A DNA stretch of 58,142 bases from Planctomycetota bacterium (lineage in GTDB: Bacteria > Planctomycetota > Planctomycetia > Pirellulales > Pirellulaceae): the NCBI GenBank assembly GCA_018969045.1, contig JAGWZB010000002.1, forward strand, positions 1-58,142, given 5' to 3'. Each line of letters begins with the position of its first letter. Position 1 is the first letter of the stretch. The notes beneath the pieces are model-generated. The model was not told where the DNA came from, did no database searches, and worked only from the letters and a program-made list of their open reading frames with translations. This document shows, one piece after another, positions 1 to 58,142 of this stretch. The position numbers were made by a program, and so were the translations under genes.

Positions 1-221
1 ACACTCGGAGCGAAGCTGCCGTGGGACTTGCCAAGCGGAGGATTCAAGCGGGCATCGAGCCTTTGATTGCCTACCTGCAATCGGATCATGTTGGAGAGCT
101 GTTTGTCGAAGCTGCACAGATGTATGCTGATAGGCGTTTAAAGCCGGCCCTTTTGGAGCTGCAAAGGTGGTGGGATGTCAATCCAGAGCTTTTGGACCAA
201 GCCATTGCAGCATGTTCCTAA
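1..221 (+). CDS. C-terminal fragment of a HEAT-repeat-like protein (5' truncated by window edge)
   Basis: The reading frame is open from the first bases of the window to TAA at 219-221, so only the last ~72 codons are present. A GTG at 21 could start a short protein, but the frame continues upstream of it without a stop, so truncation is the simpler reading. The residues are helical and Leu/Ala-rich (for example LIAYLQSD, LKPALLELQRWW), consistent with the last helices of an alpha-solenoid of HEAT type. No catalytic motif is visible. The downstream metallophosphoesterase starts 44 bases later on the same strand and could be co-transcribed. Function cannot be assigned. Confidence 0.45.
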   Translation, partial: TRSEAAVGLAKRRIQAGIEPLIAYLQSDHVGELFVEAAQMYADRRLKPALLELQRWWDVNPELLDQAIAACS

Positions 222-265
222 GATTCGGCTTGTTCGCAGAGCCTGAGGCTCGGTAAGATGATCTG

Positions 266-994
266 ATGAAGTTTCCCAAAGCCCATTTTGTTTCCGATCT
301 GCATTTGTTTTCCCGACGCAGTTCTGGGCCCCAAATCCAGCGTGCGCTTGAGTCCGCCGTAGCCCAATCCGACACGTTTGTCTTAGGGGGCGATATCTTT
401 GACTTTCGCTGGAGTGCACTGGACTCCCACGAGAAAACCATCGAGCAAAGCATTCGTTGGCTTCAAGGCCTGCTGTCGGTCAACCCCGATTGCCGTATCC
501 ACTACATCCTGGGCAATCACGATGCGCTACCGGGTTTCACTCAGCAACTCGAGCAACTAGCTCAAGCCAATGAACAACTCCAGTGGCACAAACATTACTT
601 GCGACTTAACCGCAGTGTGTTTCTCCATGGCGACATCATCGATGCGAAAATACCTTATGAAGCCGACTTTCACGAACTACTCGACGCCCGCCGCATCGCT
701 CATGAACATCGACCGCGACCCCATCCGATGCGCCATCATCTCTACGACGCAGTTGTCAAAACACGTATCCACCGACTCGTCGCCCACGTGGCCAACTCAA
801 ACCAGAAAGTTCTCGATCAAGTCAGTAACTACTTGAAATGGGTCGGACAAACGCCTCAGGCAGGTGCTGAGCAAGTCTTCTTCGGGCACACCCATCGCCC
901 CGTCGATGCGCTTGGATATCAAGGCCAAGTCTTCTTCAACCCGGGAGCAGCTATCAAAGGGATCCCGTTTAAGATCTTGCCGTTGGACCTCTAG
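266..994 (+). CDS. LpxH-like metallophosphoesterase (UDP-2,3-diacylglucosamine hydrolase-type fold)
   Basis: This is a 242-residue calcineurin-like phosphoesterase with the full set of dinuclear metal ligands in order: D11/H13 (SDLHLF), D43 and D46 (GGDIFD), N84-H85-D86 (GNHD), H121 (HGD) and GHTH at 207-210. The GNHD spacing and the length near 240 residues fit the LpxH/YbbF group, which cleaves UDP-2,3-diacylglucosamine to lipid X in lipid A synthesis at the inner face of the cytoplasmic membrane. There is no signal peptide. No other lpx gene is nearby, so the exact substrate is inference; other small phosphoesterases of this fold are possible. The gene converges on the leftward gene ending at 1005, with a 10-base gap. 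Confidence 0.8.
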   Translation: MKFPKAHFVSDLHLFSRRSSGPQIQRALESAVAQSDTFVLGGDIFDFRWSALDSHEKTIEQSIRWLQGLLSVNPDCRIHYILGNHDALPGFTQQLEQLAQANEQLQWHKHYLRLNRSVFLHGDIIDAKIPYEADFHELLDARRIAHEHRPRPHPMRHHLYDAVVKTRIHRLVAHVANSNQKVLDQVSNYLKWVGQTPQAGAEQVFFGHTHRPVDALGYQGQVFFNPGAAIKGIPFKILPLDL

Positions 995-1004
995 TCCAAA
1001 CCGA

Positions 1005-1571
1005 TCAGGCTTGAGCGATCCGTGGATCCGATTCCAAGCACCAGTAACCCAACCATCTGCAATCAGGCCTCTCAAGCAACCGAATCCTAGACCGTATTTT
1101 TTTGCAAAAATAAGTGCTTAACGAACTGCTTGTCAGCAGCACCAGTCCATCGCAAAGCTTCGATGCGAATTGAGCCGTAAGCGATTCGACCGATCCTAGT
1201 TCGATCAGGATCAATCCGTGCTCGGATTTAAGCTTGGTCAGTCCCGAAACGTCACGCGCGACAGGACCTGAGTATCCGTCGGTCGGAAAATCGGATTGCC
1301 CAAGCCAGCTCCAGCTTCGCAAGGACGTCTCACATGGCAAGTCATCCTGCTGCTGCGGGGCCTCAAAAGCGCTGCCTGCTGTGATCACGCAGGAAGCTCG
1401 CTGCTTATGAAGACTCCAAGCGCGAGAAATCTCGATGGACACCTGCGTTAAGCAAGGGTTGTGCTTAGGCTCTTCCATGCTGCAAACTCCAATGCAGCAG
1501 CTAGCTCGTTTGGGAAGCGATGCGATGAATGCTTCCACCGGGACTTTGGTTTTGCAGGCGGTCTGTATCAT
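1005..1571 (-). CDS. BY-kinase/MinD-like protein lacking the P-loop, partner of the ExeA-type ATPase
   Basis: This 188-residue protein starts immediately after the TAA of the upstream ATPase gene (TAAATG, no spacer), so translation is probably coupled. Its second half resembles the C-terminal part of CpsD/BY-kinase and ParA/MinD folds: a hydrophobic strand plus acidic residue in HGLILIELGSVESLTAQF, then LCDGLVLLTSS and a final strand RWLGYWCLE. The expected Walker A is absent; where it should lie I see RASCVITAGS, and there is no Tyr cluster. It may therefore be a non-catalytic regulatory homologue. In exosortase-linked exopolysaccharide loci, ExeA-like ATPases occur next to tyrosine autokinases, which makes the pair plausible. 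It could still be an unrelated hypothetical. Confidence 0.5.
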   Translation of the reverse strand: MIQTACKTKVPVEAFIASLPKRASCCIGVCSMEEPKHNPCLTQVSIEISRAWSLHKQRASCVITAGSAFEAPQQQDDLPCETSLRSWSWLGQSDFPTDGYSGPVARDVSGLTKLKSEHGLILIELGSVESLTAQFASKLCDGLVLLTSSSLSTYFCKKIRSRIRLLERPDCRWLGYWCLESDPRIAQA

Positions 1572-2876
1572 TTATCGGATCGCAAAAGGATTCACCCAGC
1601 TTTGGTCCTCGATCACCACGAGCATGTCTCGATCATCACCATCGACCGAGATACCTACCAGTTCGCAGCTAGCCGTTGTGCTGATCGGTCTGTTTGGAAC
1701 CACCAGCGTAGGAATTCGCTTCGCCTCCTGATTGGCTTTGGCAAAGACCCGATCGCTGGGTTGAAGCTCGATGGCTGCAAGGTTCAGTTCTTGGACCAGT
1801 TGCCTGAAAGATTTATCAATCGTTGAGGTCGAAACCCCAACGCTCGTGGACACCGGACTGGTCTTGTTGACTGGGTCTTGGATGAACGGCTCAAAGAAAT
1901 TGGGCTTGGTAGGCTCTTCGTCCAATGCACAAAATTCGATCGCAGCCTCTGTGTCCGGTTCGATGGGAGTATCTCCCAGATGGTCCTCAGGGGCTGGTTC
2001 CAACGTGTCAACGCTAGGTGGATCGACGCTGGTGCTAGTTTGCTGGGACCAAGGGTTTGGCAGTTGGTGCAACTGGGTCCATACCGCTGCGATTCGATCC
2101 GCCTGGATCGGCTTTCGAGATTCCAGTCCAGACTGCAGGATGGCTTGATCGGCCAATTGTTCAATCAGCCTTGGGATCCCTTCGCTTGCTCGGTAAATCG
2201 CATCCAAAGCAGCCGCTTCGAAAACTCTGTCGGGATTGCCCTGTGCCAATTCAATCTTGCGACGCACATACAGGAGCGTTTCAGGATGGCTAAGGGGTTT
2301 TAAGTAGTTGCGAGCGACGATTCGCTGGTTAAGCGATTCCATCTGTGGATGCGACAGCGTGTCTTCGAGTTTCAGCGATCCGGCAAGGACTAAATGGACA
2401 ACCGGCCTGCCATCGCTAAGCGTGTTGGACAGGATTCGAATCTCTTCGAGCAGTTTGATCGAAAGCGATTGGGCTTCATCGATCACCATCGCAACACCCG
2501 GGCTCGATGCACTGGGTGGGCTGAGTCGTCGATGCAATTCGATCCGTAGCGTCCCTTCGTCAGTCTCCTGGTGCTCAAGTCCCAGGTGGAACAAAATCGA
2601 TTGCAGCAATGCCCGTCGGGTGCATACCTGTGAACTCGAAAGCAGCACGACTTGCATCGAGCCGCTGAGCTTCTGAGCGATCTTCATCGCGCAGATCGTT
2701 TTGCCCAAGCCGGCTCCGCCAATGATGAGCGAAGGGCCTTCGCCACGTGTGACGCTGCGGACCGATGTCTCGATGGCCCCTTGGCAGGATGCTGTCGGGA
2801 CATAGAAATCTAGGTTGGGAGCGACACAAAAGGGCCGCCTTTTGAGTCCAAAGAACGATTCGATCATCCGAGCCAC
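1572..2876 (-). CDS. ExeA/GspA-type AAA ATPase
   Basis: A 434-residue protein. The N-terminal ESFFGLKRRPFCVAPNLDF is the typical opening of ExeA/XrtA-associated ATPases. It is followed by Walker A GGAGLGKT (53-60, K59), Walker B VAMVIDEAQ (D133-E134), and a sensor/lid region with LNQRIVARNYLKPLS and GIPRLIEQLADQAIL. Residues ~280-380 are acidic and low-complexity, and the extreme C-terminus is a separate small region. No membrane span is evident, unlike GspA/ExeA, which carry a C-terminal anchor. The family couples ATP hydrolysis to assembly of envelope or secretion machinery or to exopolysaccharide export. It forms a two-gene leftward unit with the BY-kinase-like gene that follows without spacer. 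Confidence 0.8.
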   Translation of the reverse strand: MARMIESFFGLKRRPFCVAPNLDFYVPTASCQGAIETSVRSVTRGEGPSLIIGGAGLGKTICAMKIAQKLSGSMQVVLLSSSQVCTRRALLQSILFHLGLEHQETDEGTLRIELHRRLSPPSASSPGVAMVIDEAQSLSIKLLEEIRILSNTLSDGRPVVHLVLAGSLKLEDTLSHPQMESLNQRIVARNYLKPLSHPETLLYVRRKIELAQGNPDRVFEAAALDAIYRASEGIPRLIEQLADQAILQSGLESRKPIQADRIAAVWTQLHQLPNPWSQQTSTSVDPPSVDTLEPAPEDHLGDTPIEPDTEAAIEFCALDEEPTKPNFFEPFIQDPVNKTSPVSTSVGVSTSTIDKSFRQLVQELNLAAIELQPSDRVFAKANQEAKRIPTLVVPNRPISTTASCELVGISVDGDDRDMLVVIEDQSWVNPFAIR

Positions 2877-2987
2877 CCATCGATTTGCTAGCGTACCAAA
2901 GACGCTTAAACACGATTCCGTTTTGGGGGGATCGGCCCGTTAGAACCGATTTCATGAGTCGAATCGCTGCGATCGCTACAGATTGGC

Positions 2988-4013
2988 TTAGGATGGCGAA
3001 TCGACCAGGGGGACTCTTTGGTGGGATTTGGTGCTGAGTTTCGCTTTTTCCAAAATCCGAATGGCATCGTTGGTTTCTTGCAAATCGCTCACAAAAGAGG
3101 ACTTGGACGCTACGGCGCGGTGGAATTGGATGAGCATCTGTTGGCCGATGGGCAGTTCGGTATCGAGGGTTTCTTGATGACGCCCGGCGTCATCGAACCA
3201 CACGAGGGTCGAGGGCAGATCGAGGAACGCGAGACCTTTTTCGCAGCAGACTTGGACGGCCGCGGGAGGTCGAAACGCGATGGCTTCTGCCCACACCGAG
3301 GGGATATAGGCACCGCAACTGATTTGGGCCAGGATTGCGTTGGGATCAGATTCTGGGTCGCCGAACCCTAGGCTTAAGATCTGGTAGTCGGCATTTTTAG
3401 GGCTGGGTCGACTCAGGTGCCGGATGGCTTGGATCCAATCTGGGTCTTCGCCGACGATGTATTTACACCAATCGATCAATTCGAGGAGTTCTCGGCTGGA
3501 GTAGCGTTCCAGGGAATTGTTGTTCGCAGCATCTGGAAGTTCGCTCGGTAGGCGTCGGTGGCAAAACAGCAATCGCGGGCGTCCCAGGCGGGTGGCGATG
3601 AGTTCTTTGAAGCGAAGGGTTGCGGGTGCATAGCGGCGGGAAAAGCCGCTCATAAATGGGATTCCGGAGTCTGCGATCGCCGCTTGTAGTCCGGATGAAT
3701 TCAGGGACTGGATGTCGACTTCCGATCCGCAGAAGATGCCTTTTTTGAATTCGCAGGCGGCCCACAGGGGTTGCAGTTGGTACCAATCGTCTTCGAGCAT
3801 TAAAACCGCATCGACGGCGGGATTGGAGATGAGGCTTCGATAGCTATCGTAACTGGAAGCTTCCAGTTCGCGGGCGGCTGATTCGGCAAGCGCAGTGACG
3901 CTATGATAAATCCCGACGACATTGAAACGATCTCGGAGGGAACGCAAAGCGGGCAAGTAGCGTGATTGCCAGTCGGATCCAAGACCGATGAGTGCGATTG
4001 GAAGCTTTTGCAT
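2988..4013 (-). CDS. Gfo/Idh/MocA-family oxidoreductase
   Basis: The N-terminus KLPIALIGLGSDWQSRYLPAL is a Rossmann nucleotide-binding turn (GLGxxxxxRYLPAL), followed by ISNPAVDAVLML and FCGSEVD, where family members usually read EKP. That points to NAD(P)-dependent oxidoreductases acting on sugars or inositol derivatives. The catalytic Lys of the EKP motif appears replaced (SEVD), so the protein may be catalytically altered. Start choice: the frame extends to a GTG at 4031, but the ATG at 4011-4013 is preceded by AAGGGG five bases upstream and gives the normal family N-terminus, so 4013 is preferred (341 aa). No signal peptide. It stands alone between the ATPase pair and rpmJ. Confidence 0.75.
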   Translation of the reverse strand: MQKLPIALIGLGSDWQSRYLPALRSLRDRFNVVGIYHSVTALAESAARELEASSYDSYRSLISNPAVDAVLMLEDDWYQLQPLWAACEFKKGIFCGSEVDIQSLNSSGLQAAIADSGIPFMSGFSRRYAPATLRFKELIATRLGRPRLLFCHRRLPSELPDAANNNSLERYSSRELLELIDWCKYIVGEDPDWIQAIRHLSRPSPKNADYQILSLGFGDPESDPNAILAQISCGAYIPSVWAEAIAFRPPAAVQVCCEKGLAFLDLPSTLVWFDDAGRHQETLDTELPIGQQMLIQFHRAVASKSSFVSDLQETNDAIRILEKAKLSTKSHQRVPLVDSPS

Positions 4014-4117
4014 ATTCCCCTTCGAAATCACCTACGGCTTGCATGCCAGATGCTCGCAGGTCGTTTGGGACGAAGGAGTATTTAGAGGGTTGCTAGAGAG
4101 CCAGGGTTAGGGAAACA

Positions 4118-4138
4118 GGACCCGAAGCGATCGGGTCC
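4118..4138 (-). terminator. Probable Rho-independent terminator of rpmJ
   Basis: Ten bases beyond the rpmJ stop there is a perfect 7-bp inverted repeat (GGACCCG, 7-base loop, CGGGTCC). On the minus strand it is followed by TGTTTCCC, a weak U-tract. Position and stem fit a terminator; the poor U-tract lowers confidence. Confidence 0.55.
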
Positions 4139-4147
4139 AGGGCAGGC

Positions 4148-4300
4148 TTATCGCTTACGACGCTTGCACTTGGCGTTCCCTTGCCGCACTTTGTAGCGCG
4201 GGTTGCTCTTGCAAATCACATAAATCCGGCCTCGGCGACGTACGACTTGGCAATCAGCATGTCGGTACTTGAGGGCACCGATGGATGAAACAACTTTCAT
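4148..4300 (-). CDS. rpmJ: Ribosomal protein bL36, zinc-free (YkgO/type B) form
   Basis: This 50-codon gene is too short for ordinary ORF cut-offs. The product begins [14 protein letters not shown], continues [19 protein letters not shown] and ends in the basic tail KCKRRKR. It matches the alternative bL36 (YkgO-like) pattern in which the CXXC...H zinc ribbon of classical bL36 is missing; only isolated Cys17, Cys30 and Cys45 remain. bL36 binds 23S rRNA in the large subunit near the stalk base. GGAG lies nine bases before the ATG. A good sigma-70-type promoter (4370-4397) and a downstream hairpin make it a single-gene transcription unit, not part of the spc operon where classical rpmJ often sits. 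Confidence 0.93.
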
Positions 4301-4369
4301 GATAACAAACTCCAGAATACAGTGTTGCCAAGGGGTCAGACCGCCGGAGTCCGAAACCAGGGATTGGGT

Positions 4370-4397
4370 AATATATCGACCGGGCGAATCCTGGCAA
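4370..4397 (-). promoter_or_regulatory. Sigma-70-type promoter of rpmJ
   Basis: On the minus strand TTGCCA (4392-4397) and TATATT (4370-4375) are separated by 16 bases, each five of six to consensus. The predicted start near 4363 would give a leader of roughly 63 bases before the rpmJ ATG. Seen directly; activity is inferred. Confidence 0.6.
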
Positions 4398-4532
4398 CAT
4401 CAAAAACGCTGGTTTTTTGGCCATTGAGAGCACGAAACCCTCGAAACACTTCCCGAAAACTGGCAACGCCAGGATCGATCCGCTGTTTCCGGGCTGCAGG
4501 CCCCAGAGCGATCGACGGGTTGAATCCGATGA

Positions 4533-4559
4533 TTTACCGGGGTCGGATTCTGGTACAAT
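4533..4559 (+). promoter_or_regulatory. Candidate extended -10 promoter for the PH-domain gene
   Basis: TGGTACAAT at 4551-4559 fits an extended -10 element (TGnTACAAT). The -35 is weak: TTTACC at 4533-4538 with a short 15-base spacer. The element lies about 98 bases before the ATG at 4657. Confidence 0.4.
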
Positions 4560-4656
4560 CTGCGGTCGTCGTGCGCCTAGGCCCAACAAGCTTGCTGCCT
4601 AGGGAGTTGCCCGCAGTACGTCTTTTGACCTGAACCCCAACTCGTCCCATCCAGAC

Positions 4657-5247
4657 ATGAGCGATCCGCAGCCCAACCCCTCTTCGCCTGACCCCAACAC
4701 TCCCCAATCTCAATTCCAGCCCCGAGTCCCATTGCCTCAGGAACCGGAGCACAAACTGTGGGAGGGTGGTTATTCACCCAAGGCGATGTATGGGACTTGG
4801 ATCACGCTTGCAGCCGTATCGCTGGGTGTCATCGCGGCCATGATCGTTTTGCCAGCGATGAAAATAGTCGGTCCAATCGAAAAAAGCATCTGGTGGATCG
4901 TCTTGGGCGTTTTGGCTCTTTGCTGGATTTATGGAATTGTTGGGTTCATTTATCGCCGGCTCAGCATGCATTACGAACTGACCACGCAGAGATTCATCCA
5001 CTCGCGCGGCATTCTGATTCGGACTGTCGATCGTATCGATGTGATCGACATCGATGATGTCTCTTATGTTCAAGGCATCATTCAGCGGATCCTCGGCGTA
5101 GGTACAATTCAGCTTCAAAGTTCTGACTGGTCCCATGGACAGTTAACGTTAGCAGGGATCGATCAAGTCCAACGCGTCAGTGGGATGATCGATGATGTTC
5201 GTCGCAAGGAGCGCCGTCGGCGCAGTCTGCACCTTGATGGCGGATGA
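4657..5247 (+). CDS. Membrane protein with bacterial PH (YdbS/bPH2-type) domain
   Basis: A 196-residue protein. Residues 1-35 are a Pro-rich cytoplasmic stretch. Two membrane spans follow (about 47-69, TWITLAAVSLGVIAAMIVL, and 78-100, WWIVLGVLALCWIYG). A soluble C-terminal domain has the bPH2/DUF304 signature: YELTTQRFIHSRGIL, RIDVIDIDDVSYVQGIIQRILGV and GTIQLQSSD. Members of this family are small membrane-anchored beta-barrel domains of unknown ligand. The highly charged tail RRKERRRRS follows. The gene overlaps the next one (DUF3754) by 11 bases, implying translational coupling and a shared envelope role. Confidence 0.8.
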   Translation: MSDPQPNPSSPDPNTPQSQFQPRVPLPQEPEHKLWEGGYSPKAMYGTWITLAAVSLGVIAAMIVLPAMKIVGPIEKSIWWIVLGVLALCWIYGIVGFIYRRLSMHYELTTQRFIHSRGILIRTVDRIDVIDIDDVSYVQGIIQRILGVGTIQLQSSDWSHGQLTLAGIDQVQRVSGMIDDVRRKERRRRSLHLDGG

Positions 5248-6385
5248 ACTTGAATCCTACATACCAGTCCATCCCAATGAGTTCCAAGCTGCACTGCTGG
5301 CCGATGCGGATTCCGATCAAGAAGCTTGCGAGTTCCTTCGTCAACGCAAATCGCAGCTTTCCAAGCACATCCATCATAGACTTCATCAACGATTTGCTGG
5401 TTTGATCGAAGGCTATACGTTTTTGGATCCAGACCGCGAAGTGGTTCAGGGATCCCTTCATGCAAGTCTTGCTTCCTCGGTCTCGATCAAAGACCTTATC
5501 GAGTCGACCGAGGAACTCTTGGAGCAAGCCAATTACCATCGATTAACACCCAGCCAGATTTACCAAGCTCTACGGTCTGCGACCGCTTGGGGCGTCAAAC
5601 TTACAATTCGCTTTTCCGATTACAAACGGCTAAGGGTTTACGCGCGGGGCGATACGGTAGGGATCCGTATTGCCAGACGTTGGTATCGGATGTTTCGCAA
5701 ACAAGAGCAGTCGGTTCCCATTTATCGACAACTGGTCGTTGCCTTCGAACGCACCCAACCCAGTGGTCAGTTGCATTTGCGGATGTTTAAAAACATTCCC
5801 CATGCCGATGTCGACATGCTTTTGCCAGGATCGGTCAAGATTTCCTGGTTGGACCAGGGCAAGATCGGAATACCGACGCTGTGGGGGTTTTCGATGACCG
5901 TCAGCCGATTGGTACGCAGCATGTGGATCCTAGCATTGTTGGGGGCCGTCGAAATTTTCCGAGCGATTTGGATGTACATCGCCGTTGCCATCGCTGCGGG
6001 GCTTTATTCGATCAAGGTCTTTTTCTCGTACCGACACGCCAGGAACCGACAACTGCTCAATATCGCTCAAAGTCTCTATTTCCAGACCTTATCGAACAAC
6101 AAAGGGGTGTTGCTTCGACTTCAGGATGAAGCCGAACAACAGTGTCTAGGCCAGGCGATGGTGCTGGTCTACATCCTTAGGAGTTGGCAGAATCGGGGCG
6201 TGGCGCTGCAGTTGCTTGAATCGATCGATGCGCTCGATGAGGCTTGCGAAAAACTGCTCGCTAAACTAGGGCTTGGCAAAATCGATTTTGATATCCAAAG
6301 CTCGCTTCGGTTTCTGGTCGAGGCGCGTGTGCTCATCGCCCCCGACGACGCAAAAAATGGGGAATGGGAGTTTGCAAAAGAGTGA
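5237..6385 (+). CDS. DUF3754/TMEM143-like membrane-associated protein
   Basis: Recognised from YKRLRVYARGD and LRMFKNIPHADVDMLLPG, the core signature of DUF3754 (related to eukaryotic TMEM143). A membrane region lies in the middle (LVRSMWILALLGAVEIF and IWMYIAVAIAAGLYSIKVFF). Function is unknown. Start choice: the frame opens at 5192, but that would overlap the upstream PH gene by 56 bases; ATG 5237 (MADELESY) gives an 11-base overlap and 382 residues and is preferred, though no strong Shine-Dalgarno is visible at either. Coupling with a PH-domain membrane protein suggests the two products work together at the membrane. Confidence 0.7.
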   Translation: MADELESYIPVHPNEFQAALLADADSDQEACEFLRQRKSQLSKHIHHRLHQRFAGLIEGYTFLDPDREVVQGSLHASLASSVSIKDLIESTEELLEQANYHRLTPSQIYQALRSATAWGVKLTIRFSDYKRLRVYARGDTVGIRIARRWYRMFRKQEQSVPIYRQLVVAFERTQPSGQLHLRMFKNIPHADVDMLLPGSVKISWLDQGKIGIPTLWGFSMTVSRLVRSMWILALLGAVEIFRAIWMYIAVAIAAGLYSIKVFFSYRHARNRQLLNIAQSLYFQTLSNNKGVLLRLQDEAEQQCLGQAMVLVYILRSWQNRGVALQLLESIDALDEACEKLLAKLGLGKIDFDIQSSLRFLVEARVLIAPDDAKNGEWEFAKE

Positions 6386-6506
6386 TTCAGACCTCCCGGG
6401 AAAATCCTTTTTGAGTTAATTTCAAGGGCTCTGCCGGCAACTTGAAACGCTGCTGGGATTCCTAATGCTTCCGTTTACTAACTTTTTTGTGGCCTGGGTA
6501 AGGTTG

Positions 6507-7691
6507 ATGTTTGAGCATTTCTCGCTGGCTCCCCCCGATTCCATCCTCGGTTTGAACGCCGCCTTTGACAAAGACCCCCGAGACGGCAAGCTCAACCTGA
6601 CGGTGGGCGTATTCAAAGACGATGCCGGACGAACACCGATCCTTGAAAGTGTCAAACTCGCCGAAGCCAAGATCTTCCAAGATCAAAAGACAAAAGGCTA
6701 TTTGCCGATCGAAGGAGGCAAAGATTACATCGAACAAGTCAATCGACTGGTCCTAGGCCCCGAGTTCGACATGTCCCGTGTAGCAACGGCTCACACCCCA
6801 GGCGGAACCGGTGCCCTTCGCACTGGGGCCGACACCTTATCGAAGTTGCTTGCTGGAAGCCGTTTTTGGGTCAGCAATCCAACTTGGGCTAACCACAACG
6901 CCGTGTTCCAAGCAGCGGGTTTTGAGACGCTCAGCTACCGCTATCTCAACGCCGCAAAAACCGGTCTGGACTTCGATGGCATGCTGCATCAATTGAGCCA
7001 GGAAGGACGTAGCGGTGATGTTGTGTGCTTGCATGCTTGCTGCCACAACCCCACCGGAATCGATCCGACCCTAGAGCAGTGGAAAGAAATCTCGGATGTC
7101 TTGGCCAAGAAGAAGATGCTTCCTTTTGTCGATTTCGCCTACCAGGGGTTCGGTGATGGGCTCGCAGAAGATGCCATGCCGATTTCAATTCTTTTGGAAC
7201 AACACCCTGAATTGGTCATCTGCGCCTCGTTCTCGAAAAACTTTGGGCTTTACTCCGAGCGCGTCGGCGCTCTGATGATGATCTCGGGGTCGCCTAAGTC
7301 CACCGAGGCTGTGATGAGTCAAATTCGCACGTCGATCCGATGCAACTACAGCAACCCGCCTCGCCATGGCGAAGCGATCGTCGCAACGATCCTCTCAGAT
7401 CCGCAGTTGTCAAAAAAGTGGAGAGGCGAAGTCGATCAGATGCGAAGCCGGATTCACAGCATGCGAAGCGCGCTGATCCAGGGCATGCAGGCCCGGGGCA
7501 AGGACTTTGGATTCCTAGCCGATCAAAAAGGAATGTTCTCCTACACCGGTCTAAATCCCATGCAAGCCGATTGGCTCAAGAACGAAAAAGGGATTTACAT
7601 CGTCGGTACCGGAAGGATCAATGTCGCCGGGCTGACCAGCTCCTCGATGGAGAGCATCTGCGAGGCGATCGCCCAGGCCTGCTCCATTTAG
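6507..7691 (+). CDS. Class-I aspartate/aromatic amino acid aminotransferase (AspC/TyrB type)
   Basis: From ATG 6507 (AAGG five bases upstream) the product is 394 residues and aligns along its whole length with the AspC/TyrB group. It opens MFEHFSLAPPDSILGL and contains LNLTVGVFKDDAG, TPGGTGALR, SNPTWANH, CHNPTGIDPTLEQW, the PLP-binding SFSKNFGLYSERVG (K244) and the carboxylate-binding GTGRINVAG near the C-terminus. It should transfer amino groups between aspartate or aromatic amino acids and 2-oxoglutarate in the cytoplasm. A TTG/ATG extension to 6465 would add 14 residues (MLPFTNFFVAWVRL) not seen in the family. It sits alone, 121 bases after the DUF3754 gene. Aspartate versus aromatic preference cannot be decided from motifs. 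Confidence 0.9.
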   Translation: MFEHFSLAPPDSILGLNAAFDKDPRDGKLNLTVGVFKDDAGRTPILESVKLAEAKIFQDQKTKGYLPIEGGKDYIEQVNRLVLGPEFDMSRVATAHTPGGTGALRTGADTLSKLLAGSRFWVSNPTWANHNAVFQAAGFETLSYRYLNAAKTGLDFDGMLHQLSQEGRSGDVVCLHACCHNPTGIDPTLEQWKEISDVLAKKKMLPFVDFAYQGFGDGLAEDAMPISILLEQHPELVICASFSKNFGLYSERVGALMMISGSPKSTEAVMSQIRTSIRCNYSNPPRHGEAIVATILSDPQLSKKWRGEVDQMRSRIHSMRSALIQGMQARGKDFGFLADQKGMFSYTGLNPMQADWLKNEKGIYIVGTGRINVAGLTSSSMESICEAIAQACSI

Positions 7692-7854
7692 AACACCCCG
7701 ACACCTTTTGGCACTGAGTTTGCTTCTGTAGCAAGGATCAAGTAAAACTACGCAAGTAGAGCCGATTACCACATTAAGGGGCTGCTTGCTATCCTTCATT
7801 TGTCCAGACACTCTCACACGTGTCGCTACCGAATTGAGACAGGAGTTTCCCAAG

Positions 7855-10035
7855 ATGAGACGCAACCGACGTATGGTAAGTTCCGTTCGAAGACTATTTG
7901 TTGAGAATCTGGAGATCAGAAATCTCCTAGCAGCAGATTTTGTTCCTGGTGAGTTGGTGATCCAGTACGACGCCGACTTAGCCCCCCTGATGATGGTTAC
8001 CAACCAGCAGATGGGTGCCGAAGTTCTCCAGGAAATCGACCCCGTAGGCCAAGGCGCTGCGACCGTGGCTCGGGTTCGTGTTCCTGTGGGCAAGGACCTG
8101 ATGTCGATTGCTCAGGAATACCAAAAGATGCCGGGAGTTCTCTCGGCTGAGCCGAACTACATCCTCAAGAAGGCCGCCGTGAGCAATGACCCTTTTTATG
8201 CAAGTGGTCAATTATGGGGCATGTATAGCAACGACTCGCCTGTGGCTTTCGGCGGCTCGGGAACCACCAACACCTTTGGTAGCGGTGCCGAGGAAGCCTG
8301 GGGCAACAACTTTGTCGGGTCCAGCCAGGTGGTTGTCGCGGTGATTGACGAAGGGATAGACACGAACCATCCTGACTTACAGCCCAACATATGGGTCAAC
8401 CCAGGTGAAATTGCCAACGATGGAGTGGATAACGATGGCAATGGACGCATTGATGATGTCAACGGTTGGGACTTCTTTAACAATGACAACACGGTCTACG
8501 ACGGTGGCTCAGGAGACACCCACGGCACTCACGTAGCCGGTACGATCGGTGCCGTCGGTGGTAATGGGATCGGTGTAGCCGGAGTGGCTTGGAACGTCAA
8601 AATGATCTCAGCGAAGTTTCTTGGACCGACTGGCGGAAGCATCAGCGCAGCGATCCAAGCGGTCGATTACCTGACGAACCTCAAGGTCAATCACGGGGTA
8701 AACATCGTAGCCACGAACAACTCCTGGGGTGGTGGTGGATACTCTTCTGCGTTGCACGCAGCGATCATCCGAGCCGCCAACGCCGGGATCCTGTTCGTGG
8801 CAGCCGCTGGCAATAGTTCACTCAATAACGACACAACGGCTAACTATCCTTCCAACTACTCGACGTTGGTCGGAGTCAGCGGCACTCCGGCTGCCAGTTA
8901 TGAAGCCGTGATTGCCGTCGCATCGACCACGTCGACCGGCGGGTTATCGAGCTTCTCGAACTATGGTGCAACCCAAGTGGACATCGGAGCCCCCGGATCG
9001 AGCATCCTGTCCACGTTGCCAGGGAATACCTATGGAACCTACAGCGGTACTTCGATGGCTACACCGCATGTAACCGGTGCGATCGCTGTCTATGCGGCGG
9101 CCAAGCCCAACGCATCAGCGGCCGCGATTCGCGAAGCGATCCTCGGTTCAGCGGTTCCCACATCCAGCTTGGCTGGTAAGACCCTCACCGGTGGACGATT
9201 GAGCGTTCTAGATGCGATCAATTATGTCCGTACACCAACCATTTCGATCTCCAGCGCCAGTGGTTCAGAATCGGTCAATGGAGCCAACGGAGTCATCGAT
9301 TTCAGAGTGACCCTGAGCGAACCTCTGGGCCAAGACATATCGGTCAACTACAACACCTCCAACGGCACAGCGACCTCCGGGTTGGATTACACCTCGGTTT
9401 CCAACGGAATCTTGACCATTCCCGCCGGTTCCACTCAAGCGACCCTTCGCGTGAACCTGATCAACGACACGTTGGTCGAACCCAACGAAACCTTTTTTGT
9501 CACCCTCAGCGGAGTGAGCTCTTCGGCAGTGGTCCTAGGTAGCAGCCAAGCTACCGGAACCATCCTCAACGAGGACTCAACCCAACTTTCGATAAGCGAT
9601 GTTGCGGCTCTGGAAAGCTCTGGAACGTTCCGCTTTACGGTAAGCTTGAGTCGACCAAGCGCTTCGAATGTGACGGTCCGTGTAGCGACTGCCAACGGCA
9701 CAGCAAAGTCTGGCAAGACCGCCGACTACACCGCACTGAGCGGCACACTGACCTTTGCTCCTGGCGAGTTGACAAAGACCGTATCGGTCAGTGTCCGCAA
9801 CGACACGACCGTCGAACCCAACGAAACTTTCTTTGTCAATCTATCGAGTGCATCAGGTGCAACGATCTCCGACTCGCAAGGGATCGGAACGATTCTCGAT
9901 GACGATGGAGCAGGCGGAGCAGGCGATGCTGGCCCGAGCCGTTTCCACGGTGGTGGCTCGCCAGAGCTGTTATCCTCCGGGGATTGGCAAGAACTAATCG
10001 ATAGCTTCGCTCGACGACGAGGAGTTCGACGCTAA
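7855..10035 (+). CDS. Subtilisin-family (S8) surface protease with two Calx-beta domains and planctomycete N-terminal motif
   Basis: ATG 7855 is preceded by AGGAG and gives 726 residues. The N-terminus has no hydrophobic signal peptide but carries RRLFVENLEIRNLLA, the LExRxLLA-type motif shared by planctomycete extracellular proteins. A propeptide-like segment follows, then the S8 catalytic triad: D165 (AVIDEGIDTNHPDL), H223 (GDTHGTHVAGT), the oxyanion region AAAGN, and S400 (GTSMATPHV). Two Calx-beta repeats occupy roughly 460-560 and 570-680, each ending in a VEPNETFFV-type strand; they probably bind calcium. The C-terminus is Gly-rich then basic (FARRRGVRR). Expected to be exported and cell-surface or extracellular, degrading proteins. 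It ends 9 bases from the convergent histidine kinase gene. Confidence 0.9.
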   Translation: MRRNRRMVSSVRRLFVENLEIRNLLAADFVPGELVIQYDADLAPLMMVTNQQMGAEVLQEIDPVGQGAATVARVRVPVGKDLMSIAQEYQKMPGVLSAEPNYILKKAAVSNDPFYASGQLWGMYSNDSPVAFGGSGTTNTFGSGAEEAWGNNFVGSSQVVVAVIDEGIDTNHPDLQPNIWVNPGEIANDGVDNDGNGRIDDVNGWDFFNNDNTVYDGGSGDTHGTHVAGTIGAVGGNGIGVAGVAWNVKMISAKFLGPTGGSISAAIQAVDYLTNLKVNHGVNIVATNNSWGGGGYSSALHAAIIRAANAGILFVAAAGNSSLNNDTTANYPSNYSTLVGVSGTPAASYEAVIAVASTTSTGGLSSFSNYGATQVDIGAPGSSILSTLPGNTYGTYSGTSMATPHVTGAIAVYAAAKPNASAAAIREAILGSAVPTSSLAGKTLTGGRLSVLDAINYVRTPTISISSASGSESVNGANGVIDFRVTLSEPLGQDISVNYNTSNGTATSGLDYTSVSNGILTIPAGSTQATLRVNLINDTLVEPNETFFVTLSGVSSSAVVLGSSQATGTILNEDSTQLSISDVAALESSGTFRFTVSLSRPSASNVTVRVATANGTAKSGKTADYTALSGTLTFAPGELTKTVSVSVRNDTTVEPNETFFVNLSSASGATISDSQGIGTILDDDGAGGAGDAGPSRFHGGGSPELLSSGDWQELIDSFARRRGVRR

Positions 10036-10044
10036 GGCCTCGAA

Positions 10045-11847
10045 TTAGGGTTGGGTGCTTGGACGCGAAAGCGACAGTCGGAAAGTCGTCCCGACACCCA
10101 ACTGACTCTCAACACCGATGGTACCTCCGATGGCGATCGTCAAATGCTTGACGATCGCCAATCCCAAGCCGGTTCCACCGGCTTCTCGCGACCTAGCTTT
10201 GTCCACCGTGTAGAATCGCTCAAAGATCCGGTCGATATCCGAGGCCGGGATACCGATCCCCTGATCGATGACCAAAATCTCTAGTCGATTCCCGTTGGGG
10301 ATTGCTCGAAGTATCACTGTTCCCCCTGGTTTGGAATAACGGATTGCATTGCTGAGCAAATTCCCAAGGATTGTGCGCAGCGAATCGAAGTCTCCCAAGA
10401 CCATCGGATCTGGCAGTTGGCTTGAGGATCCGATTTGATCGTCGATGGTGATCTGGTTGGCGTCAGCAACGGTTCGAAGCTCTTTGATGACCGAACTGAT
10501 CAGATCGGCCAATCGCAAAGGGCTCAGCGGCAGCTTATCAGGCATCGACTGTAGTCGGCTCAGTTGCATAACACCTCGAATCAACTGCTCGAGCTTGTTG
10601 GCCTGTTCGCCGATGCTTGTTACAAAACGATAGCGGGCATCTGGATCATCCAAAGCGCCCATGAGCAAAGTTTCCGAGTAGGCTTTGATCGCCGATAGCG
10701 GAGTCTTCAATTCATGCGAGACGTTCGCGGTGAAATCCTTGCGGTAGTTTTCAAGTTGCTTGACCCGTGTCTCATCGCTAATGACCAGAAGCACAGCGGC
10801 AGCAGGTGCGTCTTTGGGTTCTGCAGAGTGGTTCTTCAGGCGCGAGGGTACCGAGCGCTTAGCCACCGGTTTGTTTTCGGGACTGATGCAGTAGGCTCGA
10901 ATGCGGAGAGTCACATTTTGCTCCGACGCATCGGTTGAATCGAATTCGCAATCAAGCGACTGTCGACGCGATTGAACATCTTGCACCAGTTGCAGTATTT
11001 TGGGTTGGCGTATCAACTCGATCAGTGGGATGCTATCGTGAATGCGTGTCCCGAGATTCAAGAGTTTGACTGCTGCGCGGTTGGCAAACAGGAGTCGAAG
11101 ATCCGAGGAAAATGCCAAAATCCCTTCAGGCATCGCCGAAAGAATAGCATCGGATGTCTCGGATCCACTGAGGTTGGTATATGCGTTTTGGTGCAATTGA
11201 TCGCATAACGCGATTAGCTCTCTTCCCACCGGATCGATGTTGAGAACCTGAGGAAACATCTCTAGGAATTCAGTTCGCTCCACCGGTCGCTTCACACGCG
11301 ATCGTATCGTTTGCAAGGTATCGCGTAGGTTGTTGGTCGCGCGCGTGGTTTGCCAAAGGACAAAAGCCAACGAAGCTCCACCGGCTAAACCGAGCACCCC
11401 AAAAACAACAGACCGCAAGACCCACGGGAAAAGAGGCTTGCGAACCCGTCGCCCATAGAGCATCCACTCCGTCGGAGCACTCGTGGTTGGGTCCTTGATC
11501 GGTTGCCTTACGACGATACGGTAATACCGATTGGGTTCTTGAACCCACTGCGTGGGTGCAACGACTAGCGATTGCCTAGCGCGATCACCAAGTGTTGCGT
11601 CCGAAATGATTTCTACTTCACCCCAATTCATCGTGCGCAGTCCTTCTGCGAGCAGCAACCACTGCTGGCGATCCAGGCTGCTTGAAAGGGTCCGAGAAAG
11701 CAGATTCGCTTCCTGCGTCATTTCAGAAGCTTGTTGAGAGAACCAACGTTGATCCTCAGCGCGGTGCATCCATGCCGCGACCAAAAGGCCCGCAAGACTA
11801 CCCATCAGTGGCAAGGATACCAATCGCCATGGAAAACTCGCTCTCAT
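10045..11847 (-). CDS. PhoR-like sensor histidine kinase with PAS domain
   Basis: A 600-residue kinase. Membrane spans at about 8-27 and 141-165 flank a ~110-residue periplasmic sensor. They are followed by a HAMP-like linker, a PAS domain (ILSAMPEGILAFSSDLRLLFANRAA) and the PhoR-type catalytic core: H-box DFTANVSHELKTPLSAIKAY with phospho-acceptor H378, N-box LGNLLSNAIRYSKPGG, G1 VIDQGIGIP, F-box RIFERFY and G2 GGTGLGLAIVKH. The core reads closest to the phosphate/envelope-stress PhoR group. No response regulator gene adjoins it, so its partner must be encoded elsewhere. The gene is divergent from the RND efflux unit (129-base gap), which may be a target, but that is inference. Confidence 0.9.
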   Translation of the reverse strand: MRASFPWRLVSLPLMGSLAGLLVAAWMHRAEDQRWFSQQASEMTQEANLLSRTLSSSLDRQQWLLLAEGLRTMNWGEVEIISDATLGDRARQSLVVAPTQWVQEPNRYYRIVVRQPIKDPTTSAPTEWMLYGRRVRKPLFPWVLRSVVFGVLGLAGGASLAFVLWQTTRATNNLRDTLQTIRSRVKRPVERTEFLEMFPQVLNIDPVGRELIALCDQLHQNAYTNLSGSETSDAILSAMPEGILAFSSDLRLLFANRAAVKLLNLGTRIHDSIPLIELIRQPKILQLVQDVQSRRQSLDCEFDSTDASEQNVTLRIRAYCISPENKPVAKRSVPSRLKNHSAEPKDAPAAAVLLVISDETRVKQLENYRKDFTANVSHELKTPLSAIKAYSETLLMGALDDPDARYRFVTSIGEQANKLEQLIRGVMQLSRLQSMPDKLPLSPLRLADLISSVIKELRTVADANQITIDDQIGSSSQLPDPMVLGDFDSLRTILGNLLSNAIRYSKPGGTVILRAIPNGNRLEILVIDQGIGIPASDIDRIFERFYTVDKARSREAGGTGLGLAIVKHLTIAIGGTIGVESQLGVGTTFRLSLSRPSTQP

Positions 11848-11976
11848 CCTCTGCCAATATCTCTTGCCTGATGGAACTTGCCAACACGAAGCCCTACGTA
11901 CCCTTGGGATTCCCCGTTAAGCTGAGTATACTCTCAAAGGCTTCAAAATACGCCCTCATCACTTACGAATCCGATC

Positions 11977-13179
11977 ATGCTTTTGAAATCCTACCGGCTC
12001 GTTGTTGCTTTGAGTTGCTTGATAGCCGTGGCTCTTGCTGGCTGCCAGAAGCCAACCCCCAAACCGGTCGCTCCTGCCTTGAAAATCTCGACCGTCCTGG
12101 CAGCCTCCCAATCCATCACCAATTACGATGAATTTGTAGGTCGAACCGATGCGGTAGAAACCGTCGAAGTCCGTGCTCGGGTCACCGGTTACATCAAGCA
12201 AATTCACTTTACCGATGGTCGTGTCGTTCAAGAAAATGACCTGCTCTTCTCGATCGAACCCGATGTTTACCAAGCCGCCCACCAGCAGGCACTTGCCAAA
12301 ATCGATCTGATGAAAGCCCGCGTCGGACTTGCCAAAAGCAAGCTAGCCCGCGCAAAAAGCTTGATCGATGTCAAAGCCATCTCCCAAGAGGAATATGAAG
12401 AAAATGTCGCGGCATTGACCGAAGCTCAAGCTCAGGAGGTCTCGGCCCAAGCCGACTCGCAGATCTCCGCCTTGGACCTAAAGTACACCGAAGTCCGTAG
12501 CCCCATCAGTGGTCGTATCGACCGAGCTTTGATCACCCCGGGCAATATCGTCACCGGAGGACTCGGAACCGGTACCCTCCTGACAACCATCGTCAAGAAC
12601 GATCCGATGTATGTTTATTTTGATGTCGATGAACAAGCCGTCTTGCGGTACCAACGCATGACTCGAACGCAGAATGAAAACGAAGGAACCAGCGGCAACT
12701 CGGCCCGCGACCTAAAATCGTTCGAGATCCCATGCATGGTCCAACTAGGTGATGAAAAGGATTTTCCTCACCCAGGAAAACTCGATTTCCTGCAAAACCG
12801 TATCGACGAAAAAACCGGCTCGATCAAACTCCGTGCCGTCCTGGACAACAAAGACAATTTGCTCAAGTCCGGGATGTTCGTCCGCATCCGTGTACCTGTC
12901 TCCGAACCCTACGATGCGGTGCTGGTTCCTGAAGCATCGATCGGAGTCGATCAAGACACCCGATACGTCATCGTCATCGGTTCCGATAAGAAACCGCAAC
13001 GACAGAGCGTGGAGCTCGGACGCTCCATCGGTGCTTGGAGAGTGATCACCAAAGGGCTCTTGCCGGGCACTGAAGTCGTCTATCGAGGTCTGCAACGTGT
13101 ACGTCCAGATGCAGAGCTTCAGATCCAACGAATCGATGTTCCCATGGATTTTGATTCCATGCCCAAAGGAGCTCAGTAA
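11977..13179 (+). CDS. RND efflux periplasmic adaptor (AcrA/HlyD-type membrane fusion lipoprotein)
   Basis: A 400-residue protein with a lipoprotein signal: hydrophobic stretch then VALAGC with lipid-modified C23. The body has the membrane fusion arrangement: lipoyl half (VEVRARVTGYIKQIHFTDG), alpha-helical hairpin (residues ~100-165, Ala/Gln/Glu-rich), second lipoyl half (YTEVRSPISGRIDRALITPGN), beta-barrel and membrane-proximal domains. It links the inner-membrane RND pump to an outer-membrane channel. The stop and the next start overlap as TAATG, so it is translationally coupled to the pump gene. No outer-membrane factor gene follows, so the channel must be supplied from elsewhere. Confidence 0.92.
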   Translation: MLLKSYRLVVALSCLIAVALAGCQKPTPKPVAPALKISTVLAASQSITNYDEFVGRTDAVETVEVRARVTGYIKQIHFTDGRVVQENDLLFSIEPDVYQAAHQQALAKIDLMKARVGLAKSKLARAKSLIDVKAISQEEYEENVAALTEAQAQEVSAQADSQISALDLKYTEVRSPISGRIDRALITPGNIVTGGLGTGTLLTTIVKNDPMYVYFDVDEQAVLRYQRMTRTQNENEGTSGNSARDLKSFEIPCMVQLGDEKDFPHPGKLDFLQNRIDEKTGSIKLRAVLDNKDNLLKSGMFVRIRVPVSEPYDAVLVPEASIGVDQDTRYVIVIGSDKKPQRQSVELGRSIGAWRVITKGLLPGTEVVYRGLQRVRPDAELQIQRIDVPMDFDSMPKGAQ

Positions 13180-16100
13180 TGCTCTCGAGGTTCTTCATCG
13201 ATCGGCCTATCTTCGCAGCGGTTATCTCAATCCTTATCACCTTGGCAGGTTTGGTCTTTGTCTGGCAACTACCTATTGCTCAGTACCCAGAGATCACGCC
13301 ACCGACGGTCCAAGTCGCCTGCGTTTATCCCGGAGCAAGCGCTTCGGTGGTCTCAGAAACCGTCGCGGTCCCTATCGAACAACAAATCCTCGGTGTCGAG
13401 AACATGCTCTACATGTCGACCCAATGCACCAACGACGGGGGTTGCTCAATCAGCGTTACCTTCGAAGTCGGCACCGATTTGGATATGGCCACCGTGTTGG
13501 TCCAAAACCGCGTCAACTTGGCACTTCCAAGCCTTCCTAGCGAAGTCAAACAGACGGGCGTTTCGGTCAAGAAGCGATCGCCAAGCATCCTGCTGGTGGT
13601 CAATCTGATCTCGCCCGACGAGTCGCGAAACCAGCTGTATTTGAGCAACTACGCAACCATACAACTGCGAAACGAATTGGTCCGTGTCCCCGGGGTCGGA
13701 GATATCAGCTTCCTAGGACAACTCGATTACTCGATGCGTGTGTGGCTCGATCCGACCCGAATGGCTACCTTAGGAATCACTGCCAGCGACGTGATGCAAT
13801 CGCTGCGCGAGCAGAACATCCAAGTAGCTGCTGGCTCTCTAGGACGCGAACCGATGCTCCCTGGGCAGTCGTTTCAGTATTCGCTATCTACCAAAGGTCG
13901 CTTGATCGAACCCGATGAATTCAAGGCTATCGTGGTAGGGACCAGCTTATCTGGTACCCCGGTTTACCTTAGGGATATCATCACCGATCAACGCCAAGCT
14001 GCCGATGGACGCACCTACGGAGGAATCGAGCTGGGGGCCAAGAACCAAGACACAGCCTGTACCCTGGACTCCAAACCCTCAATCGGGATGGCCATCTATC
14101 AGCAACCCGGTAGCAATGCGATCGATACTGCCCGGATGATCCAAGAAAAAATGGACTCGCTAAAGGCCTCGTTCCCACCAGGGGTCGACTACAAGATCGT
14201 TTACGATACGACACCGTTTATCTCCGAATCAATCATGGAGGTCTTCAAAGCCCTCCGAGACGCAATCCTTCTGGTGGCAATCGTCGTGCTGGCCTTTCTG
14301 CAGTCCTGGCGCGCGAGCATCATCCCTTTGATAGCAGTTCCCGTAGCCATCATCGGAACATTTGCCGTCATGCACGCAATAGGCTACAGCCTCAACAACC
14401 TATCCCTCTTTGGCTTGGTCCTGGCGATCGGAATCGTCGTCGATGATGCAATCGTGGTGGTCGAAGCCGTCGAGCACCATCTGGAACATGGACTCTCTCC
14501 ACACCAAGCTGCCATCAAAGCGATGGAAGAAGTCTCCGGTCCGATCATCGCGATTTCTTTGGTGCTCATGTGCGTCTTTATCCCTTGCATCTTCATCGCG
14601 GGAATCACCGGTCAATTCTTCCGGCAATTCGCAGTGACCATCGCCGTATCGACCTTTTTCTCCGCCATCAACTCGCTGACTTTAAGCCCGGCGCTTTGCG
14701 CCGTTTTGCTCCAACCCAAAGACAAACAGACCGATCCGCTGTCAAAGCTCCTCAAAGCGACTCTCGGATGGTTCTTCACTCTCTTTAATCGCTTCTTTAG
14801 TTGGAGCTCCAATCTCTACGCAGGCACCGTGGGCCGATTGATCACCGGTCGGGCTGTTGTCATGGCACTGTATGCTGGGCTCCTCTATTGGACTTATTAC
14901 GGGATGACCCACACCCCAACAGGTTTTATTCCAGCCCAAGACAAAGGATATCTGCTGGTTGACCTGAGACTCCCAGATTCTGCTTCCGTCGAACGCACCG
15001 GTCAAACACTCAGTCAGTTTGAAAAGATCGTCAAAGAAATACCCGGCGTTGAGCACACCATCGGAGTTACCGGTCAGTCCTTCGTCCAAAACGCCGTAGG
15101 CTCGAACTTTGGTAGCATGTTCATCATCCTGGATCCGTTCCACGATCGAAAATCGATCGATACCAAAGCCCAAATCATCGGAGCAAAAATCCGTCAACTT
15201 AGCTCCAAAGAAATCGACGAAGGAATCTTCAGTGTCTTTGGACCACCCCCTGTCGATGGCATCGGAAGCGCCGGTGGCTTCAAACTCATGCTCCGCGACA
15301 CCGGAAATCTCGGTTACGAAACGCTCCAAGGAGTCGCCGACGATGTGAGCAACTCCTCAGGCCAAACCCCAGGTATCCTCGGTATGTTCAACGGATTTCG
15401 CAGCAATACTCCACAGATGTTCGTCGATATCGATCGCCAGAAAGTCAAAACACTCGGCATACCGTTGCAAGAAGTCTTTACCACCCTACAAGTCCAACTC
15501 GGTGGTGCCTACGCCAACGACTTCAACCAGTTCGGAAGAACTTGGCAAGTCAACGTCCAAGCCGACCCTCAGTACCGGCGCACTGCTGAACAAGTTGGGC
15601 AACTGCGTGTCCGAACACTCTTGCGTCAAATGGTTCCCCTGTCGACCTTTGCAACCGTGCGCGAAACTCTTGGACCATCGATGATCACTCGCTACAACGG
15701 CGATGTCGCCGCCGCGATCAACGGCATCTCGGCTCCAGGCCTGAGCTCTGGCGATATGGTCAAGGGCATCCAAGGTATCCTCGATGAGAAACTGCCCGAA
15801 GGGATCAAACCCGAATGGACCGAACTGACCTATCTGCAACTCAAAGCCGGCAACACCGCGCTGCTGGTCTTTGCGATGGCAGTGGTTCTGGTCTATCTAG
15901 TCCTGGCAGCCCAATACGAAAGCCTGATCCTACCGCTGTCGGTGATCCTAGTGGTCCCGATGTGCCTCTTGTGCTCAGTCCTTGGCGTTGGCTGGGTAGG
16001 ACTCGATATCAACATCTTTGTGCAAATCGGATTTGTGGTTCTAGTCGGTTTGGCCAGCAAGAACGCTATCTTGATCGTCGAGTTTGCTAAACAACTTCAG

Positions 16101-16361
16101 GAATCTGGCAAGTCCGCCAAAGAAGCCACCGTGGAAGCATGCCGCATGCGCCTGCGCCCTATCTTGATGACTTCCTTTGCATTCATCTTGGGCGTCTTGC
16201 CATTGGTGCTAGCCCAAGGTGCTGGAGCCGAAATGCGAAAAACCCTCGGGATCGCTGTGTTTGCGGGAATGCTAGGTGTTACTTTCTTCGGGATCTTCCT
16301 CACGCCGGTCTTCTATTACCTAGTAGCCGGGTTCGTCAAACCCAAACACAAACCCAATTAA
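13179..16361 (+). CDS. RND multidrug efflux pump, HAE1 family (AcrB/MexB-like)
   Basis: At 1060 residues it has the normal length for hydrophobe/amphiphile RND pumps. It opens SRFFIDRPIFAAVISI, has two periplasmic porter loops, and shows the duplicated 12-span architecture. The TM4 proton-relay aspartates are present as D422-D423 in IVVDDAIVVVEAVEHH. The second half contains GLASKNAILIVEFAKQL and RMRLRPILMTSFAFILGVLPL, both diagnostic. It exports hydrophobic or amphipathic compounds driven by the proton gradient, with the adaptor encoded directly upstream. A secreted glycoside hydrolase gene starts only 3 bases after its stop, an unusual partner for an RND pump. Confidence 0.95.
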   Translation: MLSRFFIDRPIFAAVISILITLAGLVFVWQLPIAQYPEITPPTVQVACVYPGASASVVSETVAVPIEQQILGVENMLYMSTQCTNDGGCSISVTFEVGTDLDMATVLVQNRVNLALPSLPSEVKQTGVSVKKRSPSILLVVNLISPDESRNQLYLSNYATIQLRNELVRVPGVGDISFLGQLDYSMRVWLDPTRMATLGITASDVMQSLREQNIQVAAGSLGREPMLPGQSFQYSLSTKGRLIEPDEFKAIVVGTSLSGTPVYLRDIITDQRQAADGRTYGGIELGAKNQDTACTLDSKPSIGMAIYQQPGSNAIDTARMIQEKMDSLKASFPPGVDYKIVYDTTPFISESIMEVFKALRDAILLVAIVVLAFLQSWRASIIPLIAVPVAIIGTFAVMHAIGYSLNNLSLFGLVLAIGIVVDDAIVVVEAVEHHLEHGLSPHQAAIKAMEEVSGPIIAISLVLMCVFIPCIFIAGITGQFFRQFAVTIAVSTFFSAINSLTLSPALCAVLLQPKDKQTDPLSKLLKATLGWFFTLFNRFFSWSSNLYAGTVGRLITGRAVVMALYAGLLYWTYYGMTHTPTGFIPAQDKGYLLVDLRLPDSASVERTGQTLSQFEKIVKEIPGVEHTIGVTGQSFVQNAVGSNFGSMFIILDPFHDRKSIDTKAQIIGAKIRQLSSKEIDEGIFSVFGPPPVDGIGSAGGFKLMLRDTGNLGYETLQGVADDVSNSSGQTPGILGMFNGFRSNTPQMFVDIDRQKVKTLGIPLQEVFTTLQVQLGGAYANDFNQFGRTWQVNVQADPQYRRTAEQVGQLRVRTLLRQMVPLSTFATVRETLGPSMITRYNGDVAAAINGISAPGLSSGDMVKGIQGILDEKLPEGIKPEWTELTYLQLKAGNTALLVFAMAVVLVYLVLAAQYESLILPLSVILVVPMCLLCSVLGVGWVGLDINIFVQIGFVVLVGLASKNAILIVEFAKQLQESGKSAKEATVEACRMRLRPILMTSFAFILGVLPLVLAQGAGAEMRKTLGIAVFAGMLGVTFFGIFLTPVFYYLVAGFVKPKHKPN

Positions 16362-16364
16362 ACA

Positions 16365-18947
16365 ATGCGTATCGCTGTCATTGCTGGTCTGCTTTTTGCG
16401 TGGACCACAAACCTGCTTGGCCAAGAACCATCCGGTCCATCGTCGATCCTAGACCGGCCAGCGATGATTCGCTCTCAGCGATACTTCGACAATCAAGATT
16501 GGGATTGGTTCGTCGAACATATCCCATTCCTCGATTGTCCCGATCCGGAAATTCAAACGACCTACTACTACCGCTGGGAACTGATCACTAAACATCTGAC
16601 CTACGGCAATCAGGACACCGGCTATCTGTTCACGGAATTCATCGATCGACCCTTTTGGTCGGGTGCTTATGGTGCCATCAGTTGCCCGGCAGGTCACCAA
16701 CTCTACGAATCCCGATGGCTTAGGAACGGAACCATCGCCAAAGACTACTCGCGCTACTGGGTCGATACTCCAGGGGCTCAGCCAAGAAATTATTCGACAT
16801 GGCTGGCCGATTCGGTCCTTGCCGTCGATGCAGTACACCCAGATCCAGAGCACCTGAGCAGCTTGCTGGATAAACTTGTCGCTAACTACCAAGGATGGAA
16901 GAAGCGTCATTACGATGAATCCGTCGGTTTGTTTTGGCAAACAGGCCATGACGATGGCATGGAATTCAATATCGCAAGCCGGCAAACCCAAGACATCCTC
17001 CGAGGTGCACCTAGCTACCGTCCCTCCTTCAACGCTTACATGTGGGCCGACGCGCGTGCCATCGCACAAATCGCTGCACAAGATGGTAAACCAGAGATCG
17101 AAAAAGAATTCAACGACTTTGCCGATCAACTGCGAACAACGATGCTCGCAAAACTGTGGGATCCTGGCCGCAAGTTCTTTTTCCCGATGTTCAAAAACAA
17201 AGAGAACCGGGATGGCTACGACATCTCCGCAGGCACTCTGGTCTACCAAGAAGGAAGATTCGCCGGTGATAGCCACGGTCGCGAACTCATCGGCTATGTA
17301 CCTTGGCAATTCCCAATGCTCCCGCCCAATAGCACCTATGAACAAGCTTGGGCCAAACTCATGGACACCGATGGCTTCTACGCCGACTTTGGCCCTACCA
17401 CGGTGGAACGCAATGACCCGATGTTCCTGCTTCAAAAGAGTTGCTGCTGGTGGAGCGGTCAATCCTGGCCCTATGCCACCACCCAGACTCTCAAAGCCCT
17501 AGCAAACCTATTGCAGCGATCCGAACCCAAGTTCGTCACTCCAGAGGATTACGTCAAACTCCTAGGGATCTATGCCAAGTCCCATCGCAAGGATGGCAAA
17601 CCTTACTTGGCCGAAGCACTCCATCCTGACACCGGTTCGTTCGAGGGACACGATGGATACAATCACAGCGAACATTACTTTCACTCAGGATTCTGCGACC
17701 TGGTCATCACCGGCTTAGTTGGCGTCCAACCCCTGCATGAGGATCGACTGGTCCTGCATCCTTTGGCCCCCGAGTCGTGGGACTATCTAGCCCTCGATGG
17801 ACTCAACATCCGAGGCCGCGATGTGTCGATCCTCTGGGATAAAACCGGTCAGCGATACCGGCGCGGACAAGGCCTCACCGTATGGGTTGACGGAAAACAG
17901 ATCGCCCAGCAAATGGATCTCAAACCCATCGCGATCGAGTTGCCCGCAAAAACAAGCTCACCAAGCTCACCCCAAAGACCACGGGTGAATCATCTGGTCA
18001 ACAACGATGGAAATTATTACCCAAGACTCCAAGCCTCCAGCACTCAACCAGGGACCTCGATTGCAAAACTCCAGGATGGCAACTATTGGTACATGCAGCA
18101 TCCACCCAACCGCTGGGAAAGCGCATCGAACGAACCTTCATGGATCGAACTCCAGCTTGGTACCGCCCGGCAGATCGATTCCGTCCATTTGCTTTTCTTA
18201 GACGATACCATCGAGTGCCAAGGCCATGGCCAAGCGGCTGACATTGCCAAAGCCCAAGTCGCCGTCCCCGAAACCGTTAAGCTCGAGGCTTACAAAAACG
18301 GAAAATGGGAATCGATCCTTGAGTTACCCAAGGCATCCCTCAGAGGTAAGTCCCCTACCAAGTTCGCTTTGGGTTCGGGATCCTTCGAACGTCTCAGAAT
18401 CCAAATGCAACCGCAATCCGGCAAACGAGTAGGACTTACAGAGATCCAAGCCTGGGGACCTGCTCCGAGCCCTTATCCACTCGCTCCAGGACCATCGGGC
18501 AACTTGGCCTATCGAGCCCCTGAAAAAGAGTATCCCAAAGCTTCCGCTTCGCACAGCGATCGATTCGGAGGCATTCCCCAGAAGGCCAACGATGGCAAAA
18601 CCGTTTTCGACCCCAATCCAGTGAATCGCTGGACCAGTTACGAGTCAACCCAAAGCGAAGACTGGCTAGAACTAGACCTTGGCGAACCCAAAACCTTCAG
18701 TCGTTTGGAACTGGCCATCTACGACGACCGTGGAGGTGTGCAAGCCCCTGAGTCTTATCGGATCGAAGTCTGGGAAGATGGCCGATGGGCTAGTGTCCAG
18801 CAAGAAGTTCATCTGCCCGAAAAACCAGCCGGAGGGCAATGGAACCAAGCCAGCTTTTTGAAAGCCAAAAGCTCGAAGTTGCGAATCATCTTTAAGCACA
18901 AGCTACCAGCCAAGAGCGGCGTGAGCGAAGTCATGCTATGGGAGTGA
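16365..18947 (+). CDS. Secreted (alpha/alpha)6-barrel glycoside hydrolase (MGH1/GH63-like) with two discoidin-like domains
   Basis: An 860-residue protein with a signal peptide (MRIAVIAGLLFAWTTNLLGQ). Residues ~35-480 form a helical catalytic region with FWSGAYGAISCPAGHQ, HDDGMEFNIASRQTQD, SFNAYMWADARAIAQIA, FYADFGPTTVE and CCWWSGQSWPYATTQTLKAL, typical of MGH1-like/GH63-type enzymes with an (alpha/alpha)6 barrel. A beta-sandwich follows (residues ~485-525). Two discoidin/F5-8C-like sugar-binding modules come next, about 545-700 (NRWESASNEPSWIELQLG) and 710-860 (NRWTSYESTQSEDWLELDLG). It probably cleaves a complex glycan outside the cytoplasm; the bond is unknown. The start is 3 bases after the RND pump stop, implying one operon of adaptor, pump and hydrolase. 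Confidence 0.8.
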   Translation: MRIAVIAGLLFAWTTNLLGQEPSGPSSILDRPAMIRSQRYFDNQDWDWFVEHIPFLDCPDPEIQTTYYYRWELITKHLTYGNQDTGYLFTEFIDRPFWSGAYGAISCPAGHQLYESRWLRNGTIAKDYSRYWVDTPGAQPRNYSTWLADSVLAVDAVHPDPEHLSSLLDKLVANYQGWKKRHYDESVGLFWQTGHDDGMEFNIASRQTQDILRGAPSYRPSFNAYMWADARAIAQIAAQDGKPEIEKEFNDFADQLRTTMLAKLWDPGRKFFFPMFKNKENRDGYDISAGTLVYQEGRFAGDSHGRELIGYVPWQFPMLPPNSTYEQAWAKLMDTDGFYADFGPTTVERNDPMFLLQKSCCWWSGQSWPYATTQTLKALANLLQRSEPKFVTPEDYVKLLGIYAKSHRKDGKPYLAEALHPDTGSFEGHDGYNHSEHYFHSGFCDLVITGLVGVQPLHEDRLVLHPLAPESWDYLALDGLNIRGRDVSILWDKTGQRYRRGQGLTVWVDGKQIAQQMDLKPIAIELPAKTSSPSSPQRPRVNHLVNNDGNYYPRLQASSTQPGTSIAKLQDGNYWYMQHPPNRWESASNEPSWIELQLGTARQIDSVHLLFLDDTIECQGHGQAADIAKAQVAVPETVKLEAYKNGKWESILELPKASLRGKSPTKFALGSGSFERLRIQMQPQSGKRVGLTEIQAWGPAPSPYPLAPGPSGNLAYRAPEKEYPKASASHSDRFGGIPQKANDGKTVFDPNPVNRWTSYESTQSEDWLELDLGEPKTFSRLELAIYDDRGGVQAPESYRIEVWEDGRWASVQQEVHLPEKPAGGQWNQASFLKAKSSKLRIIFKHKLPAKSGVSEVMLWE

Positions 18948-19024
18948 CGCCATCGAAGCGATGCTAAATCCCCTGAAGCTTGCTCAAGCTACTTCACCGT
19001 ATCGATACTCTAGGCCCGCTTGAC

Positions 19025-20434
19025 TTAGGATTCGTCGAGTTCTTCGAAGATCACTTCGTCAGACTCAGGGCTTGCTGCTGGCTGGGAGCCCAAGCCCCAT
19101 TGCTGCATCCGACGCAAAAGGCGTGCGCGAGAGATCCCCAGTGACTTGGCAGCCGCCGTGTTGTTTCTTGGGTGCAAGGAGATGGCTCGCTCGATCAGCA
19201 TCCTTTCGAGTCGCTCTAGAACTTGGTCCAGATCGATCGGCTCGGAGGCAACAGGCCGTTCGATATGCGAAGGATAGGTTCGAAGCGAGATCGGCAAATG
19301 GCTCTCTTCGAGCACTCCTTGGGTCGCCGTCCTGGTCGCATGCACGAGGGCTTGGTCCAATTCATCGATATCGCCCGGCCATGAATAAGCCAAGAGCGCG
19401 TCTAGGAAGGCCGGTGTCCATTGAATGCCCTGAAATCGACGCATCCAAGCAAACAAGAGACTTTCGATCTCGTCGGTTCGGCTCGATAACGGCAAGACTT
19501 CGATTTTTTGGATCCGGCTGTTGGCGATTAGCCAGTCCCAGTGCTCAGAACTCTTGCTCACCAGGTCCATCGCATCGGTTTGTACGGTGGTTATATAGTT
19601 CCACTTGCGTTGCCGGCAGATTCTCGCAAGCGATTCGCGCAGTTGGTGTGGCAACATTTCCAATCGATGCAGGATCACCTCGGGAGTGTCCCCTTTGCGC
19701 CCCGTGTCATCGATCCACTCGATGGTGCTCTGGAGTAAATCCTTGTCCATCAAAGAGCAATCGATCGTAAAAGGCTGAGCCTTGGTCCCCTGTTGGCTCC
19801 GTTTCAATCGCCGCTCTTTGAAGATCAGCCCAGCGATCATGACAAGGTAGTTTCCGGGCTGGCCCGTAAGCTCCAGAGAATGCTCGCCTGTGATGGCCAA
19901 CTGCAACTGCATTCGCAGGGATTGGCTCGCAAGCGACTGTCCTTGAAGAAACCAAACGCTATCGAGATTGGAATGACTTTCCCAAATCGCAAGCGAGGGG
20001 ACTTCGACCCTCTGATGAAAATCTCTGTCGAGGACCGATTGCAAATCACCGCGATCGGGTTTCAGTACGCACAAGGTACATGGATCTTTGGCGTCCCCCA
20101 GCGGGATGATCCAGCGCAACAGGGATTCATCCTTGGAAGAGTCTTCGTTAGGTAACTGATCGCCAACGCATTGAATCGTGCCCACGGAGACGTTTGTCGG
20201 CAAAGCGAGCCACCGAGCTAGGGTGGTTCGCGATGGGGTTGGCTCGAGCGAATCCGGTTTGCAGTTGAGTCCTAGGGGTTCTGGGCTTAGTTCAGGAAAC
20301 AGCGACTCGAATGCTTCGTTGACAAACACCAACTGCGAGTCTTCCGACAAGACCCACATCGGGTATTCCGACGATCCGATCAGGCGAGCGATCTGGCGTT
20401 TGGGTACGGAGCGCTGTGGCTGAGCCTCAGACAT
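19025..20434 (-). CDS. NtrC-like regulator with ATPase-dead AAA+ domain, PAS domain and Fis-type HTH
   Basis: Residues ~15-60 (numbered from ATG 20434) form a PAS-like segment (SEYPMWVLSEDSQLVFVNEAF). The middle is recognisably the sigma-54 activator AAA+ fold but degenerate. The Walker A position reads LTGQPGNYLVMIAGLIF without the Lys, Walker B is lost, and the GAFTGA loop is deleted. The lid survives as YSWPGDIDELDQALVHA. The C-terminus is a Fis-type HTH (NNTAAAKSLGISRARLLRRM). It likely binds DNA and responds to a PAS ligand without ATP hydrolysis or sigma-54 contact. An in-frame GTG at 20482 lies inside the terminator of the upstream gene, so ATG 20434 (469 aa) is chosen. Confidence 0.75.
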   Translation of the reverse strand: MSEAQPQRSVPKRQIARLIGSSEYPMWVLSEDSQLVFVNEAFESLFPELSPEPLGLNCKPDSLEPTPSRTTLARWLALPTNVSVGTIQCVGDQLPNEDSSKDESLLRWIIPLGDAKDPCTLCVLKPDRGDLQSVLDRDFHQRVEVPSLAIWESHSNLDSVWFLQGQSLASQSLRMQLQLAITGEHSLELTGQPGNYLVMIAGLIFKERRLKRSQQGTKAQPFTIDCSLMDKDLLQSTIEWIDDTGRKGDTPEVILHRLEMLPHQLRESLARICRQRKWNYITTVQTDAMDLVSKSSEHWDWLIANSRIQKIEVLPLSSRTDEIESLLFAWMRRFQGIQWTPAFLDALLAYSWPGDIDELDQALVHATRTATQGVLEESHLPISLRTYPSHIERPVASEPIDLDQVLERLERMLIERAISLHPRNNTAAAKSLGISRARLLRRMQQWGLGSQPAASPESDEVIFEELDES

Positions 20435-20467
20435 GCGTCGACTGCCAATTTCGATAGTTGGATAATG

Positions 20468-20510
20468 CAAAAACAAAAACACCGCAGGAGGCCGACGGCA
20501 ACCTGCGGTG
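20468..20510 (-). terminator. Strong Rho-independent terminator of the Tyr-rich secreted protein gene
   Basis: On the minus strand a perfect 9-bp stem (CACCGCAGG / CCTGCGGTG, 13-base loop) is followed by TTTTTGTTTTT. It lies 53 bases after the stop at 20564 and separates this gene from the regulator gene downstream. Confidence 0.85.
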
Positions 20511-20563
20511 TGCGGGAATGGAATGCAGCCTTCAAAGGCTCGCCGTAGGATCGTCTCAGAGGA

Positions 20564-20896
20564 CTAGAATACGTCGAGAATGAAGTGGTGGCCCCAATGG
20601 TACCGACGGTTGGTCGGGTACTCATTATACCAGTGGCGATTGTAGACGGGGATCTGAGCTTCAGGAGCATACCGATAGTACATGCTATCGCTGCTCTTGT
20701 AGTACTCGCTGCCGTAGAAATTCTGTGGATAGTAGACGTAAGGATAATGGTAGAAGCGTGAATAATCGCGGTTGCTGGCCGCCCCGCCCCAAGATCTACC
20801 GTAGGCTTGTTGCGCTTGCTGTGCTTGAGATTCAGAAGCGGTCGAAATGCTGGCGACTACGGCCAGGGCGACTACTATCAGCGCCTTGCGAATCAT
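20564..20896 (-). CDS. Secreted Tyr-rich small protein, planctomycete-type ('calmodulin-binding protein' of annotations)
   Basis: From ATG 20896, preceded by a GGGGGGG Shine-Dalgarno, the product is 110 residues. It has a signal peptide (MIRKALIVVALAVVASISTASESQA) and then a mature part of about 85 residues very rich in Tyr, Asn, Arg and Pro. Segments such as FYHYPYVYYPQNF, PVYNRHWYNEYP and the C-terminus GHHFILDVF match, from memory, a planctomycete-only group labelled calmodulin-binding protein; that label has no support in the sequence. No catalytic motif. It is monocistronic, with its own terminator. The Tyr-rich composition suggests a cell-wall or matrix structural role, but this is inference. 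A 5' extension to 20998 lacks any sign of coding. Confidence 0.75.
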   Translation of the reverse strand: MIRKALIVVALAVVASISTASESQAQQAQQAYGRSWGGAASNRDYSRFYHYPYVYYPQNFYGSEYYKSSDSMYYRYAPEAQIPVYNRHWYNEYPTNRRYHWGHHFILDVF

Positions 20897-21133
20897 AATT
20901 CCCCCCCGAGAATACGGCTTGTTGGACGTCGCCGGTACACTTGCATCCTTGCGACTATCGTGCTTTTTCGGCCCAACAGGATCCAAAAGTTCAATCAATT
21001 TATTCCGAGTTTGCGGTAAAACCGGATCGGCGATCCCCCACGATCAGACCGTTTGTTTTGATAGCCTTCTGGGGTTCCAGCCGGTAAAATGCTCAGCCCA
21101 GTACCTTGTTTGAAACCCCAACTAGGCTCGATC

Positions 21134-21586
21134 ATGTCCTTCCAAATCCAAAAAGGGAAAGCCCTCGACGCCTTGAATCTGACTCCGCTGATCGACGTGG
21201 TTTTTCTGCTGCTGATTTTTTTTCTGGTCGCAACTCAGTTTTCCCAAGACGACGAGCAGTTGCCAATCCAGCTCCCTTCGGCCAAAAGCGCACTGCCGAT
21301 GACGGTCCAACCCGACGAACTTGTCATCAGCATCGGACAAGATGGAACCTACATGCTCGCCGGCCAGCGCTTGACGATCCAGCAACTCGAACCCTTGTTG
21401 GCCAAGGCGGTCTTGGACAATCCGGTCCAACAGACCGTGATTCTTCGTGGGGATAAACGGGTCGAGTTCCAATCGGTCGTTTCGCTGATCGATCTGTGCA
21501 ATCGGTTAAAAGTCCCTTCGTATCGCATCACAACGCTTGAAGATCCCAAGGACCAAAGTGAATTGCCCCCAGGGTCGCAACCATGA
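21134..21586 (+). CDS. ExbD/TolR-family protein
   Basis: ATG 21134 gives 150 residues. The cytoplasmic start ALDALNLTPLIDVVFLLLIFFLVATQF is the ExbD/TolR signature: a single membrane span carrying the conserved Asp (LTPLIDVVF) that takes part in proton-driven energy transfer. A periplasmic domain follows (ELVISIGQDGTYMLAGQRL, VILRGDKRVEFQSVVSLIDLC). ExbD normally works with an ExbB/TolQ channel, but none is encoded in the window. Its stop overlaps the next start as ATGA, so it is translationally coupled to the large membrane protein with a squalene-cyclase-like domain. A longer start at 21089 lacks family resemblance. Confidence 0.9.
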   Translation: MSFQIQKGKALDALNLTPLIDVVFLLLIFFLVATQFSQDDEQLPIQLPSAKSALPMTVQPDELVISIGQDGTYMLAGQRLTIQQLEPLLAKAVLDNPVQQTVILRGDKRVEFQSVVSLIDLCNRLKVPSYRITTLEDPKDQSELPPGSQP

Positions 21587-24030
21587 CCGCTTCGGGTACC
21601 AATCGAGCATCCAACGTTTGGCTATTGGACTTGGGGATCGCCTTGCTGGGCCTGTTGGTCATGTTTACGGTCCTGCGAGTATTGCGATTTGACGACCCAA
21701 GGATTCTCTACAACGCTTGGACGTATTGCCTTGCGATTCCGACGGTGATTATCTCCTCGACGATGCTTGCACATGTGATGATCCCTCAGAATGCCGAACG
21801 GTCTATTCAAACGGGATTTCTCTTGAGCGTGTTGGTCCACTTGGGTTTGACCTTGGCAGCCATCAATACCGTTTTGTTCTCAGGGCTCTGGCAAGAGGGC
21901 ACTGAGAAAATCGAGATGAAACTCAAGTCGATGTCGCAAGGGACTTCCTTCCAAGTGCCTGCTGTAAACTCGGACAACTCTGTGCCAGATTATCTGCGAC
22001 CGGTGCAAAACCAAATCGATCCGGCCACCGACATCGAGCTGAAACCTACGGCCTTGCCGCCAGAGTCTCTTGAACTGCTTGAAACTCCAAATCAGATCAA
22101 AATCGATACCAACAAAACTCTTCAAGACGATCAGCTTGCAAGCGTTACGATGGACCAGCCAGCAGTGCAAGCCCAAGAGGCCCAAAACATCGAACGTCCT
22201 GAATTCCAGATCCATCCGATTCGGCCTGCTGCGATTCAGGCCCCGACGGTCCAGCAGACCCCACTTGCTCAAGATAGCTTACCGGAGTCCAAGCCGTTGT
22301 CGGTAGATCGTGCGGCGAGCGATCCGGTAGCGAGCCTCCAGAGGGCCACCGAGATTCCTCAGGTAGAACCCATGGCTCAAGAGACCGGCCCAACCAATAC
22401 CGCCGCTTCCCTCGAGGCCTCTGCGATGGCGTTGCAGCGTGTACGTATCGAAAGACAGCTTAGCAATGCCATTGAATCCACCAATGCTCCAGAGGCTCCG
22501 ACCGATGTACCACCAAAATCATCCAAGCCGACCGATCGCGCAGCGAGCCTAAGCGGCATCACGACCACAGTACCCTTGGACAAGATTCCACGAGAACCCA
22601 GAGCAACAGACCCAGCACCATCGACCGGTGGGTCGGGCGGGTCTGCCAGTCAATCGCTTGGCGATCTGCTGGGCGATCGAGGATCCATGACCCGTCGCAA
22701 TCCGACATCGTCTGCGGCCCTGAGCAGCGACAGCCCTGGAGGTCTTGCTTACAGCGATCCGATCGCCAGCTCGGCAGCATCGTCTTGGTCCAAAAGATCC
22801 TCGATCGAGTTACCGAGAATCAGCGATGCAGGAGGGACGGTACCAGGACTGGAGAATTTTCGCCCTGCAAGCAGTAGCAACAAGCAAGCTTCAGGTGGTC
22901 TGGTACCAATCCCGGCACCGGCTTTCCAGCAACGGGCCCGCCGCATGGATGATTCGAGCAATGAGGAACTCAAAGCCATGGGGCCACTAGGGCCCAAGAC
23001 CGAAGAGTCCATCGAACGAGGACTGGAGTTTTTGGCCAAGCACCAGCGGAGCGATGGTTCTTGGAAATTAGAAGACTTTGGACAGAAAACTGTGATACGA
23101 AGCGACACAGCAGCAACGGCTCTGTCGTTGCTTTCCTTTCAAGGAGCAGGATATTCCCATGTGCAGTTCAAATACCAGAAAGAGTGCCGCAAAGCCATCG
23201 ACTTTCTGGTCTCTGGCCAAAAGCTAAACGGTGATTTGTATCGGTCCATGGACGAAGCGTCGGATCGCAACGGATGGATCTACAGCCATGCGATTGCAAC
23301 GTTGGCGTTGTGCGAAGCCTATGGGATGACCCGTGACGAGAATCTGCGCGCGTCGGCTCAGCGGGCCGTCGATTTCTTGGTCGATAGTCAAGATCGCCAG
23401 GAGGGAGGTTGGAGGTATGCACCCAGAATAGGCAGCGACACGAGCGTCACGGGCTGGGGGATGATGGCCCTCAAGAGCGCAGAACTTTCTGGCCTATATG
23501 TACCTGGGCAGACTTTCCAAGGGATCGAAAAGTGGCTAGATCATTCCCAAGCAAGTGCCAGAGAGAAGTTCTTGTACCGATACAACTGGCTTGCAAACCA
23601 ACCCGAGACCAAGCATGGAGCGCTACCGACTCCGGTGATGACCAGTGTCGGTTTGCTGATGCGACTGTACATGGGTTGGAAGCGAGACAATCCGGCGATG
23701 GCTCAAGGAGCCGATTGGTTGCTCAGGAAATTGCCTGCAGACGAAACTTCGCAAACATCCGTGCGGGATACTTACTACTGGTACTATGCCACCCAAGTTT
23801 TGTTCCACATGGGAGGCCAGCGATGGAAATCGTGGTACGAGTCCCTTTACCCGATGCTTATCGAATCCCAGGTGACCCAGGGACCCTATGCAGGTTCGTG
23901 GGAACCCATGGGGCCAGCCCCCGACGCCTGGGGAGAATATGCAGGCCGATTGTATGTCACGACGATGAATTTGCTGTCGCTTGAAGTCACTTACAGGCAT
24001 CTTCCGATCTACGAAGCGACATCGCGATAG
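21583..24030 (+). CDS. Membrane-anchored protein with long linker and prenyltransferase/squalene-oxidase-type repeat domain
   Basis: An 815-residue protein of three parts. First, three membrane spans at about 12-34, 45-67 and 75-99. Second, a ~360-residue Pro/Ala/Ser/Gln-rich linker of low complexity. Third, from about 470 to 800, an alpha/alpha toroid with QW-like repeats (FLAKHQRSDGSW, GWIYSHAIATLALCEAYG, FLVDSQDRQEGGWRY, GSWEPMGPAPDAWGEYAGR). The fold is that of squalene cyclases, but the catalytic DxDD motif of cyclases is not visible, so it is probably a binding or structural module. Coupling to ExbD (ATGA overlap) and a TonB-like design (membrane anchor, long linker, distal domain) suggest energy transfer across the periplasm. 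That is inference. Confidence 0.75.
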   Translation: MTASGTNRASNVWLLDLGIALLGLLVMFTVLRVLRFDDPRILYNAWTYCLAIPTVIISSTMLAHVMIPQNAERSIQTGFLLSVLVHLGLTLAAINTVLFSGLWQEGTEKIEMKLKSMSQGTSFQVPAVNSDNSVPDYLRPVQNQIDPATDIELKPTALPPESLELLETPNQIKIDTNKTLQDDQLASVTMDQPAVQAQEAQNIERPEFQIHPIRPAAIQAPTVQQTPLAQDSLPESKPLSVDRAASDPVASLQRATEIPQVEPMAQETGPTNTAASLEASAMALQRVRIERQLSNAIESTNAPEAPTDVPPKSSKPTDRAASLSGITTTVPLDKIPREPRATDPAPSTGGSGGSASQSLGDLLGDRGSMTRRNPTSSAALSSDSPGGLAYSDPIASSAASSWSKRSSIELPRISDAGGTVPGLENFRPASSSNKQASGGLVPIPAPAFQQRARRMDDSSNEELKAMGPLGPKTEESIERGLEFLAKHQRSDGSWKLEDFGQKTVIRSDTAATALSLLSFQGAGYSHVQFKYQKECRKAIDFLVSGQKLNGDLYRSMDEASDRNGWIYSHAIATLALCEAYGMTRDENLRASAQRAVDFLVDSQDRQEGGWRYAPRIGSDTSVTGWGMMALKSAELSGLYVPGQTFQGIEKWLDHSQASAREKFLYRYNWLANQPETKHGALPTPVMTSVGLLMRLYMGWKRDNPAMAQGADWLLRKLPADETSQTSVRDTYYWYYATQVLFHMGGQRWKSWYESLYPMLIESQVTQGPYAGSWEPMGPAPDAWGEYAGRLYVTTMNLLSLEVTYRHLPIYEATSR

Positions 24031-24051
24031 AATCTCCTAGCGTTTCGCTAC

Positions 24052-24084
24052 TTGACATTTTGCACCGGTGGTGAAAGATATGTT
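24052..24084 (+). promoter_or_regulatory. Candidate greA promoter upstream of the leader hairpin
   Basis: A perfect -35 box TTGACA sits at 24052-24057, 21 bases after the preceding stop. The best -10 is TATGTT at 24079-24084 (four of six) with a long 21-base spacer; GATATG at 24077-24082 is an alternative. Transcription would start near 24091, just ahead of the hairpin at 24111. Confidence 0.4.
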
Positions 24085-24110
24085 GTTGTCGAAATAAACA
24101 GTCATTACCT

Positions 24111-24160
24111 GATGCGACCCTTTTGGCTTGAACGAGCCGAAAAAGGTCGCATCTTTTTTT
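24111..24160 (+). terminator. Intrinsic terminator inside the greA leader (probable attenuator)
   Basis: GATGCGACC (24111-24119) pairs perfectly with GGTCGCATC (24145-24153). The stem extends inward through an A-T run and GGCT/AGCC around a six-base loop, about 17 pairs in all, and is followed by seven T. The T-run ends only 21 bases before the greA ATG, and the AGGAG ribosome site is 10 bases away. No promoter fits between them, so greA transcripts must pass this terminator. It may also end transcripts of the upstream ExbD unit. Confidence 0.85.
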
Positions 24161-24181
24161 CTGTCGGAACAGGAGTTTGCA

Positions 24182-24664
24182 ATGAGCGATTACGTGCCTA
24201 TGACCCGCGAAGGGTACAATCGAATCAAGGCCGAAATCGAACGCTTGGAAAACGAGGAGATGCCCCGCATTGCCGAGAAGATCGCCGAGGCGCGAGCCGA
24301 AGGGGATCTCAAGGAGAATGCCGAGTACCATGCTCAGCGTGAGAACCAAGGCCTCATGCAAGCCAAAATCAATTCGCTGAAAGTCAAGTTGGCCAGCGCC
24401 CACATCGTCGATACCGCTTCGATGCCCAAAGATCGCGTGGCATTTGGGGCAAGGGTCAAGCTCAAGGACTTGAAGTTCGGCGACGAGGAAGAGTACACCT
24501 TGGTCGGTGCAGGTGACGAAAACTATGAGACCGGTAGGATTTTAACCACCAGTCCTTTTGCGGTTGCCATGATGGGCAAGAAGGTGGGCGAGACCATGGA
24601 ATTCAAAGCCCCTGGTGGACTGATGAAATACGAAGTCCTCGAGATCCATTTCGACGAGGTCTAA
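24182..24664 (+). CDS. greA: Transcript cleavage factor GreA
   Basis: ATG 24182 with AGGAG six bases upstream gives 160 residues, the usual GreA length. The N-terminal coiled-coil opens [22 protein letters not shown]. The conserved tip segment [19 protein letters not shown] carries the acidic residues that enter the RNA polymerase secondary channel. The C-terminal FKBP-like domain has [13 protein letters not shown] and a degenerate SPxxxALxGKKVGE block ([16 protein letters not shown]). It rescues backtracked RNA polymerase by stimulating transcript cleavage. An in-frame start at 24128 would lie in the terminator hairpin and is rejected. Its leader contains an intrinsic terminator, suggesting autoregulation as known for the E. 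coli greA leader. Confidence 0.97.
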
Positions 24665-24729
24665 GTTTACTTCGGGTACTTCGTACGGAATTGACATCGG
24701 CAGTGAGCTTCAATCAAGGATAAAGTGAC

Positions 24730-25419
24730 GTGAGTACCAATAACAACCCGACGACCAACCCAGATCCAACTGGGGATAAAGATGTATCATTGGGGCCGGC
24801 TTGTTTGGTCGTGTTCGTCGTTGGTCTGATGCTCATTTGCATCGCGGTGGCCTACATGTCGTTTATGCTCACAGGAAACCAAGGGCCTCGGGCAGCGCGG
24901 GCATTGCGCGAGCAACTGATCCCATGGGTCGACGATTCGGCATTGAGCAAGACCGACCAAGCTGCGATCATCGACGAGCTCAACGATCTAGCTTCGAAAA
25001 TGGATCGGGGTGACCTGACCAGCAGGCAGCTAAGCCGCCTTGGTATCCGGCTAACCGATTCGACCCTATTGCAGTGGGGGGTGGTCGAGGATGTGCAGCG
25101 GTATGTCAAGCAGTCCCAGGGGTTCACCGACAACGAGAAAGAGGATATCCAAAAGACGTGCGATCGATGGCTGCGATGCGCCAGTGAGGGCAAGTTATCG
25201 ATGACCGAGATGGAGTTTGTATTTCAGGGTTGTGGGCTTAAAGAGCCACGATCGGGTCGATTGAGTTTGCGCAAAGATGTAACGGACGATCAAATTCGCG
25301 AGTTTCATCGTCGAGTGTTGGGAGTTTGCGAGAAGTACAACACCTCCACAGAGCCTTTCAACAAGAGCGTATCGCAGGTCTTCCACATGATGATGGAAGA
25401 CGGACTGTCTCAAAAGTAG
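24730..25419 (+). CDS. Single-span membrane protein of unknown function
   Basis: A 229-residue protein starting at GTG 24730, with AAGGA nine bases upstream and a TTGACA box at 24691. The first 22 residues are polar (Asn/Thr/Pro-rich), followed by one membrane span (about 23-47, CLVVFVVGLMLICIAVAYMSF) and a helical, charged domain of about 180 residues outside or inside the membrane. No catalytic motif or named family is recognised; ALSKTDQAAIIDELNDLASKM and the following helices suggest a helical bundle. It follows greA by 65 bases and may share transcription with it. The leftward terminator at 25513-25537 lies beyond its end but points the other way. Confidence 0.65.
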   Translation: MSTNNNPTTNPDPTGDKDVSLGPACLVVFVVGLMLICIAVAYMSFMLTGNQGPRAARALREQLIPWVDDSALSKTDQAAIIDELNDLASKMDRGDLTSRQLSRLGIRLTDSTLLQWGVVEDVQRYVKQSQGFTDNEKEDIQKTCDRWLRCASEGKLSMTEMEFVFQGCGLKEPRSGRLSLRKDVTDDQIREFHRRVLGVCEKYNTSTEPFNKSVSQVFHMMMEDGLSQK

Positions 25420-25512
25420 TCGCTCTAGGGTTTCACCTCTCCTGGGTGCTTATCACCATCGGCAGAGAATGTGCCAGCCTTTCAGGCCCAGAGGGCAGAC
25501 ACACCATGGACC

Positions 25513-25537
25513 AATAAAAAAACCCCCTTGCGGGGGT
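25513..25537 (-). terminator. Intrinsic terminator reading leftward
   Basis: On the minus strand ACCCCC-GCAA-GGGGGT is followed by a run of T (A-run at 25515-25522 on the plus strand). It is in the wrong orientation for the protein genes on either side, which both run rightward, so it implies a minus-strand transcript starting to its right. Confidence 0.8.
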
Positions 25538-25660
25538 CGAAACACTTTGATGTGTTGAATCGATTTGGGGGGAGAAAGTGCTCGAAAACCCTTTGAACGT
25601 GACGACGTTTAGCCACTTTCACCAGGCTCTACTCCTGGCGGGTACGCTCCTTTCTCCCTC
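25513..25660 (-). ncRNA. Candidate structured small RNA, unknown class
   Basis: Minus-strand sequence upstream of the terminator folds extensively. GGGAGAAAG/CTTTCTCCC (25650-25658 with 25570-25578) closes a 71-base multibranch containing CCAGG/CCTGG (25622-25638) and AACGT/ACGTT (25596-25609). A further AACAC/GTGTT hairpin (25541-25556) sits between the closing stem and the terminator. The 5' end is undefined. It does not match tmRNA, 4.5S RNA, RNase P, 6S or any riboswitch whose consensus I can recall. The stems are also palindromic on the plus strand, but only the minus strand ends in a U-run. Confidence 0.4.
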
Positions 25661-25878
25661 AAAACCGACAACCAATTTTGCGCCCGGCAAACGCGATTGC
25701 AAGCAATCGATCCCTTTTTTCTTGCTGCGGCTCTCGATCCAGCGCACAACGTCCCAAATACAACGCGAATTACACCTAGGGACTCTGTGCGGCCTGCTTT
25801 GACTTCTCCAGAAATGAGATCAAACTAGATCTCTTTCCTGCCACCTAAAGTTCCAACCTCGAACTCCCCAAATTTCCC

Positions 25879-28341
25879 ATGCTCAACCGCTTGGTAGTAC
25901 GAAACGTCCTATTGCTTTGCTCGGTGCTGGCTGCCTCAGGTATCTCCAATGGCCAACCTTTCCCAAACCGCAAATACGGACAAGAAGACAAATTCCGACA
26001 ACTCGAGGAAATCCTCCCAACTCCAAATTCTTACCGCAGCGCCAGCGGCGAGCCTGGACCTGATTACTGGCAACAACGTGTCGACTACACCATCGACGTT
26101 CGACTCGACGAAACCGACCACTCGATCCACGGCTCAGAAACGATTCGGTATCGCAACCAATCCCCGCATACCCTTCGGTATCTTTGGGTCCAACTCGACC
26201 CTAACATCTTTGCCCCCGACTCCGATGCCAATCGCACCCGCCCAGGTCGTATCGGGTTTGGCAATCGAGCTTCCATGTCCGAACTGGATTCCCTGCTCGA
26301 AAGAACCACGCAGTTCGATGGACGCTGCACTATCCAAAGCGTGACCGATGCGCTAGGCAAATCGCTCGATACGTTCACCGTCGATACGATGATGCGAATC
26401 GACTTGCCAGAACCTCTTTTGAGCGGACAAGAGTTTTCGCTCAAGATCCGTTGGACTTACAAAATCAACAATTCCAAACTGATCGGCGGCCGAACCGGTT
26501 ATGAGCCTTTCGAAAAAGATGGCAACGCGATTTATGAAATCGCTCAGTGGTTCCCACGGCTTGCCGCCTTTACCGATGTCACCGGCTGGCAACATAAACA
26601 GTACTTGGGCCAAGGCGAATTCACACTCGAATTCGGCGACTATCTGGTGCGCATCACCGCACCAGCTGATCATATCGTTGCAGCCACCGGAGAGCTTCAA
26701 AATCCCAATGAAGTTCTCAGCCAAGCCCAACTAGAACGGCTCGAGCAAGCGCGTCATGCCGATCGACCCGTCTTCATCGTCACGCCCGAAGAAGCCAAAG
26801 AGAATGAAAAGGAAAAGACCGACCAATCCAAAACATGGATCTATCGAGCCGAAGCCGTCCGCGACTTTGCCTTTGCCTCCAGCCGAAAATTCATCTGGGA
26901 TGCCCAAGGCCACAAAGTCAATGACAACCCGGTCATGGCCATGAGTTATTACCCCAACGAAGGCGAGCCGTTGTGGAGCAAGTACTCGACCCACGCGATC
27001 ATTCACACGCTCAATGTCTACAGCCGATACACGTTTGATTACCCTTACCCAGTTGCCATCAGTGTCAATGGGCCCGTCGGCGGCATGGAATACCCGATGA
27101 TTTGTTTCAACGGCCCAAGACCTCGGGAGGATGGAACGTATTCGGCATCCACCAAATACGATTTGATCACCGTGATCATCCATGAAGTAGGCCACAACTA
27201 TTTCCCGATGATCGTCAACAGCGACGAGCGTCAATGGTCGTGGATGGACGAAGGGCTCAATACGTTTTTGCAGTACTTGGCCGAGCAAGAGTGGGAACAA
27301 GACTACCCTAGCCAGCGAGGCGAACCCGAGCTGATCGTGCCTTATATGCAAAGTACCAACCAAGTCCCGATCATGACCAACAGCGACTCGATCATGCAGT
27401 TTGGACCCAACGCTTACAGCAAACCTGCCACGGCACTGAATATCTTAAGAGAAACTGTCCTAGGCCGAGAACTATTCGATTTTGCCTTCAAGGAGTACGC
27501 AAGGCGATGGAAGTTCAAGCGTCCGATGCCAGCGGACTTTTTTAGGACCATGGAAGACGCCTCGGCGCGGGATTTGGATTGGTTCTGGAGAGGTTGGTTC
27601 TACACGACCGACCATGTCGATATCGCACTGGATAAAATTGATGTTTTCATGGTGGATCGAAGAACCCCCGATGAAATCGCCGCCGATGAGAAAGCCAAAC
27701 GTGAAACTCAGTTGCCGACACTTTCCAAAAAACGCAACAAAGACATTCCCAAGCGGGCCGACCAGTTTCCGGAACTCAAAGACTTCTACAACCAGTACGA
27801 TCCCCGAGCCGTCACCCAACAGCAACGGGCCGCCTACGAGAAAGCACTCGAGCAGATGACCCCGCACGAAAAGGAACTGCTTGCCAACACCGATCGGTTC
27901 TACCGATTGCAGTTCAAAAATGTCGGAGGATTGGTCATGCCCGTAATCGTGCTGATGACGCTCCAAGACGGCACAACCAAAGAAATTCGCTTGCCTGCAG
28001 AAGTCTGGAGAGTCGATTCCAATGCATGCGATACCTTGGTGATCACCGATCAGCCGATCCTCAAATTCGAGTTGGATCCCTATCGCGAAACAGCGGATAT
28101 CAATCGGGATAACAACCATTTTCCGCCAACCATTGAACCAACTCGCTTCCAGCTCTTTAAGTCTCAGCGAAGAGGGGCCGAGGACAATCCGATGGCGCAG
28201 GCCAAGCGGGCCAAGGAGGCAGAGCAAAAGGCCCAAGAGCAAACTCCCACCATAAAGCCCGAAAGCCCCAAGAAGAAAAAGAAGAAGAATAAACAGCTTC
28301 TGCAAACCTCCTCAGCCAACCAAGCGAATCTTGATCGTTGA
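25879..28341 (+). CDS. Secreted M1-family zinc metallopeptidase
   Basis: An 820-residue protein with signal peptide (MLNRLVVRNVLLLCSVLAASGISNG). The N-terminal beta domain (DYTIDVRLDETDHSIHGSETIRYRN) and the M1 catalytic core follow. The exopeptidase-like loop reads GPVGGMEYPM in place of GAMEN. The zinc site is H435-E436-x-x-H439 (HEVGHNYFP) with third ligand E458 in WMDEGLN, the canonical 18-residue spacing. A long C-terminal extension (~600-820) ends in a Lys run. It should trim peptides in the periplasm or outside the cell. It overlaps by a base or two the frame of the following DUF6702 gene, whose ATG lies 12 bases downstream of the stop, so the two are likely one operon. Confidence 0.9.
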   Translation: MLNRLVVRNVLLLCSVLAASGISNGQPFPNRKYGQEDKFRQLEEILPTPNSYRSASGEPGPDYWQQRVDYTIDVRLDETDHSIHGSETIRYRNQSPHTLRYLWVQLDPNIFAPDSDANRTRPGRIGFGNRASMSELDSLLERTTQFDGRCTIQSVTDALGKSLDTFTVDTMMRIDLPEPLLSGQEFSLKIRWTYKINNSKLIGGRTGYEPFEKDGNAIYEIAQWFPRLAAFTDVTGWQHKQYLGQGEFTLEFGDYLVRITAPADHIVAATGELQNPNEVLSQAQLERLEQARHADRPVFIVTPEEAKENEKEKTDQSKTWIYRAEAVRDFAFASSRKFIWDAQGHKVNDNPVMAMSYYPNEGEPLWSKYSTHAIIHTLNVYSRYTFDYPYPVAISVNGPVGGMEYPMICFNGPRPREDGTYSASTKYDLITVIIHEVGHNYFPMIVNSDERQWSWMDEGLNTFLQYLAEQEWEQDYPSQRGEPELIVPYMQSTNQVPIMTNSDSIMQFGPNAYSKPATALNILRETVLGRELFDFAFKEYARRWKFKRPMPADFFRTMEDASARDLDWFWRGWFYTTDHVDIALDKIDVFMVDRRTPDEIAADEKAKRETQLPTLSKKRNKDIPKRADQFPELKDFYNQYDPRAVTQQQRAAYEKALEQMTPHEKELLANTDRFYRLQFKNVGGLVMPVIVLMTLQDGTTKEIRLPAEVWRVDSNACDTLVITDQPILKFELDPYRETADINRDNNHFPPTIEPTRFQLFKSQRRGAEDNPMAQAKRAKEAEQKAQEQTPTIKPESPKKKKKKNKQLLQTSSANQANLDR

Positions 28342-28352
28342 ACTCGAAATCC

Positions 28353-28997
28353 ATGAAAATCGATCGAATGTTTCTACCGACAAGACGCTCCGGTTTGCTT
28401 TGCACACTGGTCGTTGCACTTGCGGCTATCTTGCTCAAAGGGAACTCTTATGCAAACCATCCCTTCCACGTGTGCGTTGGACAGATGCGTTGGAGCCCCG
28501 AGAGTTCCAAATGGGAAGTCTCCTTGCGGATGCATCCTCGAGATTTGGAGTTGGCGATTGCAGAAGCGAATCGAAAGAACATCAGCCGAGAAGATCAAGA
28601 CTTTTCATCGCATGCGATTGAGTTTCTTGAGAATCAATTCTTTCTTTTAAGCAGCCCTGATACGCAAGACCTGAAAGTTCTTCAAAAGCGAATCTCGGAT
28701 CTTCCGCCGACCAAATCGCTTCAACAGCAAGATAGCACGATCGGGCGACGTTCCCGTTTGGAGTGGGTCGGAATGGAGAGCGAACGAGGATGGCTATGGA
28801 TCCATCTGGAAATGACCCCACCCCAAAGCGATGGAGAAAAGGAACCACTCTATTTGGTCCATCGGATTTTCATGGATCGCATCGAAGCCCAAGAGAACTC
28901 GGTGGCGATTCTCCAAACTCAAACCGATCGCCGCTCGTTGCAGTTCAAGAAAGGTCAATCTGTAAAACTCTTTAGAGCCGACCCTCCCAAACCTTAA
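28353..28997 (+). CDS. DUF6702-like exported protein
   Basis: ATG 28353 gives 214 residues with a signal sequence (GLLCTLVVALAAILLKGNSYA) directly followed by NHPFHVCVGQMRW, the HPFHxS/C-type opening of the DUF6702 family (recognised from memory). The rest is a single domain with MHPRDLELAI, no catalytic motif, and a basic C-terminus. A TTG at 28338 could add five residues but overlaps the upstream stop. It follows the M1 peptidase by 11 bases and is probably co-expressed; a role as an accessory to that peptidase is inference. Its stop overlaps the stop of the convergent aminotransferase gene (28994). Confidence 0.65.
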   Translation: MKIDRMFLPTRRSGLLCTLVVALAAILLKGNSYANHPFHVCVGQMRWSPESSKWEVSLRMHPRDLELAIAEANRKNISREDQDFSSHAIEFLENQFFLLSSPDTQDLKVLQKRISDLPPTKSLQQQDSTIGRRSRLEWVGMESERGWLWIHLEMTPPQSDGEKEPLYLVHRIFMDRIEAQENSVAILQTQTDRRSLQFKKGQSVKLFRADPPKP

Positions 28998-30154
28998 GCG
29001 GCCCTGGTCAGCGGTTTGGATTGGCCTCGACGCAACGATTCCCAAGCGGCAATCGCATGCTTGCACACATAGCTGACATCGTCGCGCGTCAGTTTGCCGT
29101 GGGTTGGAAGATTGATTCCCAATTTCGAGCATTGCTCGGCAACCGGATAGCCTCCGGATCGCTCGAAGTACATCGGCATGGTATGGATCGGGTAGAACAC
29201 AGGTCGACTTTCGATACCCGATTCAGCCAATAACCGAATCCACTCGTCGCGAACCACCGCCATTTTGGGACGCATCAGGATGGTGAACATCCAATAGGAA
29301 TGAGTCGCCCAAGGAGCAGACCACGGAAGCTGAAAAATGTCCTGGTAATCGGCCAGTTCCTCAAAGTACCACTGGGCAACCTGTTGACGGCGTTGCACAT
29401 GGATATCGAGGCGTTCGGCTTGCGCTGTTCCGATCGCTGCAGCGATGTTGGTCATCCGGTAGTTGAAACCGACTTCAGGATGCCAGTAGTTCTTGTTCGG
29501 ATCGACAGCTTGCCCCCTAAGGAATCGCATGCGAGCGGCGAGTTGGTCGTCGGCCGTTGTGATCGCCCCCCCTTCGCCTGTGGTGATGGTCTTGTTTCCA
29601 AAGAAGCTAAACGAAGAGGCATCGGCCAGCGAACCCACCCGACGCCCTTTGTAGAGGGCTCCGATCGCTTCGGCAGCATCCTCGATCACGATCAGCCCGT
29701 GCCGGTCGGCTATCTCTTGGATCGGGTCCATATCGACCGGATGGCCGTAGAGCGGAACGCTCAAGATCGCTTTGGTTCTAGGAGTGATCGCTTGCTCGAT
29801 CTTGCCTGGATCGATCGAAAGGTAATTAGGTTCGCAATCGACAAAAACCGGGGTGGCTTGGCAGTACCGCGCCGCGTTGGCCGTGGCGATGTAGGATAGC
29901 GTTGGCATGATGACTTCGTCCCCAGGTCCAACTCCCGCTGCGACCAGAGCCAAATGCAAAGACGTGGTCCCGTTGTTGGTCACCACCGCATTGGGGACTT
30001 GGCAATACTCGGCCAGCAACCCTTCGAATCGGTCGATGTAGGAACCACGCGAGGAAATCCAAGTGGATTCCAAACAGTCCATGACGTAGAGAGATTCGTT
30101 GCCATCGAGCACCGGTTCGGCCACTCGTATTTGGCGATGCATGCGTTGGTTCAT
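28994..30154 (-). CDS. DegT/DnrJ/EryC1/StrS-family sugar aminotransferase
   Basis: A 386-residue PLP enzyme with family hallmarks: VVTNNGTTSLHLAL, GDEVIMPTLSYIATANAA, VPLYGHPVDMD, VIEDAAEAIGA and the PLP-binding FFGNKTITTGEGG with K188. Near the C-terminus it has SRPVFYPIHTMPMY, close to perosamine synthetase-like members. It would transaminate a nucleotide-linked keto-sugar for surface polysaccharide or glycoprotein. GAGGAAGGA lies about ten bases upstream of the ATG. No other nucleotide-sugar gene adjoins it, so the product sugar is unknown. The stop overlaps the convergent DUF6702 gene by four bases. Upstream 30155-30423 shows no gene. Confidence 0.9.
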   Translation of the reverse strand: MNQRMHRQIRVAEPVLDGNESLYVMDCLESTWISSRGSYIDRFEGLLAEYCQVPNAVVTNNGTTSLHLALVAAGVGPGDEVIMPTLSYIATANAARYCQATPVFVDCEPNYLSIDPGKIEQAITPRTKAILSVPLYGHPVDMDPIQEIADRHGLIVIEDAAEAIGALYKGRRVGSLADASSFSFFGNKTITTGEGGAITTADDQLAARMRFLRGQAVDPNKNYWHPEVGFNYRMTNIAAAIGTAQAERLDIHVQRRQQVAQWYFEELADYQDIFQLPWSAPWATHSYWMFTILMRPKMAVVRDEWIRLLAESGIESRPVFYPIHTMPMYFERSGGYPVAEQCSKLGINLPTHGKLTRDDVSYVCKHAIAAWESLRRGQSKPLTRAA

Positions 30155-30423
30155 CCGCGAGATTCCTTCCTCAAAAGTTGCCTTAAGGGTTATAGGGAAT
30201 TCGTCGGTTCAAAATCAATTGCAGAATTCGTATTTCCCCTAAACTCCCAGCTTCCTGCGTTTAACCCAGTCCACCTGGATTGCTCGTAACGTTCAGGAGT
30301 GGCGTTACGCATAGGGTCCTGCGCAAAGGGCAGCGGCAGATTAATTTATTTAATGCTGCTGCGTGGATTCTGCGGCTCTGGGTTTGGAAGCCAAAAGGGC
30401 AAGCAAACCCAACGGGCAAGAGG

Positions 30424-31335
30424 TCAGACCGTGCAGAGCTTGACGGCTTGAGCCAAGCTTTCCATGGCATCCCGGGTCGGGAGAAACTCATGGGCGATGT
30501 AACCGTCGAAACCGGTCTGAGCGATCGCTTGGGCAATGGGTGGATAATAGATCTCTTGGGTATGGTCGATTTCGTGTCGACCGGGGTTACCTCCGGTGTG
30601 GTAGTGTCCGAAGTACTGATGGTTGTTTTGGATCGAGCGGATGATATCCCCTTCCATGATCTGCATGTGGTAGATGTCGTAGAGGAGTTTGAAATGATCG
30701 CTAGCGACTTGTTTGCATAGTTCGATCCCCCAGGCCGACAGATCGCACATGTAGTCTGGATGATCCACACGGCTATTGAGCAATTCCATATTGAGGATGA
30801 CTTTCTTTTTCTCTGCAACACCTACGATTTTGCGGAGAACTTCGGCACAGTTCTTCAAACCTGTTTTGCGGTCGATATCGCGAGCGTTGCCTGAGAAGCA
30901 GATCACGTTTCTGAAACCTGCTGCTGAGGCCGCTTGGATCGAATCATCGATCGATTTCAGAGCCTCATCCCAGTATTTCGGATCGCACAGTCCGTCGGTG
31001 AGTTTATGGGAGGTGACCATGGTGCAAACCAATCCATGTTTTTTGAGCGTGTCAAAGTCTTTGGGGCCTAGCAGGTCGATCCCGACAAGTCCCATTTGTT
31101 TGGCATAGGTGCATAGTTGTTCGAGCGACAGATTTTTGTCGTAGCACCATTTGCATAACGACTGGTTCAATCGACCCGACTTGGCATTGGCAGGCTGGTC
31201 GGTCGCAGGGGTTTGTTCCCCTGTGGCATGGGCTCGACTTGAGCAAGTTGCACTTGCTGCAATAGCCCCTAAACCCAGCGTTGCTGTCCCAAACCCCCGC
31301 CTGCTTACCAATGATTTTCTTTGTGAATCTTCCAT
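30424..31335 (-). CDS. Tat-exported sugar isomerase/epimerase-like TIM-barrel protein (hydroxypyruvate isomerase type)
   Basis: A 303-residue protein with a twin-arginine signal (SRRGFGTATLGLGAIAASA, R12-R13), so it folds in the cytoplasm before export. The mature part is a xylose-isomerase-like TIM barrel: GLVGIDLLGPKDFDTLKKHG, VICFSGNARDIDRKTGLKNC, LNMELLNSRVDHPDYM, LLYDIYHMQIMEGD and GYIAHEFLPTRD. The Glu, Asp/His and Glu residues of these segments are the usual metal ligands. Hydroxypyruvate isomerase (Hyi) is the closest group I recognise, but the substrate is open. It runs in the same direction as the PQQ-propeller gene upstream, 61 bases away. Confidence 0.8.
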   Translation of the reverse strand: MEDSQRKSLVSRRGFGTATLGLGAIAASATCSSRAHATGEQTPATDQPANAKSGRLNQSLCKWCYDKNLSLEQLCTYAKQMGLVGIDLLGPKDFDTLKKHGLVCTMVTSHKLTDGLCDPKYWDEALKSIDDSIQAASAAGFRNVICFSGNARDIDRKTGLKNCAEVLRKIVGVAEKKKVILNMELLNSRVDHPDYMCDLSAWGIELCKQVASDHFKLLYDIYHMQIMEGDIIRSIQNNHQYFGHYHTGGNPGRHEIDHTQEIYYPPIAQAIAQTGFDGYIAHEFLPTRDAMESLAQAVKLCTV

Positions 31336-31396
31336 AGCATTCTATGTCCTATAAGTCCTCAATGTCCTTTTCATCCTTTACTTTATAACCGTCTTG

Positions 31397-32704
31397 CTAC
31401 TTCAGCGGCACTCGGATGAGTTGCTCGTCGTTTCGCACATAGATCGATCCGTTGGCAAACGCTGGTGCGCACCATACGACATCGCGGCCAAAGGCGTTGT
31501 TGGTCGGTTCAATGATTTTGGTCCTCGCAAGTTCCTCATATCCTTTAGGCGAGATCTTGGCGATGATCAACTCGCCGGATTCATTAAACAGAAAGAAACG
31601 GTCGCCGTTTTTTACTATAAAAGCCGTACCGCTACCTTGAGGCCGATCGCTGATCGGTTTGCTGGTTTCCCAGAGACGATCGCCAGAGGCGATATCAAAG
31701 GCCATCAACTCCCCGCTTTGGTCGCATCCGTAGACAATGTTATCGATGACCATCGGCTGCACGTTGACCGGCGACATCCCCTTCTTGGCTTGGTTTCGCC
31801 ATACTTCCTTGGCTGAGGGTTGGTCGCCCCCAAGTTCGATCAGCAGGTTTCGATTCGAGTAACCGCCGATGAACAGATATTTATCGGCTCGGACTGGACT
31901 CATGATGATCGAGCCGTTGTCGGCTGTATATGGAATCGACCAATAAGGTTTCCCGTTATCGGGGTTTACCGAATTGACCGCTTCTGGATTGACCAAAATC
32001 AGTTGTCGCACACCTGCGGCTTGGATGATCGTTGGGGGTGAATAACCGGTTTCTTTCGAAGTTCCAAATCGCCATACTTCTTCGCCGGTCTTTTTATTCA
32101 GAGCTACCGTTTGGGAGCCTTCGCCACCTGCGAGGGTAATTAGGTTATTCCCATCGATCAGCGGGTGGGCGGCGTACCCCCAAAGCGGTGATTCGGTTTT
32201 GTAAGTGGCTTTGAGATTCTTCGACCAAATCACCTTACCCGTGGCTGCTTGGAAACAAAACAAGTCTCCTTCGGCACCCAGGGTATAGAGCCGATCGCCA
32301 TCGACGATCGGTGTGCAGCGGGGTCCGGCTGGATAGGAGATGGCGTACTTGACGGGATATTCGTGGGTCCAGAGGACTTTGCCCGTGCTGTTGTCGATGC
32401 AATGAACGCGTTCGGTCCCATCAAAGGCTTTGCGACCAAAGTTATCGACCTTGGCGTCGGCTTGGGTAAGCATATCGGTCAGGTAGACACGCTCCCCGAC
32501 GACCGCTGGCCCTGAATAACCTCCTGCAACCTTGGTGCTCCAGAGGGGTTTGAGCCCATCGGCAGGAAACGCGCTAGGTGCCCGATCGAGGTTCCATTGG
32601 TTGTCCCGTTTGGGCCCCATCCATCCGGGCCAGTCCTCTGCTAAAAGCGACGTGGATACCAGACAACAGCAGAACAGATTCGCAATCAAAAACGACTTTC
32701 GCAT
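31397..32704 (-). CDS. Secreted PQQ-like beta-propeller protein
   Basis: A 435-residue protein with signal peptide (SFLIANLFCCCLVSTSLLA). WPGWMGPKRDNQWN opens the mature domain, as in many planctomycete proteins. About seven propeller blades of the PQQ/YvrE type follow, with repeated elements such as VHCIDNSTGKVLWTHE, LFCFQAATGKVIW, TVALNKKTGEEVWRFG and LMAFDIASGDRLWE. No catalytic Glu/Asp set of a PQQ dehydrogenase is evident, so it may be a binding or scaffold protein. The gene stands 197 bases from a divergent HEAT protein gene and precedes the Tat isomerase-like gene, probably in the same transcript. Confidence 0.85.
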   Translation of the reverse strand: MRKSFLIANLFCCCLVSTSLLAEDWPGWMGPKRDNQWNLDRAPSAFPADGLKPLWSTKVAGGYSGPAVVGERVYLTDMLTQADAKVDNFGRKAFDGTERVHCIDNSTGKVLWTHEYPVKYAISYPAGPRCTPIVDGDRLYTLGAEGDLFCFQAATGKVIWSKNLKATYKTESPLWGYAAHPLIDGNNLITLAGGEGSQTVALNKKTGEEVWRFGTSKETGYSPPTIIQAAGVRQLILVNPEAVNSVNPDNGKPYWSIPYTADNGSIIMSPVRADKYLFIGGYSNRNLLIELGGDQPSAKEVWRNQAKKGMSPVNVQPMVIDNIVYGCDQSGELMAFDIASGDRLWETSKPISDRPQGSGTAFIVKNGDRFFLFNESGELIIAKISPKGYEELARTKIIEPTNNAFGRDVVWCAPAFANGSIYVRNDEQLIRVPLK

Positions 32705-32901
32705 GGTCGTGTCACCATCGGTTAGAGATACAAAATCGCACTCGAAATTCCGACGGGATTATAATCGGTTTTAGGTTTTCCCACGGAATCTCCATTGGAT
32801 CCAACCCAGAATTCCACTTAGAATTTAACGCTTTGTATCACCCGGTCGAATGATCGACCGAAGGGTTCGATTCCAACGAGTTTTGCAAGGCCTCCAGAAT
32901 C

Positions 32902-34131
32902 ATGCTTCATCAAAGACCGGTTTGTCGAGCCAAACGCTCTGATGGGGTCCGACTTGCTCTGTTTGCCTTCCTGGCGAGTTTGGGAGCTTGGACCCGCGGC
33001 GACATTGTCGAGCTCAAGGACGGTGGGGTCATCTACGGCAAAGTCCTCAACCCCCAAGGGGGCCTCATGGTTCAAATCGAAGCCGAGGATGGGACGCTTA
33101 TCGAAGTCGATCGCAAACTGGCTCGTATCCGAATTTCACTCGAAAGGGACAAAAAGTACGCGCAGGAAGTCCTCCAGCGCTCCGACTCGATCCAGGACCA
33201 TCGCGCCGTGGTCGACAAATGCTCCAATGAGCAGATGATCAATATCGCCAACGCCCATCGCGAACGGATCGTCGAATTGGATCCTGCCGATCGCGCGACA
33301 TGGGAAGCGCTTCGGTACTACCCCGATGAAGCCACAGGAAAATGGCTACGTCGCGAAGTGGTTTGGTACCGCCGAGGCAAAATCAAAGGTGAAAAAGGGC
33401 AGTGGTACACTTGGCAAGAAAAAGCCCTGATTGATTTCGATGAAAAAACCAAACTTCTCAAACGCGATGCCGAACGCGAGTTCGATGGCAAGCTGAAGTC
33501 TTTTTTCAACGGCGTACCTCGCCTGAAAGCCGAAGCCGAAGCTTATCTTGCAGCTGTCAACAACCCGCTGCTCTTGGGCCGTATCGTTAAGCTCATCCGC
33601 GAGGGTGATCCTGCCGAGAAGCAATTAGGATGGCAACTCATCAAACAGTTGCCGATACAGTCTGCAGCTCCGGCTTTGATCTCCATCGCGATGGAGGAAA
33701 CCGATATGGGACTGGTCGCCCAAGCCCTCGATATGTTGCAAAGCGGTGACCAAAATGTCCAAGAAGCAGCCCTCGCTGCTTTTGCAGCAAGACTCGGAAA
33801 TCCCTCGACACGCGATCGGGCCGCCTATTGCATGAGCCCCTTTGTCGACAAACGCTATATCAGCATCCTGATCAACCACTTGCTCTCTGAGCAAGTCGTA
33901 AGGCCAGCAGGCAATCCCGGCGGACTCAATGCAGGCGTGGGCAATGGCAACATCGGGCTCGGAGGTGGTTCTACTCCAGCCCAAAAACGCCTTGTTCAAC
34001 ACAAAGAAGTTCTCACCACCCTCTCGGGTTTGACCGGAGAGAACTTTGGTTACAACACCGATCAGTGGAGAGCTTGGTTTGCACAAAAATTCGCAGTATC
34101 AAATCTCGATCTGCGACGCGATGAGTATTGA
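32902..34131 (+). CDS. Exported HEAT-repeat-like protein
   Basis: A 409-residue protein with a signal-like N-terminus (GVRLALFAFLASLGAWTRG). The mature part starts DIVELKDGGVIYGKVL, a small beta-domain found at the front of many planctomycete secreted proteins. It continues with a basic helical region (YRRGKIKGEKGQWYTWQEK) and, from ~215, alternating helices with HEAT character (PAEKQLGWQLIKQLP, LVAQALDMLQSGDQNVQEAALAAFAARL). No catalytic motif. It overlaps the ATP-grasp gene by 11 bases, a coupling between an exported protein and a cytoplasmic ligase that is not easily explained. Confidence 0.7.
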   Translation: MLHQRPVCRAKRSDGVRLALFAFLASLGAWTRGDIVELKDGGVIYGKVLNPQGGLMVQIEAEDGTLIEVDRKLARIRISLERDKKYAQEVLQRSDSIQDHRAVVDKCSNEQMINIANAHRERIVELDPADRATWEALRYYPDEATGKWLRREVVWYRRGKIKGEKGQWYTWQEKALIDFDEKTKLLKRDAEREFDGKLKSFFNGVPRLKAEAEAYLAAVNNPLLLGRIVKLIREGDPAEKQLGWQLIKQLPIQSAAPALISIAMEETDMGLVAQALDMLQSGDQNVQEAALAAFAARLGNPSTRDRAAYCMSPFVDKRYISILINHLLSEQVVRPAGNPGGLNAGVGNGNIGLGGGSTPAQKRLVQHKEVLTTLSGLTGENFGYNTDQWRAWFAQKFAVSNLDLRRDEY

Positions 34132-35275
34132 TCCCCACAGAGACTTATACGGTACTGGCTTGCGAATTGCAGTCTTCGAATATTTGTGCTCCAGCGGAGC
34201 CTACCAAGACTCCGGTCCAAGCGGACCCTACGCAGAGCTTATCAACGAAGGTGCTGCGATGCTCCTGGCTCTGTGCGATGATCTAGCGGGTTGTCAGCAA
34301 ACGGTCTGTATCGCCTTGGAACCCACCCTCCAAGCAGCTTGGGAGCATCAAGCTCATCGGCGATCTATCCTAAAGAAAATCAAAACGCATGGGATCACCA
34401 ATGGCCCAGACCCAAGCATCCAGAGGGTTGCACAGCAGTGGACCACCATCGCACAAGGCTGCGATTGCGCGATCGTCATCGCTCCGGAACTCGATGGACT
34501 GCTCGCAGGGATCATCCAAGCCATGCGCAAAGAGGGTTGCCATGTGATCGCTCCTGATGACCTGTTCATCCAGTCCGCATCGGATAAGTGGGAAACGTAT
34601 CGGCACTGGTCTAGGCAGATTCAAAGCCCCGAGTCTGTACAAGAGCCCTTCCTAGATTGCGCATTGATAGAGACAAAGCTGGCAAGCCATTGGCTAGACG
34701 CTTACAAATGCCATACCACGACAGACCCAGAATCTGATGGATGGGTCCTTAAGCGACGGCTAACTGCCGGGGGCACCGACATGAAACGGTTTGGTTCAAG
34801 CCGCTGTCTTGCTGACCACCTTGGCAACATGCAGGAATTGGATCGATGGATTGTTCAGCCCTGGATTGCAGGCAAGCCTTGCAGCTTTGCAATTGCTGGG
34901 CGCGATGTGATTGGCCCCTTTGAGCAGATCTTCGATGCCCATTCAGGGAATTACATCGGAGGTTATGGACCTTTGGAGTGCAATCAAGAAAAACTATTCG
35001 CTTTTGCGAAAAAGCTAGCACAAGCCATCCCTCGGTCTGTCTCTGGAGAGCCATCCCAGGGGTGGGTCGGGATCGACTTTGTAATATCTTCAAGCGGGCG
35101 TTGGTTACCCCTGGAAATCAATGCTCGATTGACGTCGAGCTACTTGGGTTATCGACGAATTTACGGACCTCAGCTCGCTTTGACCCTCCTAGGCCAACCC
35201 CTGCCTAGTGGTTCCAAGCCCTCCATGTTGAATTCACAAGCATTTCGCTTTTCGGTAAACGAATTTCATGGATAA
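34121..35275 (+). CDS. ATP-grasp ligase-like protein
   Basis: From ATG 34121 (384 residues). An N-terminal pre-ATP-grasp region (RIAVFEYLCSSGAY, CAIVIAPELDGLLAGII, CHVIAPDDLF) precedes the ATP-grasp core: DGWVLKRRLTAGGTDMKRF (nucleotide-binding Lys), RWIVQPWIAGKPCSFA, GWVGIDFVIS and the metal-binding LPLEINARLTSSYLGYR. Such enzymes join a carboxylate to an amine. It recalls, from memory, the ATP-grasp proteins that accompany tetrahydromethanopterin C1 genes in planctomycetes, but no other such gene is here, so this is a hypothesis. An upstream ATG at 34046 would give an 86-base overlap with the HEAT gene. Confidence 0.75.
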   Translation: MSIDPHRDLYGTGLRIAVFEYLCSSGAYQDSGPSGPYAELINEGAAMLLALCDDLAGCQQTVCIALEPTLQAAWEHQAHRRSILKKIKTHGITNGPDPSIQRVAQQWTTIAQGCDCAIVIAPELDGLLAGIIQAMRKEGCHVIAPDDLFIQSASDKWETYRHWSRQIQSPESVQEPFLDCALIETKLASHWLDAYKCHTTTDPESDGWVLKRRLTAGGTDMKRFGSSRCLADHLGNMQELDRWIVQPWIAGKPCSFAIAGRDVIGPFEQIFDAHSGNYIGGYGPLECNQEKLFAFAKKLAQAIPRSVSGEPSQGWVGIDFVISSSGRWLPLEINARLTSSYLGYRRIYGPQLALTLLGQPLPSGSKPSMLNSQAFRFSVNEFHG

Positions 35276-35341
35276 TGCAGTGGAAATTCACATGCAACTT
35301 GCTCCATCATGGACTCCTCAGGCAACTAAGGCAATGAACCA

Positions 35342-38300
35342 ATGAATACCTCAACATGGTTCCACTTCACCTGCACCAAACTTGGCTGGATTTTTCTTTT
35401 CGCTAGCCTTGGGCTAGCCCAAGAAGTCGATTTCCGCAAACAGATTCAGCCGATACTCTCGGAGCATTGTTGGCAATGCCATGGCGTGGATGAATCGACG
35501 CGCCAGGGTGCTCTGCGGCTCGACATCCGTGATTCAGCACTCTCTGGTGGGGACTCTTCTGTACCGGCGATTGTCCCAGGCAATGCCGCGCAGAGCCAGT
35601 TGGTCAGCAGGATCCTATCACCGGATGCCGACCTAGTGATGCCTCCTGCGAGTCTGCAAAAGCCATTAAGCCCCGAGCAGATCGCATTGCTTAAACGCTG
35701 GATCGAACAAGGCGCTCCTTACGATAAACACTGGGCCTTTGCACCACCCCAGCGCATCGAAGCGGACTTATCCAAACCCATCCATGGCCGAATCGTCCAA
35801 CATGCCTTGGATTGGATCGTCACCGACACGCTTCATAATAAAGGATGGCCCAGCACCGCGGAGGCCAAACCCTGGGAGTTGTGTCGAAGGGTCTATGTGG
35901 ATTTGATCGGTATCCCTCCAACACCCGAGCAAATCGCAGATTTCCAGAAAGAAGGGATTGCCCTGACCATCGACAAACTGCTTGCCGATGAACGCTTCGC
36001 CGAGAAGTGGGCTAGACCCTGGCTCGATGTCGCGCGTTACTCAGATACCAACGGCTACGAAAAAGATATGCAGCGCGATCAGTGGGCTTGGAGAGATTGG
36101 GTTCTGGACGCGATCCGCACCGATATGCCCTACGATCAATTCATCATCGAACAAATCGCAGGCGACCTGCTCCCCGATGCGACTCAGGAGCAGATCATCG
36201 CCACAGGGTTTTTAAGGAACAGCATGATCAACGAAGAAGGAGCGATTGTTCCCGAACAGTTCCGAATGGTTGAAATGTTTGACCGGATGGATTGCATCGG
36301 CAAGAGCATTCTGGGTGTGTCGATCCAATGCGCTCAGTGCCATACCCATAAATTCGATCCGATCACCCATGACGAATACTATGGAATGTTCGCATTTTTG
36401 AACAATACGTTTGAGTCTCGCTCGTGGGTCTACACTCAAGAGCAACTTGCAAGCATCCAACAGGTCCGAGAGGGAATCAAAGCTGCAATCCAGCAGTACC
36501 AAGATGCTCACACGGATTGGCTTGCCAACTACCAAACCTGGAGAGAGCAAGTCCTTGGGGCTAGACCCAAATGGCATCGGCTGCGAGCCGAGTTGCTCGA
36601 GACGATCAGCGGCCTGAATCATCCGGTTCAAGAATCCGACGACTCGATCTTGATGATCGGACATCATAGCGGCGATGTGTTCATGATCGCACCAGCGACC
36701 CTTCCGAAAATCACCGGGATACAGTTCGAAGTCCTCACGCATGGCGAACTCCCATTCCGCGGGCCTGGTCGCAGCAATATCGGCATGTTTGATCTCAAGG
36801 AGATCGAACTGTTGGTTCAGAAACCAGGTAGCTCCGAGTGGGAGAAACAAAAATTCGCTACAGCAACCGCCGACTTTAGCAACCAAGAAGTCAAATCAGC
36901 CGATGGCAAGAACTCCAGCGGACCAGTTGCGAATTTGATCGATGGCAAAGATGAAACTTCCTGGAAATCCGATCGTGGACTAGGACGGCGAAATCAGTCC
37001 TCCGTCGTGGTGCTTGAGCTGGAGAAAGCCCTCGAAAATCTCCAAGACCACAAAATCAAAATCGTCTGGAGGCAAGCAGAGATGATCGGTTCTTGCCGGA
37101 TCAGCATCACCGATGCTCCGATGCCAAGGGCACCAGCCATCGACCACGATGCAATCTTGATGATGACCGAGTCTGCCGAGCCTTCTGAAAAGACCCTGCT
37201 GGCATGGATGGCCACACGCCAAGATGCAAATGATCAAAATCTTGCGATCGAAGATCAGTGGAAACGTTTCCCCGATGCCAAAACCAGCGTCCTACACATG
37301 AGCGAACGAGACCCTCGCAGCGCTCGAAAAACGTATACCCTCAGCCGAGGAAACTGGGACCAACCCGATCGTCCCACCGAACCTCAGTTCTTGGCAAGCT
37401 TCCATCCCCCGGAATCCAGTCCCCAGCCAGCTCGTCTGCGATTGGCGCGCTGGTTGGTCGACCGACAAAACCCTTTGACTGCCCGTGTGGCCGTCAACCG
37501 TGTTTGGCAAGAGATCTTTGGTCAAGGACTCGTCGAGACCTCCGAAGACTTTGGGACACGAGCACCGGTGCCGGAGTATCAAGCAATCCTCGATACACTT
37601 GCGGTCGATTTTATGGACTCGAATTGGAGTCTCAAGAAACTCGTGCGAACAATCCTCCTTAGCGATACCTATCAGCGCAGCTCCCATGCGACCAAAATGA
37701 TGCTTGAACTCGACCCCAAGAACCGTTGGCTCACCAGAGGGCCCAGGTTCCGTTGCGATGCCGAAACGGTTCGAGACTTGGTGCTGAGCATCTCGGGCTT
37801 GATGCACCATAAACTCGGAGGTCCCAGCGTCATTCCCCCCGTACCTCAAAACGTACTGGATTACAACTATGTGGTTCCTGGGTATTGGAAGGCAGCAGAA
37901 GGCCCCCAGCGGTACCGAAGAGCCATTTATATGTTTCGAAAGCGATCGATGCCCGATCCGGTATTGAGCAGTTTCGATGCCCCCAACGGCGATGCCGCTT
38001 GCGCACGACGCATCCGATCCAACACCCCCCTAGCAGCTTTGACCGGATTGAATGAACCGATATTTGTCGAAGCAGCCGCTGGGTTTGCGTTAAGAATCTT
38101 GCGGGAATCGGCACCCAACGATCCCGAGCGAATCCAAAGAGCCTATTTGCTTGCGGTCTCCAGAAACGCCACCGACGCCGAACAACAACAGTTGCTCGCG
38201 TTCCTAGAGCAACAGCGCAAGCGATTGGCCGACGGTTGGCTCAACCCTCGCGAAATCCTTACTGGAGATCCAGGCAAGCTCAAAGAACTCCCGGCAGAAG

Positions 38301-38380
38301 TAACCCCACAGGACGCTGCGGCTTGGACCCTCGCAGCCCGAGTGATCCTCAACCTCGACGAAACGCTCAGCAAACAGTGA
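35342..38380 (+). CDS. Planctomycete cytochrome c / DUF1549 / DUF1553 protein
   Basis: A 1012-residue exported protein. The signal peptide (LGWIFLFASLGLAQ) leads to a haem-binding C43-W-Q-C46-H47 in the PSCyt1 domain, with ALRLDIRDSALSGG and PGNAAQSQLVSRI. DUF1549 follows (RRVYVDLIGIPPTPEQIADF, WARPWLDVARYSDTNGYEKD), including a second haem site C330-A-Q-C333-H334. An inserted beta-rich region (~440-600) precedes DUF1553 (RLRLARWLVDRQNPLTARVAVNRVWQEIFG, KLVRTILLSDTYQRSS). This is a hallmark family of planctomycetes, proposed to act in periplasmic redox linked to sugar breakdown; the reaction is unproven. The usual DUF1501 partner gene is not adjacent. The start is 66 bases after the ATP-grasp gene. 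Confidence 0.92.
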   Translation: MNTSTWFHFTCTKLGWIFLFASLGLAQEVDFRKQIQPILSEHCWQCHGVDESTRQGALRLDIRDSALSGGDSSVPAIVPGNAAQSQLVSRILSPDADLVMPPASLQKPLSPEQIALLKRWIEQGAPYDKHWAFAPPQRIEADLSKPIHGRIVQHALDWIVTDTLHNKGWPSTAEAKPWELCRRVYVDLIGIPPTPEQIADFQKEGIALTIDKLLADERFAEKWARPWLDVARYSDTNGYEKDMQRDQWAWRDWVLDAIRTDMPYDQFIIEQIAGDLLPDATQEQIIATGFLRNSMINEEGAIVPEQFRMVEMFDRMDCIGKSILGVSIQCAQCHTHKFDPITHDEYYGMFAFLNNTFESRSWVYTQEQLASIQQVREGIKAAIQQYQDAHTDWLANYQTWREQVLGARPKWHRLRAELLETISGLNHPVQESDDSILMIGHHSGDVFMIAPATLPKITGIQFEVLTHGELPFRGPGRSNIGMFDLKEIELLVQKPGSSEWEKQKFATATADFSNQEVKSADGKNSSGPVANLIDGKDETSWKSDRGLGRRNQSSVVVLELEKALENLQDHKIKIVWRQAEMIGSCRISITDAPMPRAPAIDHDAILMMTESAEPSEKTLLAWMATRQDANDQNLAIEDQWKRFPDAKTSVLHMSERDPRSARKTYTLSRGNWDQPDRPTEPQFLASFHPPESSPQPARLRLARWLVDRQNPLTARVAVNRVWQEIFGQGLVETSEDFGTRAPVPEYQAILDTLAVDFMDSNWSLKKLVRTILLSDTYQRSSHATKMMLELDPKNRWLTRGPRFRCDAETVRDLVLSISGLMHHKLGGPSVIPPVPQNVLDYNYVVPGYWKAAEGPQRYRRAIYMFRKRSMPDPVLSSFDAPNGDAACARRIRSNTPLAALTGLNEPIFVEAAAGFALRILRESAPNDPERIQRAYLLAVSRNATDAEQQQLLAFLEQQRKRLADGWLNPREILTGDPGKLKELPAEVTPQDAAAWTLAARVILNLDETLSKQ

Positions 38381-38734
38381 CTCCGCAAACCGCACCACCG
38401 GTCGGGCCCAGACTAAATGTCTACTTTGAAAAGTACCCTAAAATGTAGATTTTGACGTTTGATAGCATTGTTTTGGAAACCTGTGGTGCCCGCAGACCTG
38501 AAAAAAACTTTTCGTTTCGCCCTATTCTGACTGTGGGAACCTATCCCACTTCTGCTGCATCCCACTGGTGCCCGTTTTCGCATTGCTCAAAAACCCGAAC
38601 CCATGGGGGGTTGGCTCTGTCTGGTTCTCTCGAAGAATGATCTAGCCGGCCCTGGGCTGGCGACTATCATCCTGCCGATACCTTCTGTTGATATCCCCCT
38701 GACCAAGCACCCTACTAAGCCCGATAATCCGATC
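38381..38734. other. 354-base intergenic region, nothing firm seen
   Basis: No convincing gene, hairpin with U-run or known RNA is visible. A TTGACG box near 38453 has no good -10 at normal spacing. Frames that cross the region are short, start from TTG/GTG, and show no protein-like pattern. Confidence 0.4.
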
Positions 38735-39337
38735 ATGTGCACCCATTCTCACAACGAGCCAAATACCGATGCCCAACGTCGGCTCGCTGAGAAATCCTCG
38801 CTAGGCAAAACCAACCGCGTCTATTTCAAGTTCTTGGGGCTTACCAAAGCCGAGAGCTGCGAAGAGGCGATTTTGAGTGCCGCCAAGAGAATGGCCGCCT
38901 TGGTCCAGGAAAGAGAAGCTTTCAACCCTCCCGAGGTGATCACCCGCTCACGCCACGAAATCGCACTTGCGACCTATCGGCTGCTGGATCCACGCCGTCG
39001 CCAAAGCCAATGGGAACGGATCCAATTGACCCGTCCTCTTGACCGCCAAGACCGCCAGTACCAAAGTCCTGAACCCGGCAGCCTGCTGCGATGCATCGAA
39101 CAAGCCTCCGACCATCCAATGCAAGAGCCTCTGCTCGAGCCCTTGATCGATCGTGCTATGAATGAGTCGGCAGGCCAGTCCATGACCGTCGATGCCAAAA
39201 GCGATTCTCGGTCATGGCTCGAAGAACGCCGCGAAATCGTGCGATCCCTCCGAGGCGACGCCGCCCAACAATCCGATTCAGTCAAACGTTGGGACAAATA
39301 CGGATTGAATTGGTTGCGAGCGGTCTTTGGCCTCTAA
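38735..39337 (+). CDS. Hypothetical helical protein (possible remote J-domain-like start)
   Basis: About 200 residues from ATG 38735 (MCTHSHNEPN). The N-terminal 90 residues, FKFLGLTKAESCEEAILSAA through ATYRLLDPRRRQSQWERI, have the spacing of planctomycete DnaJ-like modules (a short hydrophobic start, two helices, LLDPxxRxxWE), but the HPD motif of a true J-domain is missing. The rest is polar and charged with a C-terminal WLRAVFGL. No signal peptide. The frame opens earlier at 38603, but that stretch lacks coding character. The gene stands alone. The assignment as a real gene rests on composition and length. Confidence 0.5.
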   Translation: MCTHSHNEPNTDAQRRLAEKSSLGKTNRVYFKFLGLTKAESCEEAILSAAKRMAALVQEREAFNPPEVITRSRHEIALATYRLLDPRRRQSQWERIQLTRPLDRQDRQYQSPEPGSLLRCIEQASDHPMQEPLLEPLIDRAMNESAGQSMTVDAKSDSRSWLEERREIVRSLRGDAAQQSDSVKRWDKYGLNWLRAVFGL

Positions 39338-39394
39338 GGTGCCAGCCAATCGTTGCACGGTGCTAGGTGAAAGAAACCATTCTAGCTATCATAG

Positions 39395-40450
39395 ATGCCT
39401 GGAGTATCCCCATACAAAATCAAAAAACATCCACTTCAAAAGACCTTGTCCAAACGAATTCTCGTCACAGGTTACGGCGGTTTCCTCGGTGAATCGATCT
39501 GCCGTATCCTCCTTCAACGTGGTTACCAAGTTCGAGGACTAGCGCGCCGACTCTACCCCAATCTCGCCCAACAAGGAGTCGAGTGTATCGAAGGATCAAT
39601 CGCCGACGATCAAGCCGTCTCGAAGGCTATAAAGGGCGTCCAAGCGGTCATCCATACCGCTGCGATCGCAGGTGTCTGGGGTAAAGCCGCCCAGTACCAG
39701 TCGATCAATGTCGATGCAACCGACTTGCTACTTAGGCGCTCGCAAAACAATGATGTTCAAGCCTTTGTCTATACGAGCTCCCCGTCGGTCACCTTCGACG
39801 GCAAACCCCAATCGGGAATCAACGAATCGGTCCCTTACCCAACCCGATGGCTTTGCGATTACCCTCGCACCAAAGCCATTGCCGAAGAGCATGTACTCTC
39901 TGCCAACGACCCCAAAAGGTTTGCAACCTGTGCTCTTAGACCCCATCTGATCTGGGGAGTAGGAGACCCACACCTGATCCCAAGAGTGATCGAGCGATGT
40001 CGCCAAGGCAAACTCCGCCGAGTGGGAAACGGAAGGAATCTCATCGATACGGTCCACGTCGAGCATGCCGCCCAAGCCCATCTTTTGGCGCTGGAGAAAA
40101 TGCTCTCTGGGGATCTTCGCGCCTCAGGTCGCGCGTATTTCATCACAGACGATCATCCCGTCGAGTGTTGGGATTGGATCTCGACCATCCTGGCTTGCGC
40201 AGGCCAAATGCCCCCCAAAGCTTGGATCTCTATGCCAACTGCCTACAGGATCGGTGCTGCCCTGGAAACGATCTATCGATGGACGGGAAAAACACAAGAA
40301 CCCCCGATGACCCGTTTTGTCGCACTTCAACTAGGCATAGATCACTATTTTGACATCTCAGCAGCCAAAGATCGCTTGGGATATGCCCCGAATCTCAATC
40401 GCGATGCAAAGATTGAGGAAATGCGACGTTGGCTCATGCCAAGTTCCTAA
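39395..40450 (+). CDS. OleD-like NAD(P)-dependent epimerase/3-beta-HSD family dehydrogenase
   Basis: A 351-residue short-chain dehydrogenase (extended type). It has the Rossmann loop GYGGFLG (26-32), then VIHTAAIAGVWG, YTSSPSVTFDG and the catalytic Y156-x-x-x-K160 in DYPRTKAIAEEH. Further on are LRPHLIWGVGDPHLIPRVI, GNGRNLIDTVHVEHAAQAHLLAL and AYFITDDHP. This pattern, especially the VTFDG and the PRVxERxRxGxLRxVGxGxN region, resembles OleD, which reduces 2-alkyl-3-ketoalkanoates in long-chain olefin synthesis. The OleA, OleB and OleC genes are not in this window, so the role is inference; other sterol-like substrates are possible. It lies 57 bases after the hypothetical gene. Confidence 0.8.
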   Translation: MPGVSPYKIKKHPLQKTLSKRILVTGYGGFLGESICRILLQRGYQVRGLARRLYPNLAQQGVECIEGSIADDQAVSKAIKGVQAVIHTAAIAGVWGKAAQYQSINVDATDLLLRRSQNNDVQAFVYTSSPSVTFDGKPQSGINESVPYPTRWLCDYPRTKAIAEEHVLSANDPKRFATCALRPHLIWGVGDPHLIPRVIERCRQGKLRRVGNGRNLIDTVHVEHAAQAHLLALEKMLSGDLRASGRAYFITDDHPVECWDWISTILACAGQMPPKAWISMPTAYRIGAALETIYRWTGKTQEPPMTRFVALQLGIDHYFDISAAKDRLGYAPNLNRDAKIEEMRRWLMPSS

Positions 40451-40517
40451 CGGTTCGATTATAAAGGATGGGACGTTGATCGTTTCCACCTAGTTGTTTT
40501 TTTATATTCAGCGGCAA

Positions 40518-42659
40518 ATGAACCATCGTTGCGACTCTTTAAGCCGGCTCTTTGGCACTGGCTTGCTATGGCTTTTTATCTGTGCTTTTTTGACCGCTTG
40601 CCCATCCAGGGCGCAGGAGGCCAAGTTGATTCGGGACACATGGGGCGTCCCCCACGTTGTCTCCGAAGATGAAACTGCCGCGATGTACGCCTTTGGTTAT
40701 GCCCAAGCCGAAGATCGTCTTGAAGATATCTATCTTGCTGTGCGAACTGGGTTAGGTCGCATGGCCGAGGTCCAAGGTCCTTCGGCACTCGAACAAGACT
40801 ACATGATGCGTCTTGCGCACAATGACACACTCCATGCAGAGTACCTAAAGCAAGCACCCGAGCAGGTTCGCAAGAACCTTGAAGCCTTCACTTCTGGCAT
40901 CCGTGCTTATATTGCCGAGCATCCACAAGAAGCCTCCAGTGTTGCGATCGATATCGAACCTTGGCATCCATTGGCAGTCGGGCGTGCAATGATCCTGCGA
41001 TGGCCACTTGGCACCATCCGCGATGATTTGAACAAAGCACCTGTAAGGCCCAAGCCTGCTGCAGGTTCCAACCAATGGGCGGTTTCTCCAAAGCGATCCG
41101 CCGATCAATCCGCAATCCTCCTGTCGGATCCTCACCTGACGTGGGAAGGCCTCGCGGTCCTCTACGAAGCGCGATTCCATGGCGGTAATCTGCACATGAA
41201 CGGTTACTATTTGATCGGCTCGCCGATGCTTGCCATCGGACATAACAAACGCGTCGGTTGGGCCCTGACGACCGGTGGACCCGACACGTCGGATGTCTAC
41301 CAAATCCAATTCCGCGCCAATCCCCTTCCGGAGTACCAATACGATGGCCAGTGGCGAGCCATGCGAATCGAAAAGTTCACCATTCCCGTGAAAGATAGCC
41401 AGCCTATCGAGAAGACGGCTCTCTACACACATCTTGGACCGGTAATCTCCGAACCGGACCCGGCTACCGGAATCGCTTACGTGGGCGCGTCTCCCTACCT
41501 CGAACAAACCGGTCTGTATGAACAGTTCTATGCGATGGCCCACGCAGAGAATGTGCATGATTTCAACAAAGCTCTTGGGCAACACCAGTACAACGAACAG
41601 AACGTGATGTCCGCCGATGTCGATGGCAACATCGCTTACGTTCGCAATGGTGCAACACCCATTCGTCCCGAAGGCTACGATTGGTCCAAGCCCGTCGATG
41701 GCACCACCAGCAAAACCGCTTGGAAGGGGATTCACCCCCAATCCGATTTGGTCTGCTTGATCAATCCCGAAAAAGGTTACATGCAGAACTGCAATATAAG
41801 TCCTTCAAACATGATCATCGATTCGCCGCTGACCCCTGACAAATACCCGCCTTACATCTACAACGTCACCTGGGATCAAAACAACCCTCGCGGCCGTCGG
41901 ACCATCGAGCTCCTGGATCAAGATCGCTCGATCACGATGGAAGACGCGATGAACATCGTATTGGACATCTACGATCGCTTGGCCCCACGCTGGCAGACCG
42001 AGCTACGTGAGGCCGTCAAGGAACATGGCAGCAAATACCAAGACAACCAAACGTTCACTCAAGCCGTCGAAGGAATCCTCGCTTGGGACGGGTATTACAC
42101 TGTCGATGCAACCGCTTCGGCCCTCTTCAAATTCTGGAGACTAAAGTGCGGCGAAAAACTCAACTTGGCTCCGCTAGGAGAGTCCAAGCCCCTGCCGACT
42201 CAGACCCGACAACAGATGCTCGAACTACTTGATCAGACCATCGGGGAAATGACCACCAAGTATGGCCAGTGGAATATCCCTTGGGGAGCCGTCCACGTCG
42301 TCGGACGCGGTGGAGCTTATTTCCCCGCCCCAGGTGCAGACTACAACTCAGGGGACAAAGAAGCCAACTTCTCCGAAACCCTCTTGGATGTACGAAGCAC
42401 AGATTTAAAAGAAGTCCCAGGTGTTCAAGTCGCCAATTCAGGCTCGATGGCCATGATCCTGATGTTCTTTGACAAGCAACACGGAGTGCGGTCCTTTACC
42501 TGCACTCCTTGGGGTCAATCGGGCCATCCCGATTCAAGTCACTATGTGGACCAAGCCGCCGCGCTGTACTCGCTTCGCACCATGAAACCGACTTGGTGGA
42601 ACCTCGACGAATTAAACCAAAACACCGAGTCGACCAAACTCATGCAGTACAAGAAATAA
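40518..42659 (+). CDS. Penicillin acylase-family Ntn hydrolase (acyl-homoserine lactone acylase-like)
   Basis: From ATG 40518 (713 residues; a TTG/ATG at 40494 would add eight). It has a signal peptide ending near LTACPSRAQ; a lipoprotein reading (LTAC) is possible. The small subunit contains DTWGVPHVVSEDETAAMYAFGYAQAEDRL. The autoprocessing site is GSNQWAVSPKRS, where S184 becomes the N-terminal nucleophile of the large subunit after cleavage. Large-subunit segments include GWALTTGGPDTSDVYQI and RTIELLDQD. The family cleaves amides of N-acyl side chains, including penicillins, aculeacins and acyl-homoserine lactones. The substrate is unknown; quorum quenching is one option. It precedes the heptahaem cytochrome by 14 bases. 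Confidence 0.88.
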   Translation: MNHRCDSLSRLFGTGLLWLFICAFLTACPSRAQEAKLIRDTWGVPHVVSEDETAAMYAFGYAQAEDRLEDIYLAVRTGLGRMAEVQGPSALEQDYMMRLAHNDTLHAEYLKQAPEQVRKNLEAFTSGIRAYIAEHPQEASSVAIDIEPWHPLAVGRAMILRWPLGTIRDDLNKAPVRPKPAAGSNQWAVSPKRSADQSAILLSDPHLTWEGLAVLYEARFHGGNLHMNGYYLIGSPMLAIGHNKRVGWALTTGGPDTSDVYQIQFRANPLPEYQYDGQWRAMRIEKFTIPVKDSQPIEKTALYTHLGPVISEPDPATGIAYVGASPYLEQTGLYEQFYAMAHAENVHDFNKALGQHQYNEQNVMSADVDGNIAYVRNGATPIRPEGYDWSKPVDGTTSKTAWKGIHPQSDLVCLINPEKGYMQNCNISPSNMIIDSPLTPDKYPPYIYNVTWDQNNPRGRRTIELLDQDRSITMEDAMNIVLDIYDRLAPRWQTELREAVKEHGSKYQDNQTFTQAVEGILAWDGYYTVDATASALFKFWRLKCGEKLNLAPLGESKPLPTQTRQQMLELLDQTIGEMTTKYGQWNIPWGAVHVVGRGGAYFPAPGADYNSGDKEANFSETLLDVRSTDLKEVPGVQVANSGSMAMILMFFDKQHGVRSFTCTPWGQSGHPDSSHYVDQAAALYSLRTMKPTWWNLDELNQNTESTKLMQYKK

Positions 42660-42673
42660 CCCATCGAAATTGA

Positions 42674-44656
42674 ATGAACAAGTCACTGCTTCTGAGTTTA
42701 CTCGCGATTGCAATCCTGGTTTTTTCTGCATGGTGGCTGACCAATAGGCCCAGTCCACCAAGCCTTGCTCAAGTCGATGCGATGATCGCAGAGTCAAGCG
42801 CTCAAGCTACGGATGCGACGGCTCCAAAGCAAACCACAAGCGATCCGCGACTGACCTTTCCAACGATTTTTCGAAACGTAAAACCAGAAGTGGCTTACGT
42901 GGGCGACAGCAACTGCGCCCAGTGCCATCAAGAGCTTTGCACCACCTTCCATCAGCACCCCATGGGACGCTCGGCCATCCTAGCCGGAGCCGATGAACTT
43001 GAGAAACTCGACGCAGAGGCGATGAACCCTTGCCAAGTCGGCCCCTACGAAATGAGCGTTCGTATCGAAGATGGGAAAATGATCCACTCCCTCAGCGCCA
43101 AAACCAGCGATGGGCAAGTTCTCCCAAGCGTCGATTATCCAACCTCGATCGCCATCGGCTCAGGCACTCGAGGAAGGTCTTACTTGGTCTACGACGGCGA
43201 TTCGGTTTGGCAATCACCCGTTAGCTGGTTTTCGACCAAAAGCCGCTGGGATATCTCGCCAGGTTTTGATCTGGGAACCGCTACCCAACGACCTACGATG
43301 ACCGAATGCCTCTATTGCCACGTCAACCAACATGAAAAAATTCCCGACACCATCAATCGCTACGAGTTGCCATTGAGCAAGATGCAGCTTTCGATCGGCT
43401 GCGAACGCTGCCACGGACCCGGCGACCTTCATTCGCAAGAACGCACCGAAGGTAAACCCCTCGATCCAGACCACCCAGGTATCGACACTTCGATCGTCAA
43501 CCCCAAGCACCTCTCGGACGACTTGCAATTGTCGATATGCGCTCAATGCCATTTGGCTGGAAAATCCAGAGTCAAACGCAAAGATCGTTTGGCCCACGAT
43601 TTCAGACCGGGGTTGCCACTGGAGCTTTTCATCAACGCATTTTTAGCCCACCCGGAGGCCAAGTTCAAGAACAAGGCAGTTGGGCACTTTGATCAAATGT
43701 TGCAAGCCAAATGCCGAACGGCCAATGGCGGGAAACTCCTGTGCACCACTTGCCACGACCCCCACCAAAAGCTCGAGTCCCAAGCAGCCCAGCAGCAATA
43801 CATCAACGATTGCAAGTCATGCCATCAAACACAAACCTGCAGCGAGACTCAAGAAGCCAGAGACAAACAGCAGGACAACTGCATCCATTGTCACATGCCC
43901 ACCAATAGCAACACCAACATCGCGCACACGAGTTTGACCGATCACCGGATCATGCGCAAACCCAGCCAACCAGCAGCCTCCAACGATGGTCCTCAGGATG
44001 CCACCGTGCTGGTCCCGTATTTTCAAAGCACCCTGCTTAGTCCCGCCCAACAAGACCGAGACTTGGGTATCGCACTGGCTGGATTCGCCGATAAGATGCC
44101 CCCAAATCTTCCTATCAAGCGAACAACGCTCGAACAAGCCAAAAGCAGGTTGCAAGCGGCCGTCCAAGCGTCGCCAGAGGATATCGACGCATGGATCGCG
44201 CTGAGCACTGTGGAAATTGGAAGTGGGAATCCAACAGGGGCTTTGGAGGCTATGCAATCCGCAATGAGGGCTTCGCCTAAAAACGAAGATGTACTGGCTC
44301 AATTGTCGTTTGTCGCCGAAGTTGCCGGAAGGTTGGACCTATCCATCGGTGCCCTCAACGACTTGGTCGCCATCAACCCATCCTCGACCGACTATCGGCT
44401 CAAACGGATGGTAATGCAGGTAGCCGACGGAGATTTTTATCAGGCCCAAGCCGAAAGCCAAGAACTCTTGAGGATCAACCCCCTGCAACCAACCGCAAGA
44501 CTGATCTCAGCCATGTGTTTGTACGGTCAAGGAGAGAAAGCCGCAGGGCGTCGCGAAGTCGAAATCGCGATGAACCTGGCGACCTCTCAGCAACAAAAAG
44601 CCATGATCCAAACTTGGTTCAATCGCTTCGTCGCATTCCAGACTAAGGCGGAGTGA
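42674..44656 (+). CDS. Multihaem c-type cytochrome with TPR repeats (seven CXXCH)
   Basis: A 660-residue protein with an N-terminal membrane segment/signal (LLLSLLAIAILVFSAWW). Seven CXXCH haem sites are visible in order: CAQCH, CLYCH, CERCH, CAQCH, CTTCH, CKSCH and CIHCH, within about residues 75-410. YVGDSNCAQCHQELCTTFHQHPMG is the cytochrome c554-like opening. The last ~200 residues form TPR-like helical repeats (AWIALSTVEIGSGNPTGALEAMQ, RLISAMCLYGQGEKAAGRREVE). It probably carries electrons in the periplasm while docking partners through the TPRs. It lies 14 bases after the acylase gene and overlaps the convergent EEP gene by 14 bases at the 3' end. Confidence 0.88.
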   Translation: MNKSLLLSLLAIAILVFSAWWLTNRPSPPSLAQVDAMIAESSAQATDATAPKQTTSDPRLTFPTIFRNVKPEVAYVGDSNCAQCHQELCTTFHQHPMGRSAILAGADELEKLDAEAMNPCQVGPYEMSVRIEDGKMIHSLSAKTSDGQVLPSVDYPTSIAIGSGTRGRSYLVYDGDSVWQSPVSWFSTKSRWDISPGFDLGTATQRPTMTECLYCHVNQHEKIPDTINRYELPLSKMQLSIGCERCHGPGDLHSQERTEGKPLDPDHPGIDTSIVNPKHLSDDLQLSICAQCHLAGKSRVKRKDRLAHDFRPGLPLELFINAFLAHPEAKFKNKAVGHFDQMLQAKCRTANGGKLLCTTCHDPHQKLESQAAQQQYINDCKSCHQTQTCSETQEARDKQQDNCIHCHMPTNSNTNIAHTSLTDHRIMRKPSQPAASNDGPQDATVLVPYFQSTLLSPAQQDRDLGIALAGFADKMPPNLPIKRTTLEQAKSRLQAAVQASPEDIDAWIALSTVEIGSGNPTGALEAMQSAMRASPKNEDVLAQLSFVAEVAGRLDLSIGALNDLVAINPSSTDYRLKRMVMQVADGDFYQAQAESQELLRINPLQPTARLISAMCLYGQGEKAAGRREVEIAMNLATSQQQKAMIQTWFNRFVAFQTKAE

Positions 44657-46331
44657 CCAAGACCCCCAGCACCGGTCGATGGTCGGAAGCAACCGATTCA
44701 GACAACACTTCAAGCGACTCAAGGCTCAAAGCTTGATCGCGGACGACCATGACATAGTCGATCCTGGCCTTGGGAGCTTGACTGGGATAACTGGCCAAGT
44801 CCGCACCGCTAAGTATTGGTTCCACCTGCCAACGCTTCTGGAAAACGCCCAGGGTCAAACTATCAGGACCGTCGTTGAGATCTCCAGCCAGTACAGTCGC
44901 CATCGGTTTGACTCTCTGGAGTACGGTTGCATCGGAGTCGATCGCCAAAGTATCGAGCAGGCGATCGATGGCTTGTGCCTGCCGCTGCCGTAGATCCTGC
45001 TTGGAGTGATCTAGGTGTGTTCCCATGAAGCGAATGGTTCCCAAATCGCTTTGGACGATCGCTTCGATTACGATCCGCTGCTCGCGCATCGAGCCGTTGG
45101 CCTGTTGCTCATTGGGCAGCGTGTGCACAGTGCTCTCTTTCACTGGCCAACGGCTCAAAATTGCTTGGCCGTACTGACCGCCATCAAAATCGATCGCTTT
45201 ACCGAATATCCCGTAGTAACCGGTAAGCCGTTCTAGCTCTTGGGTTTGAAATTTGCGATCGCTGCGACCACACCCCTGGTCGACCTCTTGCAAGGCGATT
45301 AGGTCGGGGTCTGCGCGGCGTATCACCTTGGCGATGCGATCCAACGACAACTGATCGTCGACGCCTTGCCCATGGTGAATGTTGTAGCTTAATACACGCA
45401 GCGTTTTGCGCTGTTGCGAAGAGGCAATGACCGCGATGACCGGGAAGTGATCCGAGGGAGTTCGACCATCACGACTGGTTCGATCGATCCTAGCCAATCG
45501 AACTTGGAAATCCTCTGAACATCCGATCCAATCGATCCGTGGCCCAGAAGTTTGGTCGGCTTTGAACGACGAAAAAGTTCCTTCCTGAGGTTCTGGTGCG
45601 ACATGGATCAAGCGGTAAGTGTCCAGCAATTTGCGATCCGATGAGCTTTCAAACAACGCTTGATAGGGTTTGTCATTGGGGTCGGCGTTGAAGTCTCCGG
45701 TAACAATCCACCGGTCGTTCTTTCCAAGTTGTTCGAGCTTGTGTCGAATCAACCGACAGCTCTCTAAGCGTGCCTGAGCCCCTTTATGATCCAAATGCGC
45801 ATTGAGAAACAGAATCGGCTTGGATTCCGGTGAGGTTAAATCCTTGAGCTTGACCCAAGTGGCAATTCGGGGCAACGCCGCATCCCATCCCTTGCTCCCA
45901 ACGTTATCAGGCGTTTCGCTCAACCAGAAGTGGCCTTGGTCGAGTGGTTCGAATCGGTCTTTTCGGTAAAACAAAGCTGCCATTTCTCCAGCTTCTTTTC
46001 CGTCATCACGACCAGCAGCAACCACAGCATATCCGGGCAAAGTCCCAGCAAGATAATCCCGTTGGCTGGCGAGCGTTTCTTGAGTACCCAACAAATCGGG
46101 CCCAAAATCTAGGATGGTCTGGACCAGGAACTCTTTGCGCAGATCCCAGCGATTGATGCCATCGTTGGCAGTCCCATAGCGGATGTTGAAACTCATGACA
46201 CGCACCGGCTCGGGCGATTGAGCTAAGCACGTCAGCCAAGCCAAGTGCACAAGAATCAAACCGATGGCAGGTTGGACGAAAAAGCCGATCGCTGTGCGAA
46301 TGAACATAACCGTGGTATTGCTAGAGTGCAT
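44643..46331 (-). CDS. Tandem double endonuclease/exonuclease/phosphatase (EEP) domain protein
   Basis: ATG 46331, preceded by GGGGAA, gives 562 residues; an ATG at 46379 would add 16 with no Shine-Dalgarno. An export signal (FVQPAIGLILVHLAWLTCLAQ) leads to two complete EEP domains in tandem. The first has SFNIRYGT, LGTQET, NAHLDHKG, VTGDFNADP and SDHFPV. The second has SYNIHHGQG, LQEVDQG, THLDHSK, AGDLNDGP and SDHRPV. Both active sites keep the Asn, Glu, Asp/Asn and terminal Asp-His pairs. It may cleave nucleic acid or phosphoesters (including phospholipids) outside the cytoplasm. A double-domain exported EEP is unusual; it may act on two parts of one substrate. Confidence 0.85.
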   Translation of the reverse strand: MHSSNTTVMFIRTAIGFFVQPAIGLILVHLAWLTCLAQSPEPVRVMSFNIRYGTANDGINRWDLRKEFLVQTILDFGPDLLGTQETLASQRDYLAGTLPGYAVVAAGRDDGKEAGEMAALFYRKDRFEPLDQGHFWLSETPDNVGSKGWDAALPRIATWVKLKDLTSPESKPILFLNAHLDHKGAQARLESCRLIRHKLEQLGKNDRWIVTGDFNADPNDKPYQALFESSSDRKLLDTYRLIHVAPEPQEGTFSSFKADQTSGPRIDWIGCSEDFQVRLARIDRTSRDGRTPSDHFPVIAVIASSQQRKTLRVLSYNIHHGQGVDDQLSLDRIAKVIRRADPDLIALQEVDQGCGRSDRKFQTQELERLTGYYGIFGKAIDFDGGQYGQAILSRWPVKESTVHTLPNEQQANGSMREQRIVIEAIVQSDLGTIRFMGTHLDHSKQDLRQRQAQAIDRLLDTLAIDSDATVLQRVKPMATVLAGDLNDGPDSLTLGVFQKRWQVEPILSGADLASYPSQAPKARIDYVMVVRDQALSLESLEVLSESVASDHRPVLGVLVTPP

Positions 46332-46462
46332 CGATTCCCCGTTGGGGTCCAAAGACTCATGGCAGTGTATATGGATCATGGAAGCCGATCAACCACGACG
46401 CTTATGTGGATTCATCGACGATTTCTTGCGATGACCGACAACCGAGTTAGATTATCGATGTT

Positions 46463-47104
46463 TTATTGCTTCAATTGGTTTCTAGGGACCAACCGCAAAA
46501 TCGCCCAAATCATCGCGCAAGCAATCAACAAGATCACGACACTGACGATCGATACGGCCAACCATCGGCCCGGTTGGTTCGGGTTCAGGAACGGATAAGG
46601 ATACCAGCCGGTTATCCCACCGCGAACCAGCGAAAAGAAGAGATAAGCCAGCGGGTAGACCAGCCACGATAGGCTCTGTCGATACGTCGGACGATTCGAT
46701 GGAGCAAATGCCACCCAATCAAAAAGAATCCACAATGGCATGAGCAAATGATGAACCCCGTCTGCAAACGGATGAACAATTTCCTTGACCATCGGCAACT
46801 GGGAAAGAAGCACCGCGTACACCAACCCGGTGATTCCTAAATACAAAACAGCAGCCCCTCGAAGTCCCGTTCGCCAAGTCTCCGAAATCCCAAAACCACC
46901 AGCCGCCTCGATCACCAAAACGATCACGGTAAATAGGTTGGCCTGGATCGTAAAAAAACTCAGAAATGGCCCTAACTGAAAACCACCTTTGGCAATCAAA
47001 TAATTCGCCTGGACAAAAACCGCATACACCGACACAGCAGCCAACACCCATCGCACCAAATTCCATCCGAGTTTCACTTGCTCCATCTGTTTCAACCTGC
47101 CCAT
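46463..47104 (-). CDS. Pr6Pr family six-span membrane protein
   Basis: A 213-residue protein with six hydrophobic segments. Family motifs are LSFFTIQANLFTVIVLVIEA, VLYLGITGLVYAVLL, HPFADGVHHLLMPLWILFDW, WLVYPLAYLFFSLVRGGITG and the C-terminal WYPYPFLNPNQPG. These match the Pr6Pr (AIG1/FAR-17a-like) group of membrane proteins, whose biochemical role is not established. Two ATGs fit, at 47104 (two bases after the upstream stop) and 47086; neither has a strong ribosome site, so the exact start is uncertain. It follows the esterase gene with a three-base gap and should be co-expressed with it. Confidence 0.8.
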   Translation of the reverse strand: MGRLKQMEQVKLGWNLVRWVLAAVSVYAVFVQANYLIAKGGFQLGPFLSFFTIQANLFTVIVLVIEAAGGFGISETWRTGLRGAAVLYLGITGLVYAVLLSQLPMVKEIVHPFADGVHHLLMPLWILFDWVAFAPSNRPTYRQSLSWLVYPLAYLFFSLVRGGITGWYPYPFLNPNQPGRWLAVSIVSVVILLIACAMIWAILRLVPRNQLKQ

Positions 47105-47106
47105 TG

Positions 47107-48711
47107 CTACCGAAGACCTTTGTCAAAGAAAGCAAATACGTCATCCAAGGCCGCTTGGACTATCACCATGTGCTCGACGTCCGGATACTCACGATACTCG
47201 ACCGGACATCCGATTCGCTCAAGCTGCATTCGAAGACTCTTGGCTCGCGGTTTACCGAAATCTCTCTCGCCTGCAGCCACATAAAAGGGCACCTTGCGTA
47301 TCGCTTCGGAATCCCGCACATTGCCCCCTCCACCCAGCGCCGCCAACATCGTAACCGATTCAGGATGCTTGCTAACCTGCGCCATGGCTTGAGCCGCACC
47401 CATCGAATGACCGACAACCATGACACGACTTGAATCCACCGGTAAATGCTCTGATAACGCTTGAACCATCTCGGGCAGATCCAAGTTCAAACCAGTCAGG
47501 GTTTGCCGAGGCGAAACAACAATCCATCGTCGAGCCTTTCCAAGCTCCACAAGTCGTCCAGCCCCATACGTTTGAAAGAACATGTTCTCACTCCCACCTG
47601 CTCCATGCAATGCGATGAGAACCGGAAGCTTGCTGCTGGAGTCCTTAAAGTCCAACAAAGGAACTTCGATGCGCACCACTTGCGTCGATCTCCCTTGGCT
47701 TAATTGCATCCATTTCCAACCAGGTTGTTTGATCCAAGCTGCAAAGGATTCTTCATTAGGTTCCTGACGATCTAATGATTCGATGATCTGTTCGAATTCG
47801 CCCAGGAGCTTGTTCCACGGAAGATCGATTTCAAAAGGAGTTCCTTTGCGACCACGAACAATCTCTCTTGCTAAAAATCTCGCTGTGCTTAGTACCGTGC
47901 TGTCGGGTTGCTTGCTCTCCTTGCGATGAGCCTCAACCCAACGATCCATCCTGGTCATTCGATCCTCAAATCGATCTACCAGCGAGAACGAAGGGCATAT
48001 CCAATCATGCTTGCCCGCTTCGTCTGACAAACAACGTCCAGTCAAAACATAATCACCAGCGGATAGACCTTTGAAATCGACTTCAAAAGTTTCACCCAAT
48101 CGTACTTGTATCGTTTTGCGAATCAGCGGCTCTTTTCCGATCTGAGCCATCATCACTTTGGCAGGCGAGTCATCCCACGGCCACACGTTAAGCTCCAATT
48201 CCAACTCCTGCGGCGATTCAGTTCCCCCTTTTGCCTCTTGCCCTTGACCGTTGCCGCCCTCAATATTTCTGCCCTCAATATTTCTGCCCTCAATCCCCTC
48301 GGCTTCGTAAAAGGTACCGATGCGAGCCCGCAGCAACGGCTCATTGACGTCCAATAACGTCGTCTGAGGCTCAAGCTTCCATCGCAGTCTCTGAAGTTGC
48401 TCCGACTGCTGGGCACCCTCGATGCCTTGGACCTCCAACCAAGCTTGATCGAGCATTCGGCCTGCGCGGGACAACGCAAGGGAGAAGAAGCTCTGGACGG
48501 CCTGTTCCAACGAAGCAGTGCTTTTGGCCCGGAGTTCGCTTGGAGCCTCTTGCCAAGCCCTCTCGAATCGTTCGAGGCGACGGCCAAGCTGGTAGCGCTC
48601 TGCTGCCCCTTGCCCCAAACAGACTTGCGAGGTGAAAAACCAGGCAAAAACAAGACAAACCACGGTCCGCTGGACAGTTAGTTTTCGAAGAAATTGGGTT
48701 GTCATTGGCAT
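47107..48711 (-). CDS. Secreted alpha/beta-hydrolase (esterase / PHB depolymerase-like)
   Basis: From ATG 48711 (534 residues) or 48705. Signal peptide VVCLVFAWFFTSQVCLG. The first ~330 residues are helical and beta-rich without a known motif. The C-terminal part is an alpha/beta-hydrolase: oxyanion loop LIALHGAGGSENMF, nucleophile VVGHSMGAAQAM (GHSMG Ser), acid in AAGERDF and His in YPDVEHMVIV. The arrangement is that of secreted esterases and depolymerases. A 15-bp in-frame tandem repeat (48256-48294) encodes IEGRN units in the N-terminal region. The frame extends to 48906, but that part underlies the divergent dockerin gene start. It is the first gene of a unit with the Pr6Pr gene. Confidence 0.8.
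   Translation of the reverse strand: MPMTTQFLRKLTVQRTVVCLVFAWFFTSQVCLGQGAAERYQLGRRLERFERAWQEAPSELRAKSTASLEQAVQSFFSLALSRAGRMLDQAWLEVQGIEGAQQSEQLQRLRWKLEPQTTLLDVNEPLLRARIGTFYEAEGIEGRNIEGRNIEGGNGQGQEAKGGTESPQELELELNVWPWDDSPAKVMMAQIGKEPLIRKTIQVRLGETFEVDFKGLSAGDYVLTGRCLSDEAGKHDWICPSFSLVDRFEDRMTRMDRWVEAHRKESKQPDSTVLSTARFLAREIVRGRKGTPFEIDLPWNKLLGEFEQIIESLDRQEPNEESFAAWIKQPGWKWMQLSQGRSTQVVRIEVPLLDFKDSSSKLPVLIALHGAGGSENMFFQTYGAGRLVELGKARRWIVVSPRQTLTGLNLDLPEMVQALSEHLPVDSSRVMVVGHSMGAAQAMAQVSKHPESVTMLAALGGGGNVRDSEAIRKVPFYVAAGERDFGKPRAKSLRMQLERIGCPVEYREYPDVEHMVIVQAALDDVFAFFDKGLR
48256..48294 (-). repeat. In-frame 15-bp tandem repeat in the esterase gene
   Basis: The plus-strand unit GCCCTCAATATTTCT occurs twice in full (48256-48270, 48271-48285) plus nine bases of a third. 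Because 15 is divisible by three, each copy adds one five-residue (IEGRN) unit. It is a candidate for slippage-driven length variation without loss of frame. Confidence 0.85.
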
Positions 48712-48904
48712 GGATCGAACCTGCGAAATACAGTGCTTGGAGATTCTACGGAGAAATCTACAGGAAATTCCTTCCCAGTGCGGACCGATCCGGGATACAT
48801 TAGATATCTCACACACAAAAAATCCGGGCATTGTACTGGATCGGCAAAGTCCAGAGTCCACCTTCAAAGCCGTCCACGGGAAGGCACCCCAAGGGGGGTT
48901 GTGC

Positions 48905-51151
48905 ATGAAGTTCTATCGCTATTTAGTTGTCGACATACTCGAAGATCGTCGTTTGCTCGCAGGTTTGGATGTGCGTGTCTTCGAAGATCCCTTGTCGAGT
49001 CGCTTACCTGGAGACACCAGCGTCCCGGCTTCAGAGCGCGTCGTCTATTTGGATATCAATGCCGACGGGACCCAGCAAGCCTCTGAACCGATCAGCGTCT
49101 CGGATTTCGATGGAATCGCTCGCTTTCGGAACTTGGAACAAGGGACGTACTACGTTCGACTTTTAGGATCGTCTAAGTCTCAGGTTCAAACGACCGATAC
49201 GGTCCCTGCAGCGGCAGGGTCCTGGACCGGCGATGTAGGTGCATGGAAGGCCCTGCTTTGGCAAACCGATTCGGTCGGTTGGTTTGCGACTTCCGAATCC
49301 CTGATCCAATTGGATCTGGATCGATCCACCATCCTTGGCCGACTAGCCATGCCAGGCCGGTTGATCTCCGTCGAAATGCAAAGCGATTCCCAAGGAGTCG
49401 CGTTGGTTTCAACATCTACTTCCAAAACCCAATTGGTTGGTTTCGACCTCACGCTTCGGCAGGTCCGACATTACGAGAGTTCCTTGAGCCTTGAGCAAGG
49501 TCCTGCAAGCGGTGCTTCTTCTGATGTGGCACTTATCAGAATCGCCAACTCGACCTTCCTTCGACGCGCGACTCCCAGCGGTGATGAACTTGTGCGTGTC
49601 CCACCCCTAGAGACCTGGGATAACAACCCAGAGCTCACGTCGGTTGCAAACCGCATCGCACCGAATGCACAAATGGTTGCTTTTGGAAACGACTCTCTGA
49701 TCATCCGCGAGCCGATGCTCGATGGATACATCATCTCGGTATGGAAGTACTCCGAGGAGTCCTTGGAACTGATCGCCCAACGCGATTTCGATTTCTCTGT
49801 GCAACTGGTCGCTGGCAGCCCAGACTCAAAGCAGATCGCCGTTGAAACCGATCGTGGGATTGAAATTCTTTCAACCTCCACAGGACTTCCAACCCAGTTG
49901 GTGCTCGAACAAGCCAAAGGACCCCTGGTGTTTGATTTGGGACGAGGAATCCTATGGTCGCTCTCTAAGTCCAACACATCCCGTTGGATCGGCTGGACGA
50001 TTGCCGAAGGCTCAAAGGCATTCGACGTGCTCTTTACCGACGCTGGAACTCCAGAGAAAGCTTCAAGAACCAATTTTCAACTCGGTTTCCGCGGCGATAC
50101 CCTTGTCGGTATCCGCGATGGACAAATCTACCGCCACGTATTGAGTATCGCCAAAGCGACCGTCGCAACGCTTAGCGATCAAGTCATCCAGCAGGTAGCG
50201 ATCGGGATTCGCAATCGTTCTCAGAACAATCCGCCGATGCTCCGTGCTTTACCTGGCGTCCAAGCGACCGAGGACAAACCTGCTGCAATTCAAACATCCC
50301 AGTGGTCTGATTCAAGCGGCGACAGCGACGGAGATTCCCTCCACTATATCGTGGTCCGCGATGGACAACTTGGATCCGTTTCCTGGAGCACCAGCTCTGG
50401 AGGAGTCTACACCCCCAAGCCCGATGCCAACGGACAAGATCAAATCATCGTCCAAGCTTACGATGGTCGAAGCTGGTCGGCCCCTCAGACCGTGAGCATT
50501 CAAATCCAACCCGTTAACGATCCTCCACATGGGTTGCTCTACAGCGGTGTGTTAGCCATCCCGGAAAATCAGCCAGGTTATGTGCTAGGAAGCTTGTCGA
50601 TCGTAGATCCAGATGCCAACGAAGTCTTCGACTACTCGGTCTCCGATGGTCGGTTCGAAGTCGTCGGCAACACGTTGAAAGTTCGGGATTCAGCGATGAT
50701 TCCTTACCAAAACCCAGGCTGGATCGACCTGAGATTCCAAGCTCGTTCCAGAACCAACGGAGAGACCATCGAGCGGCCCGAGCGTATTTTTATCGTCCGG
50801 GACCAAACCCCTTATCACAACGATTCAAATCCAGCGGATGTCGATGGCGACGGAGTGGTTACTCCCCTGGATCCGCTCATCATTGTCGATTACCTCAACA
50901 GACATGGTTCGGGACAGATTACCCCCCCGGGTGAGGGCGAAGCCCGAAACGACTTGGATGTCGATGGGGATGGCCAAGTTTCACCGCTGGACATTCTCAT
51001 CGTCATCAACGCACTAAACCGCGCTTTTTCGGAGGCCGAGGGGGAAAATGGGGCTTCGGACTCCACCGGCGATTCGGGTAAGGGCGACACAGGCACTTTG
51101 GCTCCTTTGGACCCAGAAGATCCATTGGGTTTGAGAAAAGCTAAGCGTTAA
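48905..51151 (+). CDS. Large surface protein with LExRxLLA-type N-terminus and C-terminal dockerin I repeats
   Basis: ATG 48905, behind AAGGGGGG, gives 748 residues. There is no hydrophobic signal; the N-terminus has VVDILEDRRLLAG, the LExRxLLA-type planctomycete motif also seen in the subtilase at 7855. SdrB/B-type beta-sandwich features follow (VYLDINADGTQQASEPISV, GIARFRNLEQGTYYVRLLG), then a beta-propeller-like region, then cadherin-like modules (PPMLRALPGVQATEDKPA, DPPHGLLYSGVLAIPENQ). The C-terminus carries two calcium-binding dockerin repeats (DVDGDGVVTPLDPLIIVDYLN and DVDGDGQVSPLDILIVINALN). No cohesin is known in the window, so the dockerin partner is unclear. Probably an extracellular adhesion or scaffold protein. 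Confidence 0.85.
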   Translation: MKFYRYLVVDILEDRRLLAGLDVRVFEDPLSSRLPGDTSVPASERVVYLDINADGTQQASEPISVSDFDGIARFRNLEQGTYYVRLLGSSKSQVQTTDTVPAAAGSWTGDVGAWKALLWQTDSVGWFATSESLIQLDLDRSTILGRLAMPGRLISVEMQSDSQGVALVSTSTSKTQLVGFDLTLRQVRHYESSLSLEQGPASGASSDVALIRIANSTFLRRATPSGDELVRVPPLETWDNNPELTSVANRIAPNAQMVAFGNDSLIIREPMLDGYIISVWKYSEESLELIAQRDFDFSVQLVAGSPDSKQIAVETDRGIEILSTSTGLPTQLVLEQAKGPLVFDLGRGILWSLSKSNTSRWIGWTIAEGSKAFDVLFTDAGTPEKASRTNFQLGFRGDTLVGIRDGQIYRHVLSIAKATVATLSDQVIQQVAIGIRNRSQNNPPMLRALPGVQATEDKPAAIQTSQWSDSSGDSDGDSLHYIVVRDGQLGSVSWSTSSGGVYTPKPDANGQDQIIVQAYDGRSWSAPQTVSIQIQPVNDPPHGLLYSGVLAIPENQPGYVLGSLSIVDPDANEVFDYSVSDGRFEVVGNTLKVRDSAMIPYQNPGWIDLRFQARSRTNGETIERPERIFIVRDQTPYHNDSNPADVDGDGVVTPLDPLIIVDYLNRHGSGQITPPGEGEARNDLDVDGDGQVSPLDILIVINALNRAFSEAEGENGASDSTGDSGKGDTGTLAPLDPEDPLGLRKAKR

Positions 51152-51152
51152 A

Positions 51153-51170
51153 TCCCTGGAATTCCAGGGA
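51153..51170. repeat. 18-bp perfect palindrome after the dockerin gene
   Basis: TCCCTGGAATTCCAGGGA begins two bases after the dockerin stop. It can form a 7-bp hairpin with an AATT loop, but no U-run follows, so it is not a standard intrinsic terminator. It may be a binding site or part of a Rho-dependent end. The next gene, a response regulator, starts 200 bases on. Confidence 0.45.
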
Positions 51171-51369
51171 AATCAGGTCCAAGGGGGGTTTTGTCCGCGG
51201 GAGTGGAAACAAAATTTGACATTTTTCCAAGCCAACCGATATCGATTTTGTTAGACTGGGTGTCCGACGGGAATGGACGTGCCCGAACCGGCTGTTCCCT
51301 CGCTTATCTGCCAGTCATCTCCTCCTGCTCATCGATCGGTATTGCTGTAAAGCGATCCGAGCCCATTCA

Positions 51370-52026
51370 ATGTCATTACGCGTCTGTTGTATAGACGATA
51401 GCCCCACGTGCACACATGGTTTGCGACAGGCCATGGTTTCTGCCGGCCACGGCTTGATCGGAACTCTCAATCGTCTTGATGGCCTTGATGCATTTCTCTC
51501 GGAGAATCCTTGCGACATCATCATCTCAGAGCTGCGGGTTGCAAGCACGGATCTCTTTGATGCTTGCCAAAGTGTTTTAGAGAAACACTCTGGATCCAAG
51601 CTGATTGTCTATTCCTATGATGAGAATCCAACCCATGTAGCGCGGGCATGTGCCATGGATGTGTGGGATTACATTCCTAAACGATATTCCGTACAGCGAT
51701 TGGTTCAGTCGTGCGAATCGATTGCAACGGGTCAACGGCCATTGGATTCCCTGATTGTTGTGACCAAGCAGTTTTTGTTGCATCCTCACAAGCCACCTGA
51801 ATCGCTCACGGTGCCACTTACAAGGCGAGAGTATCAAATCTTGATTCACTTGTCGCTGGGGCTGAGCAATCGAGATATTAGCAAGTCGCTGAGCATTAGT
51901 TTAGAGACCGTCAAAGAGCATGTTCAGAATGTTCTGCGCAAACTGCAGATCAACGATCGAACGGCCGCTGCGATTTGGTCTTTGAGAAACGGGGTACCGA
52001 CTCTCCGATTCGATACGATAGGCTAA
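51370..52026 (+). CDS. NarL/FixJ-type response regulator with Glu in place of the phospho-acceptor Asp
   Basis: A 218-residue protein. The receiver domain has the acidic pair D9-D10 (CIDDSP), S82 and K104 (YIPKRY), but the phosphorylation site reads IIISELRV with E54 where Asp is expected. The C-terminal LuxR-type HTH is intact: LTRREYQILIHLSLGLSNRDISKSL, then SLETVKEHVQNVLRKLQINDR. Glu at this site often mimics the phosphorylated state, so the protein may be constitutively active and independent of a kinase. No kinase gene adjoins it. Its stop overlaps the stop of the convergent AlkB gene by four bases. Confidence 0.88.
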   Translation: MSLRVCCIDDSPTCTHGLRQAMVSAGHGLIGTLNRLDGLDAFLSENPCDIIISELRVASTDLFDACQSVLEKHSGSKLIVYSYDENPTHVARACAMDVWDYIPKRYSVQRLVQSCESIATGQRPLDSLIVVTKQFLLHPHKPPESLTVPLTRREYQILIHLSLGLSNRDISKSLSISLETVKEHVQNVLRKLQINDRTAAAIWSLRNGVPTLRFDTIG

Positions 52027-52616
52027 GCGTCCTGGCTAGTCGTTTGGATCTTGCGATAAGTCAGGTTGATTCTAGGATCCACCGGTTTTTTCGTCTTTGG
52101 GACTTCATGCTGCCAATACTGCTGCATCCGTCCGGCCATGATTAGCAGCGACCCATGGCCTAGCAAGAAGTCCTGAGTGCGGCAGCTAGTATTGTGACGG
52201 ATCCGAAATTTGCGAGTTTGCCCAAGCGATACTGAGCCGATGATATTCCCCATTTCCGGTTCATCATCTGCGTGCCAACCCATGCTGTCTTGACCGTGGC
52301 GATACAGGTTCAGCAAGCAATAGTTGAACTGCGGTCGCTGAGAATCGACTTGAACCGACTCAATCTGGGATTTGATTTCCACGAGGGTGTCGGTCCAAGG
52401 CAGTGCGACATTGACGATTCCCGAGTACTTGTATTGCACACCAGGATCACCGTAGGAGGCGATGAGCCTGGGTTGCAGATGCCCAAAGATGCCGGGCTTT
52501 TGTTCCCATTGGCATTCGGATCGCAAGGACTCGAAGAAACGGTCTGCCAGTTTCTGGGGAAAGAACGACTCTTGGTAAAGGATCACACCACCGTCTTCGA
52601 GCTCAATCCGCTGCAT
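52023..52616 (-). CDS. AlkB-like 2-oxoglutarate/Fe(II) dioxygenase
   Basis: The 197-residue protein (from the ATG at about 52616) has the Fe-binding triad H115-x-D117 (MGWHADDEPEMG) and H170 (YWQHEVPK), plus 2-oxoglutarate-binding R182 and R188 (RINLTYRK). QPRLIASYGDPG and NLYRHGQDSMGWHAD are the substrate-lid and strand motifs of the ALKBH2/3-like group. It would repair alkylated bases such as 1-methyladenine and 3-methylcytosine. The frame extends upstream to 52808 through the palindrome at 52707-52750, which is unlikely to be coding. It is divergent from the aromatic amino acid hydroxylase gene and convergent with the regulator. Confidence 0.9.
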   Translation of the reverse strand: MQRIELEDGGVILYQESFFPQKLADRFFESLRSECQWEQKPGIFGHLQPRLIASYGDPGVQYKYSGIVNVALPWTDTLVEIKSQIESVQVDSQRPQFNYCLLNLYRHGQDSMGWHADDEPEMGNIIGSVSLGQTRKFRIRHNTSCRTQDFLLGHGSLLIMAGRMQQYWQHEVPKTKKPVDPRINLTYRKIQTTSQDA

Positions 52617-52706
52617 GATGTCACTGGATTTTTCTGTTGAATGTACCCATCGATCCCTAAGTTTCCCGAATAGATCGCAAAAAACCAATCCCAATCGCAA
52701 CCGTTG

Positions 52707-52750
52707 CCAACCCCCGCGTAGAACGGGGCTTTTGCCCCGTAGCGGGTTGG
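52707..52750. repeat. REP-like nested palindrome in the divergent promoter region
   Basis: ACGGGGC-TTTT-GCCCCGT (52723-52740) forms the inner hairpin. It is flanked by an outer stem CCAACCC(CC)GC (52707-52717) / GCGGGTTGG (52742-52750). The whole is about 44 bases and symmetrical, between the divergent alkB-like and hydroxylase genes. It has no U-run in either direction, so it looks like an extragenic palindrome rather than a terminator. Confidence 0.5.
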
Positions 52751-52789
52751 GCTTCATTAAGTACAGCACCCCACGGGCTAGATAAGCCC

Positions 52790-54256
52790 ATGTTACCGAA
52801 TACTGCAACGCCGACTTGCACCTATAATACTTCGGTCAATGCATCGGTGGCATCGGAACCATTTTTCAAGGAAGTATCTGCTGTGGACGCCCAAGAATCC
52901 CGCTATCGTCAGATCGCTGCTCGACATAACGTGGCATGGGACAGCATTACCACTTTGAGTTTCCAGGATCGATTGGCTCAGCTTTCTGAGTGCCTTGCAG
53001 ATCGCAATGTTCCTTATCCGATCCCTCAAGACAGAGCCGATAGGTATTTTGAAAGTGCCCGATCCGGAGAACCGTTTCGAATCGGTACCCTATCGGATCT
53101 GAGCGTGGATCTAGGGCCCTACGCCAACGCGCAATGGGTGGATGCTTATACCTTCGAGCAGCACCTGAGTTGGGCTTGTCTGATCGCCCAGCAGCAACGA
53201 TCAAAACACCATTATGCCTGCACCGAGTATTTGCAAGGTGAGAGACTCTTCCAGATCGGAGGCTCTGTAATCCCGGACTTCTATCTGCTCAATGCCCGGA
53301 TCTACCAACAGACGCTTTGGCAACTTGCCACGGTCAACATGATCATACCTGCGGAATTGTTTTTCACTTGCCACTCACGCCGTTTCTTCCCGGTGACTAC
53401 CTTCATGAGGGCCCTTGAGCAAGATTACCTGCAAGAGCCCGACATCGGCCATGATGTGGCCGGACATGTTTCGACATTTACTATCCCAGTGGTCGCTAAA
53501 TTGATGCAAAGCCACGGAGTTGCTCGCAACATGATCTACCAAGAGCGAGACGAAGCTCTAGCGCAGACGATCGATCCGGCGCGTCGACAAGCGATCGAGC
53601 GCCGAGGCGATGAACTGCTCCTGTATGCCGAAAGAATCTATTGGTTCACCGTCGAGTTCGGATTGGTCCGACAAGAGAACCAGATTCGGGCTTACGGTGC
53701 CGGAATCCTCTCTTCACCGGGCGAGACGAAATTCAGTATCGATTCCAACCGACCGACGCGAATCCTGATCGATCCCTCAAACGATCGAGACCTGCTGCGT
53801 TTGGCAACCACCGATTACTTGATCAGCGAGTATCAGAAGACTTACTTTGTTATCCGACGGTTCGAACTGCTCGAGAGCATCACGCCTGAACGCATCGTTA
53901 GGATTGCCAAGACCGCGTCGATGCTCCCTCACTTCTCTTGGCGCGACTTGGTTCCAGGGGATCATGTGCTCCAAGTAGGCGAGTCGGCGGTCTCAACCAA
54001 CGAAAAGTATCTGCGATTAGCTTTCCACTCACTCGATACGCATTGCCAACAAGGGGACGAATGCTTGACCCGAACCGCGATTCGCAACTTGCGTATCTTC
54101 GCAATCCGTCCCAATGCGACCCAAGAGCTATCAGAACACTTCGGGAGTCAAATTCCATCGGTTCCGGCCGGGATCATGGATTGGTTTTCCCCTAGGGAGT
54201 CTGCCGGTGAATTCACTCAAGTGACTCGACCGATGAGCGTCCAGGATCAATCCTAA
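52790..54256 (+). CDS. Aromatic amino acid hydroxylase (phenylalanine 4-monooxygenase-like), long form
   Basis: A 488-residue protein containing the non-haem iron core of aromatic amino acid hydroxylases. FFPVTTFMRALEQDYLQEPD leads to H221-D-V-A-G-H226 (bacterial enzymes read HDxFGH), and the third ligand E289 lies in YWFTVEFGLVRQ, followed by AYGAGILSSPGE. The core is flanked by an N-terminal region of about 180 residues and a C-terminal one of about 170 without recognisable motif. Bacterial enzymes are usually ~260-300 residues, so this is a long form. It would hydroxylate Phe (or Tyr/Trp) using a pterin. No pterin-recycling gene (phhB) is nearby. ATG 52790 is the only plausible start. Confidence 0.85.
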   Translation: MLPNTATPTCTYNTSVNASVASEPFFKEVSAVDAQESRYRQIAARHNVAWDSITTLSFQDRLAQLSECLADRNVPYPIPQDRADRYFESARSGEPFRIGTLSDLSVDLGPYANAQWVDAYTFEQHLSWACLIAQQQRSKHHYACTEYLQGERLFQIGGSVIPDFYLLNARIYQQTLWQLATVNMIIPAELFFTCHSRRFFPVTTFMRALEQDYLQEPDIGHDVAGHVSTFTIPVVAKLMQSHGVARNMIYQERDEALAQTIDPARRQAIERRGDELLLYAERIYWFTVEFGLVRQENQIRAYGAGILSSPGETKFSIDSNRPTRILIDPSNDRDLLRLATTDYLISEYQKTYFVIRRFELLESITPERIVRIAKTASMLPHFSWRDLVPGDHVLQVGESAVSTNEKYLRLAFHSLDTHCQQGDECLTRTAIRNLRIFAIRPNATQELSEHFGSQIPSVPAGIMDWFSPRESAGEFTQVTRPMSVQDQS

Positions 54257-54359
54257 CGAAGCACGACTGAAATTCGCCTTCGGGGGTGTTGCTTTCGCAA
54301 TCGCTTGTTCTATCCTGAAAGCCCCACCCACTGAATCCCCACCTATTCGATGGTGCATC

Positions 54360-55628
54360 ATGAAATCTAGACCGCAACGACTTAGGATCGCTTTGTGCTT
54401 GGCAATCTGTATGACCTACTGGAATCATCCACTGCAAGCTCAAAACACACAAGCCGATTCCAAGATTACCACAAGCGACAAGACCCTGTACGCACAGCCC
54501 AGCTATGTGCTGTCCAACGGCCAAGTTGAACTTGCGATTACGCAGCTGGGCGGGCACATGGCACCGGTGAAGTTCTACCGAGATACCGACCGGCCCGTGG
54601 AACCTTATCACATCAGCCCATGGCAAGAAGAAAAAGGCCCCCAGATGCCCGCTGCGGTCCTGGTCCCGCTTCGAGGCGACTTCTTTTGTATGCCCTTTGG
54701 TGGCAATTCCGAGCCTGTCGGTGACCAAAAGCATACTCCACACGGAGAGGTTGCCACTGCCCTATGGACTCGGAGATCCCTCGAGCGCTGGGGCGATGTA
54801 CAGTCGATGTCCATGACCATGCAAACGACTGTATTAGCCGGCAAAGTCACCAAGGATATCTACTTGGTCGATTCCCAAAATGTCGTCTACACCAAACACA
54901 CCCTCGAAGGCTTTCAGGGCAAGTTCCCACTGGGGCATCACGCGACATTGGCCATGAGCCAGCAGGAGCAAAGCGTCCATCTTGCATCGAGCCCGATCCG
55001 TTTCGGCATGACTTATCCGGGCCTTTTCTCAGATCCCAAACAAGGTGAATATCAATCGCTAGAGCCCGGCAAGCAGTGGCAGTCGCTAGCGCATGTTCCT
55101 GTTGCATGGAAAGGTCAGGCCGATGCAGACTTGAGCCGACTACCAGATCGACCAGGACATGCGGACCTAGTTCAAATCTTCAATCTAGCTCCCGATGCTG
55201 CTGGCAATCCAGCTTGGATGACCGCCACTTTCACCGACAAGGGTTATGTGTGGTTCAGCCTCAAGGATCCGCAGATCCTCAACTCGACCGTCTTTTGGAT
55301 CGAGAATCGGGGACGCCATGGTTATCCTTGGCTCGGCAGAAATCACTGCTTAGGCCTCGAAGACGTAACGGCGTACTTCGCCGATGGACTCAAAGCATCG
55401 ATCGAACCGAACCAGCTTAATCAACAAGGTATCAAAACGGCATTGGAACTCACCAAAGAAAGACCCACCGTAGTCCCCTACATCCAAGGTGTCGTTCGAG
55501 TCCCCCAGGCGTTCCAATCCGTTAAGACCATCGAATTCAGTCCAGGAAATATCACGCTGGTTTCCCCAGAGGGCCTGCGCGTTGAAACTCCCGTTCGGCA
55601 TGAATTCTTAAAGACGCTAAAACTCTAA
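54360..55628 (+). CDS. Secreted galactose mutarotase-fold-like protein
   Basis: A 422-residue protein with signal peptide (RIALCLAICMTYWNHPLQA). The mature part is a beta-rich supersandwich: VLSNGQVELAITQLGGHMAPVKF at the front, then PLRGDFFCMPFGG, AYPGLFS-type loops and a C-terminal beta series. These fit the galactose mutarotase-like superfamily used by many carbohydrate enzymes for binding or catalysis. No catalytic His/Glu pair of true aldose 1-epimerase is clear, so a binding or structural role is equally likely. It lies 104 bases after the hydroxylase gene and 79 bases before the sulfatase, possibly with it in one unit for polysaccharide use. Confidence 0.6.
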   Translation: MKSRPQRLRIALCLAICMTYWNHPLQAQNTQADSKITTSDKTLYAQPSYVLSNGQVELAITQLGGHMAPVKFYRDTDRPVEPYHISPWQEEKGPQMPAAVLVPLRGDFFCMPFGGNSEPVGDQKHTPHGEVATALWTRRSLERWGDVQSMSMTMQTTVLAGKVTKDIYLVDSQNVVYTKHTLEGFQGKFPLGHHATLAMSQQEQSVHLASSPIRFGMTYPGLFSDPKQGEYQSLEPGKQWQSLAHVPVAWKGQADADLSRLPDRPGHADLVQIFNLAPDAAGNPAWMTATFTDKGYVWFSLKDPQILNSTVFWIENRGRHGYPWLGRNHCLGLEDVTAYFADGLKASIEPNQLNQQGIKTALELTKERPTVVPYIQGVVRVPQAFQSVKTIEFSPGNITLVSPEGLRVETPVRHEFLKTLKL

Positions 55629-55707
55629 ACGCTCGATCGCAAATCCAATCGACGAAGACTCCACTAAATCAACAGTCCATAAAAAACTCCTCGGGTATTG
55701 CTGCGAA

Positions 55708-57357
55708 ATGATTAGCAAAACGGCCTTCACATCCAAGCGATGGAAAAAGATAACAACGACCCTGGCTTGGTTGATGACCCTTTGGGTTTGTTCCAGTGGT
55801 CTGAGGCTCCATGCCGAGGATCGACCGAACATCCTATTTATCTTTTCGGACGATCACGCTCAAGCAGCCATTTCGGCTTACGGGTCTAAAGTCAATACGA
55901 CACCCCATTTGGACCGGATGGCCAAAGAAGGTGCACGATTTGTCAACTCCTTTGTGACCAACTCGATTTGCACACCGAGCCGAGCCACGCTTCTGACCGG
56001 ACAGTATTCCCATTGCAATGGAGTCCCCGTTTTCAATCGGTTTGATGGATCGAGGGATCATGTTGCCAAACGATTGCAGCAAGCGGGCTACCACACCGGG
56101 ATGATCGGCAAGTGGCACTTAGGGAGCGATCCAACCGGTTTTGATCGCTGGATCGTCCTGCCTGGACAAGGTGCTTATTGGAACCCTCAGTTTCTGGTCC
56201 CTGGTCACAAGTTGACCATCGAGGGGCATTGCACCGAAATCACCACGGAGCTTGGAATCGAGTTCCTCGAAACAAGACCTGCAGACAAGCCGTTCTTCTT
56301 GATGTTGCATCACAAAGCACCCCACCGAGAATGGGAGCCCGACAGCAAAAACAAAGCAGCATTCCAAGATCGCAAATTTCCTGAACCCGATACCCTTTGG
56401 GACGATTACTCGACTCGACCTGCGGCACTCCCCGAAAACGAACAAACGATTGCCAATGACCTGACACGCCGCGATTTGAAACTTACCCCTCCCGAAGAAC
56501 TCCAAGGACAAGAACGAAACAAGTGGTTGGGTGTCAAACCTACCAGCGTCCTGGTCGATGGGAAAACGATCGAAGGCAAGGAACTCGTCAAGTGGAAGTA
56601 TCAGCGTTACATGCAAGACTACTTGGCCTGTGTCCAAGGGGTCGACGATAGCGTCGGAGCGATGCTCGATTATTTGGACAAGAAAGGCCTATCGAAAAAC
56701 ACAATCGTCATTTATACGGCTGACAATGGTTGGTACTTAGGTGAGCTCGGCATGTACGACAAACGATTCATGTACGAACCGGGTTTGCGATCTCCTTTGA
56801 TCATGCGCGGGCCAGGGATCCAACCCGGCTCGACCCCCGAAGCCATGGTGGCCAACATCGATCTTGCACCGACCTTTCTTGCGTTTGCCAATGCCCCAGT
56901 CCCGGATTCCATGCAAGGCAAATCGCTGCTGCCTCTGCTGCAAGGTCAAGCACCCAGCGACTGGCGCACGTCGGTTTACTATCGCTACTACCACGATCCA
57001 GGTCATCACAATACTCGCGCTCATTACGGGGTCCGAACGGCGACCCATAAATTGATCCATTACTGGCGCAAAGACGCCTATGAAATGTTCGATCTTATCA
57101 GCGATCCAAACGAACAGAACAACTTGCTCCATGATCCTCAAAGTTCTAACAGCCCGGCGACTGCAAAACTCTTTGCTGAGTTGAAAGTAGAAGCCCAACG
57201 GTTGCAAAATCTCTATCAAGACGACGGCAAATACGCAGACCCACAGACATGGCCTAAAGGTGGCTCCGATGGCCCCTTTGATGACAAACAGCCACTGGGC
57301 AAGAAAACCGTCCCGCAAGCGATCGCCCAAGCGACCGCAGGCTCCAAAGGGGGTTAG
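55708..57357 (+). CDS. Secreted sulfatase (formylglycine, type I)
   Basis: A 549-residue enzyme with a long basic signal peptide (SKRWKKITTTLAWLMTLWVCSSG). The catalytic motif C88-T-P-S-R91-A-T-L-L-T-G is intact; C88 is converted to formylglycine. Metal ligands include D48-D49 (FIFSDDHAQ) and IYTADNGWYLGELGMYDKR. Its closest groups are planctomycete sulfatases acting on sulfated polysaccharides. Conversion of Cys needs an FGE (sulfatase-modifying factor), not encoded here. It follows the mutarotase-like gene by 79 bases and ends in a clear terminator at 57368-57402. Confidence 0.95.
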   Translation: MISKTAFTSKRWKKITTTLAWLMTLWVCSSGLRLHAEDRPNILFIFSDDHAQAAISAYGSKVNTTPHLDRMAKEGARFVNSFVTNSICTPSRATLLTGQYSHCNGVPVFNRFDGSRDHVAKRLQQAGYHTGMIGKWHLGSDPTGFDRWIVLPGQGAYWNPQFLVPGHKLTIEGHCTEITTELGIEFLETRPADKPFFLMLHHKAPHREWEPDSKNKAAFQDRKFPEPDTLWDDYSTRPAALPENEQTIANDLTRRDLKLTPPEELQGQERNKWLGVKPTSVLVDGKTIEGKELVKWKYQRYMQDYLACVQGVDDSVGAMLDYLDKKGLSKNTIVIYTADNGWYLGELGMYDKRFMYEPGLRSPLIMRGPGIQPGSTPEAMVANIDLAPTFLAFANAPVPDSMQGKSLLPLLQGQAPSDWRTSVYYRYYHDPGHHNTRAHYGVRTATHKLIHYWRKDAYEMFDLISDPNEQNNLLHDPQSSNSPATAKLFAELKVEAQRLQNLYQDDGKYADPQTWPKGGSDGPFDDKQPLGKKTVPQAIAQATAGSKGG

Positions 57358-57367
57358 TGTCTCCAAA

Positions 57368-57402
57368 ACCCCCTATTAAGGGGGTGTCGCACCCCTTTTT
57401 TT
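57368..57402 (+). terminator. Terminator of the sulfatase unit with two competing hairpins
   Basis: GGGGTG-TCG-CACCCC (57381-57395) followed by seven T is a standard terminator. Its 5' arm also pairs with ACCCCC upstream (57368-57373), forming an alternative hairpin around TATTAA, so the two stems exclude each other. Confidence 0.8.
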
Positions 57403-57570
57403 CATTTAGGTAGTAGCTTCCAGCCGGTTTTTCGTGCAATAATGCCGAGCTAATCCGAGCAGCAAGTTGGATAACAGATCGCTAAGTTGTCATGCCCTGG
57501 GCGATTTGAAATTGCTGCTCGATGCAATCTCTTTTTGCTTTTTCTTTTCTGATTCATTGAAGGTCTTGCT

Positions 57571-58142
57571 ATGTCAATTCATCGACGAGTTGGGATTGCT
57601 GCGTCATCCTCGCAGCGTTTTGGGGCTAATCGTTCGAGTGGTTTTACATTGGTCGAGCTGTTGGTGGTCATCGCGATCATCGGCATTTTGGTTGGATTGT
57701 TATTGCCTGCTGTGCAAGCCGCCCGAGAGGCAGCCCGGCGCATGCAGTGCCAAAACAACTTCCGCCAGCAGATTCTAGCGCTGCACAATTGCCACTCGGC
57801 GCTCAAGAGGTTCCCACCTCAGTCGGGGAACTTTGGAGGCGCATGGTACGCACCGTTGTACTTCCACATGTTGCCCTACATGGAGAACAACACGGTTTGG
57901 AATATGGCATCGACGTGCGATCTTGCCGCTGCGGTGGGCCAAGCGACCCCCAACAACTGGGTGGACCTGGGGTACACTTGGCCGACTTGGGGTTCGGTCA
58001 ACACCAACAGTCGCACTTGGCTTCGTCAAACGAGCATCCCATCGTTTCGATGCCCAAGCGATTCGACACTGGGCAATGGTTTGGACTGGACCCCAGGAGA
58101 TTCTTCTTACGCAGGAAACTTTTTGGTCTTCGGAGGTGAGTG
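57571..58142 (+). CDS. DUF1559-type pilin-like surface protein, 3' truncated by window edge
   Basis: ATG 57571 (GAAGG seven bases upstream) runs open to the end of the window, 190 codons. After 23 polar residues comes the type IV prepilin-like sequence [17 protein letters not shown], with the expected cleavage after Gly and Glu at +5, then [20 protein letters not shown], the diagnostic DUF1559 junction. [19 protein letters not shown] and [15 protein letters not shown] also fit the family. These proteins are abundant in planctomycetes and are thought to form pseudopili-like or surface structures after prepilin processing. The C-terminal part lies beyond the window. Confidence 0.95.

Follow-up and report, generated by a model that had tools for sequence, protein, structure and literature searches.

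A conserved hairpin and T run in the greA leader of Pirellulales, probably a promoter-proximal attenuator

The greA leader and its parts

In the 58,142-nucleotide stretch of planctomycete DNA analysed here (the window), a strong hairpin followed by a run of T stands immediately ahead of greA, and the question that this locus raises is whether the hairpin ends the transcript of an upstream gene or acts on greA from within its own leader. The gene itself (24182-24664, plus strand, 160 aa) was identified as transcript cleavage factor GreA by both NCBIfam and Pfam, and its product shares 38% identity with GreA of E. coli and retains the acidic tip residues D42 and E45. Upstream of it, on the same strand, we could read directly a TTGACA hexamer (24052-24057), which would be the -35 element of a greA promoter, a run of seven T (24154-24160) that would form the U-tract of a terminator, and the ribosome-binding site AGGAG (24171-24175). 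A candidate -10 element, AAAGAT (24074-24079), follows the -35 hexamer after a spacer of 16 bases, and a start placed from it predicts a short leader RNA of ~74 nt (24086-24160). The sequence-only reading of this locus had described a 17-pair hairpin plus seven T ending 21 bases before the greA ATG (24182), together with a TTGACA at 24052. Both are there, although RNAfold draws the stem (24111-24153) with 18 pairs and with interruptions, and 10 bases lie between the T run and AGGAG. Hairpin and T run together fold at -26.8 kcal/mol, compared with -9.5 +/- 2.5 kcal/mol for shuffled sequence (z -6.9), and not one of 200 shuffles equalled this value. A simple promoter/terminator scanner applied to the window had neither the greA promoter nor the greA terminator among its calls.

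Other candidate features of the leader were considered and rejected. A five-codon frame with its ATG at 24080, overlapping the predicted start, is not conserved, as judged by eye: four related leaders (L003-L006) are without the ATG, and a fifth (L033) has the ATG with a different stop. A small stem, CTGT/ACAG, beside the ribosome-binding site was seen by eye in the closest relatives only, and a match of the leader to the Rfam family GEBRO, at 15.4 bits against a gathering score of 284.7, was taken as chance.

Conservation within the genus

Of the 27 same-genus genomes, 26 yielded greA (the G001 match falls into two pieces, with an intact leader). The sequence-only reading would have been contradicted by leaders of close relatives that lacked the hairpin; all 26 readable leaders carry it together with the T run, and the stem ends 24-38 bases ahead of the ATG. 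The pattern GATGCGRC-N15/40-GTCGCATCTTTTT occurs as one copy in 20 of the 27 genomes, each time adjoining greA by coordinates, and has zero copies in the remaining seven; the same pattern taken backwards, as a control, gave 0. The earlier suggestion that aligned leaders be inspected for covarying stems was borne out by 23 distinct genus leaders, in which 7 of 14 pairs were changed on both sides and the both-side-changed cells numbered 33, compared with 9.0 +/- 4.0 in shuffles that ignore relatedness. Stem cells able to pair made up 93.5%, a figure that fell to 40-46% once the partners were slid. Within the genus the stem is nearly invariant at its base and highly variable in its upper part and loop, and five T columns are invariant across the 23 distinct leaders. 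A cross-family alignment (A2) was poor and was left out of the counts.

Background rate of terminator-like sites

As background we used 458,142 bases, consisting of the window and 400 kb from one same-genus genome. A strict terminator scan, which superseded a lenient one (46/313 ORFs), returned 48 terminator-like sites in this sequence, which holds 344 gene-like ORFs. When every candidate start was recounted, six of the 48 sites were found to sit 15-70 bases ahead of one; two of these are inside ORFs and four outside (greA, window 20479 on the minus strand, window 57396 and one at L143), and among the six the greA site has the top T-run score and the lowest folding energy. A promoter-terminator pair occurred seven times in the 916,284 bases of both strands, greA included, with an energy of -25.6 kcal/mol at greA and of -8.7 to -14.0 kcal/mol at the six others. 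The terminator test was passed by 272 of 3160 shuffled leaders (8.6%); its reverse-strand control, which covered a longer stretch, gave 8/158, and an upstream-region control gave 5 matches.

Two further strong terminator-like hairpins were noted in the window. One, on the minus strand (20479-20511, -23.7 kcal/mol), lies between two minus-strand genes, 84 bases past the stop of the first and 44 bases ahead of the probable ATG of the second (ORF 19025-20482); it may be either another terminator of the leader type or an ordinary 3' terminator. The other, on the plus strand (57349-57396), is placed 38 bases past the stop of ORF 55708-57357, which appears by eye to be sulfatase-like, and 70 bases ahead of a short ORF, possibly not a gene; it looks like an ordinary 3' terminator.

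A promoter motif ahead of the hairpin

Within the genus, TTGAC[A/T], 16-17 bases and a weak -10 (AAAGAT, AATGAT or similar) precede the hairpin in 24 of 26 leaders, compared with 1.8% of shuffles; the two leaders from which the motif is absent are those of G020 and G023. The weakness of the -10 had been named as a main doubt about this locus, and weak it is, with three of six consensus positions matched in the window, yet the same or a similar hexamer recurs at the same spacing throughout the genus. Outside the genus, a terminator lies 15-70 bases before greA in 67 leaders, and of the 66 long enough to be counted, 56 carry TTTACA-16/18-NANNNT (0.9% of shuffles). Another 66 leaders are without a terminator at 15-70 bases, a number that includes G038, whose leader reads N and which stands outside the survey sample described below; the promoter motif appeared in four of them within the 130 bases examined, and when the search was widened to 400 bases a promoter-terminator pair was found in 19, mostly farther from the ATG. 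Both the motif and its conservation point to a promoter upstream of the terminator.

Distribution across the order

The order was taken as Pirellulales, close greA loci being named Pirellula, Pirellulales and Blastopirellula; named loci of the order that came from a separate locus search were kept apart from the sample. The sample comprised 158 genomes with a readable leader, drawn from the genus, its relatives and, evenly, the rest of the order, and covering 86 genera and 19 families. Left out were G038, G450 (leader off the contig), G451 (split gene), and G044 and G058, where the only greA matches were weak and partial. No greA match was obtained for two of 60 genomes (G004 and G047) or, at E 1e-30, for 10 of 137 genomes in a second set. 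A terminator 15-70 bases before greA was present in 93/158 genomes, and a promoter and terminator within 400 bases of greA in 100/158, representing 51 of the 86 genera and 16 of the 19 families. One or the other was found in 112 genomes, and 46 of the 158 leaders had neither. The pair is missing from families f5 and f6 (one genome each) and f8 (0/22), scarce in f17 (4/21), and frequent in f7 (18/22) but there often farther from the ATG; from f8 and f17 it follows that greA can do without it.

The spacing of the parts differs between the genus and its relatives. In the 24 genus pairs the predicted start lies 24-92 bases (median 39) from the hairpin, whereas in the 76 pairs outside the genus the median gap is 8 bases, and in 44 of them it is 10 bases or less; the few negative gaps there reflect a fold that overlaps the predicted start. 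Outside the genus the stem ends 24 to 165 bases before the ATG (76 pairs), and the predicted leader RNA has a median length of 46 nt (56 relatives). A hairpin so close to the start in 44 of 76 relatives is placed as a stabilising stem would be, and might protect or shape the 5' end of the greA mRNA while terminating little or nothing. We consider this very unlikely, given a T run directly 3' of the stem with its five invariant columns and the much longer distance from start to hairpin in the genus. The order-wide counts are no test of such a role, because a T run was required for a leader to be counted.

Assignment of the terminator to greA

The gene directly upstream of greA (21583-24030) encodes a protein of 815 aa with a squalene-hopene-cyclase-like C-terminal domain. 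The sequence-only reading had allowed that the hairpin might mainly end an upstream ExbD transcript; ExbD is in fact not adjacent to greA, being encoded one gene further up. The concern behind that remark nevertheless applies to the actual neighbour, which is on the same strand and has its stop ~122 bases before the stem end, with no other terminator between this stop and the greA hairpin in the strict scan of the window; for these reasons the window hairpin may also end the upstream operon. That it is solely an ordinary 3' terminator of that operon, with greA transcribed from elsewhere, we judge unlikely. The hairpin stays with greA where the upstream gene has been replaced or is divergent, the conserved promoter motif is located upstream of the hairpin, and the distance from the T run to the ATG is only 21 bases.

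Divergent neighbours with Pfam support were found in six same-genus genomes, namely a glycosyltransferase (L009), ExbD (L021 and L022), a squalene-hopene-cyclase-like protein (L008), thioredoxin (L019) and creatininase (L015), and outside the genus as ThiF (L041), a short-chain dehydrogenase (L124) and enolase (L115), the last at a locus with the terminator and without the promoter motif. Calling upstream genes from their length alone proved unreliable, with antisense frames among the calls, and we used the 9 of 10 that Pfam confirmed (L011 had no match, and L023, which clusters with L019, was outside the Pfam scan). A small gene could still lie between a divergent neighbour and greA, for example within the 433-base gap of L015. 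Taken with the one genomic copy at greA, these replaced and divergent neighbours argue for a terminator that belongs to greA and against one of the upstream gene. Where a relative has a divergent neighbour, the doubt about an upstream transcript is thus largely removed, and in the window the hairpin may do both.

The constancy of this position also bears on a further explanation, in which the element before greA is chiefly the gene of a small RNA that works in trans. Such a gene could well produce an RNA of ~74 nt, or of 46 nt at the median in the 56 relatives, with a nearly fixed stem base, and GraL of E. coli is reported to act in trans as well (PMC6829880). Nonetheless, the element remains with greA as neighbourhoods change, its upper stem and loop vary widely, and single-stranded leader is scarce in most relatives outside the genus, so that we regard this as very unlikely.

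Proposed mechanism

Attenuation of greA, put forward by the sequence-only reading as a possibility, stands as the best reading of the locus, with a terminator behind its own promoter motif conserved across the genus and over a large part of the order; the link to GreA activity keeps a more tentative status. From sequence, greA probably possesses its own sigma-70-type promoter, which together with the intrinsic terminator in the leader would form a promoter-proximal attenuator. RNA polymerase would start near 24086, part of the transcripts would end at the U-tract near 24160 with release of the ~74 nt RNA, and the remaining transcripts would read through and allow GreA to be made.

An antiterminator was sought in 24 genus leaders, and no consistent alternative pairing was found; in two of the 24, the window included, the upstream leader pairs with the 5' arm more than in 95% of shuffles. 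The median gap of 8 bases outside the genus would leave scant or zero space for such a structure. As the hairpin is preceded by only a short stretch of RNA, which in most relatives outside the genus shrinks to almost nothing, control would probably be exerted via the transcribing polymerase and its factors, not via alternative RNA structure. The likeliest such factor would be GreA itself, giving homeostatic feedback on greA as reported for E. coli GraL; by analogy this is a serious possibility, if one to which we give somewhat less than even weight. Retention of D42 and E45 permits GraL-type feedback and is no demonstration of it.

Beyond the order

Among other planctomycetes, none of 21 greA loci had the promoter-terminator pair, and 9 of the 21 had a hairpin and T run 15-70 bases before greA. 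Farther out, 64 greA loci, the majority from Pseudomonadota and two of them labelled as planctomycetes, had a terminator within 300 bases in 11 cases and the pair, by a looser rule, in one. As a control, the strict and the loose promoter-plus-terminator rules were both applied to the E. coli greA leader, and both miss it, although the terminator part of the rule alone does detect the E. coli hairpin; the low pair counts (0/21 and 1/64) are consequently no proof of absence, and they fit an inherited layout as well as a separately evolved one.

At four loci (L166, L170, L171 and L172) a hairpin and T run stand 55-57 bases before greA, and the gene preceding them on the same strand was annotated by eye as an oxidoreductase. 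In L170 and L172 a TATAAA-like element comes 3' of the hairpin, which may therefore be the terminator of the upstream gene. In many other planctomycetes (for instance in families f24, f34, f59 and f70) the GreA match falls within an open frame of ~680-870 codons, so that GreA may form one section of a long protein in these.

Comparison with known systems

The closest described counterpart is GraL of E. coli, where, as here, an intrinsic terminator stands between the greA promoter or promoters and greA. In that system about one third of transcripts are reported to read through, and short RNAs of 37-59 nt are released, with 19 nt preceding the terminator structure (PMC6829880); the ~74 nt RNA of the window is, by comparison, a prediction from sequence. 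Autoregulation of E. coli greA is described as dependent on GraL acting in cis and on GreA that is catalytically active, and as observed in vivo and absent in vitro; an accessory factor yet to be identified is proposed in that study (PMC6829880). The two leaders differ in layout, with 28 bases between stem end and ATG in the window and ~102 in E. coli, and in sequence, as the Rfam family RF01769 (Enterobacteria greA leader) matches E. coli at 127.5 bits and does not match the window leader. Searched against Rfam, the window leader and nine relatives had no match at the gathering score, RF01769 included, and the best short blastn matches to E. coli span 10-11 bases (E 0.08-0.33). These missing sequence and Rfam matches speak for a separate origin. 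It is conceivable, as a rather speculative proposal, that these planctomycetes evolved separately from enterobacterial GraL a feedback device for greA whose RNA is nearly all terminator adjoining the start. As neither an aptamer nor an antiterminator would have room, sensing would fall to the early elongation complex itself, and the state of the polymerase, with GreA bound or not, would decide between a stop at ~30-75 nt and read-through.

Attenuators in greA/rnk leaders have been predicted in Proteobacteria, bacilli and Clostridia, the family being ranked seventh in that survey (Naville & Gautheret, 2010; PMC2965389). These share with the window a terminator upstream of a greA/rnk family gene. 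Each cluster of the survey was reported with a clear antiterminator, whereas no consistent one was found in the 24 genus leaders; an antiterminator may not be defining for the kind, because GraL has only 19 nt before its hairpin. The word Planctomycet is absent from the main text of PMC2965389, greA leaders go unmentioned in the available parts of PMC7724050 and PMC10942264, and no report on a planctomycete greA leader was recognised in our search of listings and open-licence literature.

With an intrinsic terminator in greA orientation within the leader, the window locus joins a known kind, the greA-leader attenuator, without a sequence match to the described enterobacterial one. Early termination before greA would thereby be extended beyond E. 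coli and the Proteobacteria, bacilli and Clostridia of the earlier survey to a phylum that its main text does not name. If distant bacteria do share this layout at the same gene, stopping transcription early would seem to be a general means of setting the GreA level, and the ~100 leaders found here, which differ in sequence and many of which consist of a start site and a terminator, offer material for establishing the minimum that such feedback needs.
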